From NCBI RefSeq assembly GCF_007475365.1, contig NZ_CP034442.1:186001-250000 (forward strand): DNA of 64,000 bases. The letters run 5' to 3'. Every line of letters starts with the position of its first letter. The stretch's first letter is position 1. The stretch is from Streptococcus oralis subsp. dentisani. Lineage in GTDB: Bacteria; Bacillota; Bacilli; Lactobacillales; Streptococcaceae. Shown here in pieces: positions 1 through 64,000 of the stretch. The position numbers were made by a program, and so were the translations under genes. The notes under the pieces were generated by a model that was not told the origin of the DNA, ran no database searches, and worked only from the letters and a program-made list of their open reading frames with translations.

Positions 1-63
1 CCAGGTGCTGTTTCACGTAAGAAACAAGTGGTACCTCAGTTGACTGAAAGCTTTAATGGCTAA
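1..63 (+). CDS. ppaC: Manganese-dependent inorganic pyrophosphatase, C-terminal end (partial)
   Basis: The first 20 codons of the window are open in frame 1 and end at TAA 61-63. They include SRKKQVVP, the substrate-binding signature near the C-terminus of family II (DHH/DHHA2) pyrophosphatases, which hydrolyse PPi to phosphate in the cytoplasm. Only the tail of the DHHA2 domain is present; the catalytic DHH domain lies left of the window. Identification rests on this short motif, so it is good but not certain. A hairpin followed by a T-run after the stop closes the gene. Confidence 0.75.
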   Translation, partial: PGAVSRKKQVVPQLTESFNG

Positions 64-111
64 TAGCTTGAGTGATAATTGAAACGTGGAAACACTTGTT
101 TCCATATAGCT

Positions 112-135
112 AAAGGGGTTTCGGCTCCTTTTTTT
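112..135 (+). terminator. Rho-independent terminator after ppaC
   Basis: Seven-base stem AAAGGGG/CTCCTTT with loop TTTCGG followed by a T-run. A second small hairpin (GGAAAC/GTTTCC, 88-104) precedes it. It ends just before the ribosome binding site of the next gene, so that gene may be read through from ppaC or use a promoter I could not identify. Confidence 0.7.
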
Positions 136-148
136 CTAGGAGAGGAAG

Positions 149-661
149 ATGTTAGAAAATGGCGATTTGATTTTTGTGAAGGACCTTTCAGACATGGGGC
201 AGGCCATCCAGGCTTCTACTGGGAATTATAGTCATGTAGCCATCTTTTTGGATGGTTTGATTTTCCATGCTAGTGGGCAGGCAGGTGTTATCTGTCAAGA
301 ACCAGCTGATTTTTTTGAACCTACTCATCTCTACGACCTTTATGTCTATCCAGAGATGGAAGTCGACTTGGTGAAGGAGAAGGCTTGCAAGCATCTAGGA
401 GCTCCTTATAATAGCTCTTTTTATCCCAATGGGGATGGCTTTTACTGCTCCCAGTACATCGCAGAAATCCTGCCTATTTTTGAGACGATTCCCATGAAAT
501 TTGGGGACGGGGAGCAGGAGATTAGTGATTTCTGGAGAGAATATTACAGGAAACTCGAACTTCCAGTGCCTCTGAACCAGCCAGGGACCAATCCCAGTCA
601 GTTGGCAGCATCCCCTCTTTTAGAATGTAAAGAAAGGAATCTTCATGATTCAAATTTTTAA
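149..661 (+). CDS. Permuted papain-fold (YiiX/YebB, NlpC/P60-superfamily-like) cysteine hydrolase
   Basis: 170 aa, start ATG 8 nt after GAGAGGAAG. The N-terminus (ENGDLIFVKD) and the SHVAIF segment with His29, followed much later by YCSQYIAE with Cys100, match the circularly permuted papain-like fold of the YiiX/YaeF type, in which His precedes Cys in the chain. Members act as amidases or lipid/peptide hydrolases; the substrate here is unknown. There is no signal peptide or membrane segment, so it is probably cytoplasmic. Its last codons overlap the next gene by 17 nt, which suggests translational coupling. The fold call is fairly secure, the activity is inference. Confidence 0.7.
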   Translation: MLENGDLIFVKDLSDMGQAIQASTGNYSHVAIFLDGLIFHASGQAGVICQEPADFFEPTHLYDLYVYPEMEVDLVKEKACKHLGAPYNSSFYPNGDGFYCSQYIAEILPIFETIPMKFGDGEQEISDFWREYYRKLELPVPLNQPGTNPSQLAASPLLECKERNLHDSNF

Positions 662-1295
662 TCCCTCCCGTTTGACTCGACAGCCATTTTTTATAGATTT
701 AGTGGACTATCTGGACCAGCATGACGATGTGATCCTTCGAGAAATCAAGGCTCAGTTTCCAGATGTGGCAGTTGATAAACTCATGGAAGAGTATATAAAG
801 GCAGGCTTGATCCGAAGGGAAAACAAACGTTATTCCCTCAATCTCCCTTTTCTAGAATCGATAGACAATCTATCCCTTGATCAAGAGATTTTTGTCAGAG
901 AGGATAGTCCAGTCTATCAAGCCTTGTTGGAGAAGACTTTTGAGACAGAATTGCGCAATCAGACCAATGCAGCCATTTTAGTCGAATCTACGGACTTTGC
1001 AAGAGAAAAGATGACTTTATCCAACTATTTCTACAAGGTCAAGCACCAATATCCTTTGACAGAAAAACAGCAGGAGCTTTATGCCATTTTGGGAGATGTC
1101 AATCCTGAGTATGCCCTCAAGTATATGACGACTTTTTTACTGAAATTCCTCAAAAAAGACCAGCTGATGCAGAAACGGCGTGATATCTTCGTTGAGAGTT
1201 TAGTCGTCTTGGGTTATATTGTGCAAAATGAAGCTGGAAAGTATGAGTTGACTGTTGATTTTGACAAGGAACGCTTGATTTTCTATTTGTCTTAG
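645..1295 (+). CDS. DUF1803-type protein of unknown function
   Basis: 216 aa, soluble, acidic, without signal peptide or transmembrane segment. It starts inside the end of the preceding hydrolase gene (17 nt overlap), with AAAGGAATC upstream of the ATG. The N-terminus (IFNPSRLTRQPFF) and length are those I associate with DUF1803 proteins found in streptococci. Alternating short helices and paired Lys/Arg residues could form a winged-helix-like unit, but no motif supports a function. The overlap suggests that it works with, or is dosed together with, the upstream hydrolase. Confidence 0.6.
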   Translation: MIQIFNPSRLTRQPFFIDLVDYLDQHDDVILREIKAQFPDVAVDKLMEEYIKAGLIRRENKRYSLNLPFLESIDNLSLDQEIFVREDSPVYQALLEKTFETELRNQTNAAILVESTDFAREKMTLSNYFYKVKHQYPLTEKQQELYAILGDVNPEYALKYMTTFLLKFLKKDQLMQKRRDIFVESLVVLGYIVQNEAGKYELTVDFDKERLIFYLS

Positions 1296-1345
1296 TTGCT
1301 TTTGAGCAGATTGTTTGACTTTGCCAAAGAATAAGCATAAACTGA

Positions 1346-1360
1346 ATGTAAGCGATAACG
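1346..1360 (+). promoter_or_regulatory. Candidate CcpA cre site upstream of the CsbD-like gene
   Basis: ATGTAAGCGATAACG matches the cre consensus WTGNAANCGNWNNCW at all fixed positions except the last W. It sits 33-47 nt before the start codon, within a wider near-palindrome centred on AACGTT (CGATAACGTTTATCG). No clear -35/-10 pair was found beside it, so the exact mode of control is open. Confidence 0.45.
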
Positions 1361-1392
1361 TTTATCGTATTAAAAGCAAAGGAGACAGAGCT

Positions 1393-1593
1393 ATGTCACT
1401 TGAAAATAAATTGGAACAAGCAACTGGTGCTATCAAAGAAGGATTTGGTAAAGTTACTGGCGATAGCAAGACAGAAGCAGAAGGTACTGTAGAAAAAACA
1501 GTTGCGAAAGCAAAAGAAGTTGTTGAAGATGCTAAAGGTGCTGTAGAAGGTGCCGTTGAAGGTCTTAAAAATTCATTTAAGAAAGAAGACTAA
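1393..1593 (+). CDS. CsbD-like general stress protein
   Basis: 66 aa. The reading frame is open further upstream, but the start is placed at ATG 1393, 7 nt after AAAGGAGA. The product is highly charged and rich in Ala, Glu and Lys, with the CsbD-family opening ([19 protein letters not shown]) followed by Ala/Glu/Val-rich helical repeats ([24 protein letters not shown]). CsbD proteins are small, abundant, probably disordered or helical cytoplasmic proteins induced by general stress; their biochemical role is not established. The gene is monocistronic between a possible cre site and a strong terminator. Confidence 0.85.
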
Positions 1594-1626
1594 AAAAATC
1601 AAGGGAATGTTTCCCTTGATTTTTTT
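1592..1626. terminator. Bidirectional terminator between csbD-like gene and murE
   Basis: A-run, stem ATCAAGGGAA/TTCCCTTGAT with a 2-nt loop, then a T-run; the symmetry gives a T-tract on both strands, so it can end both the CsbD-like transcript and the convergent murE transcript. Confidence 0.9.
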
Positions 1627-3070
1627 ATAGATAACGTTCTGCGATGGCTGCGTCCCCAGGATAGTCTTCTTTCTTTCCTTGGACAATCTGGTAGCAATCA
1701 GCTCCCTTACCTGCAATAATCACGGCATCGAGTTCTTGATTTGTGATGGCCATCGCTGCCTTGATAGCTTGTTCACGATCGGCAATCTTTTCAACAGGAT
1801 GACTGATATAGCTGCTGATTTCTTCAGCAATGGCCATTGGATCTTCATAGTTGGGGTCATCCGCAGTTAGAAAGACTTGAATCTCAGGATGTTGATTGAG
1901 GAGGAGGCCAAAGTCTTTGCGACGACTTTCACCCTTGTTTCCAGTCGAACCGAGAACCAGAGCAATCTTTCCAGTTTGATGAGTTTCAACAACAGAAATC
2001 AGTTTTTTCAGACTATCGCCATTGTGGGCATAGTCGATGAAAACCTTGGCTCCATTTTTCTGAGTCAGGACTTCCATACGTCCAGGAACTCGGGTTGCAG
2101 CGATTCCTTTTTTGATGTCTTCAAGACTGGCTCCGAGACGAAGACAGGCAAGTCCTGCAGCGACTGCATTTTCTTGGTTAAAGTGGCCGATGAGTTGAAT
2201 ATCATAATCTCCAGCGAGTTTACCTGTAGCTGAAAAGCTAAAGGCTTTGGAGTTCTCGATTTGGTTACTTGACTGGCTACCATAAAAGTCATGTTCTTGA
2301 TGTTCCACTTGTTCTTTCAGTACAGAAAAGTGGTCCATCTCGCTATTAATGACAACTGCTCGGCTATTTTTCATCAAGAGACGTTTGTGGTAGAAGTAAT
2401 CTTCAAAGCTAGGATGCTCAATCGGTCCGATATGGTCAGGAGTGATGTTGAGAAAGACACCTACATCAAAGGTCAGGCCATAGACTCGATGAACAAGATA
2501 GGCTTGGCTAGAGACTTCCATTACAAGATGGGTTCGACCATTCTTAACAGCCTGGGCCATCATGTCGAAAAGATCGATGTTTTCAGGTGTTGAGAAGGAA
2601 GATTTAAAGAAGGTCTTGCCATCTAGAGTTGTATTCATAGTTGACAAGAGAGCTGTTGGGTAGCGTTGAGATAGGATGTGGTAAGCAAAGTAAGCAGATG
2701 TTGTCTTTCCTTTTGTCCCTGTGAAAGCAAGAATTTTTAGTTTCTCTTGCGGATTACCATAAAATTCCATCGCAATCAAACTCATGGCTTTCTTGATATC
2801 GTTCACAACGATGACAGGGATACCGACTTCGTAGTCCTTTTCGGCAACATACCAGGCTAAGCCCTGACTTATAGCAGAAAGAAGGTATTCTTTTTTAAAG
2901 GCAGCGCCTTTTGCAAAAAAAAGAGTGCCTTCTTTTACTTTTCGGCTGTCGTAACTGATGCTATCAAAAACAACTTCGTTGTAGTTGTAGTGGTAGTGTC
3001 CTTGGTCGATAATCTCGCGGAAGAGACCATCTTTCTTTAATATATCTAATACGGTTTCAATCTTAATCAT
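1625..3070 (-). CDS. murE: UDP-N-acetylmuramyl-tripeptide synthetase, L-lysine-adding (MurE)
   Basis: 481 aa when started at the ATG giving [10 protein letters not shown], which has GAAAG upstream; seven further in-frame codons precede it. It adds the third stem-peptide residue to UDP-MurNAc-L-Ala-D-Glu in cytoplasmic peptidoglycan precursor synthesis. Mur ligase P-loop GTKGKTT lies at about 118-124, and DDPNYEDP near 405 is the lysine-type specificity motif (diaminopimelate enzymes have DNPR), as expected for streptococci with Lys-type peptidoglycan. The length is normal for the family. It is divergently oriented from the flippase gene, which probably transports the lipid-linked product. Confidence 0.97.
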
Positions 3071-3099
3071 ACTTTCTATTATAAACTTCAAGTCTGAAT

Positions 3100-3149
3100 T
3101 TTACAAGTAACAAGGAAAAGTTTATAATGGAAGATAAGGAACTTTTCCT
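3100..3149 (+). promoter_or_regulatory. Promoter of the MurJ-type flippase gene with flanking inverted repeat
   Basis: TTTACA (3100-3105), 17-nt spacer, TATAAT (3123-3128). The -10 box lies between two perfect 10-bp inverted arms, AGGAAAAGTT (3113-3122) and AACTTTTCCT (3140-3149). Because the left arm would be upstream of the transcript start, the repeat is more likely a DNA operator than an RNA hairpin. Confidence 0.6.
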
Positions 3150-3175
3150 AGTTATCAAAATTGAATGAGGAAGCT

Positions 3176-4798
3176 ATGTCTAACGAAAACAATCACCAGC
3201 AAGCCCAGATGTTGCGAGGGACTGCTTGGCTAACAGCTAGTAACTTTATTAGTCGCCTCCTTGGTGCTATCTATATTATTCCCTGGTATATTTGGATGGG
3301 GACTTATGCCGCCAAGGCAAATGGTCTCTTTACCATGGGTTATAATATTTACGCCTGGTTCTTGCTGATTTCGACAGCGGGTATCCCGGTTGCGGTTGCT
3401 AAACAAGTGGCTAAGTACAATACTATGCGAGAAGAAGAGCATAGCTTTGCCTTGATTCGGAGTTTTCTAGGCTTTATGACGGGCTTGGGACTAGTCTTTG
3501 CCTTGGTCTTGTATCTCTTTTCTCCCTGGTTGGCAGATTTATCAGGCGTGGGGACAGACCTAATTCCTATCATGCAGAGTTTGGCTTGGGCAGTTCTGAT
3601 TTTTCCATCTATGAGTGTTATCCGTGGCTTTTTCCAAGGGATGAATAACCTGAAGCCCTATGCTATGAGTCAAATCGCCGAGCAGGTGATCCGTGTTATC
3701 TGGATGTTGCTGGCTACTTTTATTATCATGAAGATGGGTTCTGGTGATTACTTATCAGCGGTTACTCAGTCTACCTTTGCTGCCTTTGTGGGAATGGTGG
3801 CTAGTTTTGCAGTCTTGATCTATTTTCTTTCCAAGGAGGGACTGCTCCAAAAGGTATTTGAAACACGGGATAAGATCAATAGCAAGCGACTCTTGGTTGA
3901 TACCATCAAGGAAGCCATTCCCTTTATCCTGACAGGATCAGCCATCCAGCTCTTCCAGATTTTAGACCAAATGACCTTCATCAATAGCATGAAGTGGTTT
4001 ACCAACTACAGCAATGAAGACTTGGTTGTCATGTTTTCTTATTTCTCCGCCAATCCTAATAAAATCACCATGATTTTGATCTCTGTTGGTGTCTCGATTG
4101 GAAGTGTCGGCTTGCCACTTTTGACGGAAAATTATGTCAAAGGTGATTTGAGAGCCGCTGCTCGCCTAGTTCAAGATAGTATGACCATGCTCTTTATGTT
4201 TCTCTTACCAGCAACAGTTGGAGTCGTCATGGTAGGGGAACCTCTCTATACAGTCTTTTATGGCAAGCCAGATAGTCTGGCCATGGGCTTGTTTGTCTTT
4301 GCGGTTTTACAGTCTACTATTTTAGGTTTGTACATGGTCTTGTCTCCTATGCTTCAGGCTATGTTCCGCAATCGCAAGGCAGTGCTTTACTTTGTCTATG
4401 GTTCCCTTGCCAAGCTAGTCTTGCAGTTACCAGCTATTGCCATTTTCCACAGCTATGGTCCCTTGATTTCAACGACTATCGGTCTCATCATTCCAAATGT
4501 TTTGATGTACCGAGATATTTGCAGGGTAACAGGTGCACGTCGTAAGATTATCTTAAAACGGACAATTTTAATTATGATTTTGACAATGGTCATGTTTATT
4601 CTGGTTGGTTTTCTACAGTGGATTTTAGGATTTTTCTTCCAACCAACGGGACGCTTCTGGAGTTTCCTTTATGTAGCTCTCATCGGAGGTCTCGGGGGAG
4701 GACTCTATGGTTTAATGAGTCTTGGCACTCACCTATTGGATAAGATTATTGGTAAACCTCAAGCAGACCGCCTACGAGCAAAATTTAAACGATCTTAA
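3176..4798 (+). CDS. ytgP: MurJ/YtgP-type lipid-linked precursor flippase (MOP superfamily)
   Basis: 540 aa polytopic membrane protein with about 14 hydrophobic segments. Start taken at ATG 3176 because GAGGAAG lies 5-11 nt upstream; an in-frame ATG 15 nt earlier lacks such a site. The N-terminal region (RGTAWLTASNFISRLLGAIY) and the FILTGSAIQLF segment are typical of the polysaccharide-transport/MviN-like MOP exporters, of which YtgP is the Gram-positive MurJ counterpart that flips lipid II. Pairing with murE supports a peptidoglycan role, but another lipid-linked sugar substrate cannot be excluded from sequence alone. Confidence 0.85.
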   Translation: MSNENNHQQAQMLRGTAWLTASNFISRLLGAIYIIPWYIWMGTYAAKANGLFTMGYNIYAWFLLISTAGIPVAVAKQVAKYNTMREEEHSFALIRSFLGFMTGLGLVFALVLYLFSPWLADLSGVGTDLIPIMQSLAWAVLIFPSMSVIRGFFQGMNNLKPYAMSQIAEQVIRVIWMLLATFIIMKMGSGDYLSAVTQSTFAAFVGMVASFAVLIYFLSKEGLLQKVFETRDKINSKRLLVDTIKEAIPFILTGSAIQLFQILDQMTFINSMKWFTNYSNEDLVVMFSYFSANPNKITMILISVGVSIGSVGLPLLTENYVKGDLRAAARLVQDSMTMLFMFLLPATVGVVMVGEPLYTVFYGKPDSLAMGLFVFAVLQSTILGLYMVLSPMLQAMFRNRKAVLYFVYGSLAKLVLQLPAIAIFHSYGPLISTTIGLIIPNVLMYRDICRVTGARRKIILKRTILIMILTMVMFILVGFLQWILGFFFQPTGRFWSFLYVALIGGLGGGLYGLMSLGTHLLDKIIGKPQADRLRAKFKRS

Positions 4799-4837
4799 CA
4801 AAATAGATTTATAACTAAAAGAAAAGCTAGCTCCTTG

Positions 4838-4865
4838 TTAAGTGTCTGGGTTAGCTGACACTTAA
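4838..4865 (+). repeat. Hairpin after the flippase gene
   Basis: Perfect 9-bp inverted repeat TTAAGTGTC/GACACTTAA with a 10-nt loop. It is not followed by a T-run, so it is not a classical terminator; it may be an RNA 3' stabilising hairpin upstream of the real terminator. Confidence 0.5.
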
Positions 4866-4876
4866 TTTCCATAAAT

Positions 4877-4912
4877 TAAAATCCCTAGAATCAGTTGTTC
4901 TAGGGATTTATT
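4877..4912. terminator. Bidirectional terminator
   Basis: AAATCCCTAGAA / TTCTAGGGATTT stem with an 8-nt loop, A-rich on one side and T-rich on the other. It serves the flippase gene on the plus strand and the convergent DUF3397-type gene on the minus strand. Confidence 0.85.
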
Positions 4913-5267
4913 GGGGTGTGAGCATCATTAATTCTACAATCATAGCGATATAGAGGACTAAGGTTAGGAGAAAACCCGCTCTCCAGAAGAATTTGATAAA
5001 TTTAGGGTAATAAAAACTTCGTTTTTTGAGTAGGAAAAAGACAACTAGGAGGATTGCTAGGAGAGAAAGTGCAACACCAAGTCGTGGCAGAAAGTTGTGG
5101 GTAAAGGCTTTGGCAGTGATAAGATAATACTCGAATACCAAAAGTGGAAAAGCTAAATCCGCAAAGTTCAGTCCTAGTTTTTTCAGTTTAAAAAGTTTTG
5201 TTACAATGATGGAGACCACGAGGGTTAGTACCAACAATAAAATAGCTGCTATTTTCATTAAAATCAT
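4908..5267 (-). CDS. DUF3397-type small membrane protein
   Basis: About 119 aa with four hydrophobic segments (AAILLLVLTLVVSIIV; NFADLAFPLLVFEYY; LGVALSLLAILLVVFF; AGFLLTLVLYIAMIVE) separated by basic loops, the arrangement I associate with DUF3397 proteins of unknown function. The start is uncertain: in-frame ATGs end at 5273, 5267 and 5258, and none has a Shine-Dalgarno sequence. The extended -10 box TGATACAAT lies so close that transcription would begin around 5267, which is why that codon is chosen. Confidence 0.65.
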   Translation of the reverse strand: MILMKIAAILLLVLTLVVSIIVTKLFKLKKLGLNFADLAFPLLVFEYYLITAKAFTHNFLPRLGVALSLLAILLVVFFLLKKRSFYYPKFIKFFWRAGFLLTLVLYIAMIVELMMLTPQ

Positions 5268-5273
5268 ACCCAT

Positions 5274-5282
5274 ATTGTATCA
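5274..5282 (-). promoter_or_regulatory. Extended -10 promoter of the DUF3397-type gene
   Basis: On the minus strand TG-A-TACAAT, with a weak -35 (TTTCCT) 17 nt upstream. The predicted +1 falls on or next to the ATG at 5267, implying an mRNA with little or no leader. An overlapping TATGAT could also serve as -10. Confidence 0.45.
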
Positions 5283-5337
5283 TAAAAAATCATTAAAGGA
5301 AACGAGAAACAAGGGAATTTGTAGGAAAGTCAGGCTT

Positions 5338-5366
5338 TTGAGATTGTGGGTGTTTTTTGTTATAAT
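5338..5366 (+). promoter_or_regulatory. Promoter of the MnmL-like gene, predicted leaderless
   Basis: TTGAGA (5338-5343), 17-nt spacer, extended -10 TG-T-TATAAT (5358-5366). Exactly 7 nt separate the -10 box from ATG 5374, so transcription should start at or within a base of the start codon. Confidence 0.75.
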
Positions 5367-5373
5367 GAAAGTT

Positions 5374-6321
5374 ATGAAATCTTATAATACCTTGAATGAT
5401 TATTATCGAAAACTCTTTGGAGAAAAGACTTTTAAAGTTCCTATTGATGCGGGATTTGACTGTCCAAATCGGGATGGAACTGTAGCTCATGGGGGCTGTA
5501 CCTTTTGTACGGTTTCGGGTTCTGGAGATGCCATTGTAGCACCAGATGCCCCTATCCGTGAGCAATTTTATAAGGAAATCGACTTTATGCACCGCAAATG
5601 GCCAGATGTTCAGAAGTATCTGGTTTATTTTCAAAATTTTACCAACACCCATGAAAAGGTGGAAGTCATCCGAGAGCGCTATGAGCAGGCTATCAACGAA
5701 CCGGGTGTAGTAGGGATCAATATCGGAACGCGCCCAGACTGCCTACCAGACGAAACCATTGAATATTTGGCTGAGTTATCGGAACGCATGCATGTGACGG
5801 TAGAATTGGGCTTGCAGACCACCTTTGAAGCAACCTCTGACCTGATTAACCGTGCCCATTCTTATGAATTGTATGTGGAAACAGTAAAACGCTTGAGGAA
5901 ATATCCCAAGATTGAGATTGTTTCCCATTTGATTAACGGGCTGCCCGGTGAGACTCATGAGATGATGGTTGAAAATGTCCGTCGCTGCGTCACGGATAAT
6001 GATATTCAAGGAATTAAACTGCACTTGCTCCATCTCATGACCAATACGCGTATGCAAAGAGATTACCACGAAGGACGCTTGCAACTGATGAGTCAGGACG
6101 AGTATGTCAAGGTTATCTGTGACCAGTTGGAAATCATTCCCAAGCATATCGTCATCCATCGAATCACGGGAGATGCGCCTAGAGATATGTTGATTGGTCC
6201 CATGTGGAGCCTCAATAAATGGGAAGTGCTAAATGCTATTGAAACTGAAATGAGACGTCGTGGAAGTGTGCAAGGATGCAAGGCTGTAAAACAGGAGTTT
6301 AAAAATGAAAAGACCACTTGA
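5374..6321 (+). CDS. mnmL: Radical SAM enzyme of the TIGR01212/YtqA family (MnmL-like)
   Basis: 315 aa. The start is set at the ATG giving MKSYNTLNDYYRKLFGEK, where family members usually begin; an ATG 9 nt earlier overlaps the -10 box. The cluster cysteines are C30, C42 and C45 (C-x11-C-x2-C), like Elp3-type radical SAM proteins, followed by a GLPGETHEMM segment. YtqA/MnmL proteins act with MnmM in an alternative Gram-positive route to mnm5s2U at the tRNA wobble position. The downstream gene overlaps by 17 nt and encodes that MnmM partner, which strengthens the assignment. The enzymatic role is family knowledge, not shown by the sequence itself. Confidence 0.8.
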   Translation: MKSYNTLNDYYRKLFGEKTFKVPIDAGFDCPNRDGTVAHGGCTFCTVSGSGDAIVAPDAPIREQFYKEIDFMHRKWPDVQKYLVYFQNFTNTHEKVEVIRERYEQAINEPGVVGINIGTRPDCLPDETIEYLAELSERMHVTVELGLQTTFEATSDLINRAHSYELYVETVKRLRKYPKIEIVSHLINGLPGETHEMMVENVRRCVTDNDIQGIKLHLLHLMTNTRMQRDYHEGRLQLMSQDEYVKVICDQLEIIPKHIVIHRITGDAPRDMLIGPMWSLNKWEVLNAIETEMRRRGSVQGCKAVKQEFKNEKTT

Positions 6322-6862
6322 GATGGCGCATGATTTTTTGGCTGAAGTTGTGACAAAAGAGGATATCGTTGTGGATGCGACCATGGGCAATGGTCACGAT
6401 ACGCTTTTTTTAGCCAAGCTAGCCAAGCAAGTCTATGCCTTTGATATCCAGGAGCAGGCTTTGGAGAAAACCAAAGACCGTTTAAATGAGGCAGGTTTAG
6501 AAAATGTCCAGTTGATTTTACAAGGGCATGAGACACTGGACCAATTTGTGACAGAAGCTAGGGCAGGGATTTTTAATCTTGGTTATTTGCCTTCTGCTGA
6601 CAAATCCGTCATCACCAGACCCCAGACTACTATTGAAGCTTTAGAGAAACTTTGTCATTTGCTTGTCAAAGGGGGACGGATTGCCATTATGATTTACTAT
6701 GGTCATGAGGGAGGAGACAGCGAGAGGGATGCCGTGTTGGATTTTGTTAGCCAGTTGAACCAACAAGAGTATACAGCTACCATTTACCGGACACTCAACC
6801 AAGTTAATAATCCACCGTTTTTAGTTATGATTGAGAAATTAGAAAGATATAGACATGGATAA
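6305..6862 (+). CDS. mnmM: tRNA U34 methyltransferase of the YtqB family (MnmM-like)
   Basis: 185 aa class I SAM-dependent methyltransferase. Motif I is VVDATMGNGHDTLFLAKL near residues 20-37, followed by an acidic ribose-binding Asp in VYAFDIQEQ. Conserved blocks NLGYLPSADK and the C-terminal NPPF motif (VNNPPFLVMIEK) match the YtqB family, shown in other Firmicutes to methylate nm5s2U34 to mnm5s2U34. It overlaps the radical SAM gene and the following small gene, so three genes are translated from one transcript. Confidence 0.85.
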   Translation: MKRPLEMAHDFLAEVVTKEDIVVDATMGNGHDTLFLAKLAKQVYAFDIQEQALEKTKDRLNEAGLENVQLILQGHETLDQFVTEARAGIFNLGYLPSADKSVITRPQTTIEALEKLCHLLVKGGRIAIMIYYGHEGGDSERDAVLDFVSQLNQQEYTATIYRTLNQVNNPPFLVMIEKLERYRHG

Positions 6863-7109
6863 ACAATACCTACGTGAGAAATTAGAGGCTATGCGCCAAA
6901 ATTTTGTTGAGTCAACGCATCACGAGAGAGCAGTCGGGGTGCTTGACGAAGCACATATGAGCAAGAAAATGCTCAAAATCAAGAAAAAATTAGTGGCTCT
7001 TGAAATGGAACGATGTCAGAAAAAAATTGAGCACAAAGACTGTTCCAAGATTGATCAGAAAATCCAAGAGCAGAAGGAGATGTTTGAATTTTGTTGTAAA
7101 AAAGACTAA
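6855..7109 (+). CDS. Small cysteine-containing coiled-coil protein, unknown function
   Basis: 84 aa, not recognised. It overlaps the MnmM-like gene by 8 nt and is followed after 11 nt by the antiporter gene. The sequence is strongly charged and predicted helical throughout. Four cysteines (C54, C63, C80, C81) lie in the C-terminal third, and histidines occur at 22, 23, 34 and 60, a pattern compatible with a small metal- or cluster-binding unit, though this is speculation. Tight coupling to a tRNA-modification pair suggests a link to that pathway. The overlaps and clean start make it a real gene. Confidence 0.7.
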   Translation: MDKQYLREKLEAMRQNFVESTHHERAVGVLDEAHMSKKMLKIKKKLVALEMERCQKKIEHKDCSKIDQKIQEQKEMFEFCCKKD

Positions 7110-7120
7110 GGAGGGTCTAG

Positions 7121-9175
7121 ATGACACTACTAATTTACCTGATTCTATTTTTATTAGTCTTAATCGTTTCAACTACGACCAATAAACTTCTGCCATTCTT
7201 GCCCCTCCCCCTAGTACAAATCCTTTTGGGACTTGGCATTGGTCTTTTTTTGCCCAATACTGACTTTCATCTCAATACAGAGCTGTTTCTGGCCATGGTT
7301 ATTGGCCCCTTACTTTTCCGAGAGGCAGAAGAAGCTGATATTACATCTGTTTTAAAACACTGGCGCATCATTGTCTACTTAATCTTTCCAGTAATTTTCA
7401 TCTCGACCTTGAGTTTGGGAGCCTTGGCTCATTTCCTTTGGCTCAGTCTTCCCTTAGCTGCCTGTTTGGCTGTTGGGGCAGCGCTTGGTCCGACGGATCT
7501 GGTAGCCTTTGCTTCTCTTTCTGAACGTTTTCGTTTTCCCAAACGGGTTTCCAATATCCTAAAAGGAGAAGGCCTTTTAAATGACGCTTCTGGTTTGGTT
7601 GCCTTTCAGATGGCTCTTGCTGCTTGGACAACAGGAACTTTTTCTATTGGTCAGGCTGGAAAGTCCTTGGTTCTCTCTATTCTGGGTGGTTTTGTAGTCG
7701 GTTTTGTGACGGCTATGGTCAATCGTTTCTTGCATAGTTTTTTACTGAGTGTGCGAGCGATAGATATAGCCAGTGAACTATTGCTAGAGCTAAGTTTGCC
7801 ACTCATGACCTTTTTTATCGCAGAAGAGTTTCATGTTTCAGGGATTATCGCAGTTGTAGTTGCAGGGATTTTGAAGGCCAGTCGTTTCAAAAAAATCACG
7901 CTCCTCGAAGCTCAGGTAGATACTGTTACAGATACTGTTTGGCATACCGTGACCTTTATGCTCAATGGTTCTGTCTTTGTCATCTTGGGAATGGAATTGG
8001 AAATGATAACAGAACCTATCCTGACTAACCCCCTTTATAATCCCTTACTACTATTAGTATCGGTAGTTTTGCTGACATTCTTACTTTTTGCCATTCGCTT
8101 TGTCATGATTTATGGCTTCTATATTTGGAGAACTCGACGGCTCAAGAAAAATCTTCGTAATTACATGAAGGATATGCTTCTTTTGACCTTCTCTGGTGTA
8201 AAAGGAACGGTCTCTATTGCAACCATTCTTCTCATACCTAGTAATTTAGAGCAGGAGTATCCTCTCTTACTTTTCCTTGTAGCAGGTGTCACGCTGTTAA
8301 GCTTTCTAACAGGTCTCTTAGTTCTTCCCCACCTTTCCGAGGAGCAAGAGGAAACCAAGGATTACCTCATGCACATTGCGATTTTAAATGAGGTCACAGC
8401 AGAATTAGAAAAAGAACTGGAAGGGCATAAGAATAAACTTCCCCTTTATGCAGCTATTGATAATTATCACGGTCGAATTGAAAACCTAATCCTTAGTCAA
8501 GAGAACAAAAGCGCCCAAGAAGACTGGGAGGCTTTAAAACTCCTCATCTTGAGTATCGAAAGCGATGGTTTGGAGCAGGCTTACGAGGAAGGGAAAATCG
8601 GTGAGCGTGGTTATCAAGTTTACCAACGCTATCTGAAAAATATGGAGCAAAGCATCAATCGCAAGGTTGCTTCCCGCCTAACATATTACTTCCTTGTATC
8701 CCTCCGTATCTTGCGTTTTGTCCTGCATGAATTGCTGACCTTTGGCCAGGCCTTCCGGAGTTGGGATGACAAGGAGCAACGTAGACTTCGGGCTATTGAC
8801 TATGATCAAATATCCGAACTCTATCTGGAGAATACGGAGTTGATTATCGAAAGTTTGGAAAACCTAAAAGGAATCTACAAGAGTAGTCTGATCAGCTTTA
8901 TGCAAGAGTCTCGTCTACGCGAGACGGCCATTATCGGAAGTGGTGCCTTTGTCGAACGTGTTATCAATCGTATTAAACCAAACAATATCGATGAAATGCT
9001 AAGAGGTTACTATCTAGAACGTAAGTTAATCTTTGAATACGAAGAGAAGAAATTGATTACGACCAAGTATGCCAAGAAATTACGACAAAATGTCAACAAT
9101 CTTGAGAATTATTCTTTAAAAGAAGCCGTAAATACCCTACCCTATGATATGATGGAATTAGTCAGAAGAAATTAG
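7121..9175 (+). CDS. Na+/H+ antiporter of the CPA1 (NhaP-like) family
   Basis: 684 aa. Start follows AAGGAGGG. About 12-13 transmembrane segments occupy residues 1-410, followed by a roughly 270-residue hydrophilic cytoplasmic domain of helices. CPA1 signatures are present: GPTDLVAFASLSERF, the GEGLLNDASGLV motif carrying the essential ND pair, and SGVKGTVSIA. Such proteins exchange protons for Na+ or K+ across the plasma membrane and support pH and salt tolerance. It is the fourth gene of a run beginning with mnmL and is followed by a YihY-family gene 35 nt downstream. The ion specificity cannot be read from sequence. Confidence 0.9.
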   Translation: MTLLIYLILFLLVLIVSTTTNKLLPFLPLPLVQILLGLGIGLFLPNTDFHLNTELFLAMVIGPLLFREAEEADITSVLKHWRIIVYLIFPVIFISTLSLGALAHFLWLSLPLAACLAVGAALGPTDLVAFASLSERFRFPKRVSNILKGEGLLNDASGLVAFQMALAAWTTGTFSIGQAGKSLVLSILGGFVVGFVTAMVNRFLHSFLLSVRAIDIASELLLELSLPLMTFFIAEEFHVSGIIAVVVAGILKASRFKKITLLEAQVDTVTDTVWHTVTFMLNGSVFVILGMELEMITEPILTNPLYNPLLLLVSVVLLTFLLFAIRFVMIYGFYIWRTRRLKKNLRNYMKDMLLLTFSGVKGTVSIATILLIPSNLEQEYPLLLFLVAGVTLLSFLTGLLVLPHLSEEQEETKDYLMHIAILNEVTAELEKELEGHKNKLPLYAAIDNYHGRIENLILSQENKSAQEDWEALKLLILSIESDGLEQAYEEGKIGERGYQVYQRYLKNMEQSINRKVASRLTYYFLVSLRILRFVLHELLTFGQAFRSWDDKEQRRLRAIDYDQISELYLENTELIIESLENLKGIYKSSLISFMQESRLRETAIIGSGAFVERVINRIKPNNIDEMLRGYYLERKLIFEYEEKKLITTKYAKKLRQNVNNLENYSLKEAVNTLPYDMMELVRRN

Positions 9176-9210
9176 TTTAGAAAATCAACTTGTATTAGGA
9201 GGATCGCAAC

Positions 9211-10095
9211 ATGAAAAAGTGGTGGAAAGAGCTGATGGAACGGCCCTTGTTGAAAGCTTTTTTACATTTTTATCAAGCTTCCGATAGTGAACTGACCAGT
9301 GTTGCGGTTGCCTACTATTGGTTGATTTCAATCTTCCCCTTGCTGATGATAATGGTCAATATTTTGCCCTATTTTCAGATTCCGATTTCAAATTTTTTGC
9401 TCACCATCAAAGAATTTGTACCAGATACAGTCTATGATGTGGTCGCAAAGATTGCCCGAGAAGTCTTGACTCAACCATCGACTGGTTTGCTGAGTTTTGC
9501 AGTCTTGTCTGCCCTTTGGACCTTCTCGAAATCAATGGATTTCCTCCAAAAAGCTTTTAATAAGGCCTATGGAGTGGCCAAGAGCCGAGGAATTATCTCC
9601 CATCAATTGATGAGTTTACTCGTCAGCTTTGGCTTGCAAATTCTTTTTGCCCTAGCCTTATTTTTGAGTATATTTGGACGTATGTTGCTCAACCTAGTCA
9701 AAACTTACTGGCAATCAGACAGTCCTTTCTTTGATTATCTACAGGACTTTACAGGCCCTTTGATTTATGCCTTGCTCTTTGCCATCTTGGTCATGCTCTA
9801 CTATTTCCTTCCAAATATCAGAGTCCCTCGTATTCGCTACGTTTTTCCTGGTAGTATCTTTGTTTTGCTGACGCTTGTCTTTCTGTTGAATATCTTTTCT
9901 GTCTATTTCAATAACTATGTCAACCATCTGGTCGATGTCCGATTTTTTAGTTCCATTATCGTGGTGGTCATGATGTTCTGGTTTATTCTCATCGCAAAGA
10001 TTCTGATTATCGGAGCAGTTATCAATGCCAGTGTACAGAGTTTGAAAGATCCAAAGTTTCGTGATAACACATTCTTTTTAAAAAATGAAGAATAA
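9211..10095 (+). CDS. YihY/BrkB family inner-membrane protein
   Basis: 294 aa, six hydrophobic segments, ATG 6 nt after AGGAGGATC. Diagnostic features are the N-terminal SVAVAYYWLISIFPLLM stretch, an amphipathic LLSFAVLSALWTFSKSMDFLQKAFNKAY region and the PNIRVPRIRYVFPGSIF block. The family was once misnamed ribonuclease BN; it is a membrane protein of unknown function, sometimes proposed to be a transporter. It probably shares a transcript with the antiporter and ends at a clear terminator. Confidence 0.85.
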   Translation: MKKWWKELMERPLLKAFLHFYQASDSELTSVAVAYYWLISIFPLLMIMVNILPYFQIPISNFLLTIKEFVPDTVYDVVAKIAREVLTQPSTGLLSFAVLSALWTFSKSMDFLQKAFNKAYGVAKSRGIISHQLMSLLVSFGLQILFALALFLSIFGRMLLNLVKTYWQSDSPFFDYLQDFTGPLIYALLFAILVMLYYFLPNIRVPRIRYVFPGSIFVLLTLVFLLNIFSVYFNNYVNHLVDVRFFSSIIVVVMMFWFILIAKILIIGAVINASVQSLKDPKFRDNTFFLKNEE

Positions 10096-10128
10096 AAAAA
10101 GACGCTTTGTTTTCAAAGTGTTTTTTTA
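10094..10128 (+). terminator. Terminator after the YihY-family gene
   Basis: A-run, stem CGCTTTG/CAAAGTG with TTTT loop, then seven Ts. It separates the mnmL-to-YihY unit from the MarR gene. Confidence 0.9.
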
Positions 10129-10134
10129 TTGCAT

Positions 10135-10168
10135 TTGCAACAAAAATGTGCTATTCTATCATCATAGA
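10135..10168 (+). promoter_or_regulatory. Promoter of the MarR gene with possible operator
   Basis: TTGCAA (10135-10140), 16-nt spacer, TATCAT (10157-10162). A small inverted repeat TCTAT-CATC-ATAGA (10155-10168) covers the -10 box, which would suit autoregulation by the MarR protein. The arms are short, so the operator idea is tentative. Confidence 0.4.
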
Positions 10169-10184
10169 TACGAGAGGAGGAAAC

Positions 10185-10637
10185 ATGTCGTTATTACGCG
10201 AAATCGGAATTATAGCCCGTGCCCTAGATTCTATTGCTAATATTGAGTTTCGTGATATTGAACTAGCTCGTGGGCAATATCTTTATTTAGTGCGAATCAA
10301 GGAGAACCCAGGAATCATTCAAGAAGTCTTGTCGGATTTACTGAAGGTTGACCGTTCGACAGTTGCTCGTTCAGTAAAAAAACTGGAAGAAAAGGGGTTA
10401 ATAAAACAAGGAATGACCAGTACAAATCGGAAAAATAAAGAGTGGTTTGTCACTGAAAAAGGAGAGGCACTTTATCCTTTTATCCTTGCTGAACATCACT
10501 ATTCAGAGAATTCTGCCCTAAAAGGATTTTCCAGGGAAGAGGCCAGAGAACTGGAGAGCCTACTAATTCGGGTTAGAAAAAATATTACAAGTGATTGGGA
10601 TATGGTTAAAAAAGGCCAGAAAAGAAATTATTTATAA
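10185..10637 (+). CDS. MarR family transcriptional regulator
   Basis: 150 aa. Start chosen at ATG 10185, 5 nt after GAGAGGAGG; the open frame extends 78 nt further up into the terminator. A winged helix-turn-helix spans about residues 45-105 (LSDLLKVDRSTVARSVKKLEEKGLI, wing GMTSTNRKNKEWFVT), flanked by helices for dimerisation. MarR proteins usually repress neighbouring genes until a small ligand binds. It is 13 nt upstream of the B3/B4-domain gene, which is the obvious co-regulated partner. Confidence 0.9.
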   Translation: MSLLREIGIIARALDSIANIEFRDIELARGQYLYLVRIKENPGIIQEVLSDLLKVDRSTVARSVKKLEEKGLIKQGMTSTNRKNKEWFVTEKGEALYPFILAEHHYSENSALKGFSREEARELESLLIRVRKNITSDWDMVKKGQKRNYL

Positions 10638-10650
10638 TAAGAGGTGAAAG

Positions 10651-11358
10651 ATGAAAGTTATCGTTGAAAATGAATTTTGGAGCTTGTTTCCAGAAGCACA
10701 GATTAGCATTTTAGTAGTAAAGGGATTAGATAATACAGTTGATGAAAGCAAGGATCCCTATTTCAAAACCTTGCTAGGTAAGGGAGCTAAACGAGCTGAG
10801 GATTTCATTTCGGATGAGAATTTTACTCAGAATGATGTCATTCAAGAATGGCGTCAGGCTTTCAGCAAGTTCAAAACGAAAAAAGGAGCACGCTCCTCTA
10901 TAGAAGCTCTGCTTAAAAGGGTCAGTCAGGGAAGAGAGTTTAATCCCATCAATCCCTTAGTAGACATCTATAATAGTGTCTCTCTATCTTATGCTGTTCC
11001 CTGTGGTGGCGAAGATGTGAACAAGATTGTAGGCAATCTTCATCTTGGTCAGGCTAAGGGAGGAGAACCTTTCTTTCCACTAGGAGCTGAAAACGATGCT
11101 CCTGCACTTCCAGAAGAGCTGATCTATTATGATGATGAGGGAGCGGTTTGTCGCTGTCTCAACTGGAGAGAGGCGCAGAGAACCATGCTGACAGAAGAGA
11201 CAAAAGATGCTGTCTTAGTGATTGAAGCGATCAATGCTGAACAGGCAACACGTGCTCGGGCTGCTATGGAAGAATTACAGGACTTGGTAAAGGATTACTT
11301 TGGTGTTCAAGGCAAACTGGTTCATCTGACTTCTGAGTCCCCAGAAATTACACTTTAA
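10651..11358 (+). CDS. B3/B4 tRNA-binding-domain protein (possible trans-editing factor)
   Basis: 235 aa soluble protein with the B3/B4 fold otherwise found in the editing domain of the phenylalanyl-tRNA synthetase beta subunit: PLVDIYNSVSLSYAVPCGGED at about 105-126 and GEPFFPLGAENDAPALPEEL near 137-156 are typical. Free-standing members are presumed to bind amino acids or mischarged tRNA, but few have been tested. RBS AAGAGGTG precedes the ATG. The gene is paired with a MarR regulator, suggesting inducible expression. The domain call is strong; the function is inference. Confidence 0.8.
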   Translation: MKVIVENEFWSLFPEAQISILVVKGLDNTVDESKDPYFKTLLGKGAKRAEDFISDENFTQNDVIQEWRQAFSKFKTKKGARSSIEALLKRVSQGREFNPINPLVDIYNSVSLSYAVPCGGEDVNKIVGNLHLGQAKGGEPFFPLGAENDAPALPEELIYYDDEGAVCRCLNWREAQRTMLTEETKDAVLVIEAINAEQATRARAAMEELQDLVKDYFGVQGKLVHLTSESPEITL

Positions 11359-11362
11359 ACAG

Positions 11363-11421
11363 AAATAGCCCTGTCATCTCTTAGGAATAAACTATCCTAA
11401 AGAAATGACGGAGCTATTTTT
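11363..11421. terminator. Long bidirectional terminator hairpin
   Basis: Extended stem with arms AAATAGCCCTGTCAT and ATGACGGAGCTATTT, plus inner pairing TTAGGA/TCCTAA. T-rich flanks on both sides let it end the B3/B4 gene and the convergent queA. Confidence 0.85.
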
Positions 11422-12448
11422 AATAGATAAACATAGCATCACCAAAGCTAAAGAAGCGGTATCGTTCTTGAATAGCATGGTGGTAAGCATCTAGGACTAA
11501 GTCACGACCGGCAAAGGCAGAAACTAGCATAACAAGAGTTGACTTGGGTAGGTGGAAGTTGGTTGAAAAAGCATCCACAACCTTCCAGTCGTAGCCTGGC
11601 TTGATAAAGATATTGGTCCAGCCAGAATCTGCTTGGATTTGCCCATCAAACTTGGAACCGATGGTTTCCAGTGTGCGGATCGAAGTAGTTCCAACAGCTA
11701 TAACACGACCTCCATTTTCCTTGACAGAGCGAAGGGTGGCTGCGGCTTCATCAGAAAGTTGGTAGAACTCTGAGTGCATTTCGTGTTCGTCCAGATTGTC
11801 AACAGAAACGGGTCTAAAGGTTCCTAAACCAACGTGGAGCGTTAAATAAACCAAATGGACACCCTTGGCTTGGATTTCTGCTAGCAGTTCTTTAGTAAAG
11901 TGGAGACCAGCAGTAGGTGCGGCAGCAGAACCACTTTCTTTAGCGTAGACCGTTTGATACCGTTCACGGTCATCTAGTTTTTCATGGATATAAGGCGGTA
12001 ATGGCATTTCACCTAGACTTTCCAAAACTTCTAGGAAAATTCCTTGGTATTCAAAGCGGACAATGCGGCCCCCGTGGGTCAATTCTTCCGTAACGACAGC
12101 GCTGAGGCGACCATCACCAAAGTTGACACGAGTGCCAACCTTGAGGCGTTTGGCAGGTTTGGCTAGGACTTCCCACTCATCACCACTAGTATTTTTGAGC
12201 AGGAGAAGTTCCACATGGCCTCCTGTTTCTTCCTTTTGACCATAAAGGCGGGCTGGTAGAACACGGGTGTCGTTCATGACAAGGGCATCACCTGGTTCCA
12301 ACATATCGATAATGGAGTGGAAGTGCTTATCCTGAAATTCTCCCGTCTCACGATTGACGATGAGGAGTTTGGAGGCATCTCGTTTTTCAAGTGGTGTTTG
12401 GGCAATCAATTCCTCTGGCAAGTGGAAATCAAAATCAGCTGTATTCAT
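11420..12448 (-). CDS. queA: S-adenosylmethionine:tRNA ribosyltransferase-isomerase (QueA)
   Basis: 342 aa from the ATG giving [19 protein letters not shown], the usual QueA start; two further in-frame ATGs lie just upstream. QueA transfers and isomerises the ribosyl part of SAM onto preQ1 at tRNA position 34, giving epoxyqueuosine. Hallmarks include [14 protein letters not shown] near 55-70, the [14 protein letters not shown] block near 170 and [11 protein letters not shown]-like [13 protein letters not shown] near 205. Length and motifs are complete. It stands alone between a shared terminator and the divergent nagB promoter; no other queuosine genes are in the window. Confidence 0.97.
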
Positions 12449-12540
12449 TTTTTTCATCATTCTTTCTAACTTCTAATTTTATCCATTATAACACGTTTCA
12501 AGTTTGGACGCTCTTTTTTTGGAAATTAAATCGTTTTCAC

Positions 12541-12569
12541 TTGACAAAAATTGGTCTATACCATATAAT
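12541..12569 (+). promoter_or_regulatory. nagB promoter with GntR/NagR-type operator
   Basis: TTGACA (12541-12546), 17-nt spacer, TATAAT (12564-12569). The spacer contains TGGTCTATACCA (12552-12563), an almost perfect dyad of the dre type (TGGT-N4-ACCA) recognised by GntR/HutC regulators such as NagR/DasR. Binding there would block RNA polymerase directly, so derepression by an amino-sugar phosphate is the likely control. Confidence 0.8.
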
Positions 12570-12595
12570 GAATATAGAAATATGGAGGATATAAA

Positions 12596-13303
12596 ATGAA
12601 AGTTATTAAAGTTGAAAATCAAGTCGAAGGTGGAAAAGTAGCTTTTGAGATTTTGAAGGAAAAATTGGCCAATGGTGCTCAGACTCTAGGACTTGCGACA
12701 GGAAGTAGCCCGCTTGAATTTTACAAGGAAATCGTTGAGAGTGACCTTGATTTTTCAAATCTAACCAGTGTAAACCTCGATGAGTATGTAGGGCTTGATG
12801 GGGACAATCCACAGTCTTACCGTTACTTTATGCAAGAACACTTATTCAACCAAAAACCATTTAAAGAAAGCTTCTTACCCCGTGGGATTAAGGACAATGC
12901 TGAAGCTGAGGTAGAACGTTACAACCAAATTTTGGCTGACCATCCTGTTGATTTGCAAATCTTGGGAATTGGTCGCAATGGACATATCGGTTTTAACGAG
13001 CCTGGCACTCCATTTGACAGTCAAACGCATCTAGTCGAACTTGACCAATCTACAATCGAAGCCAATGCTCGCTTCTTTGACAAGATTGAAGACGTCCCAA
13101 CCCAAGCCATTTCAATGGGAATTAAAAATATCTTGGATGCCAAGTCAATTATCCTCTTTGCTTACGGTGAGTCGAAAGCAGAAGCCATTGCTAGAACAGT
13201 ATCAGGCCCAGTAACTGAAAGTCTACCAGCAAGTAGCCTGCAATATCACCCTGATGTGACTATTATCGCAGATGCTGAGGCACTCAGCCTGCTTGAAAAA
13301 TAA
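12596..13303 (+). CDS. nagB: Glucosamine-6-phosphate deaminase (NagB)
   Basis: 235 aa cytoplasmic enzyme converting glucosamine-6-phosphate to fructose-6-phosphate and ammonia, linking amino-sugar use to glycolysis. Recognisable blocks are [14 protein letters not shown] near 32-45, the LDEYVGLDG catalytic Asp region near 62, and [17 protein letters not shown] near 121-137 with the catalytic His. It is shorter than the allosteric enterobacterial enzyme, as usual in Firmicutes. RBS TGGAGGAT precedes the ATG. It is monocistronic with its own operator-bearing promoter and terminator. Confidence 0.97.
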
Positions 13304-13310
13304 AATTAGG

Positions 13311-13341
13311 ACCATTTGCTCTTTGGAGTGAGTGGTTTTTT
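13311..13341 (+). terminator. Terminator after nagB
   Basis: Eleven-base stem ACCATTTGCTC/GAGTGAGTGGT with several GU pairs, loop TTTG, followed by a T-run. Confidence 0.85.
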
Positions 13342-13369
13342 ACTTCAAATGTTTACTGTTCTGCTAAAG

Positions 13370-13378
13370 TGGTATAAT
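13370..13378 (+). promoter_or_regulatory. Extended -10 promoter of the methyltransferase gene
   Basis: TG-G-TATAAT located 26 nt before the TTG start; no strong -35 is visible (TGTTTA at 17-nt spacing). Confidence 0.65.
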
Positions 13379-13404
13379 ATAGCTATACAGGGGAGGATCG
13401 AACT

Positions 13405-14022
13405 TTGGTTTATATAATCAGTTTTATTTGTTTTTTACTTTTAATGTTACTGTTTTTTCGTCTCATTCAGCAATCAAAGAACCCTTCGGGCTTTCTAGGA
13501 AAACGAATGATGAAATTGTGGAATCGAGCCTATCTCCCCATGTTTGTATGGGCAATTCGTCATCTGGATAGGACATTTTACCCTGTAATCTTAGATGTAG
13601 GAGTTGGAAATGGCCGTTCAACCATCCTACTGAAAGAAACTTTTCCGCAAAGTACCATAACTGGAATCGATATTTCAGATGCTGCAATAGCTCAAGCCAA
13701 ACAGATAGAGATAACTAATTTAAATTTTGAACGAAGAGACGTTAGGGAGACAGGCTTTTCTGATGAAAGTGTTGATTTAATCACAGCCTTTCAAACTCAT
13801 TTTCATTGGCAGGATCTAGAGGCTTCTTTTATAGAACTTCGAAGAGTACTCAAATCAGACGGGATGCTCTTGCTGGCTTGTGAATATAACAAGTTATCTT
13901 ATTTTTTACCAGAGGTTCAAAGCGAAGAAGCATTTAGACGATTCTTGTTATCAGTAGGCTTTGAGGTCATAACTAGTCAAAGAAAGGGATCGTGGATCCT
14001 TTATAAAATTGTTAAAAACTAA
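13405..14022 (+). CDS. Class I SAM-dependent methyltransferase with N-terminal membrane segment
   Basis: 205 aa starting at TTG 13405, placed by GGGGAGGAT 6-14 nt upstream. Residues 2-20 form a hydrophobic helix (YIISFICFLLLMLLFFRLI), so the enzyme is probably membrane-anchored. Motif I is ILDVGVGNGRSTILL near 62-76, the acidic residue follows in ITGIDIS, and motif IV is DLITAFQTHFHW. The substrate is not identifiable; a lipid or quinone is possible given the anchor. The next gene begins 13 nt downstream, so the two form a small operon that separates nagB from rpsU. Confidence 0.75.
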   Translation: MVYIISFICFLLLMLLFFRLIQQSKNPSGFLGKRMMKLWNRAYLPMFVWAIRHLDRTFYPVILDVGVGNGRSTILLKETFPQSTITGIDISDAAIAQAKQIEITNLNFERRDVRETGFSDESVDLITAFQTHFHWQDLEASFIELRRVLKSDGMLLLACEYNKLSYFLPEVQSEEAFRRFLLSVGFEVITSQRKGSWILYKIVKN

Positions 14023-14035
14023 TGGAGGTACAATC

Positions 14036-14659
14036 ATGAAACAATTATTTTTATGTTCATACTTTGCTGGAGTCAAAAAGCTTTTTAGCGATTATGCAAA
14101 GGAAAAGAATCTAGAAAACAAGGTTTTATTTATTCCTACCGCTGGGAACAAAGAGGATTATACTGCCTATATCGATGAGGCTCAGCAAACATTCAGAGAT
14201 TTAGGATTTGAGATAGCGGTTCTAGATATTGCTTCTTGTGATCGAGAAACTGCACAGGCAAAGATTTTCCAAAGTAAGATTCTTTATATCTCAGGCGGGA
14301 ATACCTTTTATTTATTGCAAGAATTAAAGAAAAAGCAACTCCTATCTCTCATCAAAGAGCAAATAAGAGATGGGTTGGTCTATGTGGGAGAATCAGCAGG
14401 GGCTATCATTACCGCCAAGGATATTGACTACAATAAACTCATGGACGACAAGACGGTAGCGAAAGAGTTATCGGATACAGCGGGATTGGATGAAGTGGAG
14501 TTTTACATCCTTCCACATTATGGTGAGGAGCCTTTTACTGATAGTAGCAAGAAGACCTTTGAAACCTATAAAAATCAGCTCGACTTAATGCGAATGAACA
14601 ATTCACAAGCTGTTATTGTAAATGATAAAGAAATAAAAGTTGTTTCTGAACAGGATTAA
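14036..14659 (+). CDS. Peptidase E-like protein (S51 / type 1 glutamine amidotransferase-like fold)
   Basis: 207 aa from ATG 14036, after AATGGAGGT; nine more in-frame codons upstream are unlikely. YISGGNTFYLLQEL near 81-94 and VYVGESAGAIITAKD near 113-127 match the S51 family, whose nucleophilic Ser lies in the GESAGA elbow; PHYGEEPF supplies the conserved His. The enterobacterial relative PepE cleaves Asp-X dipeptides. The specificity here is unknown. There is no signal peptide. It is co-transcribed with the upstream methyltransferase and no terminator is evident after it. Confidence 0.8.
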   Translation: MKQLFLCSYFAGVKKLFSDYAKEKNLENKVLFIPTAGNKEDYTAYIDEAQQTFRDLGFEIAVLDIASCDRETAQAKIFQSKILYISGGNTFYLLQELKKKQLLSLIKEQIRDGLVYVGESAGAIITAKDIDYNKLMDDKTVAKELSDTAGLDEVEFYILPHYGEEPFTDSSKKTFETYKNQLDLMRMNNSQAVIVNDKEIKVVSEQD

Positions 14660-14755
14660 AATAAATTTCTTTTTGCTATTATAATGTCCATTCTAATACG
14701 TTGCCTCTCTAAAAAAAGAAAGTGAAGATAATATAAGTTTATAGCCGTTTTTCCC

Positions 14756-14784
14756 TTGACATTTATTCATTTTGCGTGTAGAAT
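14756..14784 (+). promoter_or_regulatory. rpsU promoter
   Basis: TTGACA (14756-14761), 17-nt spacer, TAGAAT (14779-14784), a near-consensus housekeeping promoter. Confidence 0.85.
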
Positions 14785-14818
14785 AGAATAGATCTTGAAC
14801 TTGAAGGGAGTGAAAAAA

Positions 14819-14995
14819 ATGTCTAAAACAGTAGTACGTAAGAATGAATCTCTTGACGATGCACTTCGTCGTTTCAAACGTGCGGTTACTAAAGCTGGTA
14901 CTCTTCAAGAAACACGCAAACGTGAATTCTATGAAAAACCTTCTGTAAAACGTAAACGTAAATCAGAAGCAGCTCGTAAACGTAAAAAATTCTAA
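14819..14995 (+). CDS. rpsU: 30S ribosomal protein S21
   Basis: 58 aa, start ATG 14819 after AAGGGAGTG. Very basic small protein with the S21 pattern: [17 protein letters not shown] near 11-27, then [21 protein letters not shown]21 joins the 30S subunit late and helps base-pairing between mRNA and the 3' end of 16S rRNA during initiation. The gene has its own strong promoter and terminator, as expected for an abundant ribosomal protein. Confidence 0.98.
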
Positions 14996-15004
14996 TTTGA
15001 AATG

Positions 15005-15035
15005 AAAGGCTAGAGAAATCTAGTCTTTTTATTTT
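15005..15035 (+). terminator. rpsU terminator
   Basis: Ten-base stem AAAGGCTAGA/TCTAGTCTTT with GAAA tetraloop and T-run. Confidence 0.9.
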
Positions 15036-15086
15036 TAAATAAATACTGTAAATCCTGCAAAAAAAAGGAAACTTCCAACTACAATT

Positions 15087-15095
15087 TGATATAAT
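15087..15095 (+). promoter_or_regulatory. Extended -10 promoter of hprK operon
   Basis: TG-A-TATAAT, 31 nt before the hprK start; the -35 region is not recognisable. Confidence 0.65.
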
Positions 15096-15126
15096 AGTAG
15101 GGAGAACTCGATTGAAGGAGGAAATT

Positions 15127-16062
15127 ATGTCGGTTTTAGTAAGAGATGTCATTGAAAAGCTCAGACTAGATATTGTCTATGGTGAAGGCGAGTTACTTGA
15201 AAAGGAAATCAACACTGCGGACATTATGAGACCAGGTCTTGAAATGACGGGCTATTTTGATTACTATACTCCAGAACGGATTCAACTGTTAGGGATGAAG
15301 GAGTGGTCCTATTTGGTCGCTATGCCTGCCCATAACCGTTATCAAGTTTTGAAGAAAATGTTTCTACCTGAAACACCTGCTGTCATCGTTGCTCGTGGCT
15401 TGGTAGTGCCAGAAGAAATGTTGAAAGCTGCTAGAGAATGTAAGATTGCGATTTTAACCAGTCGAACATCAACTAGTCGTTTATCTGGAGAGTTATCTAG
15501 CTACCTTGATTCCCGTTTGGCTGAACGTACGAGCGTGCATGGTGTCTTGATGGATATCTATGGCATGGGTGTCTTGATCCAAGGGGATAGTGGTATCGGT
15601 AAGAGCGAGACGGGTCTTGAGCTTGTGAAACGTGGACACCGTTTGGTAGCAGACGACCGTGTAGATATCTTTGCCAAGGATGAAATGACCCTTTGGGGAG
15701 AGCCCGCTGAAATTTTGAAGCATTTGCTTGAGATTCGTGGAGTGGGTATTATTGACGTGATGAGTCTCTACGGAGCAAGTGCTGTAAAAGATTCTTCACA
15801 AGTCCAGTTGGCTGTTTACTTGGAAAATTATGATACCCATAAGACCTTTGACCGTCTAGGAAATAATGCCGAAGAACTAGAAGTTTCTGGTGTAACGATT
15901 CCACGTATCCGCATCCCAGTAAAAACAGGACGCAATATCTCAGTTGTTATTGAGGCGGCAGCCATGAACTATCGCGCTAAGGAAATGGGCTTTGATGCGA
16001 CGCGTTTATTTGAAGAACGCTTGACTAATCTCATCTCCAAAAATGAGGTGAAAGATGATTAA
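15127..16062 (+). CDS. hprK: HPr(Ser) kinase/phosphorylase (HprK/P)
   Basis: 311 aa from ATG 15127 preceded by GAAGGAGG. It phosphorylates HPr of the sugar phosphotransferase system on Ser46 when glycolytic intermediates are high, and reverses the reaction when they fall, setting CcpA-mediated catabolite control. Walker A GDSGIGKS is at residues 153-160 with the conserved His138 before it, and the family block [15 protein letters not shown] lies near 202-216. The C-terminal kinase domain and N-terminal Mur-like domain are both complete. It overlaps lgt by 8 nt, a conserved pairing in Firmicutes. Confidence 0.98.
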
Positions 16063-16843
16063 TCCAGTCGCATTTGAAATCGGTCCTTTTTCCATTCGTT
16101 GGTATGCTTTGTGTATTGTGGCTGGCTTGGTCTTGGCTGTCTACCTTGCCATGAAAGAAGCTCCTAAAAAGAAAATTCTATCAGATGATATTTTGGATTT
16201 TATCCTGATTGCTTTTCCGGTAGCTATTTTAGGTGCTAGACTATACTACGTACTCTTTCGCTTAGATTATTATCTGCAAAATCCAGGTGAAATCATCGCC
16301 ATCTGGAATGGTGGTTTGGCCATTTACGGAGGTTTGATAGCAGGGGCTATTGTCCTTTATATCTTTGCAGATAGAAAGCTGATCAATACTTGGGATTTCT
16401 TAGATATTGCAGCACCGAGCGTCATGATTGCCCAGAGTTTAGGGCGCTGGGGGAACTTCTTTAACCAAGAAGCCTACGGTGCAGCGGTAGATAGTCTGGA
16501 TTATTTGCCAGGCTTTATCCGTGATCAGATGTACATTGAGGGGAGCTACCGTCAGCCGACCTTCCTATATGAGTCGGTTTGGAATCTGATTGGTTTTGCT
16601 TTGATTTTGATTTTTAGACGAAAATTAAAGGGAATCAGACGTGGTCATATCACTGCTTTCTACTTGATTTGGTATGGCTTTGGTCGTATGATTATCGAAG
16701 GGATGCGGACGGATAGTCTCATGTTCTTTGGCCTACGAGTTTCCCAATGGTTATCAGTTGTCCTTATCGGACTCGGTATTTTTATCATACTTTATCAAAA
16801 TCGAAAGAAAGCCCCTTTCTATCATACAGAGGAGGAAAACTAA
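16055..16843 (+). CDS. lgt: Phosphatidylglycerol:prolipoprotein diacylglyceryl transferase (Lgt)
   Basis: 262 aa membrane enzyme with about seven hydrophobic segments. It transfers diacylglyceryl from phosphatidylglycerol to the lipobox cysteine of prolipoproteins, the first step of lipoprotein maturation (substrates include the PstS protein of this window). The Lgt signature [13 protein letters not shown] lies near residues 130-142, and the N-terminal [11 protein letters not shown] and YESVWN blocks are also typical. The start overlaps hprK. Confidence 0.98.
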
Positions 16844-17227
16844 ATGTTAGAAGTTGCATATATTCTTGTTGCGATTGCTTTGATTGTCTGTTTAGTCTAT
16901 TTGACAATCACGATTCAAAAAGCAGGTCGTATGATTGATGAGACAGAGAAAACCATCAAAACGTTGAGCTCAGATGTGAACGTTACCTTGCATCAGACCA
17001 ATGAATTGTTGGTTAAGGTCAATGTGTTGGCAGACGATATTAATGTCAAAGTTGCGACGATTGATCCACTCTTTACGGCGGTGGCGGACTTGTCTGAGTC
17101 AGTATCTGACCTCAACCAACATGCACGTGTCTTAGGCAAAAAAGCTTCATCTGCTGGTTCAAAGACCATTAAAACAGGTGCAGGCTTGTCCGCTCTTCGT
17201 TTCGCAAGTAAAATTTTCAAAAAATAA
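16844..17227 (+). CDS. DUF948-type membrane-anchored protein
   Basis: 127 aa; ATG immediately follows the lgt stop, with AGAGGAGG upstream. A single N-terminal transmembrane segment (residues 4-22) is followed by a long helical region with heptad-like hydrophobic spacing (TLHQTNELLVKVNVLADDI), as in DUF948 proteins. Function unknown. It is followed by a YtxH-type gene, a frequent pairing, so the two may form a membrane-associated stress-related complex. Confidence 0.8.
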   Translation: MLEVAYILVAIALIVCLVYLTITIQKAGRMIDETEKTIKTLSSDVNVTLHQTNELLVKVNVLADDINVKVATIDPLFTAVADLSESVSDLNQHARVLGKKASSAGSKTIKTGAGLSALRFASKIFKK

Positions 17228-17242
17228 AAAAGGAGAAATCTT

Positions 17243-17641
17243 ATGGGAAAACTATCCTCTATCCTTTTAGGAACGGTTTCAGGTGCAGCTCTTGCCTTGT
17301 TCTTAACCAGTGACAAGGGCAAGCAAGTTTGTAGTCAAGCTCAGGATTTTCTAGATGATTTGAGAGAAGATCCAGAATATGCTAGAGAGCAGGTTTGTGA
17401 AAAACTAACAGAAGTGAAGGAACAGGCAAGGGATTTTGTGCTGAAAACAAAGGAACAAGTAGAATCTGGTGAAATCACTTTTGATAGTGTCCTTGACCAA
17501 GCTAAAAACTGTGCTCGACAAGCGACAGAAGCGTCAAAAGAAACCTTTAACAACCTCAAGGAGCAGTGGCAAGAACAGTCAGCAACTCCAGACGTTGCTG
17601 AAGACCAAGAAGAAATCATCATCGATATTACTGAAGTATAA
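17243..17641 (+). CDS. YtxH domain-containing protein
   Basis: 132 aa. It opens with a short hydrophobic stretch carrying the glycine-rich YtxH beginning (SSILLGTVSGAALALFLTSD) and a GKQVCSQAQDFLDDL segment, then charged helices resembling late-embryogenesis-type repeats (VCEKLTEVKEQARDFVLKTK). YtxH proteins are general-stress-associated with no known activity. It is the last gene of hprK-lgt-DUF948-YtxH, closed by a strong terminator. Confidence 0.8.
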   Translation: MGKLSSILLGTVSGAALALFLTSDKGKQVCSQAQDFLDDLREDPEYAREQVCEKLTEVKEQARDFVLKTKEQVESGEITFDSVLDQAKNCARQATEASKETFNNLKEQWQEQSATPDVAEDQEEIIIDITEV

Positions 17642-17644
17642 TGC

Positions 17645-17679
17645 ATCACCATCTCTGATTTTTGGAGATGGTGATTTTT
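17645..17679 (+). terminator. Terminator of the hprK operon
   Basis: Perfect 11-bp stem ATCACCATCTC/GAGATGGTGAT followed by Ts. Confidence 0.92.
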
Positions 17680-17697
17680 ATCTGCAGCCTGTCTTTG

Positions 17698-17706
17698 TGG
17701 TATAAT
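17698..17706 (+). promoter_or_regulatory. hemW promoter, predicted leaderless
   Basis: Extended -10 TG-G-TATAAT. Exactly 7 nt lie between it and the hemW ATG, so the mRNA should begin at the start codon. No Shine-Dalgarno sequence could be present in such an mRNA. Confidence 0.75.
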
Positions 17707-17713
17707 AAATACT

Positions 17714-18844
17714 ATGCAGAAAAAACCAACGTCAGCCTATGTGCACATTCCCTTTTGTACCCAGATTTGTTATTACTGTGACTTTTCAAAAGTATTTATC
17801 AAGAATCAACCAGTAGATAGTTATCTGGAGCATCTGCTAGAAGAGTTTCGTTCTTATGATATCCAAAAGTTGCGAACTCTCTACATTGGAGGTGGGACGC
17901 CAACGGCTTTGTCCGCTCCGCAATTAGAGCTGCTCTTAGATGGCTTGACTAAAAACTTGGACTTGTCTGTCTTGGAAGAGTTGACGATTGAAGCAAACCC
18001 AGGAGACTTGGACGCAGATAAGATTGCGGTTTTGAAACAGTCACCAGTCAATCGTGTTTCCTTGGGTGTGCAGACTTTTGATGACAAAATGCTGAAAAAG
18101 ATTGGGCGTAGTCATTTGGAAAAGGATATTTATGAAAATATCGACCGCCTCAAACTCGCTGGTTTTGACAATATCTCCATCGACCTAATCTATGCTCTTC
18201 CAGGTCAGACCATGGATCAGGTCAAGGACAATGTAGCTAAGGCTATCTCGCTTGATATTCCTCATATGAGCCTTTATAGCTTGATTTTGGAAAATCATAC
18301 GGTCTTTATGAACCGCATGCGACGTGGGAAATTGCCTTTGCCTAAGGAGGAACTTGAAGCTGAGATGTTTGAGTACATCATCGCAGAGCTTGAGCGAGCT
18401 GACTTTGAGCATTATGAGATTTCCAATTTCTCTAAGCCTGGCTTTGAAAGTCGCCACAATCTCATGTACTGGGACAATGCTGAGTATTATGGTATCGGTG
18501 CAGGTGCTTCAGGTTATGTGGACGGAGTTCGTTATAAAAACCACGGTCCTATCCGCCACTATCTCAATGCTGTAGAGGCAGGAAATGCTCGGATAACAGA
18601 AGAACACCTGAGTCAAAGGGAGCAGATGGAAGAAGAAATGTTCCTAGGCCTCCGGAAAAAATCCGGGGTTTCCATGGTGCGATTTGAGGAAAAATTTGGA
18701 CGATCCTTTGATGGACTTTATGGCGAAATCATCAGAGACTTGGTTCAACAAGGTCTTATGCAGATCGATGGTGATCGTGTCCGAATGACAAAGAGAGGTC
18801 TCTTTTTAGGAGACACCGTAGCAGAACGATTTATTTTGGAGTAG
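17714..18844 (+). CDS. hemW: Radical SAM heme chaperone-like protein HemW
   Basis: 376 aa. The N-terminus HIPFCTQICYYCDF supplies the cluster cysteines C15, C19 and C22; Phe24 rather than Cys at the next position separates HemW from true coproporphyrinogen dehydrogenase HemN. GGGTPTAL and the SLGVQTFDD block follow, and a winged-helix-like HemN C-terminal domain occupies the last 90 residues. HemW relatives bind heme and help insert it into respiratory proteins. Streptococci make no heme, so the role here is unclear. It heads a four-gene unit with a thioesterase, a HAD phosphatase and a membrane protein. Confidence 0.92.
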   Translation: MQKKPTSAYVHIPFCTQICYYCDFSKVFIKNQPVDSYLEHLLEEFRSYDIQKLRTLYIGGGTPTALSAPQLELLLDGLTKNLDLSVLEELTIEANPGDLDADKIAVLKQSPVNRVSLGVQTFDDKMLKKIGRSHLEKDIYENIDRLKLAGFDNISIDLIYALPGQTMDQVKDNVAKAISLDIPHMSLYSLILENHTVFMNRMRRGKLPLPKEELEAEMFEYIIAELERADFEHYEISNFSKPGFESRHNLMYWDNAEYYGIGAGASGYVDGVRYKNHGPIRHYLNAVEAGNARITEEHLSQREQMEEEMFLGLRKKSGVSMVRFEEKFGRSFDGLYGEIIRDLVQQGLMQIDGDRVRMTKRGLFLGDTVAERFILE

Positions 18845-18848
18845 AACA

Positions 18849-19586
18849 ATGGGTTTAACTTATCAAATGAAAATGAAAATTCCTTTTGATATGGCGGACA
18901 TGAACGGTCATATCAAACTTCCCGATGTGATTTTGCTGTCCTTGCAAGTATCAGGTATGCAGTCGATTGAACTGGGAGTTAGTGACAAGGATGTGCTAGA
19001 ACGTTACAATCTAGTCTGGATTATTACAGACTATGCGATTGACGTGGTTCGCTTGCCTCGCTTTGCTGAGGAGATTACGATTGAAACAGAAGCATTGACT
19101 TACAATCGTCTTTTTTGCTACCGCCGTTTCACTATCTATGATGAAGCAGGTCAGGAAATCATTCGCATGGTAGCAACCTTTGTTCTCATGGACAGAGACA
19201 GTCGTAAAGTTCATGCTGTCGAACCGGAGATTGTTGCTCCTTATCTGTCTGAGTTTGATAAAAAACTCATCCGTGGGCCAAAGTATGCAAATCTAGAAGA
19301 TCCGATCAGTAAAGACTACCATGTTCGTTTTTACGACTTGGATATGAATGGTCATGTCAATAACAGTAAATACCTAGATTGGATTTTTGAGATCATGGGA
19401 GCCGATTTTCTAACTAAGTATATTCCAAAGAAGATCAATCTCAAATATGTCAAAGAAGTGCGACCAGGTGGTATGATTGCTTCATCTTATGAACTCAAGG
19501 GATTAGAAAGCAAGCATGAGATTATCAGTGATGGCGAGATTAATGCCCAAGCTATGATTACGTGGCAAGAAATTGAAAGCAATTAG
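18849..19586 (+). CDS. Acyl-ACP thioesterase
   Basis: 245 aa, starting 4 nt after the hemW stop. Two hotdog-fold repeats are visible: residues 1-130 with [19 protein letters not shown] and 150-245 with [20 protein letters not shown], whose Asp/Asn-Gly-His-Val-Asn pattern is the family's active-site region. It should release fatty acids from acyl carrier protein. Bacterial FatA/FatB-like members of this kind are common in streptococci, but the chain-length preference is unknown. Confidence 0.88.
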
Positions 19587-19596
19587 AAAGGACTAT

Positions 19597-20370
19597 ATGG
19601 CTTATAAAGGTTATTTAATTGATTTAGACGGGACTATTTACAAGGGGAAAGACAGAATTCCGGCAGGTGAGGCTTTTGTGCATGAACTGCAAAAGCGAGA
19701 AATTCCCTATCTCTTTGTGACTAATAATACAACTCGAACTCCTGAGAGTGTTCAAGAGATGTTGGCTCAGAATTTTAATATTAATACGCCTCTATCGACT
19801 GTATACACAGCAACTCTGGCAACCATCGACTATATGAATGACTTGGGACTGGAAAAGACAGTCTATGTCATCGGAGAAGCTGGACTCAAGGATGCCATTC
19901 AGGCGGCTGGTTATGTGGAAGACAAGGAAAATCCAGCCTATGTGGTAGTTGGACTGGACTGGCAAGTCGATTATGAAAAATTTGCGACAGCAACTCTAGC
20001 CATTCAAAAGGGTGCTCATTTTATCGGAACCAATCCTGACCTCAACATCCCGACAGAGCGTGGTCTTTTGCCAGGCGCTGGTTCACTGATTACGCTACTT
20101 GAAGTAGCAACACGAGTGAAGCCTGTTTATATTGGAAAACCAAATGCCATCATTATGGACAAGGCGGTTGAGCACTTAGGGTTGGAACGTGAAGAGTTGA
20201 TTATGGTCGGGGACAATTACCTGACTGATATTCGAGCAGGGATTGACAATGGCATTCCAACGCTCTTGGTGACGACAGGTTTTACCAAGGCAGAAGAAGT
20301 AGCAGACCTGCCAATCGCACCGACTCATGTAGTTTCTAGCCTTGCGGAGTGGAATTTTGATGAAAACTAA
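19597..20370 (+). CDS. NagD-like HAD-IIA sugar/nucleotide phosphatase (TIGR01457 type)
   Basis: 257 aa from ATG 19597 preceded by AGAAAGGA; an in-frame ATG 24 nt earlier overlaps the thioesterase end. HAD motif I is [12 protein letters not shown] near 6-17, motif [12 protein letters not shown] near 44-53, motif III Lys in VYIGKPN, and motif [16 protein letters not shown] near 206-219. The C2-type cap sits between motifs II and III. The substrate is not predictable beyond small phosphorylated metabolites. The last codons overlap the next gene by 11 nt. Confidence 0.9.
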
Positions 20371-20980
20371 ATTGACCTTTTGGGGAAGTATGCTCTTTCT
20401 CCTCTCCCTTTCTATCCTACTGACTATTTATCTGGCATGGATTTTCTATCCTTTGGAAATTCAGTGGTTAGGCTTAGCTAATCGAGTCTATCTAAGGCCA
20501 GAAACCATTCAGTACAACTTTCATATCTTGATGAATTACCTGACCAATCCCTTTAGTCAGATCTTAGAGATGCCGGATTTTCGTTCGTCAGCAGCAGGTC
20601 TGCACCACTTTGCGGTGGTGAAGAATCTTTTCCACTTGGTTCAGCTAGTCACTTTGGTGACACTACCATATTTTTATTTCTTTGTTAAAAATATTGTAAA
20701 AAAAGGCTTCCTAGCACTCTATCGTAAAAGTATCCTGACTTTATTAGTTTTACCTCTGGTCATCGGGTTCGTAGGTATTTTGATTGGTTTTGAGCAATTT
20801 TTTACTCTTTTCCATCAAATTCTCTTTGTGGGAGATGATACCTGGCTATTTGATCCCGCAAAGGATCCCGTTATTTTGATTTTACCAGAGACCTTCTTCC
20901 TCCATGCTTTCCTTCTCTTCTTTGGACTCTATGAAAGTTTCTTTGGCTTTCTTTATTTGAAAAGTCGTAGAATACTTTAA
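20360..20980 (+). CDS. TIGR01906/DUF1461-type integral membrane protein
   Basis: 206 aa from the ATG giving [13 protein letters not shown]; six codons upstream in frame lie inside the phosphatase gene. About five transmembrane segments with an extracellular [16 protein letters not shown] region near 40-60, as in Lactobacillales TIGR01906 proteins of unknown function. It overlaps the HAD gene and is the last of the hemW unit. A terminator hairpin stands about 90 nt beyond the stop. Confidence 0.8.
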
Positions 20981-21003
20981 TGTGTTGCATTGATAAAACA
21001 GAG

Positions 21004-21043
21004 ATGAAGTTAAAAATTCTTACGAGGAGTGAATTAACTTCAT
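21004..21043. repeat. Inverted repeat in the hemW-spx intergenic region
   Basis: Perfect 10-bp arms ATGAAGTTAA (21004-21013) and TTAACTTCAT (21034-21043) around a 20-nt loop. No T-run follows. It lies between the membrane protein gene and a separate terminator, so it is not needed for termination. Confidence 0.6.
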
Positions 21044-21069
21044 TGGAATTGAGGTATTCGTTCGCATAC

Positions 21070-21102
21070 AGTCTATTTTTCTAGAAAAAAATAGGCTTTT
21101 TT
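21070..21102 (+). terminator. Terminator of the hemW unit
   Basis: Eleven-base stem AGTCTATTTTT/AAAAATAGGCT with a 6-nt loop and T-run. Confidence 0.75.
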
Positions 21103-21136
21103 CTAGAAATTGCTAGTCAAGCGCTTTATTTTTTTG

Positions 21137-21142
21137 TATAAT
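21137..21142 (+). promoter_or_regulatory. spx operon -10 box
   Basis: TATAAT 35 nt before the spx start; the preceding sequence is T-rich with no convincing -35 (TAGTCA at 17-nt spacing). Confidence 0.55.
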
Positions 21143-21177
21143 AAGAATAGTAAAGTATAGATAAAGAAGAGAAAAGC

Positions 21178-21579
21178 ATGATTACACTATTTTTATCACC
21201 GAGCTGTACATCATGTCGTAAGGCAAAGGCCTGGTTAGAGACGCATAAAGTTCCTTTTGAGGAGCACAATATTATGACCAGTCCTTTAACAAGAAAAGAA
21301 TTACAACACATTCTTTCCTTGACCGAAAATGGTACTGATGACATCATTTCAACTCGTTCAAAAATTTTTCAAAAATTGGATATTGATGTAGAGAGTATTT
21401 CGGTATCGGAGTTGCTTCAGTTGATTGAGCAATATCCTAGTCTTTTGCGTCGCCCAATTATTATAGATACCAAACGCATGCAGATCGGTTTTAATGAAGA
21501 TGAGATTCGTGCTTTTCTCCCTCGTAGTTACCGTAAACAAGAACTAAAAGAAGCAACATTGAGAGCTGGTATTGGATAG
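21178..21579 (+). CDS. spxA: Spx-family redox-responsive transcriptional regulator
   Basis: 133 aa ArsC-fold protein that binds the RNA polymerase alpha C-terminal domain rather than DNA alone. The redox switch C10-T-S-C13 is intact at the N-terminus, and SLLRRPIIIDTKRMQIGFNEDEIRAFLPR near 90-118 is the Spx block. Streptococci usually carry two paralogues, SpxA1 and SpxA2; which one this is cannot be settled here. A gene immediately follows (stop and ATG adjacent), giving spx-UPF0223-inositol monophosphatase-RsmF as a unit. Confidence 0.93.
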   Translation: MITLFLSPSCTSCRKAKAWLETHKVPFEEHNIMTSPLTRKELQHILSLTENGTDDIISTRSKIFQKLDIDVESISVSELLQLIEQYPSLLRRPIIIDTKRMQIGFNEDEIRAFLPRSYRKQELKEATLRAGIG

Positions 21580-21858
21580 ATGAACAAACAGTATAGTTAC
21601 CCACTAGATTTGTCGTGGAGCACTGAAGAACTTGCTTCAGTGCTTTCTTTTTTTAATGATGTTGAAGCTGCCTATGAAGACAAGGTAGAGGCTAAGAAAC
21701 TGCTAGAATCTTACAAGAAATTTAAGTCTGTGGTTCCAAGCAAAAGCGAAGAAAAACGCTTAGGTCGCGAATTTGAGACGGCTAGCGGTTATTCCTTCTA
21801 TCGTGCAGTTCAATTAGCAAAAGAAAAAAGAGAAGGGAAGATTTCTCTTGGAAACTAA
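21580..21858 (+). CDS. UPF0223 family protein
   Basis: 92 aa, ATG directly after the spx stop. Short soluble helical protein with the UPF0223 pattern: [20 protein letters not shown] near the N-terminus and [17 protein letters not shown] near 62-78. No activity is known. Its position between spx and the inositol monophosphatase gene, with overlaps, indicates translational coupling. Confidence 0.85.
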
Positions 21859-22621
21859 ATTTGAATTTGCCAAGCAGATTGTGCAGGAAGCTGCTGCCTA
21901 TATTTTGGCTCACATGCAAGAAGATTTGCAGGTTGAGCGCAAGTCTTCGCCTACTGACTTGGTGACGCGTTTGGATAAGGAGGTTCAGGATCTCTTAGTT
22001 CAGAGAATTTTGGCATCTTATCCAGAAGACTTGATTTGCGCGGAAGAGGGCTGTTTACGTGCTGCGGTCGGTCAAGGTTCCGTTTGGGTGATTGATCCCA
22101 TTGACGGTACCAATAATTTTGTTGCCCAGCAGGAAGATTTTGCCGTGATGTTGGCTTATTTTGAGGATGGTGTGGGCAAATTTGGCATCATCTATGATGT
22201 CATGAAAGGTGATTGTTACCATGGTGGTAGTGCCTTTCCTGCTTGTCGCAATAATGAGCCCTTACCAACATTTAAAAAGAAACCTCTTCAAGAATTTTTA
22301 GTTGCCGGTAACTCAGCTATGTTTGAAACCAATGAGTGGGGCTTGGCAGATTTGGGCCGAGCAGCGTTGGGAGTCCGTGTCTATGGTAGTGCGGCCATTA
22401 GTTTTGCCAAGGTTTTATCGGGTCGTCTTCTGACTTATATTACCTACTTGCAGCCATGGGATTACGCTGCGGCCAGTATTTTAGGAGAAAGTCTGGGTTA
22501 TCGCCTTCTTACGGTATCAGGTGAGCCTGTTGATTTTCAAACGCGTCAGCCTGTCATGATGGTGCCAATCGAGATGCAAGAAGAGATTCAGTCTTATATC
22601 TACGAAAGGAAAGAAAATTAA
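21848..22621 (+). CDS. Inositol monophosphatase family protein (SuhB-like)
   Basis: 257 aa beginning at a TTG inside the end of the UPF0223 gene (11-nt overlap), with GAAGGGAAG upstream; no suitable ATG occurs before the conserved region. Metal-binding motifs are complete: CAEEG near 67, [15 protein letters not shown] near 79-93 and [16 protein letters not shown] near 199-214. The family hydrolyses inositol-1-phosphate and related sugar phosphates; inositol is not a known streptococcal metabolite, so the natural substrate may be another small phosphate. Confidence 0.88.
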
Positions 22622-23926
22622 ATGCAATTTCCAGAAGGATTTGTTGAAAAATATGAAGCGATACTAGAAGATGAGGCAAGAGATTTTCTTGCCTCTTTTA
22701 AACAGGAAGCGGTATCAGCTTTTCGGGTCAATCCCTTAAAAGAAAGTCAGCTATCGTTTGCTGATGCCATTCCCCATACACCTTGGGGGTATTATGGTAA
22801 AGTTTCTGGGAAATCTCCAGAGCACGTGACCGGTTTCGTTTATTCACAAGAGCCTGCAGCCCAAATGGTGGCCCAGGTAGCTCAACCAAGCTCTGGTATG
22901 AAGGTCTTGGACTTGGCGGCAGCACCGGGTGGAAAATCCACTCAACTAGCAGCCTATCTAGCTAATCAGGGAGTCCTTGTTTCCAACGAAATTTCAAGTA
23001 AACGTGCTAAGATTTTAGTGGAAAATATGGAACGGTTTGGTGCTACAAACGTAGTTGTGACCAATGAATCTGCGGACCGTTTGGCCAAAGTCTTTAAAGG
23101 ATACTTTGATGTGATTGTCCTTGATGCCCCTTGCTCGGGGGAAGGGATGTTCCGTAAGCAGCCAGATGCCATGGATTATTGGAGTACCGATTATCCTAAC
23201 CAATGTGCCAGTCTCCAAAGAGAGATTCTAGAAGATGCAGTCACCATGCTTGCTGAAGGTGGTCGTTTGGTCTATTCGACCTGTACTTGGTCACCTGAGG
23301 AAAATGAAGAAATCGTCCACTGGTTGCTTGATACTTATGATTTTGAATTGCTTCCAGTCGAGCATGTGAACGGTATGGTAGCAGGAATTGATCTTCCTGA
23401 AACGGCTCGAATGTACCCTCATCATTTCAAGGGAGAAGGCCAGTTTGTTGCTCATTTGCAGTTCAAGGGACAAAATCCAGCACCCAAATTCAAAGCTAGC
23501 AAGACCAATCTCAGTCGCGAACAGCAGAATTTGTGGCAAGAATTTTCCCAAAAACATCTCAAAATATCACTAACTGGCCTTCTACAAACTTTTGGAGACC
23601 AACTCTATCTCTTGCCAGAGATGCTACCTGATCTAGGGAAACTTAAAATCGCCCGAAATGGACTTCATCTGGGTACTTTTAAGAAGAAACGATTTGAACC
23701 AAGCTTTGCTCTCGGTTTAGCCTTGAAACCAAGTCAGGTGAAACAAAGGGTCGAAATTAAGGATGAGAATTTTGTAAAATATGTGGCTGGGGAAACAGTT
23801 CAGCTAGCTGAAAGTCTATCAAATGGCTGGTATCAAGTTGTGGTTCATGGAAACGGTCTGGGCTTTGCAAAAGTTACTGGAAATGTTTTGAAAAATTATT
23901 ATCCAAAAGGCCTCAGATTCAAGTGA
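22622..23926 (+). CDS. RsmF/NOL1-NOP2-Sun family rRNA cytosine-C5 methyltransferase
   Basis: 434 aa. Motif I LDLAAAPGGKSTQLAAYL near 100-117, then the two-cysteine chemistry of m5C RNA methyltransferases: DAPCSGEGMFRK near 167-178 (release cysteine) and YSTCTWSPEENE near 218-229 (nucleophile). A C-terminal RsmF/PUA-like region (AESLSNGWYQVVVHGNGLGFAK) follows. It is expected to modify 16S rRNA in the cytoplasm; the exact position cannot be read from the sequence. The ATG adjoins the preceding stop. Confidence 0.9.
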   Translation: MQFPEGFVEKYEAILEDEARDFLASFKQEAVSAFRVNPLKESQLSFADAIPHTPWGYYGKVSGKSPEHVTGFVYSQEPAAQMVAQVAQPSSGMKVLDLAAAPGGKSTQLAAYLANQGVLVSNEISSKRAKILVENMERFGATNVVVTNESADRLAKVFKGYFDVIVLDAPCSGEGMFRKQPDAMDYWSTDYPNQCASLQREILEDAVTMLAEGGRLVYSTCTWSPEENEEIVHWLLDTYDFELLPVEHVNGMVAGIDLPETARMYPHHFKGEGQFVAHLQFKGQNPAPKFKASKTNLSREQQNLWQEFSQKHLKISLTGLLQTFGDQLYLLPEMLPDLGKLKIARNGLHLGTFKKKRFEPSFALGLALKPSQVKQRVEIKDENFVKYVAGETVQLAESLSNGWYQVVVHGNGLGFAKVTGNVLKNYYPKGLRFK

Positions 23927-23952
23927 AAAAGCTAGTCAAAGAATCTATTCTA

Positions 23953-24139
23953 TGTTATATTGGAAGTATGAGTTTTTTCTGATAGTCTTTCATTTTTACT
24001 TATATTATGTGATGGACCGACTGGTCCTCAATGGGGCTTCCAGTCTATAAATCGTAAACCAAATCTTATCATCACTAATTGATATGATAGGAACAGAAAG
24101 AAATCAGAGCATTCATCATTATGTTCAAGGAGAAAAATA
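23953..24139 (+). promoter_or_regulatory. pst operon promoter region and leader
   Basis: Extended -10 TG-T-TATATT at 23953-23961 and a second possible -10 TATATT at 24001-24006. The remaining leader holds two small hairpins, GGACC-GACT-GGTCC (about 24014-24027) and TTATCAT/ATGATAG (about 24068-24093). A phosphate-responsive box is expected here, but I could not identify one by eye. Confidence 0.45.
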
Positions 24140-25018
24140 GTGAAAAAAAGAAAAAAGCTCGTCCTATCTCTTGCGACTCTTTTGCTGGCAGGTTCTCTAG
24201 CAGGATGTGCAAGCTGGATTGATCGTGGAGAAACCATGACAGCCGTCGGTTCAACTGCTCTTCAGCCTTTGGTTGAAGCCGCAGCAGACGAATTTGGTTC
24301 AAAAAATATCGGAAAAACAGTCAACGTTCAAGGTGGAGGTTCGGGAACAGGACTTTCTCAGGTGCAGTCTGGAGCTGTAGATATTGGCAACTCTGACGTT
24401 TTTGCTGAGGAAAAAGATGGAATTGACGCTTCAGCTCTAGTAGACCACAAGGTTGCAGTGGCTGGTCTGGCAGTGATTGTGAACAAAGAAGTGGCTGTTG
24501 AAAATCTCACAACCGAGCAACTTCGCAAAATCTTTACTGGTGAAGTGACCAACTGGAAAGAGGTTGGGGGCAAAGACCTGGCAATTTCAATCATCAACCG
24601 AGCAGCAAGTTCTGGTTCACGAGCAACCTTTGACAATGTCATAATGAATGGCCAAGCGGCAATGCAGAGCCAAGAGCAGGATTCCAATGGAATGGTCAAG
24701 TCAATTGTTTCGCAAACTCCAGGAGCCATTTCTTATCTTGCCTTTGCTTATGTGGATGACTCAGTCAAGACCATGAAGCTCAATGGGTATGAGCCGACAA
24801 CTGAAAATGTAACGACCAACAACTGGCCTTTGTGGTCTTATGAGCACATGTATACCCTAGGTCAGCCGAATGAGTTGGCGACTGAATTTTTAAAATTCAT
24901 CCTCTCAGACGAAGCCCAAACTGGAATTGTTAAGGGGATGGGCTATATCTCTATCAATGAAATGAAAGTTCAAAAGGATGCTTCAGGTACCGTTACAGCA
25001 GTAGAAGGAGGTCAATAA
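24140..25018 (+). CDS. pstS: Phosphate ABC transporter substrate-binding lipoprotein (PstS)
   Basis: 292 aa starting at GTG after AAGGAGAAA. Signal peptide with lipobox SLAGC, Cys23 becoming the lipidated N-terminus after Lgt and Lsp action. Mature protein carries the PstS phosphate-binding blocks [16 protein letters not shown] near 37-52, [23 protein letters not shown] near 72-94 and [16 protein letters not shown] near 153-168. It captures phosphate outside the membrane for PstC/PstA. First gene of pstS-C-A-B-B-phoU, and its stop codon overlaps the pstC start. Confidence 0.97.
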
Positions 25019-25935
25019 TGAATCAAGAAGAATTATCTAAAAAATTACTCTCTCCTTCAAAGAACTCTCGCCTTGAGAAGTTTGGTAAAGGTTTGACCTT
25101 CACTTGCCTTTCTTTGATTGTCATCATTGTGGCGATGATTTTGATTTTTGTAGCTCAGAAAGGCTTATCGACCTTCTTTGTCAATGGAGTGAATATCTTT
25201 GATTTCCTCTTTGGACAAACTTGGAATCCTTCAGGGAAACAATTTGGTGCTCTTCCGATGATTTTGGGTTCCTTTATTGTGACGATTTTATCAGCTCTTA
25301 TCGCAACTCCCTTTGCTATTGGTGCTGCGGTCTTTATGACAGAAGTATCACCAAAGGGTGCAAAAATCTTGCAACCAGCCATTGAACTCCTCGTCGGTAT
25401 TCCTTCAGTCGTCTATGGATTTATCGGTTTGCAAGTTGTGGTGCCTTTTGTCCGTAGCGTCTTTGGTGGAACTGGTTTTGGGATTTTGTCAGGTATTTTC
25501 GTTCTCTTTGTCATGATCCTACCAACTGTAACCTTCATGACAACAGACAGCTTGCGTGCTGTTCCTCGTCATTACCGTGAAGCTAGTTTAGCTATGGGAG
25601 CCACTCGTTGGCAAACCATCTGGCGTGTGACCTTGAAAGCAGCACGTTCAGGTATTTTCACTGCAGTGGTCTTTGGGATGGCGCGTGCCTTCGGTGAAGC
25701 CCTTGCTATTCAGATGGTTGTCGGAAACTCAGCAGTTATCCCAACCTCGCTAACAACACCAGCTGCGACTTTGACTTCTGTTTTGACTATGGGAATTGGG
25801 AATACCGTCATGGGAACGGTTGATAATAACGTACTCTGGTCACTGGCCTTGGTATTGCTCTTGATGAGTTTGGCCTTTAACAGTGTGATTAAATTGATTA
25901 CGAAAGAAAGAGGAAAGAAAAACTATGCACGCTAA
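25018..25935 (+). CDS. pstC: Phosphate ABC transporter permease (PstC)
   Basis: 305 aa, six transmembrane segments. The cytoplasmic EAA loop is visible as YREASLAMGATRWQTIWRVTLKAARSGI near 186-213, the surface that contacts PstB. PstC forms a heterodimeric channel with PstA. Its start overlaps the pstS stop by a single base (GTCAATAATG) and its end overlaps pstA by 11 nt. Confidence 0.97.
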   Translation: MNQEELSKKLLSPSKNSRLEKFGKGLTFTCLSLIVIIVAMILIFVAQKGLSTFFVNGVNIFDFLFGQTWNPSGKQFGALPMILGSFIVTILSALIATPFAIGAAVFMTEVSPKGAKILQPAIELLVGIPSVVYGFIGLQVVVPFVRSVFGGTGFGILSGIFVLFVMILPTVTFMTTDSLRAVPRHYREASLAMGATRWQTIWRVTLKAARSGIFTAVVFGMARAFGEALAIQMVVGNSAVIPTSLTTPAATLTSVLTMGIGNTVMGTVDNNVLWSLALVLLLMSLAFNSVIKLITKERGKKNYAR

Positions 25936-26809
25936 GAAATTAGATAAACTTGCAACAGCTGTCCTCTATACCATCGCGGGTATCATCGTGGCCATTTTGG
26001 CATCTTTGATTCTCTATATCTTGGTGAGAGGGTTACCGCACATCTCTTGGTCTTTCTTGACTGGGAAATCTTCCTCTTATCAAGCAGGTGGGGGTATCGG
26101 GATTCAGCTCTATAATTCCTTCTTCCTTTTGGTCATTACCTTGATCATTTCTGTTCCCCTGTCTATGGGAGCTGGTGTTTTCCTTGCTGAGTATGCCAAA
26201 AAAGGACCTGTGACCAATTTTATTCGTACTTGTATTGAGATTTTGTCTTCTCTTCCATCAGTCGTTGTGGGGCTCTTTGGTTACTTGATCTTTGTCGTCC
26301 AGTTTGAGTATGGATTTTCAATCATTTCAGGTGCCTTGGCCTTGACGGTCTTTAACCTTCCTCAGATGACTCGAAATGTTGAGGACAGTTTAAAACACGT
26401 TCACCATACGCAACGTGAGGCTGGTCTGGCCCTTGGTATCTCTCGTTGGGAGACTGTGGTCCATGTCGTCATTCCTGAAGCTCTTCCAGGAATTGTGACT
26501 GGTGTTGTCTTGGCATCTGGCCGTATCTTTGGTGAGGCCGCCGCTCTTATCTATACGGCAGGACAGTCTGCACCAGCCCTTGACTGGTCTAACTGGAATA
26601 TCCTTAGTGTTACCAGCCCTATCTCAATCTTCCGTCAAGCAGAAACCTTGGCTGTCCACATCTGGAAGGTCAACAGTGAAGGAACCATTCCAGATGCTAC
26701 CATCGTATCAGCTGGTTCTGCCGCCGTGCTCCTCATCTTTATCTTGATTTTTAACTTTGGAGCTCGCAAACTCGGAAGCTATTTACACAAGAAATTAACC
26801 GCTGCCTAA
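25925..26809 (+). CDS. pstA: Phosphate ABC transporter permease (PstA)
   Basis: 294 aa with six transmembrane segments and an EAA loop (QREAGLALGISRWETVVHVVIPEALPGI near 163-190). The FGEAAALIYTAGQSAP block after it is typical of PstA. Partner of PstC. It begins inside the pstC coding sequence, and pstB follows after 10 nt. Confidence 0.97.
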   Translation: MHAKKLDKLATAVLYTIAGIIVAILASLILYILVRGLPHISWSFLTGKSSSYQAGGGIGIQLYNSFFLLVITLIISVPLSMGAGVFLAEYAKKGPVTNFIRTCIEILSSLPSVVVGLFGYLIFVVQFEYGFSIISGALALTVFNLPQMTRNVEDSLKHVHHTQREAGLALGISRWETVVHVVIPEALPGIVTGVVLASGRIFGEAAALIYTAGQSAPALDWSNWNILSVTSPISIFRQAETLAVHIWKVNSEGTIPDATIVSAGSAAVLLIFILIFNFGARKLGSYLHKKLTAA

Positions 26810-26819
26810 AGGAGAAGCC

Positions 26820-27623
26820 ATGTCAAAATATAACTGGGATGAAAAGCATATCATCACCTTCCCTGAAGAAAAAGTGGCCCTCTCTACCAAGGATTTACAT
26901 GTTTACTATGGTAAAAATGAATCCATCAAGGGCATCGATATGCAATTTGAAAAAAATAAAATTACGGCCTTGATTGGTCCATCTGGATCAGGGAAATCTA
27001 CCTACCTTCGCAGTCTCAATCGGATGAATGATACCATTGATATTGCCAAGGTCACAGGTCAAATCCTCTACCGAGGGATTGACGTTAACCGTCCAGAAAT
27101 CAATGTCTATGAGATGCGCAAGCATATCGGAATGGTCTTTCAACGTCCAAATCCATTTGCTAAGTCTATTTACCGCAACATCACTTTTGCTCATGAACGT
27201 GCAGGAGTCAAGAATAAGAAAGTCTTGGATGAAATTGTCGAAACCTCTCTCCGACAGGCTGCCCTTTGGGATCAGGTCAAAGATGACCTCCACAAATCAG
27301 CCTTGATGCTCTCTGGTGGACAGCAACAACGTCTCTGTATCGCTCGCGCCATCTCTGTCAAGCCAGATATCCTCTTGATGGATGAACCGGCGTCAGCCTT
27401 GGATCCGATTGCGACAGCCCAACTGGAAGAAACTATGTTGGAATTGAAGAAAGACTTTACCATCATCATCGTTACCCACAGTATGCAGCAGGCAGCGCGT
27501 GCAAGTGACTACACAGGATTTTTCTACTTGGGCGATTTGATTGAGTATGATAAGACATCCAATATTTTCCAAAATGCCAAGCTACAGTCTACCAATGACT
27601 ATGTAACGGGACACTTTGGTTAG
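26820..27623 (+). CDS. pstB: Phosphate ABC transporter ATPase (PstB, first copy)
   Basis: 267 aa cytoplasmic ATPase with every nucleotide-binding element: Walker [10 protein letters not shown] near 58-66, Q-loop VFQRPNPF, signature LSGGQQQR near 161-168, Walker B ILLMDEP near 182-188 and H-loop VTHSMQQAAR near 217-226. It powers PstCA-mediated phosphate import. A second, different pstB follows after 12 nt, so the transporter could use a homodimer or a mixed dimer. Confidence 0.97.
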   Translation: MSKYNWDEKHIITFPEEKVALSTKDLHVYYGKNESIKGIDMQFEKNKITALIGPSGSGKSTYLRSLNRMNDTIDIAKVTGQILYRGIDVNRPEINVYEMRKHIGMVFQRPNPFAKSIYRNITFAHERAGVKNKKVLDEIVETSLRQAALWDQVKDDLHKSALMLSGGQQQRLCIARAISVKPDILLMDEPASALDPIATAQLEETMLELKKDFTIIIVTHSMQQAARASDYTGFFYLGDLIEYDKTSNIFQNAKLQSTNDYVTGHFG

Positions 27624-27635
27624 AAAGGAAGCAGT

Positions 27636-28394
27636 ATGACAGAACCGATTTTGCAGGTTAAAGACCTGTCCGTTTATTACAATAAAAAGAAGGCCTTGAA
27701 TAGTGTTTCCCTTTCTTTCCAACCTAAGGAAATAACCGCCTTGATTGGTCCTTCTGGATCAGGAAAGTCCACTCTGCTCAAGGCTATCAACCGCATGGGC
27801 GATCTAAATCCTGAGGTGACAACAACTGGAACAGTGATTTATAATGGTCACAATATCTACAGTCCGCGTACCGATACGGTTGAATTGCGTAAGGAAATCG
27901 GTATGGTCTTTCAACAGCCCAATCCCTTCCCTATGTCTATTTACGAAAATGTTGTCTACGGCCTACGTATCAATGGAGTCAAGGATAAACATGTTTTGGA
28001 CGAAGCAGTGGAAAAAGCCTTGCAACGCGCTTCTATCTGGGATGAGGTCAAGGATCGCTTGCATGATTCAGCCATTGGTCTCTCAGGTGGCCAACAGCAA
28101 CGTGTTTGTGTTGCCCGTGTCTTAGCAACCAGTCCCAAGATTATTCTCTTGGATGAACCGACTTCAGCTTTGGATCCTATCTCGGCTGGTAAGATTGAGG
28201 AAACCTTGTATGGTCTGAAAGATAAATACACCATGCTCTTGGTAACGCGTTCCATGCAACAAGCCTCTCGTATCTCTGATAAAACAGGATTTTTCCTAGA
28301 TGGGGATTTGATCGAGTTTAACGATACGAAGAAGATGTTCCTAGACCCACAAAACAAGGAAACAGAAGATTATATTACAGGAAAATTTGGATAA
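27636..28394 (+). CDS. pstB: Phosphate ABC transporter ATPase (PstB, second copy) with Arg in the H-loop
   Basis: 252 aa. Walker [11 protein letters not shown]-loop [10 protein letters not shown], signature LSGGQQQR and Walker B IILLDEP are intact, but the switch histidine is replaced: the H-loop reads [10 protein letters not shown] (codon CGT) where the first PstB has VTHSMQQAAR. That residue normally contacts the ATP gamma-phosphate, so this subunit may be catalytically weak and work in a heterodimer with the first copy. The two proteins differ throughout, so this is an old duplication and not a recent error. Confidence 0.95.
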
Positions 28395-28405
28395 GGAGTT
28401 GAATG

Positions 28406-29059
28406 ATGTTACGATCACAATTTGAAGAAGATTTGGAGAAATTGCACAACCAGTTCTACGCCATGGGACAAGAAGTGCTCTCACAAATCAATCGTACAGT
28501 GCGTGCCTTTGTCACGCATGACCGTGATTTGGCAAAAGAAGTTATCGAGGAAGATGCAGAGATAAATGAATACGAAGTGAAGTTGGAAAAGAAATCATTT
28601 GAAATGATCGCCCTCCAGCAACCTGTTTCGCAAGACCTTCGTACTGTTTTGACCGTTCTAAAGGCGGTATCAGACGTGGAACGCATGGGAGATCATGCAG
28701 TGTCTATCGCTGAGGCGACCATTCGTATGAAAGGGGAGCAACGTATCCCTTCTGTTGAAGAAGAAATCAAAAAGATGGGACGCGACGTGAAAAACTTCGT
28801 TGAAGCAGCCCTAGATCTCTATCTCAACGGTTCTGTGGATCAAGCCTACGAAGTAGCGGCTATGGATGAAAAAATCAACCATTACTTTGATAGCATCCGT
28901 GATTTGGCTACAGAAGAAATTAGGAAAAATCCTGACGCCATCGTTACAGGTCGTGATTACTTCCAAGTCATTTCTTTCTTGGAACGTATCGGAGACTACG
29001 CTAAAAATATCTGTGAATGGGTTGTTTACTTTGAAACAGGGAAGATTGTCGAACTCTAA
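28406..29059 (+). CDS. phoU: Phosphate transport regulator PhoU
   Basis: 217 aa, two three-helix-bundle repeats with the PhoU metal-site signatures EDAEINEYEVKLE near 51-63 and, in the second half, MDEKINHYFDSI; the YAKNICEW block near the C-terminus is typical. PhoU senses Pst transporter state and restrains phosphate uptake and Pho signalling. Start placed at the second of two tandem ATGs (28406), giving MLRSQFEEDLEKLH; the first is 3 nt upstream. Ends the pst operon. Confidence 0.95.
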   Translation: MLRSQFEEDLEKLHNQFYAMGQEVLSQINRTVRAFVTHDRDLAKEVIEEDAEINEYEVKLEKKSFEMIALQQPVSQDLRTVLTVLKAVSDVERMGDHAVSIAEATIRMKGEQRIPSVEEEIKKMGRDVKNFVEAALDLYLNGSVDQAYEVAAMDEKINHYFDSIRDLATEEIRKNPDAIVTGRDYFQVISFLERIGDYAKNICEWVVYFETGKIVEL

Positions 29060-29081
29060 GAAATGGATTAAATATGCACTA

Positions 29082-29116
29082 AAAAGGCTAATCAACTCAG
29101 ATTAGTCTTTATTTTT
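29082..29116 (+). terminator. pst operon terminator
   Basis: Stem AAAGGCTAATC/GATTAGTCTTT with 6-nt loop, followed by ATTTTT. Confidence 0.88.
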
Positions 29117-29141
29117 GAATAAAAAGGAATTTTTTGAAATG

Positions 29142-29185
29142 AAAATTCTGAAAATGTTGACAAGTATTTTCAAATAGGTTATAAT
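29142..29185 (+). promoter_or_regulatory. Promoter and candidate CodY box of the amino-acid-binding lipoprotein gene
   Basis: TTGACA (29157-29162), 17-nt spacer, TATAAT (29180-29185). Directly before the -35 box, AAAATTCTGAAAATG (29142-29156) matches the CodY consensus AATTTTCWGAAAATT at 12 of 15 positions. CodY control would suit an amino acid transporter, but the match is moderate. Confidence 0.6.
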
Positions 29186-29216
29186 TATTCAGAAATAACA
29201 GAAAGGTCGTTTATTT

Positions 29217-30032
29217 ATGAAATTTAAAAAATGGATGTTAGTTGTGTGTAGTATGCTTGCCAGCATGGTTTTGGTAGCTTGCCAATCAAGTACGGATAGT
29301 TCTCAGTCTGCTGTGGAGGCTATCAAACAAAAAGGCAAGCTAGTCGTTGCGACCAGCCCAGACTATGCACCATTTGAATTCCAATCCTTGGTAGATGGTA
29401 AAAACCAAGTGGTTGGTGCGGATATTGATATGGCTCAAGCAATTGCGGATGAACTTGGAGTTAAACTTGAAATCTCTAGCATGAGTTTTGACAATGTCTT
29501 GACCAGTCTTCAAACTGGAAAGGCTGACTTAGCTATTGCTGGTATTAGTGCTACAGATGAGAGAAAGGAAGTCTTTGACTTTTCAATCCCTTACTATGAA
29601 AACAAAATGAGCTTCTTGGTTAGAAAAGCCGATTTAGACAAATACAAGGATCTTACAAGCCTCGCAAGTGCCAATATCGCAGCTCAAAAGGGAACTGTAC
29701 CAGAAACCATGGTCAAGGAACAATTGCCAAATGCCCAGTTGACATCTTTGACCAATATGGGGGAAGCAGTCAATGAGCTGCAGGCTGGAAAAGTGGATGC
29801 TGTTCATATGGATGAACCAGTTGCTCTTAGCTACGCAGGTAAAAACTCAGACCTTGTCGTTGCATCTGCTAACTTGACAATGAAAGATGGCGAAGCCAAT
29901 GCCGTTGCTATCAAGAAGGATCAATCAGACTTGAAAGCAGTAGTCGATAAGGTTATCCAAAAACTGAAAGATGACGGAACCTATCAAAACTATCTAGAAA
30001 AAGCAGCGAAACTAACAGAAGTTGAACAATAA
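29217..30032 (+). CDS. Amino acid ABC transporter substrate-binding lipoprotein (SBP family 3)
   Basis: 271 aa. Signal peptide with lipobox LVAC, Cys22. The mature domain shows the family 3 binding-protein pattern: VVATSPDYAPFEF near 42-54, VVGADIDMAQAIADELG near 65-81, and ADLAIAGISATDERKEVFDFS near 103-123 with the amino-acid-carboxylate-binding Arg. The class binds polar or basic amino acids; the ligand is not predictable. No permease or ATPase gene lies nearby, so it is an orphan that must use a transporter encoded elsewhere. Confidence 0.92.
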   Translation: MKFKKWMLVVCSMLASMVLVACQSSTDSSQSAVEAIKQKGKLVVATSPDYAPFEFQSLVDGKNQVVGADIDMAQAIADELGVKLEISSMSFDNVLTSLQTGKADLAIAGISATDERKEVFDFSIPYYENKMSFLVRKADLDKYKDLTSLASANIAAQKGTVPETMVKEQLPNAQLTSLTNMGEAVNELQAGKVDAVHMDEPVALSYAGKNSDLVVASANLTMKDGEANAVAIKKDQSDLKAVVDKVIQKLKDDGTYQNYLEKAAKLTEVEQ

Positions 30033-30033
30033 G

Positions 30034-30070
30034 AAAAAACAGAGTTGGACTTTAATCCAATTCTGTTTTT
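30034..30070. terminator. Bidirectional terminator
   Basis: AAAAACAGAGTTGGA / TCCAATTCTGTTTTT stem with 6-nt loop; serves both the lipoprotein gene and the convergent MocR gene, whose stop lies within the stem. Confidence 0.85.
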
Positions 30071-31323
30071 ATGTATTCTAATAGCTCTTCTAGATTTTCA
30101 AGAGTGACTTTGGCGAACTGATAAGGGCAGGCATCCAAATAAGCCTTCTCAAAAAAGTCTAGTTTGAGTGAGCTGTGTTTCAAACTGGCAATTTTAGGAT
30201 AGTTTCTCAAATCAAGCAGAAGGCCATCGTGTAGAGGATAGTGGGGCAAGGGACAGGTGTTTTCTTCAAGCACTTTCTTTATCCGAGCCTGATAATTCTC
30301 TTGAAGGGTCAATCTGGCCAATCGATTTTTTTCAAATAACTGGCTATCGATGTAAAGAGAAAGAGCCTTTTGCATGATGAGATTGCTGTCATAGTCCAGG
30401 ATATTTTTGTAGGAAACAAAGGCCTTTTTTAGGGCATTTGGGAGAATGAGAGCGGTAATACGAAGGGCTGGAAAGAGACTGGTTGAGAAGGATTTGATAT
30501 AAATGACCCGATCCTCAGTATCCAGATAGTGGAAGGTTTGGCCCTTTCTAGGATCTAGGTCCCCTAAATAGTCATCCTCTACGATGTAAACACCATACTG
30601 GTTTGCTAGATCCAGAATAGCCCTTTTTTCCTGATCAGAATAGGAATGGCCAAGAGGATAGTGGAAGCGAGGAATGGTATAGAAAAACTTGATTTTCCCA
30701 GATTTGAATTGTTTTTCCAGTTCTTCAAGGTCAATGCCATCAATACGGCGTTCAATGGTCTGGTAGGCTAATCCTTGAGCGACCAAGAGGCGATTCATCC
30801 GGTGATAGGTCGGTTGTTCGACCAAAATCTCAGCTCCCTCGCTCGGAAAGTTAATCTGAGAAAGGATAAAGAGAGCTTGCTGGGTGCCAGATGTTAGAAC
30901 CAGTTGGTCGGGTTTGCAGTAGAGGGCTTGGTCAAAGAGGAGTTGATGGACAGATTGTCTCAGTTCCTCAAGGCCTTCTTGGTTATCATAGTAGTTGAAG
31001 AGATAGTTTTCTCGACCTATCAGGGTTTCATTGACGCAGAGTCTGAAGTCGTCATAAGCACTGGCATGTTCGTCAGTGACTTCGATTTCCAAGTCCTGAT
31101 GCTGTCCTTGTTCTAGAACATAGTAGCCACTTTGGGGTTTGGCATAGAGGTATTGTTCATGGCGTAATTCCAGCAGGGCTCGTTGGATAGTGTCCTTGCT
31201 ACAGTGGAAGTCTTGGCTCAATTGACGGATAGAGGGAAGTCTGCTACCAGTTGGGAATTTTCCTGATTCGATATCTTTTTTGAGAAAGGAAACGACTGCT
31301 TGGTACTTGCTTTGCTTCGTCAT
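30052..31323 (-). CDS. MocR-type regulator (GntR winged helix fused to PLP aminotransferase-like domain)
   Basis: 423 aa. Residues 1-70 form a GntR winged helix (GSRLPSIRQLSQDFHCSKDTIQRALLEL); the rest is a fold-type I aminotransferase domain with the PLP lysine in VIYIKSFSTSLFPALRI near 272-288 and VEDDYLGDL near 240. MocR proteins use PLP as a sensor; several control vitamin B6 or amino acid genes. Its target is unknown. The divergent alsD gene, with a 144-nt shared upstream region, is a candidate. RBS AAAGGAGG precedes the ATG. Confidence 0.92.
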   Translation of the reverse strand: MTKQSKYQAVVSFLKKDIESGKFPTGSRLPSIRQLSQDFHCSKDTIQRALLELRHEQYLYAKPQSGYYVLEQGQHQDLEIEVTDEHASAYDDFRLCVNETLIGRENYLFNYYDNQEGLEELRQSVHQLLFDQALYCKPDQLVLTSGTQQALFILSQINFPSEGAEILVEQPTYHRMNRLLVAQGLAYQTIERRIDGIDLEELEKQFKSGKIKFFYTIPRFHYPLGHSYSDQEKRAILDLANQYGVYIVEDDYLGDLDPRKGQTFHYLDTEDRVIYIKSFSTSLFPALRITALILPNALKKAFVSYKNILDYDSNLIMQKALSLYIDSQLFEKNRLARLTLQENYQARIKKVLEENTCPLPHYPLHDGLLLDLRNYPKIASLKHSSLKLDFFEKAYLDACPYQFAKVTLENLEELLEYIKTELD

Positions 31324-31348
31324 CCTAGACCTCCTTTGATTTTGTTAC

Positions 31349-31377
31349 ATTGTACCTTTTTTTTGCCGCCTTTGCAA
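31349..31377 (-). promoter_or_regulatory. MocR gene promoter
   Basis: On the minus strand TTGCAA, 17-nt spacer, TACAAT, 26 nt before the start codon. Confidence 0.65.
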
Positions 31378-31396
31378 TGGGAAAAGCATTCCCCCT

Positions 31397-31425
31397 TTCA
31401 CATCTAGGAGCAAATGTGGTATACT
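31397..31425 (+). promoter_or_regulatory. alsD promoter
   Basis: TTCACA (31397-31402), 17-nt spacer, extended -10 TG-G-TATACT ending at 31425, about 42 nt before the alsD start. Confidence 0.6.
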
Positions 31426-31467
31426 TAGAAAGTATGATGATTCATTGAAAAGAAGATAAGAAAGAGA

Positions 31468-32199
31468 ATGGATAGAAAAGTGCAGGAACCGGTAAAATTA
31501 TTTCAATACAATACTCTAGGTGCCCTAATGGCAGGTCTCTATGGTGGAACCATGACAGTAGGAGAATTGCTGGAGCATGGCGACCTTGGATTGGGAACCT
31601 TGGATTCGATTGATGGGGAGTTGATTGTCCTTGATGGTAAGGCTTATCAAGCCAAAGGTTCAGGGGAGCAACCTGAAATTGTAGAAGTCGCACCTGATGC
31701 CCTTATCCCATATGCAGCAGTGGTCCCCCATCAGGCAGAAGTGATTTTCCGTCAGCGCTTTGAGATGACGGACAAGGAATTAGAAAAGCGAATTGAGTCC
31801 TACTATGATGGGGAAAATCTTTTTCGTTCCATCAAGATTCATGGGGAATTCGCCCACATGCATGTGCGGATGATTCCCAAATCCACACCTGATACCAAAT
31901 TTGCTGATGTAGCGACTCACCAACCTGAATATAGCCGTGAAAATGTATCGGGAACCATTGTTGGATTTTGGACACCTGAGATTTTCCATGGGGTGAGTGT
32001 TGCAGGCTATCATTTGCATTTTATCTCAGATGACTTGACCTTTGGTGGGCATGTGATGAACTTTGTTATCAAAGAAGGAATGATCGAGGTTGGGGCAGTC
32101 GACCAGTTGGACCAACGTTTTCCAGTCCAAGATCGCCAGTATTTATTTGCCAAATTTAACGTTGACGAGATGAAGAAAGATATTGATAAGTCAGAATAG
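31468..32199 (+). CDS. alsD: Alpha-acetolactate decarboxylase
   Basis: 243 aa cytoplasmic enzyme converting acetolactate to acetoin, which diverts pyruvate to a neutral product and limits acidification. Family blocks: FQYNTLGALMAGLYGG near 12-27, the HVRMIPKS region near 130 and the metal-binding HGVSVAGYHLHFISDDLTFGGH near 172-193 with its conserved His residues and Glu. No acetolactate synthase gene lies beside it. RBS AAGAAAGAG is weak. A YhfC-like gene follows after 9 nt. Confidence 0.95.
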   Translation: MDRKVQEPVKLFQYNTLGALMAGLYGGTMTVGELLEHGDLGLGTLDSIDGELIVLDGKAYQAKGSGEQPEIVEVAPDALIPYAAVVPHQAEVIFRQRFEMTDKELEKRIESYYDGENLFRSIKIHGEFAHMHVRMIPKSTPDTKFADVATHQPEYSRENVSGTIVGFWTPEIFHGVSVAGYHLHFISDDLTFGGHVMNFVIKEGMIEVGAVDQLDQRFPVQDRQYLFAKFNVDEMKKDIDKSE

Positions 32200-32208
32200 G
32201 AGAAAAAG

Positions 32209-32961
32209 ATGACAGTACATATTATCCTTACTATGATTGCTTTGCTTCTCATTCTAGTAGGTGGGACTTGGTACGCCAAAAAACAGTTTAAAATCTCTCT
32301 TGCAGTGATGGGCTTGGGAGCAATCGCATTTTTTGTTTCTTCTCAAGTGTTAGAGAAGATTGTTCACCTTCTGATACTCCATCCGCAAAAAGACGGAACC
32401 ATTCCGCTCATGAATGAGCAACCTTTCCTATATGTTCTTTATGCGATTGCCATGGCTGCCCTCTTTGAGGAAACTGCCCGCCTCGTCTTTTTTAAATGGT
32501 TGGAGAAAAAGAGAAGTCTAGAAGAGAAAGACGCTTTGGCTTACGGCTTGGGACATGGAGGTTTGGAGTTGCTCTATCTCGGGATGGGAAGCTTAATCAG
32601 TTTGTTGATCCTCTTTTCACTCATCCAGTCTTCAAACACTGATGTAGCCAATCTCCTTCCAAAGGCTACCCTCGAAACGGTTCAGTCTCTATCGATATGG
32701 CAGGTTTATTTATTAGGAGTTGAGCGTGTGCTTGCCCTAGTTCTCCAAATCGGTCTTTCCATCTGGGTTTACCAAAGTGTTAGCCAAAAGAAATGGATCT
32801 ACCTAGTTGCTGCTTATTGTTTGCATGCCTTGTTTGACTTGGCTCCAGCCTTATCTCAAGTGGGATGGATTGCAAATCCGCTTCTAGTTGAGTTTATTCT
32901 TCTCGTAGAACTTTTAGTCTTTATCTGGCTAACCAAATCTACATTTTGGAAAAAATCATAG
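32209..32961 (+). CDS. YhfC-family membrane protein (possible intramembrane protease)
   Basis: 250 aa, about seven transmembrane segments. The FEETARLVFFKWLEKK segment near 85-100 and YGLGHGGLELLYLGM near 111-125 give the paired Glu-Glu and His arrangement found in YhfC and distantly in CPBP/Abi proteases. Activity has not been shown for this family as far as I know. RBS AGGAGAAA; likely co-transcribed with alsD. Confidence 0.75.
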   Translation: MTVHIILTMIALLLILVGGTWYAKKQFKISLAVMGLGAIAFFVSSQVLEKIVHLLILHPQKDGTIPLMNEQPFLYVLYAIAMAALFEETARLVFFKWLEKKRSLEEKDALAYGLGHGGLELLYLGMGSLISLLILFSLIQSSNTDVANLLPKATLETVQSLSIWQVYLLGVERVLALVLQIGLSIWVYQSVSQKKWIYLVAAYCLHALFDLAPALSQVGWIANPLLVEFILLVELLVFIWLTKSTFWKKS

Positions 32962-32985
32962 AAAGAGGGGTGACCTCTTTTTATT
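32962..32985 (+). terminator. Terminator after the alsD-YhfC unit
   Basis: Stem AAAGAGG/CCTCTTT with loop GGTGA, then TTATT. Confidence 0.75.
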
Positions 32986-33006
32986 GTTCTCTCTTAACTC
33001 TGTTTT

Positions 33007-33200
33007 TGTCTATTTCTTACTATTTACCACCCGTTGTATTATCTGGAAGACAAGCCTATCTTTCTGTTTAACACCTATTTACCAAGGGACAGTCAGCTTT
33101 TCAAGAAATGAGAAACTTGTTTGATAAAATCTTTCAATTAAGCCAAGGAGATGCCGTTATCAAGCAAACCCACATCAACTCTGTCTATGTTCGAAAATAA
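33007..33200 (+). pseudogene. Decayed reading frame, possibly the end of a GntR/UTRA-type regulator
   Basis: One frame from 33007 reads a protein-like stretch including PLYYLEDKPIFLFNTYLP and stops at TGA 33109-33111; a second frame then continues without stop through MRNLFDKIFQLSQGD to TAA 33198-33200. Together they look like one C-terminal domain broken by a frameshift. The xYLxDKPIFLxxTYLP pattern recalls the UTRA ligand-binding domain of GntR regulators, but the match is loose. No start codon or ribosome binding site fits. It occupies most of the 371-nt gap between the YhfC and HAD genes. Confidence 0.45.
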
Positions 33201-33224
33201 TTTAAAAATTTTTTTATTTTTCTC

Positions 33225-33255
33225 TTGACATGGAACGCGTTCCAGAATGTACAAT
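33225..33255 (+). promoter_or_regulatory. Promoter with LacI-type palindromic operator
   Basis: TTGACA (33225-33230) is followed at once by the perfect 14-bp palindrome TGGAACGCGTTCCA (33231-33244) and then TACAAT (33250-33255; 19-nt spacer, longer than ideal). The central CG and symmetric arms are typical of LacI/GalR operators. The LacI-family gene that ends this two-gene unit is the likely binder. Confidence 0.7.
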
Positions 33256-33332
33256 GGTATCAAAGGTTGGGAATGCGCATTTAAACCGACCTATCACACG
33301 CTAGCGGACAAAGAAGAAAAGAGGACAACATT

Positions 33333-34145
33333 ATGACCATCAAACGTATTTTTTCGGATATGGACGGCACCCTTCTCAATTCTGAGGGCCGCGTTTCTAG
33401 CGAGAATAGCAAGGCTATCCGCGATGCTCAGATTCCGCTGACTCTGGTTTCTGCTCGAGCTCCAATGGAAATGAGAGAGGCTATCGAAGCACTTCAGCTG
33501 ACTGGCCCTCAAGTAGGTTTTAACGGTGGTTTGATTTATCAGATTGTGGATGGAAAGGTCAAGCCCCTTCATATAGATATTCTCCCTAGAAAGACAGCAC
33601 AAACTATCTTACAGGCAGTGCGCCAGCATTTTCCACAAATTAGCGTCAGCTATTATGATATGACGAACTGGTATTGTGATAGAATAGATGAAGGGATTCG
33701 TCTAGAGTTCAACATCACGCGCCAGGCACCAACGCTTACAAACGAGGCTAATTTTCTAGCTGCCAAGGACAATACCTTCAAGATAATGATGATTACCTTA
33801 GATAATGACGATTTATTGGCACTGGAGAAATACTTGCAAGCCCTAGACTTGGGCGAGGTCAGCATTCTCCGATCTGGTCAATATCATCTAGAAATTACCA
33901 GCAAAACTGCTAAAAAATCAAAAGGTATTGCTTATATTCTCAAAAAAGAAGGTTTAGATAAGAACCAGACCGCTGCCTTTGGTGATGGGCACAACGATAT
34001 CCCAATGTTTGAGATGGTGGGCCATCCAATCGTAATGGGCAATGCCTTTCCTGACATCAAAGAGCTAGCTTATAAGGTAACACGCAGCAATGATGAACAT
34101 GGTGTCGGCTACGGCATCCGTAAATATCTCAAAAAAATCCATTAA
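33333..34145 (+). CDS. Cof-type HAD-IIB sugar phosphatase
   Basis: 270 aa, ATG after AAAGAGGACAAC. Motif I FSDMDGTLLNSEG near 7-19, motif II LVSARAPMEM, motif III Lys in SKTAKKSKG and motif IV FGDGHNDIPMFEMVG near 211-225; the C2B cap lies between motifs II and III. Such enzymes dephosphorylate sugar phosphates or cofactors such as FMN precursors. It is expressed from an operator-bearing promoter and followed after 43 nt by a LacI regulator, which suggests a sugar-responsive role. Confidence 0.9.
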   Translation: MTIKRIFSDMDGTLLNSEGRVSSENSKAIRDAQIPLTLVSARAPMEMREAIEALQLTGPQVGFNGGLIYQIVDGKVKPLHIDILPRKTAQTILQAVRQHFPQISVSYYDMTNWYCDRIDEGIRLEFNITRQAPTLTNEANFLAAKDNTFKIMMITLDNDDLLALEKYLQALDLGEVSILRSGQYHLEITSKTAKKSKGIAYILKKEGLDKNQTAAFGDGHNDIPMFEMVGHPIVMGNAFPDIKELAYKVTRSNDEHGVGYGIRKYLKKIH

Positions 34146-34188
34146 TCACGTGTTTGGAGGGTGTCAATCCTCCTATAGAAAGCAAACA

Positions 34189-35121
34189 ATGACAAATATT
34201 CGAAAAATTGCCAAACTGACTGGTTACTCAGTTTCTAGCGTGTCACGCGTCATCAACAACCATCCCCATGTATCCGAGGAGGCTCGTCAGAAAATCCTGC
34301 AAGTCATGGAGGAACTGGACTACCGCCCCAACATTCTAGCTCAGGAGTTAAGTTCGGGTTCGACTCGTCGGGTCGGTGTAGTTATTCCCCACACGACCCT
34401 GCACCCTTATTTTAGTCAGTTACTTAACGGGCTCTTGGATGCGGCTATGGATCATAACTATACCTTGCTCATTCTACCTTCTCGTTATGATATAGACTTG
34501 GAAAAATATTATCTGGAGCAGCTTCGAGGAAGAGCCTTTGACAGTCTTATTTTCACCTCTCGCAGTGTGGACATAGAAACCATTGCTTCCTACGCTAAGT
34601 ATGGCAATATTGTCTGCTGTGAAGAAGTGCAGAACCCCAATCTGAGTAGCGTTTATGTGAGCCGCACCCATGCCTGTAAGACAGCCTTCAACTGGATTAA
34701 AGACCAGGGAAAAAGTAAAATTGCTCTGCTATTTACCCGAAAAGACCTAAAAAGTTCCACCTACCGTCTCACTATGGAAGCCTACAAGGAAGTTTTTGGT
34801 GAAAAAACAGAACCTCTGATTTTGGATGGTATTTCCACGGGAGAGGATGCTTATGAGCAAGGGGATAGCCTACTAGAGCAAGATTTAGACTGTATTTTCA
34901 GCAACGGAGATGATGTGGCAACTGGTGTAGTTCGCTATTATCAGGAGAAAAATCTTGAATTACCTTTGCTGATTGGCCAAGAAAAGCAACTGACAGGAGA
35001 GGTGCTGGGGATTCCTACCATTGATAACAAATCCTACCAACTCGGTCAGGAAAGTTTCAAACAAGCTCTCTCTGACGAAAAACGAACCATTATCCTACAA
35101 TCGGAGTTTATCATACGATGA
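34189..35121 (+). CDS. LacI/GalR family transcriptional regulator
   Basis: 310 aa. Start at ATG 34189, with AGAAAG upstream; the open frame reaches back 99 nt into the HAD gene without support. N-terminal helix-turn-helix and hinge: NIRKIAKLTGYSVSSVSRVINN near 3-24 and YRPNILAQELSSGSTRRVGVVIP near 46-68. A periplasmic-binding-like effector domain follows, ending normally. The sugar effector is unknown. It probably autoregulates through the palindrome upstream of the HAD gene. Confidence 0.92.
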   Translation: MTNIRKIAKLTGYSVSSVSRVINNHPHVSEEARQKILQVMEELDYRPNILAQELSSGSTRRVGVVIPHTTLHPYFSQLLNGLLDAAMDHNYTLLILPSRYDIDLEKYYLEQLRGRAFDSLIFTSRSVDIETIASYAKYGNIVCCEEVQNPNLSSVYVSRTHACKTAFNWIKDQGKSKIALLFTRKDLKSSTYRLTMEAYKEVFGEKTEPLILDGISTGEDAYEQGDSLLEQDLDCIFSNGDDVATGVVRYYQEKNLELPLLIGQEKQLTGEVLGIPTIDNKSYQLGQESFKQALSDEKRTIILQSEFIIR

Positions 35122-35126
35122 TAAAA

Positions 35127-35166
35127 TAGGCTCAAGCGGCAATCGTCACTTGAGACCTGTTTTTCT
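35127..35166. terminator. Terminator shared by LacI and MFS genes
   Basis: AGGCTCAAG / CTTGAGACCT imperfect stem around a 12-nt loop with TTTTTC after it on the plus strand. The convergent MFS gene stops inside the loop-proximal arm. Confidence 0.65.
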
Positions 35167-36354
35167 TTTATACAGCATCCGTAAACAAACCAGGATGCAG
35201 ATGCTTAGGCAGGCAATCAAGACCAGACGATACGGATCCAGCCCTGAACTGGAACTAGCTAGGTGCACCAAGTTACCAGAGAGATAAAAGACAAGTACGC
35301 TAACAAGATAGGCAATCCCCTGATAAATATTCCAAATTGTAAAGGGGCTAGGACTTGCTGCTTGGTGTTTGACTAGAGAAATGTAGAGTCCCCATAGAGC
35401 TCCCACAGCCCCATTTAATAACCCCCAACCTATGCTCCAAAAGATTGTATAGGATACAGCATCGTGGGGAAGAAAGAAGATCAAAAGAATCTCGCATCCC
35501 GTTACTACCAGTAAGATTGTGAAAAACGTAGAACGTCTTTTTTCAAAGCAAGGACCTGCAAGAGCAAAGGCTAGGACGTTCCCCAGCAAACTCATACTCG
35601 AATATAGAGAAACGAGGTTGGCGGAGAGGTGCAATACCTGTACCATATAGAGGACATTCATTGTTAAGGTCACATATAAAATCAAACTATCCAAAAGTAG
35701 GATACGGACATGGTGCCAGAGCTGTTTTTTCAAAACCTGCCAATCCATCCGCCTTGTTACTTGATGATTTTGAAACAAGCTATAGTCTGTTTGTAACTGT
35801 TTCAAAAGGATAAACTGCATGAACAGACTAGCAAGAGCAATCACCAGTAACCAACGATAATGAAGTGCAGTCAACTCTTTTCCGATGAAAAAGGAAATAA
35901 GAAGGGTATAAAAGCTCGTGACCAGCTGAAACAAACCTAAGTAACTGAGAAATTTTGCGCGGACTTTCTCTTCTGTTAATAATAATATTAAGGGATTCCA
36001 AGCCAGACCAAAGCCCAACTCCACGGCTATCTGATATAGAATCAGAAAAAGAGCATAGATAGAAAAAGTCACACTTTCGTAGGGAATCACTACTAATATC
36101 CCTAGCAAACACAGCTTAGACAGTATACTCCACCGCATCAGGTCAAGGAGATTTTTCCTTCGCATCAGATAAGACAAGGGAATGCGGACAAGGGCTATAA
36201 TCGGTAGCATTGTGATAAGCCAGCTATTTTGCAAATCACTAAAACTTAAAATCTGACTCATAAAAAGAATCATGAAGTCACCTGTTATGGTGATGGAAAC
36301 AATTTGATTACTGAGGTTGAGCCCTACCATACTAGATTGATACGATTTTTTCAT
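35146..36354 (-). CDS. Major facilitator superfamily transporter
   Basis: 402 aa with about 12 transmembrane segments, the usual size for the family. Cytoplasmic loops carry basic residues (LMRRKNLLDLMRWSIL after segment 2; ALAGPCFEKRRSTFFTIL in the second half), consistent with MFS topology. There is no motif that fixes the substrate. The start has AGGAGAAC 5 nt upstream. It is divergent from an AraC regulator gene (99-nt intergenic region), the likely controller. A TATAAT on the minus strand within that region could be its -10. Confidence 0.85.
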   Translation of the reverse strand: MKKSYQSSMVGLNLSNQIVSITITGDFMILFMSQILSFSDLQNSWLITMLPIIALVRIPLSYLMRRKNLLDLMRWSILSKLCLLGILVVIPYESVTFSIYALFLILYQIAVELGFGLAWNPLILLLTEEKVRAKFLSYLGLFQLVTSFYTLLISFFIGKELTALHYRWLLVIALASLFMQFILLKQLQTDYSLFQNHQVTRRMDWQVLKKQLWHHVRILLLDSLILYVTLTMNVLYMVQVLHLSANLVSLYSSMSLLGNVLAFALAGPCFEKRRSTFFTILLVVTGCEILLIFFLPHDAVSYTIFWSIGWGLLNGAVGALWGLYISLVKHQAASPSPFTIWNIYQGIAYLVSVLVFYLSGNLVHLASSSSGLDPYRLVLIACLSICILVCLRMLYKRKTGLK

Positions 36355-36453
36355 TTGTTCTCCTTTCTTGCCTCATTATAAACCAGAGTTTGTCCCTTTT
36401 CTAGGAGTTCATGATGAAGAAATATGCACTTATGTTGCAAGGAGGAAGTATTT

Positions 36454-37275
36454 ATGAAACTATGGCACTATTTTAAAGAAACATCTAAGGAATTTTACCT
36501 TGAAGAATGTGGGATTGATGATTATTCTAGCTTTCCGTTTTATGACTATACTGTTTTTCAGGATTTTGTCATCCACTGGATTTGTGAGGGGAAAGGGTAT
36601 CTGCAAGTTGATGGGCAGACTTACTCTTTGGAGAAAAATGATGGTTTTATCCTAAGAAAAGGCCAAAAAGTGCGTTATTGGGCAAATCAAGAAGATCCTT
36701 GGACAAGCTACTGGCTGGGATTTTCTGGAGACAAATTAAGCGACTATCTCCAAAACACACAAGTTTTTTATGAGTCTGTTTGCCATTTCGATAGTTATTT
36801 TCAAAGCAGGGAAATTATTCAAGATATATGTCACAAAACTGCAGAAAGTAGGCAAAAAGAAAGCTGGTACCAGATGCAAATTTATACCTTCCTTTACTAC
36901 CTGCAGGAAGAATTTCCAGCAGAAATACCTCTGAATGTCACTCAACACCCTGTTGAAAAAGCTGCGCAAATTTTGCTACATCAGTACCAACAAGACATCT
37001 CCATTCAAGACTTGGCATCCCAGGTCGGATTGAGTCGTAGTACCTTGTTTCGTCAGTTTAAGAAACTTTACCATAAATCTCCTCAGCAATTTCTCCTTGA
37101 AACACGCCTGCTAAAGGCAAGAACACTCTTAACTGACACCAATCTATCTATAAAAGAAATTACCTTGGAAGTCGGCTATCAGGATCAGCTAGTCTTTTCA
37201 AAAGCTTTTAAGCATTTTTTCTCTGTGAGTCCTAAATTTTACCGCCAAAGCTGGAAAAAGTCCCCACTCGATTAG
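36454..37275 (+). CDS. AraC family transcriptional regulator
   Basis: 273 aa from ATG 36454, 7 nt after GGAGGAAG; ten codons upstream in frame are discounted. N-terminal cupin-like sensing domain (YLQVDGQTYSLEKNDGFIL near 50-68) and a C-terminal double helix-turn-helix, DLASQVGLSRSTLFRQFKKL near 183-202 and IKEITLEVGYQDQLVFSKAFK near 231-251, complete. Activators of this class usually respond to sugars. Its divergent MFS neighbour is the obvious target. Confidence 0.92.
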   Translation: MKLWHYFKETSKEFYLEECGIDDYSSFPFYDYTVFQDFVIHWICEGKGYLQVDGQTYSLEKNDGFILRKGQKVRYWANQEDPWTSYWLGFSGDKLSDYLQNTQVFYESVCHFDSYFQSREIIQDICHKTAESRQKESWYQMQIYTFLYYLQEEFPAEIPLNVTQHPVEKAAQILLHQYQQDISIQDLASQVGLSRSTLFRQFKKLYHKSPQQFLLETRLLKARTLLTDTNLSIKEITLEVGYQDQLVFSKAFKHFFSVSPKFYRQSWKKSPLD

Positions 37276-37505
37276 CATCCATCTCAGCATTTGCTTTAGA
37301 AGGGTCTTATTGATTGCTTCAAGTGCAGACAGATTCAATATAAAAAAATTTTTTAAAACAGCATCCTGAAAGATAGATATCATTCATCTAACTTTTGGGG
37401 TGTTTTTCTATTGCCTCCCATTCACGTCAACATCTGAATCCATCATTTGAAAAACATAAGTTGAATTATCAATAGTAATTTGAGGTCGTCAAAAGTCCTT
37501 AAAAA

Positions 37506-37514
37506 TGGTATAAT
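37506..37514 (+). promoter_or_regulatory. Extended -10 promoter of the murB-pot operon
   Basis: TG-G-TATAAT 28 nt before the murB start. The 230 nt between the AraC stop and this promoter (37276-37505) are AT-rich; I see no gene, terminator with T-run or repeat there. Confidence 0.7.
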
Positions 37515-37542
37515 GAAATCACTCTATAAAAGGATGAGAGAC

Positions 37543-38448
37543 ATGACATTAGTAACTAAAATACAAGAACAATTAGAAGGAATCGATATTCGTTTCAAGG
37601 AACCCTTGAAGACCTATACCTATACCAAGGTAGGAGGTCGAGCGGATTACCTAGTTTTGCCACGCAATCGCTATGAGATGGTGCGTGTCGTCCAATTTGC
37701 CAATCAGGAGAATATTCCTTGGATGGTGCTAGGAAATGCCAGCAATATCATTGTTCGTGAAGGTGGAATCCGTGGTTTTGTCATCTTGTGTGATAAGCTT
37801 AATAACGTTTCAGTTGATGGTTATACCATTGAGGCAGAAGCGGGTGCTAATTTGATCGAGACAACACGTATTGCCCTTCGTCATAGTTTGACTGGTTTTG
37901 AGTTTGCTTGCGGCATTCCAGGGAGCATCGGAGGTGCTGTCTTTATGAATGCGGGTGCCTACGGGGGAGAGATTGCTCACATTTTGCAGTCTTGTAAGAT
38001 TTTGACCAAGGAAGGGAAAATCGAGACCTTATCTGCCAAGGATTTGGCTTTTGGTTACCGCCATTCAGCTATTCAGGATTCTGGGGCCATTGTCTTGTCG
38101 GCTAAATTTGCTCTTGCTCCAGGAAATCACCAGGTCATCAAGCAGGAAATGGATCGCTTGACGCACCTACGTGAACTCAAACAACCTCTAGAATACCCAT
38201 CTTGTGGTTCGGTCTTTAAGCGTCCAGTGGGGCATTTTGCAGGACAGTTAATTTCAGAGGCTGGCTTGAAAGGCTATCGTATCGGTGGTGTTGAAGTATC
38301 TGAAAAGCATGCTGGTTTCATGATCAATGTTGCTGACGGAACGGCGAAAGACTACGAGGACTTGATCCAATCTGTTATTGAAAAAGTCAAGGAACACTCA
38401 GGTGTCACCCTTGAGAGAGAGGTTCGAATCTTGGGTGAGAAGGAATAA
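37543..38448 (+). CDS. murB: UDP-N-acetylenolpyruvoylglucosamine reductase (MurB)
   Basis: 301 aa from ATG 37543 with AAAAGGATGAG upstream; 21 codons of open frame before it overlap the promoter. FAD-dependent reductase that makes UDP-MurNAc for peptidoglycan. Motifs: [14 protein letters not shown] near 26-39, [17 protein letters not shown] near 62-78, [21 protein letters not shown] near 122-142 and the catalytic-Ser block [11 protein letters not shown] near 220-230. No terminator follows; potA begins 158 nt later, so murB and the polyamine genes appear to form one transcript, an order also found in pneumococcus. Confidence 0.97.
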
Positions 38449-38453
38449 GGTTT

Positions 38454-38575
38454 CGCCAGAATAGCTGCTGCTATGTCAATGGAAAGGGGGTGAAAGCCTA
38501 TCGGTAGCGAAGATGTATGCAGGTGGTTTTACTCCCTGCAAGAGGTAGTAGCGGCCTGACAGAGCCCTGATCTGT
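38454..38575 (+). ncRNA. Structured segment between murB and potA (candidate cis-regulatory RNA)
   Basis: Long-range helix GCTGCTGC (38464-38471) with GTAGCGGC (38548-38555), extended across a 4-nt bulge by CAG (38457-38459) with CTG (38556-38558). Inside it, hairpin TGCAGG/CCTGCA (38518-38523, 38535-38540) and a GAAA-capped small stem near 38488-38500. Immediately 3' lies hairpin ACAGA/TCTGT (38559-38563, 38571-38575), ending about 15 nt before the potA ribosome binding site. GC content is above the surrounding intergenic DNA and no protein is evident. No T-run follows, so any control would be at translation or processing. I do not recognise a known riboswitch class. Confidence 0.5.
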
Positions 38576-38606
38576 TAATTTATGAAAAAGAAGGAATTTA
38601 TGCCAA

Positions 38607-39764
38607 TTGAAAAAACCAATTATTGAATTCAAAAACGTCTCTAAAGTTTTTGAAGACAGCAACACCAAGGTTCTCAAAGACATTAACTTTGAGTTGGAAG
38701 AAGGAAAGTTCTATACCCTACTAGGCGCATCAGGTTCGGGGAAATCAACCATTCTGAATATCATTGCAGGTTTACTGGATGCGACGACAGGGGATATTTT
38801 ACTGGATGGGGTGCGGATCAATGATATCCCAACCAACAAGCGAGACGTTCATACCGTCTTTCAATCCTATGCCTTATTTCCACATATGAATGTGTTTGAA
38901 AATGTTGCCTTCCCGCTCCGCTTGCGTAAAATCGACAAGAAAGAAATCGAACAACGCGTAGCGGAAGTTCTCAAGATGGTTCAGTTGGAAGGGTATGAAA
39001 AACGTTCCATCCGTAAACTCTCTGGAGGACAACGTCAGCGTGTAGCCATTGCCCGTGCCATTATCAACCAACCTCGTGTGGTTTTGTTGGATGAGCCCTT
39101 GTCAGCGCTGGACTTGAAATTGCGAACAGACATGCAGTACGAACTGCGTGAATTGCAACAACGATTGGGGATTACCTTTGTCTTTGTCACTCACGATCAG
39201 GAAGAAGCTCTCGCCATGAGTGACTGGATTTTTGTTATGAACGATGGCGAGATTGTCCAGTCGGGAACGCCTGTGGATATCTACGATGAACCGATTAACC
39301 ACTTTGTTGCCACCTTTATCGGCGAGTCCAACATCTTGCCAGGAACCATGATTGAGGACTACTTGGTCGAGTTCAATGGCAAACGCTTTGAAGCGGTTGA
39401 TGGAGGGATGAAGCCAAATGAACCTGTTGAGGTTGTCATTCGTCCAGAGGACTTGCGCATTACCCTTCCTGAAGAAGGCAAGCTCCAAGTCAAGGTTGAT
39501 ACCCAGCTTTTCCGTGGAGTTCACTATGAGATCATCGCCTATGACGAACTCGGAAATGAATGGATGATTCACTCGACTCGTAAGGCCATTGTGGGTGAGG
39601 AAATTGGTCTGGACTTTGAACCAGAAGATATCCACATCATGCGTCTCAACGAAACCGAAGAAGAATTCGATGCTCGTATCGAGGAGTACGTAGAAATCGA
39701 AGAGCAAGAAGCAGGTCTGATTAACGCGATCGAGGAGGAAAGAGATGAAGAAAACAACCTCTAA
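38607..39764 (+). CDS. potA: Spermidine/putrescine ABC transporter ATPase (PotA)
   Basis: 385 aa from TTG 38607, which gives [18 protein letters not shown]; no in-frame ATG exists before the conserved region. Walker [10 protein letters not shown] near 38-46, Q-loop [13 protein letters not shown], signature LSGGQRQR near 138-145, Walker [13 protein letters not shown] and H-loop [10 protein letters not shown] are complete, and a TOBE-like regulatory domain follows. The acidic C-terminal tail is rich in Glu. An ATG 7 nt upstream in another frame has the better-placed ribosome binding site (AAGGAA), so potA translation may be deliberately weak or controlled. Its end overlaps potB by 20 nt. Confidence 0.95.
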
Positions 39765-40551
39765 ACTCTTTGTAGTGCCCTACATGCTTTGGATTGCCCT
39801 CTTTGTTCTCGCACCCTTGGTCTTGATTTTTGGACAATCCTTTTTCAACATTGAAGGGCAGTTTAGTTTAGAAAATTATAAATCCTACTTTGCGTCACAA
39901 AACTTGACCTATCTCAAAATGAGCTTCAACTCTGTGCTTTATGCAGGAATTGTGACCTTGGTAACACTGCTCATCAGTTATCCGACAGCCCTCTTTTTGA
40001 CCCGTCTTAAGCACCGTCAACTCTGGCTCATGCTGATTATCCTACCGACATGGATTAACCTGCTCCTTAAGGCCTATGCCTTTATCGGGATTTTTGGTCA
40101 AAATGGCTCTATTAACCAATTCTTGGAATTCATCGGAATCGGTTCGCAACAGTTGCTCTTTACGGATTTCTCCTTTATTTTTGTCGCAAGCTACATCGAG
40201 CTTCCATTTATGATTTTGCCAATCTTCAATGTCTTGGATGATATGGATAACAATCTTATCAATGCCAGCTATGATCTCGGTGCAACCAAGTGGGAAACCT
40301 TCCGCCATGTCATCTTCCCTCTATCTATGAATGGTGTGCGAAGTGGGGTTCAGTCTGTCTTTATCCCCAGCTTGAGCCTCTTCATGCTGACACGTTTGAT
40401 TGGTGGAAATCGTGTCATCACCTTGGGGACAGCCATTGAGCAGAACTTCCTGACCAATGACAACTACGGTATGGGTTCAACCATCGGTGTGATTCTTATC
40501 CTGACCATGTTTCTCACCATGTGGGTGACCAAGGAAAGGAGAGAACGATGA
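39745..40551 (+). CDS. potB: Spermidine/putrescine ABC transporter permease (PotB)
   Basis: 268 aa, six transmembrane segments, ATG preceded by GAGGAAAGAG inside the potA tail. EAA-type loop [26 protein letters not shown] near 173-198 contacts the ATPase. Forms the channel with PotC. The stop overlaps the potC start by 4 nt. Confidence 0.95.
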
Positions 40552-41321
40552 AAAAATTTGCCAATCTCTACCTAGCCTTTGTTTTTATCATCCTATATTT
40601 GCCAATTTTTTACTTGATTGGCTATGCCTTTAATGCTGGTGATGATATGAACAGCTTTACTGGTTTTAGCTTGAGCCATTTTAAAACCATGTTTGGTGAC
40701 GGTCGTCTCATGTTGATCCTCACCCAAACCTTCTTCTTGGCCTTTCTATCAGCCTTGATTGCGACAGTGATTGGAACTTTTGGAGCCATCTACATCTATC
40801 AGTCTCGTAAGAAATACCAAGAAGCCTTTCTATCACTTAATAATATCCTCATGGTTGCTCCTGATGTTATGATTGGTGCCAGCTTCTTGATTCTCTTTAC
40901 ACAGCTTAAGTTTTCACTTGGTTTTCTGACAGTTCTTTCCAGTCACGTGGCCTTCTCCATCCCAATTGTGGTCTTGATGGTCTTGCCTCGTCTCAAGGAA
41001 ATGAACGGAGATATGATCCACGCGGCTTATGACCTTGGTGCCAGCCAGTTTCAGATGTTCAAGGAAATTATGTTGCCATATCTAACACCGTCTATCATCG
41101 CAGGTTATTTCATGGCCTTTACCTATTCGCTGGATGACTTTGCCGTGACCTTCTTTGTAACGGGAAATGGCTTTTCAACCCTGTCAGTCGAGATTTACTC
41201 TCGCGCTCGCAAGGGGATTTCGTTAGAGATCAATGCCCTGTCTGCACTCGTCTTTCTCTTTAGTATTATCCTAGTTGTAGGTTATTACTTTATCTCACGT
41301 GAGAAGGAGGAGCAAGCATGA
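40548..41321 (+). CDS. potC: Spermidine/putrescine ABC transporter permease (PotC)
   Basis: 257 aa from ATG 40548 (ATGA overlap with potB, GGAGAG upstream). Six transmembrane segments and EAA loop HAAYDLGASQFQMFKEIMLPYLTPSI near 168-193. The AFTYSLDDFAVTFF region is typical of PotC. It overlaps potD by 4 nt. Confidence 0.95.
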   Translation: MKKFANLYLAFVFIILYLPIFYLIGYAFNAGDDMNSFTGFSLSHFKTMFGDGRLMLILTQTFFLAFLSALIATVIGTFGAIYIYQSRKKYQEAFLSLNNILMVAPDVMIGASFLILFTQLKFSLGFLTVLSSHVAFSIPIVVLMVLPRLKEMNGDMIHAAYDLGASQFQMFKEIMLPYLTPSIIAGYFMAFTYSLDDFAVTFFVTGNGFSTLSVEIYSRARKGISLEINALSALVFLFSIILVVGYYFISREKEEQA

Positions 41322-42388
41322 AAAAACTCTATTCATTTTTAGCAGGAATTGCAGCCATTATCCTCGTTTTGTGGGGAATTTCTCATCATCTAGATAGTAA
41401 AATCAATAGCCGAGATAGTCAAAAACTGGTTATCTACAACTGGGGGGACTACATTGATCCCGAACTCTTGGAGAAATTCACAGAAGAAACAGGGATTCAA
41501 GTCCAGTACGAGACCTTTGACTCTAACGAAGCCATGTATACCAAGATCAAGCAGGGTGGGACAACCTACGATATTGCCATTCCGAGTGAGTACATGATCA
41601 ACAAGATGAAGGACGAAGACCTTTTGGTTCCTCTTGATTATTCAAAAATTGAAGGAATCGAAAATATCGGACCAGAGTTCCTTAACCAGTCTTTTGATCC
41701 GGGCAATAAATTCTCCATTCCTTATTTCTGGGGTACCTTGGGAATTGTCTACAACGAAACCATGGTAGATGAGGCTCCTGAGCATTGGGATGATCTCTGG
41801 AAGCCAGAGTATAAGGATTCCATCATGCTCTTTGATGGAGCACGTGAGGTGCTGGGACTCGGACTTAACTCGCTCGGTTACAGCCTCAACTCAAAGGATC
41901 CACAGCAGTTGGAAGAGACAGTAGATAAGCTTTATAAGCTTACTCCAAATATCAAGGCTATTGTGGCGGACGAGATGAAGGGTTACATGATTCAGAACAA
42001 TGCTGCTATCGGGGTGACCTTCTCTGGGGAAGCCAGCCAGATGTTGGAGAAAAATCCTAACCTCAAGTATGTCGTTCCGACTGAGGCCAGCAATCTCTGG
42101 TTTGATAACATGGTCATTCCAAAAACCGTGAAAAACCAAGATGCAGCTTATGCCTTTATCAATTTTATGTTGAAACCTGAAAATGCTCTGAAAAATGCAG
42201 AGTATGTGGGCTATGCAACACCAAATAACACAGCCAAGGAACTGCTTCCAGAGGAGACCAAGGAAGACAAGGCCTTCTATCCAGACGCTGATACCATGAA
42301 AAACCTGGAAGTTTATGAGAAGTTTGACCATAAATGGACAGGAAAATACAGCGACCTCTTCCTACAGTTTAAAATGTATCGGAAGTAG
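41318..42388 (+). CDS. potD: Polyamine-binding protein (PotD)
   Basis: 356 aa. Residues 5-22 form a hydrophobic signal or anchor (YSFLAGIAAIILVLWGIS) but there is no cysteine, so no lipobox: the protein is secreted or held by an uncleaved N-terminal helix rather than lipidated. The binding domain begins VIYNWGDYIDPELLEKF, and FGTLGIVYNET-like WGTLGIVYNETMVDE and TFSGEASQMLEKN segments carry the polyamine site. Last gene of the operon. No hairpin terminator was noticed before the alanine T-box promoter. Confidence 0.94.
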   Translation: MKKLYSFLAGIAAIILVLWGISHHLDSKINSRDSQKLVIYNWGDYIDPELLEKFTEETGIQVQYETFDSNEAMYTKIKQGGTTYDIAIPSEYMINKMKDEDLLVPLDYSKIEGIENIGPEFLNQSFDPGNKFSIPYFWGTLGIVYNETMVDEAPEHWDDLWKPEYKDSIMLFDGAREVLGLGLNSLGYSLNSKDPQQLEETVDKLYKLTPNIKAIVADEMKGYMIQNNAAIGVTFSGEASQMLEKNPNLKYVVPTEASNLWFDNMVIPKTVKNQDAAYAFINFMLKPENALKNAEYVGYATPNNTAKELLPEETKEDKAFYPDADTMKNLEVYEKFDHKWTGKYSDLFLQFKMYRK

Positions 42389-42417
42389 GAGTGATGGTTT
42401 ATTATCGGTTTTTCCAG

Positions 42418-42446
42418 TTGACGCAAACTTAAAAAAACGATATAAT
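42418..42446 (+). promoter_or_regulatory. Promoter of the alanine T-box transcript
   Basis: TTGACG (42418-42423), 17-nt spacer, TATAAT (42441-42446). Confidence 0.85.
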
Positions 42447-42452
42447 AAGAAA

Positions 42453-42636
42453 GTTGAGAATTGATTTTCAGTCATCTTAGTCCAGAGAAATGGCGGTGCT
42501 GCGAGCCATCTAAGCTAGGAAGTCATGCTACTCAATCACACAATTGCATAAGAATAAGAGAATGACAAGTTCATTGAATGAAGGTGGTACCGCGGTTTTT
42601 CGCCCTTCGTGATGTGAGCTTGTCTTTTGATTTTTG
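42453..42636 (+). promoter_or_regulatory. T-box riboswitch, alanine specifier
   Basis: AGAGA and the GGTGCTGCGAGCC apical region mark stem I. The specifier is GCT (42514-42516, Ala codon, followed by A), and the T-box TGGTACCGCG lies at 42585-42594 for pairing with the tRNA acceptor end. The terminator uses GACAAG (42564-42569) with CTTGTC (42619-42624) and a T-run to about 42635. Uncharged tRNA-Ala should favour the antiterminator and expression of the LURP-one-like gene and alaS downstream. Confidence 0.93.
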
Positions 42637-42645
42637 GAGGTGTTT

Positions 42646-43131
42646 ATGAAGACATTTCTCGTGAAACAAAAGTTTCGTCTTGGGGGCGAACGCTTCGATA
42701 TCAAGGATGATAGAGGAGTAGTGAACTATCAGGTGGAGGGATCTTTCTTCCAAATTCCTAAGACCTTTACCATCTATGACGCCTATGGTGAGCAAGTCAG
42801 TGAGATTAGTAAAGAATTTTTCACCTTGCTTCCTCGCTTTACTATCCAGTTACGAAACGGTTCAAATTTCGTCATTCGTAAGAAGTTGACCTTCTGGCGT
42901 GATAAGTATGAGTTTGATAATCTGGGACTTCGTATCGAGGGCAATATCTGGGATTTGAATTTCAAATTGCTGGATGACCGAGATCAGCTTGTCGCCGAGA
43001 TTCGGAAAGAGATTTTCCATTTAACATCAACTTACAACGTAACCGTCTACGAAGACTCTTATGCAGACCTAGTCATTTCCCTCTGTGTCGCAATTGACTA
43101 TGTGGAAATGCTGGAAAGCCAATCAAATTAA
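42646..43131 (+). CDS. LURP-one-related/Tubby-like-fold protein
   Basis: 161 aa from ATG 42646, preceded by TTGGAGGTG; four earlier in-frame codons are discounted. Soluble beta-rich protein with the LURP-one pattern of repeated strands (FDIKDDRGVVNYQVEGSFF near 21-39, YEFDNLGLRIEGNIWDLNF near 88-106, KLLDDRDQLVAEIRKE near 108-123). Family members resemble the Tubby C-terminal and phospholipid scramblase fold; bacterial function is unknown. It lies between the T-box and alaS, so its expression should rise when alanine is short. Confidence 0.8.
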   Translation: MKTFLVKQKFRLGGERFDIKDDRGVVNYQVEGSFFQIPKTFTIYDAYGEQVSEISKEFFTLLPRFTIQLRNGSNFVIRKKLTFWRDKYEFDNLGLRIEGNIWDLNFKLLDDRDQLVAEIRKEIFHLTSTYNVTVYEDSYADLVISLCVAIDYVEMLESQSN

Positions 43132-43152
43132 ACAAGTAAATAAGGAGATATT

Positions 43153-45771
43153 ATGAAACAACTATCTAGTGCTCAAGTTCGCCAAATGTGGCTTGATTTC
43201 TGGGCAAGCAAAGGCCACTCTGTAGAACCATCAGTGAGTTTGGTTCCAGTAAACGATCCAACTCTTTTGTGGATCAACTCTGGGGTAGCAACCCTTAAGA
43301 AATATTTTGACGGAACCATCATTCCTGAAAATCCACGTATTACCAATGCGCAAAAAGCCATCCGTACCAACGATATTGAAAACGTAGGGAAGACTGCACG
43401 TCACCATACCATGTTTGAAATGTTGGGGAACTTCTCAATCGGGGATTATTTCCGTGATGAGGCTATCACTTGGGCTTACGAGCTTTTGACAAGCCCTGAA
43501 TGGTTTGATTTCCCTGCTGAAAAACTCTACATGACCTACTATCCAGAAGATAAGGATTCTTACAACCGTTGGATTGAAGTAGGAGTAGACCCAAGTCACT
43601 TGATTCCAATCGAGGACAACTTCTGGGAAATCGGTGCGGGACCTTCTGGACCTGATACAGAGATTTTCTTTGACCGTGGAGAAGCTTTTGACCCAGAAAA
43701 TATCGGTCTTCGCCTTCTTGCAGAAGATATCGAAAACGACCGTTACATCGAAATCTGGAACATCGTTTTGTCACAATTTAATGCAGACCCTGCTGTTCCT
43801 CGTAGCGAATACAAGGAATTGCCACACAAGAACATCGATACGGGTGCTGGTTTAGAGCGTTTGGTGGCAGTTATCCAAGGGGCTAAGACCAACTTTGAAA
43901 CGGACCTCTTCATGCCGATTATCCGTGAAGTTGAGAAATTGTCAGGTAAGGTCTACGACCAAGATGGCGACAACATGAGCTTCAAGGTCATTGCTGACCA
44001 TATCCGTTCTCTTTCATTTGCCATCGGTGATGGTGCCCTTCCAGGAAATGAAGGCCGTGGTTATGTCCTTCGTCGTCTCCTCCGTCGTGCTTCCATGCAT
44101 GGTCAAAAATTGGGTATCAATGAGCCTTTCCTTTACAAACTCGTTCCAACTGTTGGAAAAATCATGGAAAGCTACTATCCAGAAGTGCTTGAAAAACGTG
44201 ATTTTATCGAGAAAATCGTTAAGAGCGAGGAAGAGTCATTTGCTCGTACCCTTCACTCAGGTCAACACTTTGCTCAAAGCATCGTAGCAGACTTGAAAGA
44301 AAAAGGTCAAACGGTTATTGCTGGTCAAGATGTCTTCAAACTCTACGATACTTATGGATTTCCAGTGGAGTTGACAGAAGAAATCGCTGAAGAAGTGGGT
44401 ATGACTATAGACCGTGAAGGTTTTGAAGCAGCCATGAAAGAACAGCAAGAACGTGCGCGTGCTTCAGCTGTCAAGGGTGGCTCAATGGGTATGCAAAATG
44501 AAACCCTTCAAAATATCACAGTGGAGAGTGTCTTTAACTATGAAGCATCACAATTGTCTTCTAAATTGGTAGCAATCGTAGCGGACAATGCAGAAGTAGA
44601 AGCTGTTTCTGAAGGAACTGCCTCTCTTATCTTTGCGGAAACGCCATTCTACGCTGAAATGGGTGGACAGGTAGCTGACCACGGACAAATCTTGGACGCT
44701 GCAGGAAACGTCGTGGCTACTGTGACAGATGTTCAAAAGGCACCAAACGGCCAAGCTCTTCATACTGTTGAAGTTCATGCTCCGCTTACTTTGAATGCAG
44801 AATATACTTTGGCAATTGATACTGACCGTCGTCTTCGTGTCATGAAAAACCACACGGCGACTCACTTGCTCCATGCAGCTCTTCACAATATCCTTGGAAG
44901 CCACGCAACTCAAGCAGGTTCACTTAATGAAGTCGAATTCCTCCGCTTTGACTTTACGCACTTCCAAGCTGTGACGGCAGAAGAACTTCGTGCCATTGAA
45001 CAGCAAGTCAATGAGAAAATCTGGGAAGCGATCGCAGTGGAAACTGTTGAGACTGATATTGACACAGCCAAAGAAATGGGAGCTATGGCTCTCTTTGGTG
45101 AGAAATACGGCAAGGAAGTCCGCGTTGTAACCATCGGTGACTACTCTGTGGAACTTTGTGGTGGTACTCACGTTGGCAACACTTCTGAAATTGGACTCTT
45201 CAAGATTGTTAAGGAAGAAGGGATTGGTTCAGGAACTCGCCGTATCTTGGCCGTGACTGGTAAGGAAGCCTTTGAAGCCTACCGTGAACAAGAAGATGCC
45301 CTTAAAGCTGTTGCAGCAACTCTTAAAGCACCTCAACTCAAGGAAGTACCTCACAAGGTTGAAGGACTCCAAGAGCAACTCCGTCAATTACAAAAAGAAA
45401 ATGCAGAATTGAAGGAGAAAGCCGCAGCCGCAGCTGCAGGCGATGTCTTCAAGGACGTGAAGGAAGTTAACGGCCACCGTTACATTGCAAGCCAAGTTTC
45501 TGTATCTGATGCAGGTGCCCTCCGTACCTTTGCGGACAACTGGAAACAAAAAGACTACTCTGATGTCCTTGTTCTTGTCGCAGCTATTGGTGACAAGGTT
45601 AACATCCTTGTTGCAAGCAAGACCAAAGACATCCACGCTGGTAACTTGGTTAAAGAATTGGCTCCAATCGTCGATGGACGTGGTGGTGGAAAACCAGACA
45701 TGGCCATGGCAGGAGGAAGCAACCAAGCGAAAATCCAAGAATTGTTGGATGCAGTAGCAGGTAAATTGTAA
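43153..45771 (+). CDS. alaS: Alanyl-tRNA synthetase
   Basis: 872 aa, full length. Class II catalytic domain at 1-350 ([33 protein letters not shown] near 298-315), editing domain with [12 protein letters not shown] near 565-576 and [16 protein letters not shown] near 665-680, and a C-terminal C-Ala/DHHA1 domain with [12 protein letters not shown] near 840-851, which carries the tRNA-binding glycine motif. It charges tRNA-Ala and clears mischarged Ser and Gly. RBS AAGGAGAT. Downstream of an alanine-specific T-box, in agreement with its function. Confidence 0.98.
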
Positions 45772-45782
45772 GAAAACATTTA

Positions 45783-45810
45783 GGATCTATCCACTTGGGT
45801 AGATCTTTTT
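45783..45810 (+). terminator. alaS terminator
   Basis: GATCTATCC/GGGTAGATC stem with ACTT-type loop, then TTTTT. Confidence 0.88.
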
Positions 45811-45820
45811 GCATACACAA

Positions 45821-45848
45821 GAAGCCAAATCCGAGTGGACTTGGCTTA
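45821..45848 (-). terminator. Amylase gene terminator
   Basis: On the minus strand AAGCCAAGTCC / GGATTTGGCTT stem with ACTC loop just after the amylase stop. The following T-tract is weak (CTTGTGT). Confidence 0.6.
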
Positions 45849-45852
45849 GTTT

Positions 45853-47307
45853 TTAGATAGGATTGACTGCCCAGACACTGACTGAACCTGCCGCTACTGG
45901 AAATTCCCCATAACCTTCAGTATTGATCGTAACTTGTCCTTGGTGATTTCCAAGGAGGTCAACAAAGGTTTGGTCAGCCCATTCTTGACCAACAAACATA
46001 GACTTGCTGCTTTCTTGGTCATTTGAAATCAAGACTGCGATTGGGGATTGATTTTCAGCGCCTGAACGAACCCATCCGATACAGTTGGCATCGTCAAAGT
46101 AGTCTGTTTGCTCTCCATAGGCCAAATCTTTTCGAATGGCTAGGAGACGGTCAAGAACTTCTCTGAAATCTTTTTGAGCATATTTCCCTGAAATGCCGTA
46201 ATAGTCTCCATAAAACACACATGGAAGGCCTTGCTCACGAAGAAGAATGAGCGCATAGGCTGCTGGTTTAAACCATTCTTCGACAGTTGATTCGAGTGCT
46301 TGTCCTCTTTGAGTATCATGGTTATCGACAAAGGTTACAGCCTTGTCAGGTTTGAGTTCAACCAGGCTATCTATGAAAATGCCACGAAGGTCATAGTTGG
46401 AACCTGCTCGGCTAGCATCAAAGAGATTTTGGTGAAGACGAACATCCACAAGGTCAAAGCGTTCTTCTGTTTTTTCAAGATAGTCTAAATTGGCTTCCTT
46501 GTCTGGATTCCAAAATTCCGCAAAAACATAGAAATCCTCACCGTATTTTTCCTTCATATCACGGATGAAATTGCACATAAAGAAGGAGTCAATGTGTTTA
46601 ACGGCATCCAAGCGGAATCCTGCCACACCAGTCGTTTCCATGAACCAGTCAGCCCAGTCATAGATGTTTTGGATGACTTCAGGGTGCTTAAAGTCCAAGT
46701 CAGCGTACATGAGATAGTCGTAGTTGCCGTTTTCGTTATCAACCAATTCTTCGTTTGCCCAACCTTTATTGTCCCCTTGAATCAAGTAAATGCCAGACTT
46801 ACGGCGCTTAGCATCGTAATCCGTGCCTGTAAAGTGGTACCAGTGCCATTCAAAGTCATTATAGGTTTTCTGACGTCCATCAAAAGTGAAGTGGGTCCAT
46901 CCGTTGATAGTAAAGGGTTCGCTTAGTTGAACTGTACGGTCATCAGGGTCTACTTCGATAACTTGAAAGGCTTCTAATCTATCTGCTGCAGCCTTGTGAT
47001 TGAGCACCACATCAGCCATAGGTTGGATTCCATGCTCCTTGAGAGTCTGAATCGTTTGAAGATAGTCTTCTTTAAACCCATACTTGGTGCGGACAGTCCC
47101 TTTTTGGTGAAATTCACCTAGGTCAAAAAGATCGTAAACACCATAGCCTACATCTTTTTCGTTGGTTGCCTTGAAGGCAGGTGGCATCCAGACATGGCTG
47201 ATACCAAGGTTTGCTAGATGTTCTGCGTCATCTGCCAATCGTGTCCAGTGTTGTCCGTCGTGGGGCAGATACCACTCAAAGTATTGCATAAGTGTCTGAT
47301 TTTGCAT
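45853..47307 (-). CDS. Intracellular alpha-amylase (GH13)
   Basis: 484 aa without signal peptide, so cytoplasmic; it resembles the AmyS/GH13_5 type enzymes that cut maltodextrins. GH13 catalytic residues sit in recognisable blocks: GFRLDAVKHID (Asp nucleophile, near 233), FYVFAEFWNP (Glu acid/base, near 263) and TFVDNHDTQ (Asp, near 330); MADVVLNHKA is conserved region I. It should degrade imported maltodextrins or stored glycogen. Promoter contains a maltose-regulator-type palindrome. RBS AGAGGAAAA. Confidence 0.95.
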   Translation of the reverse strand: MQNQTLMQYFEWYLPHDGQHWTRLADDAEHLANLGISHVWMPPAFKATNEKDVGYGVYDLFDLGEFHQKGTVRTKYGFKEDYLQTIQTLKEHGIQPMADVVLNHKAAADRLEAFQVIEVDPDDRTVQLSEPFTINGWTHFTFDGRQKTYNDFEWHWYHFTGTDYDAKRRKSGIYLIQGDNKGWANEELVDNENGNYDYLMYADLDFKHPEVIQNIYDWADWFMETTGVAGFRLDAVKHIDSFFMCNFIRDMKEKYGEDFYVFAEFWNPDKEANLDYLEKTEERFDLVDVRLHQNLFDASRAGSNYDLRGIFIDSLVELKPDKAVTFVDNHDTQRGQALESTVEEWFKPAAYALILLREQGLPCVFYGDYYGISGKYAQKDFREVLDRLLAIRKDLAYGEQTDYFDDANCIGWVRSGAENQSPIAVLISNDQESSKSMFVGQEWADQTFVDLLGNHQGQVTINTEGYGEFPVAAGSVSVWAVNPI

Positions 47308-47340
47308 TGTTTTTCCTCTTACTTATCAATGATGTGTTAT

Positions 47341-47378
47341 ATTCTACCATAAAGTCCAGAACTACGCAAACGTTTGCG
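47341..47378 (-). promoter_or_regulatory. Amylase promoter with MalR-type operator
   Basis: Minus strand: -35 TTGCGT (47364-47369), 17-nt spacer, extended -10 TG-G-TAGAAT (TAGAAT at 47341-47346). The perfect palindrome CGCAAACGTTTGCG (47365-47378) covers the -35 box. This is a LacI-family operator close to the MalR sites of streptococci and also close to a cre, so repression relieved by maltose is likely. Confidence 0.8.
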
Positions 47379-47541
47379 CAAGATTCTATACTCATTTCTA
47401 TAAATGTCTATTTTAGAGATTGCTCCCCCTCTCTCTATTGCTGGGAAAAGGGTTCTTAGGACAAAGAATAATATGATTAAACTTTTTTAACAAAACTGAC
47501 ACTTAGTAAACTAAAGTAAAAGTGGACAAGCGGTTTCTTTT

Positions 47542-47570
47542 TTGAGAATTGTCACAAAATTTGCTATAAT
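47542..47570 (+). promoter_or_regulatory. Promoter of the methyltransferase-aro operon, predicted leaderless
   Basis: TTGAGA (47542-47547), 17-nt spacer, extended -10 TG-C-TATAAT (47562-47570). Seven nt separate the -10 box from ATG 47578, so the mRNA should start at the start codon. Confidence 0.75.
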
Positions 47571-47577
47571 AGTAGCT

Positions 47578-48741
47578 ATGAATAGAATTAGGGTCAGCAG
47601 ACGTGTTGAAAAAAAGCTAGCTAAGGGTCTAGTTCTTTTGGAAGCAAGCGATTTAACAGATATTGATCTGACGGATCAGGAAGTAGAAGTTCTTACTCAA
47701 GAAGGGAAGTTTTTAGGGAGTGCCTATCTTTCTCAGCAGAACAAGGGCATTGGCTGGTTCATCAGCAAGGAAAAGGTTGGTTTCAACCAAACCTTCTTTG
47801 AAGCTCTGTTTCGTAAGGCTAAGGAAGCTAGAAATTCTTATTATCAGGATGACTTGACAACTGCCTTTCGTCTCTTTAATCAAGAGGGGGATGGTTTTGG
47901 TGGTCTGACTATTGATCTTTACGGAGATTATGTGGTTTTTTCTTGGTACAACTTTTATGTTTATCAGATTCGTAAGTTGATTATAAAGGCTTTCAAGGAA
48001 GTCTTTCCTGAAGTTTTGGGAGCCTATGAAAAGATTCGTTTTAAAGGTCTAGATTACGAGTCTGCTCATGTTTATGGTGAGAAAGCGCCAGACTACTTTA
48101 CTGTTCTTGAGAATGGCGTACTCTATCAGGTCTTTATGAATGATGGTTTGATGACAGGTATTTTCCTAGATCAGCACGAGGTTCGTGGGAGTTTGGTAGA
48201 TGGTTTAGCCCTGGGTAAATCCTTGCTCAATATGTTTTCCTATACAGCTGCCTTTTCAGTTGCTGCAGCTATGGGAGGCGCGAGTGAGACGACTTCTGTC
48301 GACTTGGCAAAACGGTCGAGAGAGCTGTCAGAAGCTCATTTTCAGGCAAATGGACTTAGCACAGACAACCATCGTTTTATCGTTATGGACGTTTTTGAGT
48401 ATTTCAAGTATGCCAAGCGAAAAGGCTTGACTTACGATGTGATTGTCCTGGATCCGCCTAGCTTTGCTCGCAATAAAAAACAAACTTTTTCTGTAGCTAA
48501 GGACTATCACAAGCTGATTTCCCAAAGTCTAGAGATTTTAAATCCGGGAGGCATTATCATTGCCAGTACCAATGCTGCCAATGTTTCCCGTCAGAAATTT
48601 ACAGAACAAATTGATAAAGGTTTTGCAGGAAGAAGGTATCAAGTCTTAAACAAATACGGACTTCCAGCAGACTTTGCCTATAATAAAAAAGATGAAAGCA
48701 GTAATTACCTTAAGGTGATTAGCATGAAGGTAACTAAATGA
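47578..48741 (+). CDS. Class I rRNA methyltransferase, RlmI-like (PUA plus SAM domain)
   Basis: 387 aa from ATG 47578 (12 codons upstream in frame overlap the promoter). N-terminal PUA-like domain of about 70 residues ([19 protein letters not shown]), an EEHAD-like middle, then a Rossmann methyltransferase domain with [20 protein letters not shown] near 216-235 and catalytic [10 protein letters not shown] near 293-302. The E. coli relative RlmI makes m5C1962 in 23S rRNA; the position here is inferred. Overlaps aroD by 4 nt, so it leads the shikimate operon although functionally unrelated. Confidence 0.88.
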
Positions 48742-49415
48742 AATTAGTCGTTTCAGTAATGCCAAGAAGTTTAGAAGAAGCGCAAGAACTAGATGCCACT
48801 AGGTATGAAGATGCCGATATCATTGAGTGGCGTGCGGACTTTCTTGCAAAGGACGCTATTTTACAGGTAGCACCTGCTATCTTTGAAAAATTTGCAGGAC
48901 GCGAACTGGTCTTTACCCTTCGGACTCGCGCTGAGGGAGGAGAAATTGAACTTTCCTCAGAAGAGTATGTTCAAATCATCAAGGAAGTGACCCAACTCTA
49001 CCAACCAGACTATGTGGATTTTGAGTATTTCAGCCACAAGGATGTTTTTGAGGAGATGTTGGATTTTCCAAATCTGGTCTTGAGTTATCACAATTTCCAA
49101 GAAACACCTGAAAACATGATGGAAATCTTGTCTGAATTGACCAGCTTGACTCCAAAAGTAGTGAAGGTATCGGTAATGGCAAATACAGCTCAGGATGTTT
49201 TGGATCTGATGAACTATACGCGAGGTTTCAAGACACTCAATCCTGAGCAAGAGTACGTGACTATTTCCATGGGGAAAATTGGCAAGGTTTCTCGTATCAC
49301 TTCAGATGTAACAGGTTCCAGCTGGTCTTTTGCTAGTATGGATGCAGTCAGTGCGCCGGGTCAGATTTCCCTATCAAGTATGAAAAAAATCAGGGAGATT
49401 TTGGATGAGGCTTGA
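48738..49415 (+). CDS. aroD: 3-dehydroquinate dehydratase, type I (AroD)
   Basis: 225 aa, ATGA overlap with the upstream gene. Third step of the shikimate pathway via a Schiff base. [10 protein letters not shown] near 29-38 and [12 protein letters not shown] near 111-122 (catalytic His) and [10 protein letters not shown] near 138-147 (Schiff-base Lys) are present, and the C-terminal APGQISL loop is intact. It overlaps aroE by 11 nt. Confidence 0.97.
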
Positions 49416-50259
49416 TGGCTATACACGTATGGCAGCTGTTGTTGCAAATCCCATCAAACACTCTATTTCACCCTTCATCCATAATAAGGCCTTTGAGGCG
49501 ACAGCTGCCAATGGTGTCTATGTAGCTTGGGAGATTGAAGCGGGTGATCTGGCAGAAACAATCGCCAATATTCGCCGTTATCAGATGTTTGGCATCAACC
49601 TGTCCATGCCTTACAAGGAGCAAGTGATTCCTTATCTGGATGAGTTGAGTGATGAGGCTCGTTTGATTGGGGCGGTCAACACAGTTGTTAATCAAGACGG
49701 AACGTTAATTGGATATAATACAGATGGCAAGGGATTTTTTAAGAGCTTGCCTTCTTTTGCAATCTCGGATAAGAAAATGACCATTCTGGGAGCAGGTGGT
49801 GCGGCTAAGTCCATTTTGGCTCAGGCTATTTTGGATGGCGCCAGTCAGATTTCAGTCTTTGTTCGTTCAGTTTCCATGGAAAAAACAAGACCTTATCTGG
49901 ACAAGTTACAGAAGCAAACAGGCTTTAAAGTGGACTTGTATGCTTTAGAAGATGTTTCTAAACTGCAAGCAAGGATTGCCGAGTCGGACTTATTAGTCAA
50001 TGCTACTAGTGTTGGGATGGATGGCCAGTCGTTCCCAGTTCCAGAAAGCATCAATTTACCAGAGAATCTCTTGGTTGCAGATATCATTTACCAACCCTTT
50101 GAGACGCCATTTTTGAAATGGGCTAGAAGTCAGGGCAATCCAGCTGTCAATGGTCTGGGAATGTTGCTCTATCAGGCTGCTGAAGCTTTTCAACTGTGGA
50201 CAGGTAAAGAAATGCCGACAGATCAGATTTGGCAGTCCTTAACAGAAAAATACCAATAA
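49405..50259 (+). CDS. aroE: Shikimate dehydrogenase (AroE)
   Basis: 284 aa, starting within aroD. NADPH-dependent reduction of 3-dehydroshikimate. Substrate site [16 protein letters not shown] near 14-29 and NLSMPYKEQ (catalytic Lys) near 65-73, NTDGKGF near 105, and the dinucleotide motif [11 protein letters not shown] near 127-137. Length usual for the family. Confidence 0.97.
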
Positions 50260-50275
50260 AAAAGGAGACCCTACT

Positions 50276-51343
50276 ATGAAAATCAGAATCGATATTCCGC
50301 ATCATCCTTATGATATTCAGATTGAAAAAGGTTGTCTGGCCCAGGCTGGTCAATGGTTGCGAGAACTTTGGCAACCACAAAAAGTAGTCATTGTGACAGA
50401 TAACCATGTAGCTTCTCTCTATGCAGAGAAGGTCAAGCTCAGCCTAGAAGATGCTGGTTTTCAGGTAGCCGTTTTTGATTTCTTAGAAGGCGAAGAAAGA
50501 AAGAATTTAACAACTGTTCAGAAAGTCTATGAATTCCTAGTCAAGCAAGGACTGACTCGTAGCGATGGGATTGTGGCTCTTGGCGGTGGTGTTGTTGGGG
50601 ACCTGGCTGGTTTCGTAGCCTCTACCTATATGCGGGGCATTCACTTTGTTCAGATACCGACCAGTCTGACAGCTCAGGTTGATTCTTCTATCGGTGGTAA
50701 GACAGGCGTTAACACTCCATTTGCTAAGAATATGGTGGGGACTTTTGCCCAACCAGATGGGGTTCTGATTGACCCGCTTGTCCTTGAAACACTCGGAAAA
50801 AGAGAGTTGATTGAAGGGATGGGTGAGGTTATCAAGTACGGCTTGATTGAGGATCCAAAACTGTGGGCTCTCTTGACGGAGCTAGATGGTTCTGTAGAGA
50901 GCATTCTGGAACATGCAGAGACTTTGATTGAACATTCTTGTCAAGTTAAGCGCAAGATGGTGGTTGAGGATGAGTTGGACAATGGTGTTCGCCTTTACCT
51001 AAATTTTGGGCACACTATTGGTCATGCTATCGAAGCGACTGCCGGTTATGGCAAGGTTATGCATGGTGAGGCTGTGGCCATGGGAATGGTGCAGATTTCC
51101 AAGGTTGCTGAGAAAAAAGGCCTTATGCCAGAAGGAATGACCCAATCTATCAAAGATATGTGCCAGAAGTTTGGTTTGCCTGTTGAGTACGAAAACTGGG
51201 ATGTAGACAACCTTTATCAAGCTCTTACTCATGACAAGAAGGCGCGTGGGAATACCTTGAAATTGGTCTTGGTACCAGAGCTTGGTTCAGCGACCATTCA
51301 CCCAGTTTCTCTGGAAGAGATGAAAGACTACTTGGTAAAATAA
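50276..51343 (+). CDS. aroB: 3-dehydroquinate synthase (AroB)
   Basis: 355 aa, ATG after AAAGGAGACC. NAD- and metal-dependent second step of the shikimate pathway. [19 protein letters not shown] near 103-121, [19 protein letters not shown] near 127-145 and the metal-ligand region [11 protein letters not shown] near 243-253 with HGEAVAMGM are all intact. Confidence 0.97.
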
Positions 51344-51352
51344 GGAGAACGT

Positions 51353-52519
51353 ATGAGATATTTAACTGCAGGAGAATCACACGGCCCCCGTTTGACGGCT
51401 ATTATTGAAGGAATTCCAGCGGGCCTTCCTTTAACAGTAGAGGACATCAATGAGGATCTGAAACGCCGTCAGGGTGGCTACGGTCGCGGTGGTCGTATGA
51501 AGATTGAGAGTGATCAGGTTGTCTTTACATCGGGTGTTCGTCACGGGAAGACGACAGGGGCTCCCATTACCATGGATGTTATCAATAAGGACCACCAGAA
51601 ATGGCTGGACATCATGTCTGCTGAGGACATTGAAGACCGTCTTAAAAGCAAGCGAAAAATCACCCATCCACGTCCAGGTCATGCCGATTTGGTTGGGGGA
51701 ATCAAGTACCGTTTTGATGACTTGCGAAATTCTTTGGAGCGTTCATCAGCTCGTGAAACAACTATGCGGGTGGCAGTCGGGGCAGTAGCTAAACGTCTCT
51801 TAGCTGAGCTGGATATAGAGATTGCCAACCATGTCGTGGTCTTTGGTGGCAAGGAAATCGATGTACCTGAAAATCTGACAGTTGCGGAGATTAAGGAACG
51901 AGCTGCCCAGTCTGAAGTTTCTATTGTCAACCAAGACCGTGAACAAGAAATCAAGGACTATATTGACCAAATCAAACGTGACGGCGATACCATCGGTGGG
52001 GTTGTCGAAACGGTCGTTGGAGGTGTTCCAGTCGGCCTCGGTTCCTATGTTCAATGGGACAGAAAATTGGATGCGCGATTGGCCCAAGCAGTTGTCTCTA
52101 TCAATGCCTTTAAAGGGGTGGAATTTGGTCTCGGCTTTGAAGCTGGTTACCGCAAAGGCAGCCAAGTCATGGACGAAATTCTCTGGTCTAAAGAAGAGGG
52201 CTATACTCGCCGCACCAATAATCTGGGTGGTTTCGAAGGTGGTATGACCAATGGGCAACCCATTGTTGTTCGTGGCGTCATGAAACCTATTCCAACTCTT
52301 TATAAACCACTTATGAGTGTGGATATCGAAACCCATGAACCTTACAAGGCAACCGTGGAGAGAAGTGATCCGACCGCTCTTCCAGCAGCAGGTGTGGTCA
52401 TGGAAGCCGTTGTAGCAACGGTTCTAGCACAAGAAATCCTTGAAAAATTCTCATCAGATAATCTTGAGGAATTAAAAGAAGCGGTAGCTAAACACCGAGA
52501 CTATACAAAGAACTATTAA
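51353..52519 (+). CDS. aroC: Chorismate synthase (AroC)
   Basis: 388 aa, ATG after AAGGAGAAC. Flavin-dependent last step to chorismate. Signatures [20 protein letters not shown] near 7-26, [14 protein letters not shown] near 129-142 and [17 protein letters not shown] near 335-351. Normal Firmicute length, no gaps. Confidence 0.98.
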
Positions 52520-52528
52520 GGAGTCCTT

Positions 52529-53632
52529 ATGGCAAAAACAATCTATATCGCAGGTCTCGGTTTGATTGGTGCTTCGATGGCACTCGGTATCAAGCGCGAT
52601 CATCCTGATTATGAAATTTTAGGTTATAATCGCAGTCAGGCTTCGAGAGATATTGCCTTGAAAAAAGGCATGATAGACCGTGCGACGGATGATTTTGCCA
52701 GTTTCGCTCCCCTAGCAGATGTCATCATCCTGACCTTGCCAATCAAACAGACCATTGCTTTTATTAAGGAGCTGGCAGATTTAGATTTGAAAGAAGGCGT
52801 CATTATCTCGGATGCCGGTTCGACCAAGTCAGACATTGTGGATGCGGCGGAGCAGTATTTGGCTGGCAAGATGGTTCGCTTTGTCGGGGCTCATCCTATG
52901 GCTGGTAGCCACAAAACAGGGGCTGCCTCTGCGGATGTTAATCTTTTTGAAAATGCCTACTATATCTTTACGCCATCGAGTTTGACTAGTCCAGATACGC
53001 TTGAGGAAATGAAGGACCTACTGTCTGGTCTTCATGCTCGCTTTATCGAGATTGATGCCAAGGAGCACGATCGGGTGACTTCACAGATTAGCCATTTTCC
53101 CCATATCTTGGCATCGGGTCTCATGGAGCAAACAGCAGTCTATGCAAGAGAACATGAGATGACAAGGCGCTTTGCGGCGGGTGGTTTTCGAGATATGACC
53201 CGGATTGCAGAGAGTGAACCAGGTATGTGGACTTCCATTCTCTTGTCCAATCGCGAGGCCATCATAGAGCGGATTGAGGATTTCAAGGAACGCTTAGATG
53301 GGATTGGTCAGGCTATTAGCAAGGGGGAAGAAGAGCAGATTTGGAACTTTTTCAACCAAGCGCGTGAGCAACGTCAGGCCATGGAAATTCATAAACGTGG
53401 TGGTGTGGATAGTTCTTATGACCTCTATGTCGATGTTCCCGATGAAGAAGATGTTATCTTGCAAATTTTGGAATTGCTAAGAGGAACTTCTTTGGTTAAT
53501 ATCCACATCAACGAAGAAAACCGTGAGGATGTTCACGGGATTCTACAAATTTCATTTAAAAATGCTCAAGATTTAGAACGAGCTGAGCGCTTAATTACAG
53601 AAAATACGGACTACACAGTCGTCATCAAATAA
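52529..53632 (+). CDS. tyrA: Prephenate dehydrogenase (TyrA)
   Basis: 367 aa, ATG after AAGGAGTCC. NAD-binding [15 protein letters not shown] near 8-22, catalytic-site [13 protein letters not shown] near 120-132 with the essential His, and a C-terminal ACT-like regulatory domain from about 295 ([20 protein letters not shown]), the likely site of tyrosine feedback. Makes 4-hydroxyphenylpyruvate. Confidence 0.96.
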
Positions 53633-53642
53633 GGAGAAAATC

Positions 53643-53981
53643 ATGTCAAATATTTACGATACTGCAAATGAACTTAGTCGCGGTTTACGCGAATTACCAG
53701 AATACAAGGCGGTTAAGGCGGCAAAAGATGCCATCCAAGCAGATGAACAAGCTAGCAAGATTTTTGCAGACTACCTTGCCTTCCAGCAAGAAATCCAAGT
53801 CATGGCGCAAACTGGACAAATGCCAGATGCCTCTTTCCAAGAAAAGATGCAGTCCTTCAGCAAGCAGATCCAAGAGAACACTCTTTTGTCAGATTTCTTT
53901 GCCAAACAGCAACAATTATCGATTTACCTTTCGGACATTGAAAAAATTGTCTTTGAACCTGTTTCAGAATTGTTGAAATAG
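53643..53981 (+). CDS. YlbF/YmcA family protein (UPF0342-like)
   Basis: 112 aa all-helical protein ([23 protein letters not shown] near 5-27), ATG after AAGGAGAAA. In Bacillus, YlbF and YmcA form a complex that affects RNase Y processing and competence; whether the streptococcal protein does so is unknown. It sits between tyrA and the terminator that splits the aromatic block in two, so it is co-transcribed with the shikimate genes. Confidence 0.85.
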
Positions 53982-53995
53982 TATTTTATCTGTAT

Positions 53996-54030
53996 AAAAG
54001 CCAGAAATTTCAGGAATTTCTGGCTTTTTT
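53996..54030 (+). terminator. Terminator between the YlbF-like gene and aroA
   Basis: AAAGCCAGAAATT / AATTTCTGGCTTT stem, loop TCAGG, then T-run. Divides the aromatic block into two transcription units. Confidence 0.92.
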
Positions 54031-54031
54031 G

Positions 54032-55819
<1,788 letters not shown>

Positions 55820-55823
<4 letters not shown>

Positions 55824-56668
55824 AAATTGCCTATCTAGGTCCTAAGGGATCTTTTTCGCATCACGTTGTGCAGACTGCTTTTCCTAATGAGGAATTACAA
55901 GCCTTTGCCAACATCACAGATGTTATCAAGGCCTATGAACAGGGCGTGGTGGACTATTCAGTGGTACCAGTTGAAAACTCCATTGAGGGAAGTGTACATG
56001 AAAGCTTGGATTACCTTTTTCATCAGGCTCGCATCCAAGCAGTTGCAGAAATCGTTCAGCCCATTCATCAGCAGTTGATGGCAGTTCCAGGTCAGTCAAA
56101 AATTGAGAAGATTTTTTCTCATCCTCAGGCTCTGGCTCAGGGAAAGAAATTCATAGAGGAGCATTATCCAGAAGCCCAGCTTGAAGTGACGGCAAGTACA
56201 GCTTATGCAGCTCGCTTTATTGCTGAACATCCAGACCAACCTTTTGCAGCTATTGCCCCTAGAAACTCAGCTAGTGAGTATGGACTGGAGCTAATTGCCG
56301 AGAATATTCAAGAGATGGAAGCTAATTTTACTCGTTTTTGGGTTTTGGGTGTAGATTTACCATTCATTCCTTTGAATGCCTATTCAGAAAAAATGAGTTT
56401 GGCCTTAACCTTACCGGACAATCTTCCCGGTGCTCTTTACAAGGCACTTTCGACCTTTGCTTGGAGAGGGATTGACTTAACAAAGATTGAAAGTCGCCCT
56501 TTGAAAACAGCCTTGGGAGAATATTTTTTCATTATTGATGTGGATTATAGTGCGAAAGAGCTGGTTCATTTTGCCAGACAAGAACTAGAAGCAATTGGAA
56601 TCCAGTACAAGATACTGGGAACCTACCCTATTTTCACCATAAGGGACCTAGGAAAGGAGAGCCTATGA
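55820..56668 (+). CDS. pheA: Prephenate dehydratase (PheA)
   Basis: 282 aa, monofunctional: no chorismate mutase domain. Catalytic domain with YLGPKGSFSHHVVQTAF near 4-20, VVPVENSIEGSVHESLDYL near 47-65 and NFTRFWVLG (Thr-Arg-Phe catalytic motif) near 168-176; C-terminal ACT domain with ESRPLKTALGEYFFIIDVD near 218-236 for phenylalanine feedback. Overlaps the LCP gene by 4 nt. Confidence 0.96.
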
Positions 56669-57945
56669 GCAAAGAAAGCCCTTTAAGTCATCATGAGCAG
56701 TTACGCTATGACTACCTTTTTAAGAATATTCATTACCTAAATGACAGAGAAAAGAGAGAATTTGACTATTTAAAAAGAAAAATGGACGGTGGATTTCCCT
56801 CTAATGAAGTTGAAAGGGAAAAAAATCTAGGGAAGGACATTGGGATTCCACAGTATTCCAATCAAAGTCGCTCGAATAGACATCAGAAATTTTCCTCTCT
56901 TCCAAAAGTGAAAAAGAAGAAACCAAGAAGATTTTTTAAACGAGTTCTAATTTGGCTTTTACTGTTGGTAACTTGTATGGCTGCGGGCATGATTATTATG
57001 TTCCTTCGAGGTTTCCAGTCGGCAACTACTAGCAATAAGCCAGCTGATGCAAAAGCGGCACAAGTACAGGTGTTTAATGGTCAAGATACTAAAGACGGGG
57101 TGAATATCCTAATCATGGGGACAGATGGTCGGATTGGTCAAAATAGTGCAGAAACTCGCACAGACACGATTATGGTGTTGAATGTTAGTGGTTCGGATAA
57201 GAAAATCAAGCTAGTCAGCTTCATGCGTGACAACCTAGTCTATATTGATGGCTACAGTCAGATTGTGAATGGCAAGAAACAAACGGATAATAAACTCAAC
57301 GTGGCCTATGAACTTGGGGAGCAGGAGGGGCAAAAAGGAGCAGAAATGGTTCGCAAGGTTCTAAAAGACAACTTTGATTTGGACATTAAGTACTATGCTC
57401 TAGTGGATTTTCAGGCCTTCGCAACTGCTATTGATACACTATTTCCTGATGGAGTGACTATAGACGCTAAGTTTTCAACGTTAAATGGCCAGCCTCTAAC
57501 AGAAGCTACAGTTGGAGATGACCTACATGCAACAGAAACGGAATCACCAACTCAAACTATTAAAGTTGGGAAACAGCAGATGAATGGCTCGACCTTGCTC
57601 AATTACGCTCGCTTCCGTGATGATGATGAAGGAGACTATGGTCGTACCAAACGCCAGCAGCAAGTCATGTCAGCTGTTCTTGAGCAAATCAAAGATCCAA
57701 CCAAACTCTTTACAGGATCAGAAGCACTTGGAAAGGTCTTTGGAATGACCTCAACCAATCTACCTTATACCTTCCTGCTGACCAATGGTTTGTCAGTTAT
57801 CGAAGGTGCACAGAATGGTATTGAAAGATTGACAGTGCCAGAACTTGGCGATTGGGTAGATGCTTATGATGTCTACGGAGGACAAGGTCTACTTGTCGAC
57901 CAAAACAAATATCGGACTAAACTCGCCCAAATGGGAATGAGATAA
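56665..57945 (+). CDS. psr: LytR-Cps2A-Psr (LCP) family glycopolymer ligase
   Basis: 426 aa. A long basic cytoplasmic N-terminus (about 85 residues, including VKKKKPRRFFKRV) precedes one transmembrane helix (WLLLLVTCMAAGMIIMF). The extracellular LCP domain contains the usual Arg and Asp residues: ETRTDTIMVLNV near 165-176, VSFMRDNLVYI near 186-196 and LLNYARFRDDDEGDYGRTKRQ near 312-332. LCP enzymes attach wall teichoic acid, capsule or other glycopolymers to peptidoglycan. Its position directly upstream of the LicD cluster is suggestive: it may anchor the polymer that cluster makes. Confidence 0.92.
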   Translation: MSKESPLSHHEQLRYDYLFKNIHYLNDREKREFDYLKRKMDGGFPSNEVEREKNLGKDIGIPQYSNQSRSNRHQKFSSLPKVKKKKPRRFFKRVLIWLLLLVTCMAAGMIIMFLRGFQSATTSNKPADAKAAQVQVFNGQDTKDGVNILIMGTDGRIGQNSAETRTDTIMVLNVSGSDKKIKLVSFMRDNLVYIDGYSQIVNGKKQTDNKLNVAYELGEQEGQKGAEMVRKVLKDNFDLDIKYYALVDFQAFATAIDTLFPDGVTIDAKFSTLNGQPLTEATVGDDLHATETESPTQTIKVGKQQMNGSTLLNYARFRDDDEGDYGRTKRQQQVMSAVLEQIKDPTKLFTGSEALGKVFGMTSTNLPYTFLLTNGLSVIEGAQNGIERLTVPELGDWVDAYDVYGGQGLLVDQNKYRTKLAQMGMR

Positions 57946-57959
57946 GAGGTAGATAAATG

Positions 57960-58012
57960 AAAATCAAAGCTTCATTCACTGGTGAAAAGAGTGGATTGAG
58001 CTTTGATTTTTT
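57960..58012 (+). terminator. Terminator after the LCP gene
   Basis: AAAATCAAAGC / GCTTTGATTTT stem with a structured 29-nt internal part, followed by TT. The A-rich left side could also let it work in reverse. Confidence 0.8.
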
Positions 58013-58044
58013 ACGGTATCTGATGGATTTTTAAGGCTTTTTTA

Positions 58045-58053
58045 TGGTATAAT
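58045..58053 (+). promoter_or_regulatory. Promoter of the LicD cluster
   Basis: Extended -10 TG-G-TATAAT, 39 nt before the first licD start; -35 not evident. No other promoter or terminator was seen between the five genes that follow. Confidence 0.7.
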
Positions 58054-58092
58054 AAAACGATATAACTCGTTATTGGACAGAAGAGGAGAGAC

Positions 58093-58929
58093 ATGAGTGA
58101 TTTGAAAGCGATTCAGGCTCGTAGTCTGGAAATGGCTGAATATTTTGTCGCATTTTGTAAAGAACATGATTTGTTGTGCTATCTCTGTGGAGGGGGTGCA
58201 ATTGGCGCCCTTCGTAATAAGGGTTTCATTCCTTGGGATGATGACTTAGACTTTTTCATGCCACGAAAGGACTATGAAAAATTAGCAGAACTGTGGCCAC
58301 GTTATGCAGATGAGCGTTATTTCTTGTCAAAGAGTAACAAAGATTTTGTAGACCGTAACCTTTTTATTACTATTCGTGATAAAGAAACAACTTGTATCAA
58401 GCCTTATCAGCAGGATTTGGATTTGCCACATGGTTTAGCCTTGGATGTTTTACCTTTGGACTATTATCCTAAAAATCCAGCTGAGCGTAAGAAACAGGTT
58501 CGCTGGGCCTTGATTTATTCCCTTTTTTGCGCCCAAACTATCCCAGAAAAGCATGGTGCAGTCATGAAATGGGGAAGTCGTATCTTACTCGGTTTGACTC
58601 CCAAATCTCTACGCTATCGCATTTGGAAAAAAGCTGAGAAAGAAATGACCAAGTACAATCTAGCTGAGAGCGATGGAATCACGGAATTATGCTCAGGTCC
58701 TGGCTATATGCGAAACAAGTACCCAATCGCATCCTTTGAAGATAATCTCTTCTTGCCATTTGAAGGAACAGAGATGCCCATTCCAGTCGGTTATGATGCC
58801 TATCTCAGAACTGCTTTTGGGGACTATATGACACCACCACCAGCAGACAAGCAAGTACCGCATCATGATGCCATTATAGCAGACATGAACAAGAGCTACA
58901 CAGAGTACAAGGGAGAATACGGAGCATGA
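58093..58929 (+). CDS. LicD family phosphotransferase (first)
   Basis: 278 aa soluble protein, ATG after AGAGGAGAG. LicD signature with nucleotidyltransferase-like Asp residues: GGGAIGALRNKGFIPWDDDLDFFMPRKDYEKL around 33-64, HGLALDVLPLDYYP near 114-127 and the C-terminal YMTPPPADKQVPHHD near 251-265. LicD proteins transfer phosphocholine or other phospho-alditol groups from a CDP-activated donor onto glycans; the donor is not readable. The usual FG-T-LLGAVRH is here CGGGAIGALRN, a small departure. Overlaps the glycosyltransferase gene by 4 nt. Confidence 0.9.
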   Translation: MSDLKAIQARSLEMAEYFVAFCKEHDLLCYLCGGGAIGALRNKGFIPWDDDLDFFMPRKDYEKLAELWPRYADERYFLSKSNKDFVDRNLFITIRDKETTCIKPYQQDLDLPHGLALDVLPLDYYPKNPAERKKQVRWALIYSLFCAQTIPEKHGAVMKWGSRILLGLTPKSLRYRIWKKAEKEMTKYNLAESDGITELCSGPGYMRNKYPIASFEDNLFLPFEGTEMPIPVGYDAYLRTAFGDYMTPPPADKQVPHHDAIIADMNKSYTEYKGEYGA

Positions 58930-59894
58930 TGGGAGAAAAAATTAGCGTCATTGTTCCAGTCTATAATGTAGAAGCCTATCTGGAGCGATGTGTGGAGTCA
59001 ATTCTTCATCAAACTTATACCAATTTTGAACTAATTCTGATCAATGATGGCTCAACTGATTCCAGCGGACAGATCTGTGATCACTTAGCCTCTCAGCATG
59101 AGAATATCAAGATCTATCATCTTGAAAATGCTGGAGTTTCAAATGCGAGAAATACGGGAATCAAGCTGGCGACTGGTGCTTGGATCACCTTTATTGATAG
59201 CGATGATTTCGTTACCCAGGATTACCTAGCTACTTTAGCAAGTGCAGTTGAAGGGGTGAATGTAGGCTTTGTTATTGCTCCTCTGCACCATATTAAAAAC
59301 GGCATTTTGACAGACTTACCTCCTCATTCTGGAAAAAAAGAAATCTGGTCAACAGAAGAAACCATGAAAGAATTATTGATGACCACTAGAACGTCATTTT
59401 TTCCAGTTGCTAAACTGTTTAAGAGAGACCTGCTTGCGGATGAAAAGTTTAATACAAATTATCATCTAGCTGAAGATGCCTTATTTCTAACTGAATTGCT
59501 ACTAAAGACAAGATGTAGTTGTGTGTTTATTGACAAACCAATTTATTATTATGATCATCGTGAGGGAAGTGCGACAACATCTGTTAATCAGCATGTATTT
59601 GACACAATAGAAGTTTATAAGCAAATAATCGCTCAAGTTTCACAAGCCTTTCCTAATTTAAAATACGAATTAAAAAATAGAGAATGTTGGTCGTACATCA
59701 CAGTTTACGATAAAATTATCTTTACTTCATCTGAACAGTATCAAAAGGAGAAAGCTGAGTTGAGGACTTGGATTGTTCAGCATCGACGCGAAATATGGAA
59801 GGATGCTTATTTCACTACTTTTCGCAAGGTAGCGATCCTTTCACTTGTCATTTCTCCATGGCTATATAAGAAAGTTGTTGGATTAAAAAACTAA
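58926..59894 (+). CDS. GT2 family glycosyltransferase
   Basis: 322 aa with the GT-A fold: SVIVPVYNVEAYLERCVESI near 7-26, LILINDGSTDSSGQICD near 37-53 (first Asp), NAGVSNARNTGI near 69-80 and the DxD-like FIDSDDFVTQDYL near 92-104. Cytoplasmic; a short hydrophobic C-terminal helix (AILSLVISPWLY) may touch the membrane. The transferred sugar is unknown. The start is one of two tandem ATGs overlapping the licD stop. Confidence 0.9.
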   Translation: MMGEKISVIVPVYNVEAYLERCVESILHQTYTNFELILINDGSTDSSGQICDHLASQHENIKIYHLENAGVSNARNTGIKLATGAWITFIDSDDFVTQDYLATLASAVEGVNVGFVIAPLHHIKNGILTDLPPHSGKKEIWSTEETMKELLMTTRTSFFPVAKLFKRDLLADEKFNTNYHLAEDALFLTELLLKTRCSCVFIDKPIYYYDHREGSATTSVNQHVFDTIEVYKQIIAQVSQAFPNLKYELKNRECWSYITVYDKIIFTSSEQYQKEKAELRTWIVQHRREIWKDAYFTTFRKVAILSLVISPWLYKKVVGLKN

Positions 59895-59915
59895 TATCAT
59901 GAGAAGGAGTTGAAA

Positions 59916-62075
59916 ATGAATTTTTCAAAAATGGATGAATACTTTGAAAAATCAAAATTATGGATTGCATATCTGTTTGTTTTTATTTCGATTTTAAGTA
60001 TGAGTTCACTAGTTTATAAGGTAGCAAATCCAATCTATAAGGGATTGTCAGCGATTGTTGTACTTTATATTTGCTACACATTGTTGTTTAAGTGGAAACA
60101 GATTACAGTAGATCGTAAATTTCTATCCTTATTTGGACTCCTATCTGGAAGCCATCTACTGTCGGCAGTATTCAATCGCTCTGGACATTTGATTGGAAAT
60201 GTGATTGAAATCCTTTTCATGGTAACCTATGTTTTATTATTTGCCATGTTACAATCGGGTCAGCTTAAAAGATTATTTGACTGGATTGCCTATACGGTTC
60301 AAATTGTATCTTTTTCTTCAGCAATTTTTGCGTTTGGTTTATTGGTAAGTAGAGTCCTTATCCTATTTAAGATTGGCGAACAATCTTATTACTATGGTGT
60401 CATGAATGGACGTCTGTGGGGGATTGTTAATCCTAATGCTAGTGCGATATTTTCATACATTAGCATTATTTTGGCTATATATTTGATCCATAAAGGAAGT
60501 AAATATTCTGTTTATCTAAAACTGAACAATGTGATTCAGTTAGTTTACTTCGCTACGATGCAAAGTCGAGGAGCCTTACTTTCTTTACTTCTCATGATTG
60601 GACTCTATAGTTTCTTTGCTACTAGAGGAAGTATCGTTAAACGATTCCTCACTTTTATAGTTGCTGGTTTGCTTATTACTGCAACCAACATTGGATTAAG
60701 CTATGCAACCTCAATCTATATCGCATCTGAAACTGCGACTGTTTTTGACTTAAACAAAGGACAATCCTACGCTGAGACAGATTCGTCTATCACTAAGAAG
60801 AACGGTGAACTCCATCTAATTGAAACAACACCAAGTGGTAGAACCTATATCTGGAAAAATGCCATCAAGATGGGAAGTGCCAAACCAATTTTTGGTTATG
60901 GTGTACGGAATGTTCCAGATTACTATACAGAATATTTCAGTAAATTTGAGATTCAAAACTCCCTTATTGGTGGGAATTTCCATAATATTTTTGTAACCAT
61001 ATTTGTCAGTTCGGGAGTTCTAGGCTTGGTATCCTTCCTTCTTATATTGGGTTATGTCATCAAGCGCTTTTTAACGTATTTGATTGTTTCCAAGAAAAAT
61101 ACTGATAAATTGATTATGATCCTTTTCTTTGGTATCTTGTTTGGTCAATTATTTGAGAGTCAGATTATGTATTCAACCAACTTTATCAATATCATCTTTT
61201 GGTTGGCAATCGGTTATGGACTAGTGGTTTGCAAACGGGATGAAGGAGTTCGGTATCAAGAAGTAACAGATGTCAGTGAAATTCAACAGATGGAACTTGG
61301 AATCATGGGGTACATTCATGAAGTTTGTCAGAAAATTGGTGCCAAGTATTTCTTAGCATATGGAAGTCTGATTGGTGCGGTTCGCCATAAAGGTTTTATC
61401 CCTTGGGACGATGATATGGATATTTGCATGCTAAGAGAAGACTATGAGAAACTACAAGATTACCTCATCGCTCATCCTGATGAACGTTATGAAGTCATGT
61501 CTTATAAAAATAATCTCAACTATGTCTATCCTTTTATGAAAGTGCAGGATAACCATACCTACTTGCTCGAAGAAGATGTACGAATTGATTCAAATATGGG
61601 AATCTATGTGGATATTTTCCCTGTAGATGGTTATGAAGATGATGCGGACTTTAAAAACAAGATGACGAAACTCATAAAGAAACGTCAATTGAGTTGTTAC
61701 ACTTTTAAAGGAATTACAAATACAAAAAGTCTACTGAATTCTTTGATTCGTTATATTTCTGTTGTCATTTTCTATTTCACAAATACGAATAAGTATGTTG
61801 AGCAAATTGATGAGCTTGCTAAATCTAGAGCAGTTGCTGACTACGAGCAAGTTGATTATTTAATTTACAAGGATATGAATAAGCCAGTTTGGAAACGTGA
61901 GTGGTTAGAACAAGTGATTGTGGGAACATTTGAAGGTAAGGAATTTATGATTCCAAAACACTACCATGAAATTTTGACCTCTGACTACGGAGATTACATG
62001 CAATTGCCCCCTCTTGAACAAAGAGTATCTCACCATGATTTTAAACTGTGGAAAATCACTAAAAGTTCTAAGTAA
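59916..62075 (+). CDS. O-antigen ligase/polymerase-like membrane protein fused to a LicD domain
   Basis: 719 aa from ATG 59916, 6 nt after AAGGAG; a TTG six nt earlier abuts the ribosome binding site. Residues 1-438 carry about 11-12 transmembrane segments and a large outside loop with TPSGRTYIWKNAIKMGSAKP, FGYGVRNV and FHNIFVTIFVSSGVLGL (His356), as in Wzy/WaaL proteins. Residues about 450-719 are a complete LicD domain: AYGSLIGAVRHKGFIPWDDDMD and ending GDYMQLPPLEQRVSHHD. There is no stop or frameshift between them. It would couple glycan polymerisation or ligation to phosphotransfer; substrate unknown. Confidence 0.85.
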   Translation: MNFSKMDEYFEKSKLWIAYLFVFISILSMSSLVYKVANPIYKGLSAIVVLYICYTLLFKWKQITVDRKFLSLFGLLSGSHLLSAVFNRSGHLIGNVIEILFMVTYVLLFAMLQSGQLKRLFDWIAYTVQIVSFSSAIFAFGLLVSRVLILFKIGEQSYYYGVMNGRLWGIVNPNASAIFSYISIILAIYLIHKGSKYSVYLKLNNVIQLVYFATMQSRGALLSLLLMIGLYSFFATRGSIVKRFLTFIVAGLLITATNIGLSYATSIYIASETATVFDLNKGQSYAETDSSITKKNGELHLIETTPSGRTYIWKNAIKMGSAKPIFGYGVRNVPDYYTEYFSKFEIQNSLIGGNFHNIFVTIFVSSGVLGLVSFLLILGYVIKRFLTYLIVSKKNTDKLIMILFFGILFGQLFESQIMYSTNFINIIFWLAIGYGLVVCKRDEGVRYQEVTDVSEIQQMELGIMGYIHEVCQKIGAKYFLAYGSLIGAVRHKGFIPWDDDMDICMLREDYEKLQDYLIAHPDERYEVMSYKNNLNYVYPFMKVQDNHTYLLEEDVRIDSNMGIYVDIFPVDGYEDDADFKNKMTKLIKKRQLSCYTFKGITNTKSLLNSLIRYISVVIFYFTNTNKYVEQIDELAKSRAVADYEQVDYLIYKDMNKPVWKREWLEQVIVGTFEGKEFMIPKHYHEILTSDYGDYMQLPPLEQRVSHHDFKLWKITKSSK

Positions 62076-62132
62076 GCAAATCGCAGTTAAAAATTGTTTA
62101 AAAAATTAGTCAAAATTAGGAGAATAGAAAGT

Positions 62133-62945
62133 ATGTCTGAGAGAGTTTTAAGTCTTGAAGAAATAAAACAAGTGGAGTTGGATATTTTAAAGTATCTACA
62201 TGAACTATGTGAACAGCATCAGATTAAATATTTTATTGATTTTGGAACCTTACTAGGAGCTGTCCGCCATAAAGGATTTATCCCTTGGGATGATGATACG
62301 GATATTTCCTTAGCGCGAGATGAATTTGAAAAGCTTTATAAGGTTTTAAAAAATGAGAATCATCCCTACTACAAATTGATTTCATTTAGAGAAACAAAAG
62401 GCTATCCGTACAGTTATATGCGTGTCCATGATATTAGAACACGTAGAGATGCCAATCTTCTGGACCCGACAGTCGTATTGGGAACTTGCGTTGACATTTT
62501 TCCATACGATGGTGTCGTGACGGAGGAAAGTGATTGTAAGAAAATGAAGCTCTATAAACATTTTGTCCGCCTTTCTTCTTTGAATTTCAAAGGAATTAAA
62601 TCAGAAAATGGGGGGATAAAAAATCTGCCTCGTTATATTGGATCAGCTATTTTTCGCCTAAGTTCTCCACAAACTTGGAATCAAAAATTAGAGAATCTTG
62701 CTTTGAAATATAGTGTAAATCAAGCTACAGATCTTACCTGTACGATATTTGATCCAAGTTGTCCAGAGGGAATCAAAAAAGAATGGCTCTATGATCTGAT
62801 TGATATGCCATACGAAAATATCGTAGTGAAGGCTCCGAGAAAATACCATGAAATTCTTGCCTACGAATTTGGAGCAGACTATATGACTCCACCACCTGTT
62901 GAACAGCAGGTTCCAGGAACTGATAAGAATTATTGGATTGATTAG
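62133..62945 (+). CDS. LicD family phosphotransferase (second stand-alone copy)
   Basis: 270 aa from ATG 62133, with AGGAGAATAGAAAG upstream; 13 earlier in-frame codons are discounted. Signature IKYFIDFGTLLGAVRHKGFI then PWDDDTDISLARDEFEKL around 28-65, VDIFPYDGV near 130-138 and C-terminal YMTPPPVEQQVPGTD. It is closer in sequence style to the LicD domain of the preceding fusion protein than to the first LicD. Donor and acceptor unknown. Confidence 0.9.
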   Translation: MSERVLSLEEIKQVELDILKYLHELCEQHQIKYFIDFGTLLGAVRHKGFIPWDDDTDISLARDEFEKLYKVLKNENHPYYKLISFRETKGYPYSYMRVHDIRTRRDANLLDPTVVLGTCVDIFPYDGVVTEESDCKKMKLYKHFVRLSSLNFKGIKSENGGIKNLPRYIGSAIFRLSSPQTWNQKLENLALKYSVNQATDLTCTIFDPSCPEGIKKEWLYDLIDMPYENIVVKAPRKYHEILAYEFGADYMTPPPVEQQVPGTDKNYWID

Positions 62946-62981
62946 TAAGAGATTGTTTTCATCGAGAAAGGAGTGTTCAAG

Positions 62982-64000
62982 ATGACGAATAAAAAATTAG
63001 TTAAATCAGTCAGTTATGGTTTATTTGCTCTCCTTTTTGTGTTGATTGCTTTATCACAACAAGTTAATGCAGACACCATTACTGCTGGTTCAGGCAATCG
63101 TATCCATTTCATAAATACTAAAGCAAAATCTGGGAGTGATGCTATCCTTCTGGAAAGCAATGGTCATTATGCCTTGATTGATATGGGGGAAGATTATGAC
63201 TTTCCTGATGGGAGTGATCCACGCTATCCAAGTCGTTGGGGAATTTCCATGAGAAATTATCAAGTCTTGGAAGACCGTTTGATTCGCCATCTTGATCAGA
63301 TTGGTGTTAAAAAATTAGATTTTATTATAGGAACTCATGTCCATAGTGACCATATTGGTGGAGCGGACGAAATACTCAATCGATATCAAGTCGGTAAGTT
63401 TTATTTGAAAAAATATTCAGATGATCGGATCACAGCAAACTGGGGACTCTGGGATAATCTTTTTAATTACGATAATGCTTTGAGAGCCGCACAAAAACGA
63501 GGGGTTACTCTTATTCAGAATATTACAGACGAGGATAGTCACTTTAAATTAGGTGATATGGATATCCAACTCTATAATTATAAAAATGAATATGATGCTG
63601 ATGGTAACCTGAAAAAAGTTCGAGATGATAACTCAAACTCAATCGTTTCAGTGGTGACTGTGGCAGGAAAGAGAATCTACCTTGGTGGAGATTTGGATAA
63701 TGCCGAAGGAGCGGAAGATAAGTTAGGTCCAGTTATCGGCAAGGTTGATATGATGAAATGGAATCATCATTATGATGCGACAATTTCAAATACGATTAAT
63801 TTTCTTGAAAACCTATCTCCAAAGATGATTATTCAGACAACTGGTGGTGATATTAATGTTGCTTCAACCAGAGAATATCTCCAAAAGAAAAATATTCAAG
63901 TTCTCAGAGCTTCTAGTCAAACTCAAGACGCTACCGTTTTCGATATTAGTGATAGCGGATTTGCTAATGTTTCTAATCTCTTCCCGGACATCCCTGTAGT
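62982..64000 (+). CDS. Phosphorylcholine esterase-like metallo-beta-lactamase-fold protein (Pce-like), partial
   Basis: First 339 codons, running off the window. ATG after AAAGGAGTG. Signal peptide residues 5-30 ending VNA, predicting secretion. The mature part has the metal-site motif THVHSDHIGGAD (His119, His121, Asp123, His124) and later LGGDLDNAEGAED and WNHHYDA with further ligands. It resembles the catalytic module of pneumococcal Pce/CbpE, which removes phosphorylcholine from teichoic acid. Pce ends in choline-binding repeats; whether this protein does cannot be seen. Last visible gene of the LicD cluster. Confidence 0.88.
   Translation, partial: MTNKKLVKSVSYGLFALLFVLIALSQQVNADTITAGSGNRIHFINTKAKSGSDAILLESNGHYALIDMGEDYDFPDGSDPRYPSRWGISMRNYQVLEDRLIRHLDQIGVKKLDFIIGTHVHSDHIGGADEILNRYQVGKFYLKKYSDDRITANWGLWDNLFNYDNALRAAQKRGVTLIQNITDEDSHFKLGDMDIQLYNYKNEYDADGNLKKVRDDNSNSIVSVVTVAGKRIYLGGDLDNAEGAEDKLGPVIGKVDMMKWNHHYDATISNTINFLENLSPKMIIQTTGGDINVASTREYLQKKNIQVLRASSQTQDATVFDISDSGFANVSNLFPDIPV

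Follow-up and report, generated by a model that had tools for sequence, protein, structure and literature searches.

The five-gene cluster behind psr in Streptococcus oralis subsp. dentisani is very probably variant B of the lic3/lic4 locus, a cassette for the assembly, decoration and trimming of a choline-containing type IV teichoic acid. This corrects the first reading, in which the cluster was taken for an extra glycan system. Judged by its genes and position, the cluster is a lic3/lic4-type teichoic acid locus and not a separate new system, and such a locus has already been published. As expected for this locus, a licD3 orthologue lies between psr and mecA-hom and the genes licABC and tarIJ are present in the same genome, whereas neither of the genes of the pneumococcal TarP/TarQ type was matched in it. 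The initial annotation was right in its outline of a surface polymer whose synthesis is followed by phospho-decoration, LCP-mediated attachment and esterase trimming, but wrong in setting the cluster apart from the choline pathway and in leaving the polymer class unnamed. By position, and in part by orthology, the cluster corresponds to pneumococcal lic3 and to the lic4 region already published for S. oralis, so that a type IV teichoic acid is its most likely product.

Organization of the cassette

In the window (the whole stretch of 64,000 nt that was analyzed), five genes on the same strand are located 3' of the LCP-family gene psr, encoding a LicD protein, a GT2 enzyme, a Wzy_C and LicD fusion, a second free LicD protein and a Pce-like hydrolase. 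All of the parts claimed before were found in one direction from 56665 to the window edge, and psr does directly precede licD3. The features are listed below; "LicD5" is a name introduced in this analysis.

56665..57945, + strand: psr, LCP-family glycopolymer transferase (PF03816, 144 bits), left flank of the cassette site
57959..58011, + strand: hairpin into a T-run, probable psr terminator (-23.8 kcal/mol, z -6.0)
58045..58053, + strand: extended -10 element TGGTATAAT of the candidate promoter upstream of licD3, read directly
58093..58929, + strand: licD3 orthologue, predicted ribitol-phosphate transferase (PF04991, 184 bits)
58926..59894, + strand: GT2 glycosyltransferase, predicted to put the sugar after ribitol-phosphate (PF00535, 130 bits)
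59910..62075, + strand: LicD4, 721 codons, WaaL/Wzy-fold membrane half (polymerase candidate; Wzy_C, 72.6 bits) and LicD domain (155 bits)
62094..62945, + strand: LicD5, stand-alone LicD, predicted second phosphocholine transferase (PF04991, 118 bits)
62973..64000, running past the window edge, + strand: Pce-like phosphorylcholine esterase, metallo-beta-lactamase fold (phmmer match to CbpE/Pce)

The psr flank is shared by the mitis-group loci whichever of the three cassette types described below they carry. Ribosome-binding sites, read by eye, put the likely true starts at 59916 (LicD4), 62133 (LicD5) and 62982 (Pce-like). The licD3 and GT2 genes overlap by 4 nt, and the later gaps are 21, 57 and 36 nt from the likely starts.

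The claim of a single promoter is plausible. The hairpin is followed by a conserved extended -10 element; the hairpin arm pattern was matched in 57 of the 60 upstream regions searched, and TGnTATAAT was found in all 60 regions compared, covering all three cassette types. However, the site at 58045-58053 was absent from the list of a consensus promoter scan requiring a -35 hexamer, in which the 26 promoter-like sites were no excess over the shuffled mean of 26.9. One promoter, at 58045, plausibly serves the cluster, and the genes would be co-transcribed.

The full Pce-like protein has 844 aa (gene end G000:C1:251507) and combines a catalytic domain with a choline-binding tail containing 12 Choline_bind_3 and 13 Choline_bind_1 stretches. 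It matched the solved pneumococcal CbpE/Pce 12qj with a phmmer E of 1.6e-113, and 1wra and 2bib were also matched; the alignment spans residues 39-341, in which HVHSDH, the HxHxDH motif of the MBL-fold domain, is retained. The match strongly confirmed the last gene of the window as Pce-like, as initially proposed, and a phosphorylcholine esterase is predicted. A convergent TacF-like flippase gene comes after the full-length Pce-like gene. Of the 23 type-B loci compared, which stop about 10 kb past licD3, 17 contained Pce and 18 contained TacF. Deduction of phosphocholine from choline-binding repeats alone was rejected, as repeats were plentiful in two control genomes without a close LicA (L066 and L073) in a comparison of eight loci picked by hand.

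Teichoic acid genes elsewhere in the genome

Only three LicD domains were found genome-wide, all of them within the cassette. The lic1 locus is located elsewhere (L090, 5765-9954, minus strand) as five genes in the order tarI-tarJ-licA-licB-licC, of which TarI scored above the NCBIfam cut-off (385 vs 166) and the other four were named by their order and weaker family matches. The genes licD1, licD2 and tacF were absent beside lic1. TarP and TarQ gave no match in this genome, while the same queries matched in 17 of 17 type-A genomes. The cluster had been described as separate from the choline locus; on the contrary, the cassette holds every LicD domain found, and lic1 would supply precursors only.

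Genes for a glycosyltransferase, a polymerase-like protein and LicD proteins beside an LCP gene also occur together in capsule and secondary polymer loci, and the cluster could be read as making another surface glycan with phospho-decoration, in addition to the choline teichoic acid. This reading is highly improbable. The genome would have no other LicD, TarP or TarQ for an ordinary teichoic acid, the positive controls for TarP and TarQ having been matched; LicD3 shares 95% identity with its counterpart at this site in L035, a genome deposited as S. pneumoniae; and the LicD1/LicD2 pair and TarP/TarQ were found in 0 of 33 genomes wherever a B or C cassette is present. Because no other LicD, TarP or TarQ was found in the genome, a separate glycan system was rejected as refuted.

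Cassette types among relatives

At least three interchangeable cassette types occupy this site in related species, here called A, B (this cluster) and C. The search for the same gene order across mitis-group genomes, which had been suggested as a check, was positive, and 80 of 182 related stretches were retained for comparison. The types were assigned from genes within the locus, type A being defined by TarP plus TarQ, and the locus counts of TarP/TarQ (27/27 A vs 0/32 B/C) are therefore circular and are not evidence.

In whole genomes, LicD1/LicD2-class matches of >200 bits numbered two per genome in 17/17 type A and were found in 0/33 type B/C, with a threshold that was chosen after the list had been seen, within a gap from 203 to 186 bits. 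TarP and TarQ were absent genome-wide from all 33 B/C genomes, whereas the same searches found both in 17/17 type-A genomes, which are a positive control only for these two genes because they define the type. These counts cover 50 of the 60 chosen loci, the 10 omitted being all type A. More than three LicD domains were present in 25 of the 50 genomes, and three is thus a minimum, not a rule. As the LicD1/LicD2 pair, TarP and TarQ are absent from B and C, type B would thus stand in for the pneumococcal decoration and polymerization functions. LicA was found at identities of at least 78% in 16 of 16 type-B genomes tested, in two pieces in one (L041), in a search of 22 loci selected by hand. The search also reported in-frame stops in licA; in L026, the single case followed in full, they lie ahead of the true start, and both genomes inspected have an intact licA of 289 codons.

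A tracking of host lineage by cassette type was rejected, as the types changed with little regard to phylogeny: 23 changes occurred over 60 rows against a shuffled mean of 25.4, and 33 of 200 shuffles were as low. Taken singly, types A and B showed slight clustering (22 and 39 of 500 shuffles, respectively, gave as few changes) and C showed none, on a quick host tree from aro genes, which possibly recombine themselves, with the 21 of 80 loci short of aro genes omitted.

Relationships of LicD4 and LicD5

All three LicD proteins carry PF04991 over the cut-off and the acidic IPWDDDxD motif, LicD5 retaining GFIPWDDDxD. The first of them falls in the LicD3 clade of the LicD tree (support 100/100). 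In predicted structures, the membrane half of LicD4 has a WaaL fold and its LicD half an FKRP fold; PF04932 above the cut-off also places the membrane half in the Wzy_C/WaaL superfamily. This superfamily includes polymerases and ligases, and the membrane half could be a ligase passing finished chains to an acceptor, not a repeat-unit polymerase. That role is improbable, as a genome without TarP would then be missing its polymerase, and a second Wzy_C protein (433 aa, at G000:C1:1014107) is free to act as the ligase. A polymerase is the preferred role of this half.

LicD5 clustered with the LicD domain that forms part of type-C LicD4 (support 98/92, and 95/89 once LicD3 and the short LicD-like proteins were omitted), in a tree for which treekit warned of long branches. 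Neither of two other arrangements was rejected in the AU test (a clade of both fused domains, p 0.26; LicD5 with the LicD domain of type-B LicD4, hereafter LicD4C, p 0.08). A separate origin of the polymerase-LicD fusion in each of the two types, first suggested by the tree, is therefore not claimed. The membrane halves of B and C LicD4 share 21% identity across 251 residues, which is compatible with either fusion history. For type C, the short LicD-like protein gave a structure model with a pLDDT of 82, and FKRP was its nearest solved fold.

Orthology of LicD4C with LicD2 and of LicD5 with LicD1, the two pairs tested, was rejected (AU p 0.0004 and 0.0001), and we therefore infer phosphocholine specificity from replacement, not from orthology. 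It is conceivable, though unlikely, that the cassette is of type IV but that LicD4C or LicD5 transfers a second ribitol-phosphate, glycerol-phosphate or phosphoethanolamine. LicD-fold relatives vary, and the nearest solved relative, FKRP, is a ribitol-phosphate transferase; an ethanolamine-for-choline polymer is described for S. mitis SK598 in a passage of PMC8544892, and the failed orthology points in the same direction. However, the LicD1/LicD2 pair was replaced cleanly (17/17 A vs 0/33 B/C), lic1 supplies CDP-choline and CDP-ribitol in a search limited to the genes for these donors, both LicDs are closer to LicD1/LicD2 (31-35% identity) than to LicD3 (24-26%), and the LTA of S. oralis Uo5 has a sugar that bears two P-Cho (PMC4649388). 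Phosphocholine is the preferred substituent for both.

Proposed working and meaning

Gene content, LicD3 orthology, predicted folds, LicD1/LicD2 exclusion, TarP/TarQ absence and lic1 presence were all read from the DNA, and on this basis we infer the biochemical steps and a place of action for each LicD. LicA, LicB, LicC, TarI and TarJ, encoded elsewhere, would provide CDP-choline and CDP-ribitol. LicD3 would transfer ribitol-phosphate to the lipid-linked disaccharide, a role taken from a passage of PMC4649388, and the single GT2 would add one sugar onto the ribitol, whereas pneumococcus uses two glycosyltransferases. Phosphocholine may then be added by LicD4, through its LicD domain, and by LicD5, which would together take the place of LicD1/LicD2. 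The decorated unit would be flipped by the cassette's own TacF and polymerized outside the membrane by the WaaL/Wzy-like half of LicD4, replacing TarP/TarQ. LCP enzymes such as Psr would join the chain to peptidoglycan, and Pce, anchored on the polymer via its choline-binding repeats, would strip some of the phosphocholine.

Tentatively, and with rather low confidence, type B might be a self-contained module that replaces the pneumococcal functions: LicD4, as polymerase and phosphocholine transferase in one chain, would work with LicD5 and the module's own TacF, physically tying polymerization to decoration without TarP/TarQ and yielding a new type IV teichoic acid, with block exchange between species. 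If so, a single recombination event would switch a surface antigen together with the structure to which all choline-binding proteins attach. Comparison across the A/B/C mosaic also offers a natural way to test where each LicD places phosphocholine, a question left unanswered in PMC4649388. In PMC6722419, S. oralis subsp. dentisani and tigurinus, bar two tigurinus strains, were inferred to be without phosphocholine because Sor_0761-0763 are absent. This does not fit L026, the one genome labeled dentisani that was examined, which has a complete type-B cassette and an intact licA; the orthologue search could have missed divergent type-B genes.

Comparison with known systems

The pneumococcal lic3 locus (licD3, Spr1224, Spr1223, tarP, tarQ) occupies the same site, with psr before and mecA-hom after it, and has a like promoter and hairpin upstream of a licD3 that is 95% identical. 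It differs in having two glycosyltransferases instead of one, a polymerase of PF14296 instead of PF04932, and TarP and TarQ, which were named by position and Pfam and not against the D39 sequences. The GT of the present cassette shares 32% identity with the second pneumococcal GT and 39% with the type-C GT, which in turn is 41% identical to the second pneumococcal one (Spr1223 position). In the L035 genome the LicD1/LicD2 pair is on the licA contig, not at the lic3 site. Pneumococcal Pce/CbpE has the same catalytic domain and choline-binding tail; its gene is located elsewhere than the teichoic acid cassette, while the Pce gene lies within it here and likewise in 17/23 type-B loci.

In S. oralis Uo5, as far as described in the passages of PMC4649388, lic4 comprises Sor_0760 (licD3), Sor_0761 (GT), Sor_0762 (licD4) and Sor_0763, the same order as here, i.e., licD3, GT, licD4 with a LicD-like C-terminal part and a LicD-like gene; the GT has 42% similarity to Spr1223, the fourth gene very limited LicD similarity, and the LTA structure has been solved. 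Uo5 would belong to type C, going by the published descriptions of its genes. The present cassette, by comparison of its genes, is not type C: LicD4 shares 27-31% and the GT 39% identity with type C, and its fourth gene is a full LicD.

A lic4 variant was reported in S. oralis DD16, DD17, DD20 and DD21 and S. mitis DD26, from which a distinct teichoic acid was inferred (PMC4863584, in part). A literature search found no teichoic acid structure or chemistry for any type-B strain. Three of the variant strains were among the compared loci (DD16, L015; DD21, L023; DD26, L041), and all three are type B. The passages of PMC4863584 give lower homology of LicD3 and TacF to Uo5 and mention neither LicD5, nor the fusion, nor the TarP/TarQ replacement. 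The three-type A/B/C mosaic, the LicD1/LicD2 split and the absence of TarP/TarQ from B and C are added by this study.

Gene cluster and probable promoter

The initial annotation had proposed a five-gene cluster behind an LCP gene, and this was borne out: all five genes are present, in the same direction, 3' of psr. The genome is a single contig of 1.93 Mb, and the window covers its bases 186001-250000. In the tree of four flanking aro genes the window grouped with S. oralis-labelled loci, sharing 90-92% identity with the loci of that clade. The last gene, which is Pce-like, crosses the window edge, and its full protein was read from the adjoining stretch of the genome (L004).

58045-58053, extended -10 element TGGTATAAT, after the psr hairpin and before licD3
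58093..58929, + strand, licD3
58926..59894, + strand, glycosyltransferase (GT)
59910..62075, + strand, LicD4, membrane half fused to a LicD domain
62094..62945, + strand, LicD5, stand-alone LicD
62973..64000 and beyond, + strand, Pce-like protein of 844 aa: hydrophobic signal-like N-terminus (by eye), Pce catalytic domain, choline-binding repeats
Next after the Pce-like gene, convergent, TacF-like flippase, 492 aa (PF01943)
Beyond the TacF-like gene, mecA, hom and thrB (named by eye from sequence)

In S. oralis subsp. tigurinus AZ_3a, whose locus is type A (see below), the TacF-like protein is 46% identical to this flippase. Some relatives had the cassette's Pce-like gene as two open frames (L046:14743-17134, also L011 and L023), which could be either genuine or an assembly error.

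A strong hairpin with a T-run (z -6.0) lies directly 3' of psr. TGnTATAAT was found in 60/60 compared upstream regions and the hairpin-arm pattern in 57/60, irrespective of the genes 3' of licD3; the site at 58045-58053 was absent from the list of the consensus promoter scan. The conservation of hairpin and -10 supports one common promoter, which would serve licD3 and the downstream genes. Three relatives (L008, L019 and L039) carried about 106-153 additional, repeat-like bases between psr and the hairpin.

Three cassette types at one site

With LicD3 as query, 80 named loci (organism names as deposited) were taken from 182 related stretches. The streptococcal loci sorted into three types by gene content 3' of licD3; counts refer to the 59 loci with usable flanks.

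Type A (27): GT-GT-TarP-TarQ
Type B, the window's own (23): GT, LicD4, LicD5, often with Pce and TacF
Type C (9): different GT, different LicD4, short LicD-like protein, often with Pce and TacF

Since the loci end about 10 kb past licD3, Pce or TacF missing from a locus is not necessarily missing from the genome. In type C the short fourth gene (L046:13962-14672) retains an acidic DLDMD motif and gives a predicted model nearest to FKRP, so that it may encode an active LicD-type transferase and not a remnant.

The genome searches covered 50 genomes: 23 of type B, 10 of type C and 17 of type A. Paired LicD1/LicD2-class matches above 200 bits occurred in 17/17 type-A genomes and in none of the 33 with types B and C. 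Neither TarQ nor TarP was found genome-wide in any of these 33, and both were found in all 17 A genomes, type A being defined by them. The pattern reads as a replacement of these genes in types B and C. Among the matches listed, every genome had at least three LicD domains and 25/50 had exactly three (B 9/23, C 3/10, A 13/17), the other 25 carrying additional ones. The simplest reading is a minimum set of one ribitol-phosphate transferase and two phosphocholine transferases. The LicD domains found in the window's genome number three, all within this cluster. A 433-aa ORF (G000:C1:1014107, stretch L099), the sole other Wzy_C match of this genome, may encode the LTA ligase TacL. Within the genome's lic1 locus, TarI was identified by NCBIfam above cut-off, and the remaining genes by gene order and weaker matches.

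Distribution among hosts

On a quick host tree built from the flanking aro genes, with the window as one of 60 rows, cassette types required 23 changes versus a shuffled-label mean of 25.4, a value as low being reached in 33/200 shuffles. Types A and B, each taken alone, clustered slightly, and a 12-row clade around S. oralis contained all three types (B 9, C 2, A 1). Movement of the cassette is therefore largely uncoupled from host lineage.

The licD3-GT-TarP-TarQ set is not confined to the mitis group: beyond the streptococci it occurred in Granulicatella, Carnobacterium, a Tissierellia bacterium and Parvimonas (L069, L070, L082, L083), where GT, TarP and TarQ showed 39-60% identity to their pneumococcal counterparts. 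A Blautia stretch (L073:6707-13515) encodes a LicD3 with 75% identity to the streptococcal one, near a TacF-like protein (48%), a second LicD and a 526-aa protein resembling the LicD4 membrane half; this gene set suggests transfer between distant Firmicutes.

Comparison with published surveys and known loci

According to excerpts of PMC6722419, S. oralis subsp. tigurinus and dentisani were reported without homologues of Sor_0761-0763 and therefore appear to lack phosphocholine, two tigurinus strains excepted. However, L026, deposited as subsp. dentisani and the sole dentisani-labelled genome examined, has the whole type-B cassette and an intact licA (96% identity to that of the window's genome), and the gene content of this one genome would conflict with that inference for dentisani. 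PMC6722419 and the present analysis agree on AZ_3a (L079), one of the two exceptions, which was type A here. S. mitis SK564 (L028), said in the same excerpts to lack SP_1273, SP_1274 and SP_1364-1366, was type B. We think that type B was overlooked there because it is too divergent. A second lic4 variant had already been noted in DD16, DD17, DD20, DD21 and DD26 (PMC4863584, in part), and the three of these strains in the present set were all type B. Some S. mitis are described with S. oralis-like teichoic acid pathways (PMC12211801, in part). Literature searches found no published chemistry of type-B teichoic acid.

Two loci deposited as S. pneumoniae carry at the same site licD3, two GTs and two further genes whose position and Pfam matches led us to call them TarP and TarQ, for which a role in teichoic acid polymerisation has been proposed (PMC5448163, in part). 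The window's first LicD is 95% identical to the licD3 of such a locus. For S. oralis Uo5, PMC4649388 describes licD3, a GT, a licD4 whose C-terminal part is LicD, and a fourth gene resembling LicD; these genes were assigned to the addition of ribitol-phosphate, GalNAc and phosphocholine. These likenesses, with all three LicD domains found in the window's genome lying in the cluster, mark it as the probable teichoic acid locus. Uo5 was placed provisionally in type C by matching descriptions of the fourth gene, whose LicD match is weak in type C, and of the GT. The Uo5 GT was reported there with 42% similarity to Spr1223; against the GT at the Spr1223 position, the type-C GT showed 41% identity and the window GT 32%.
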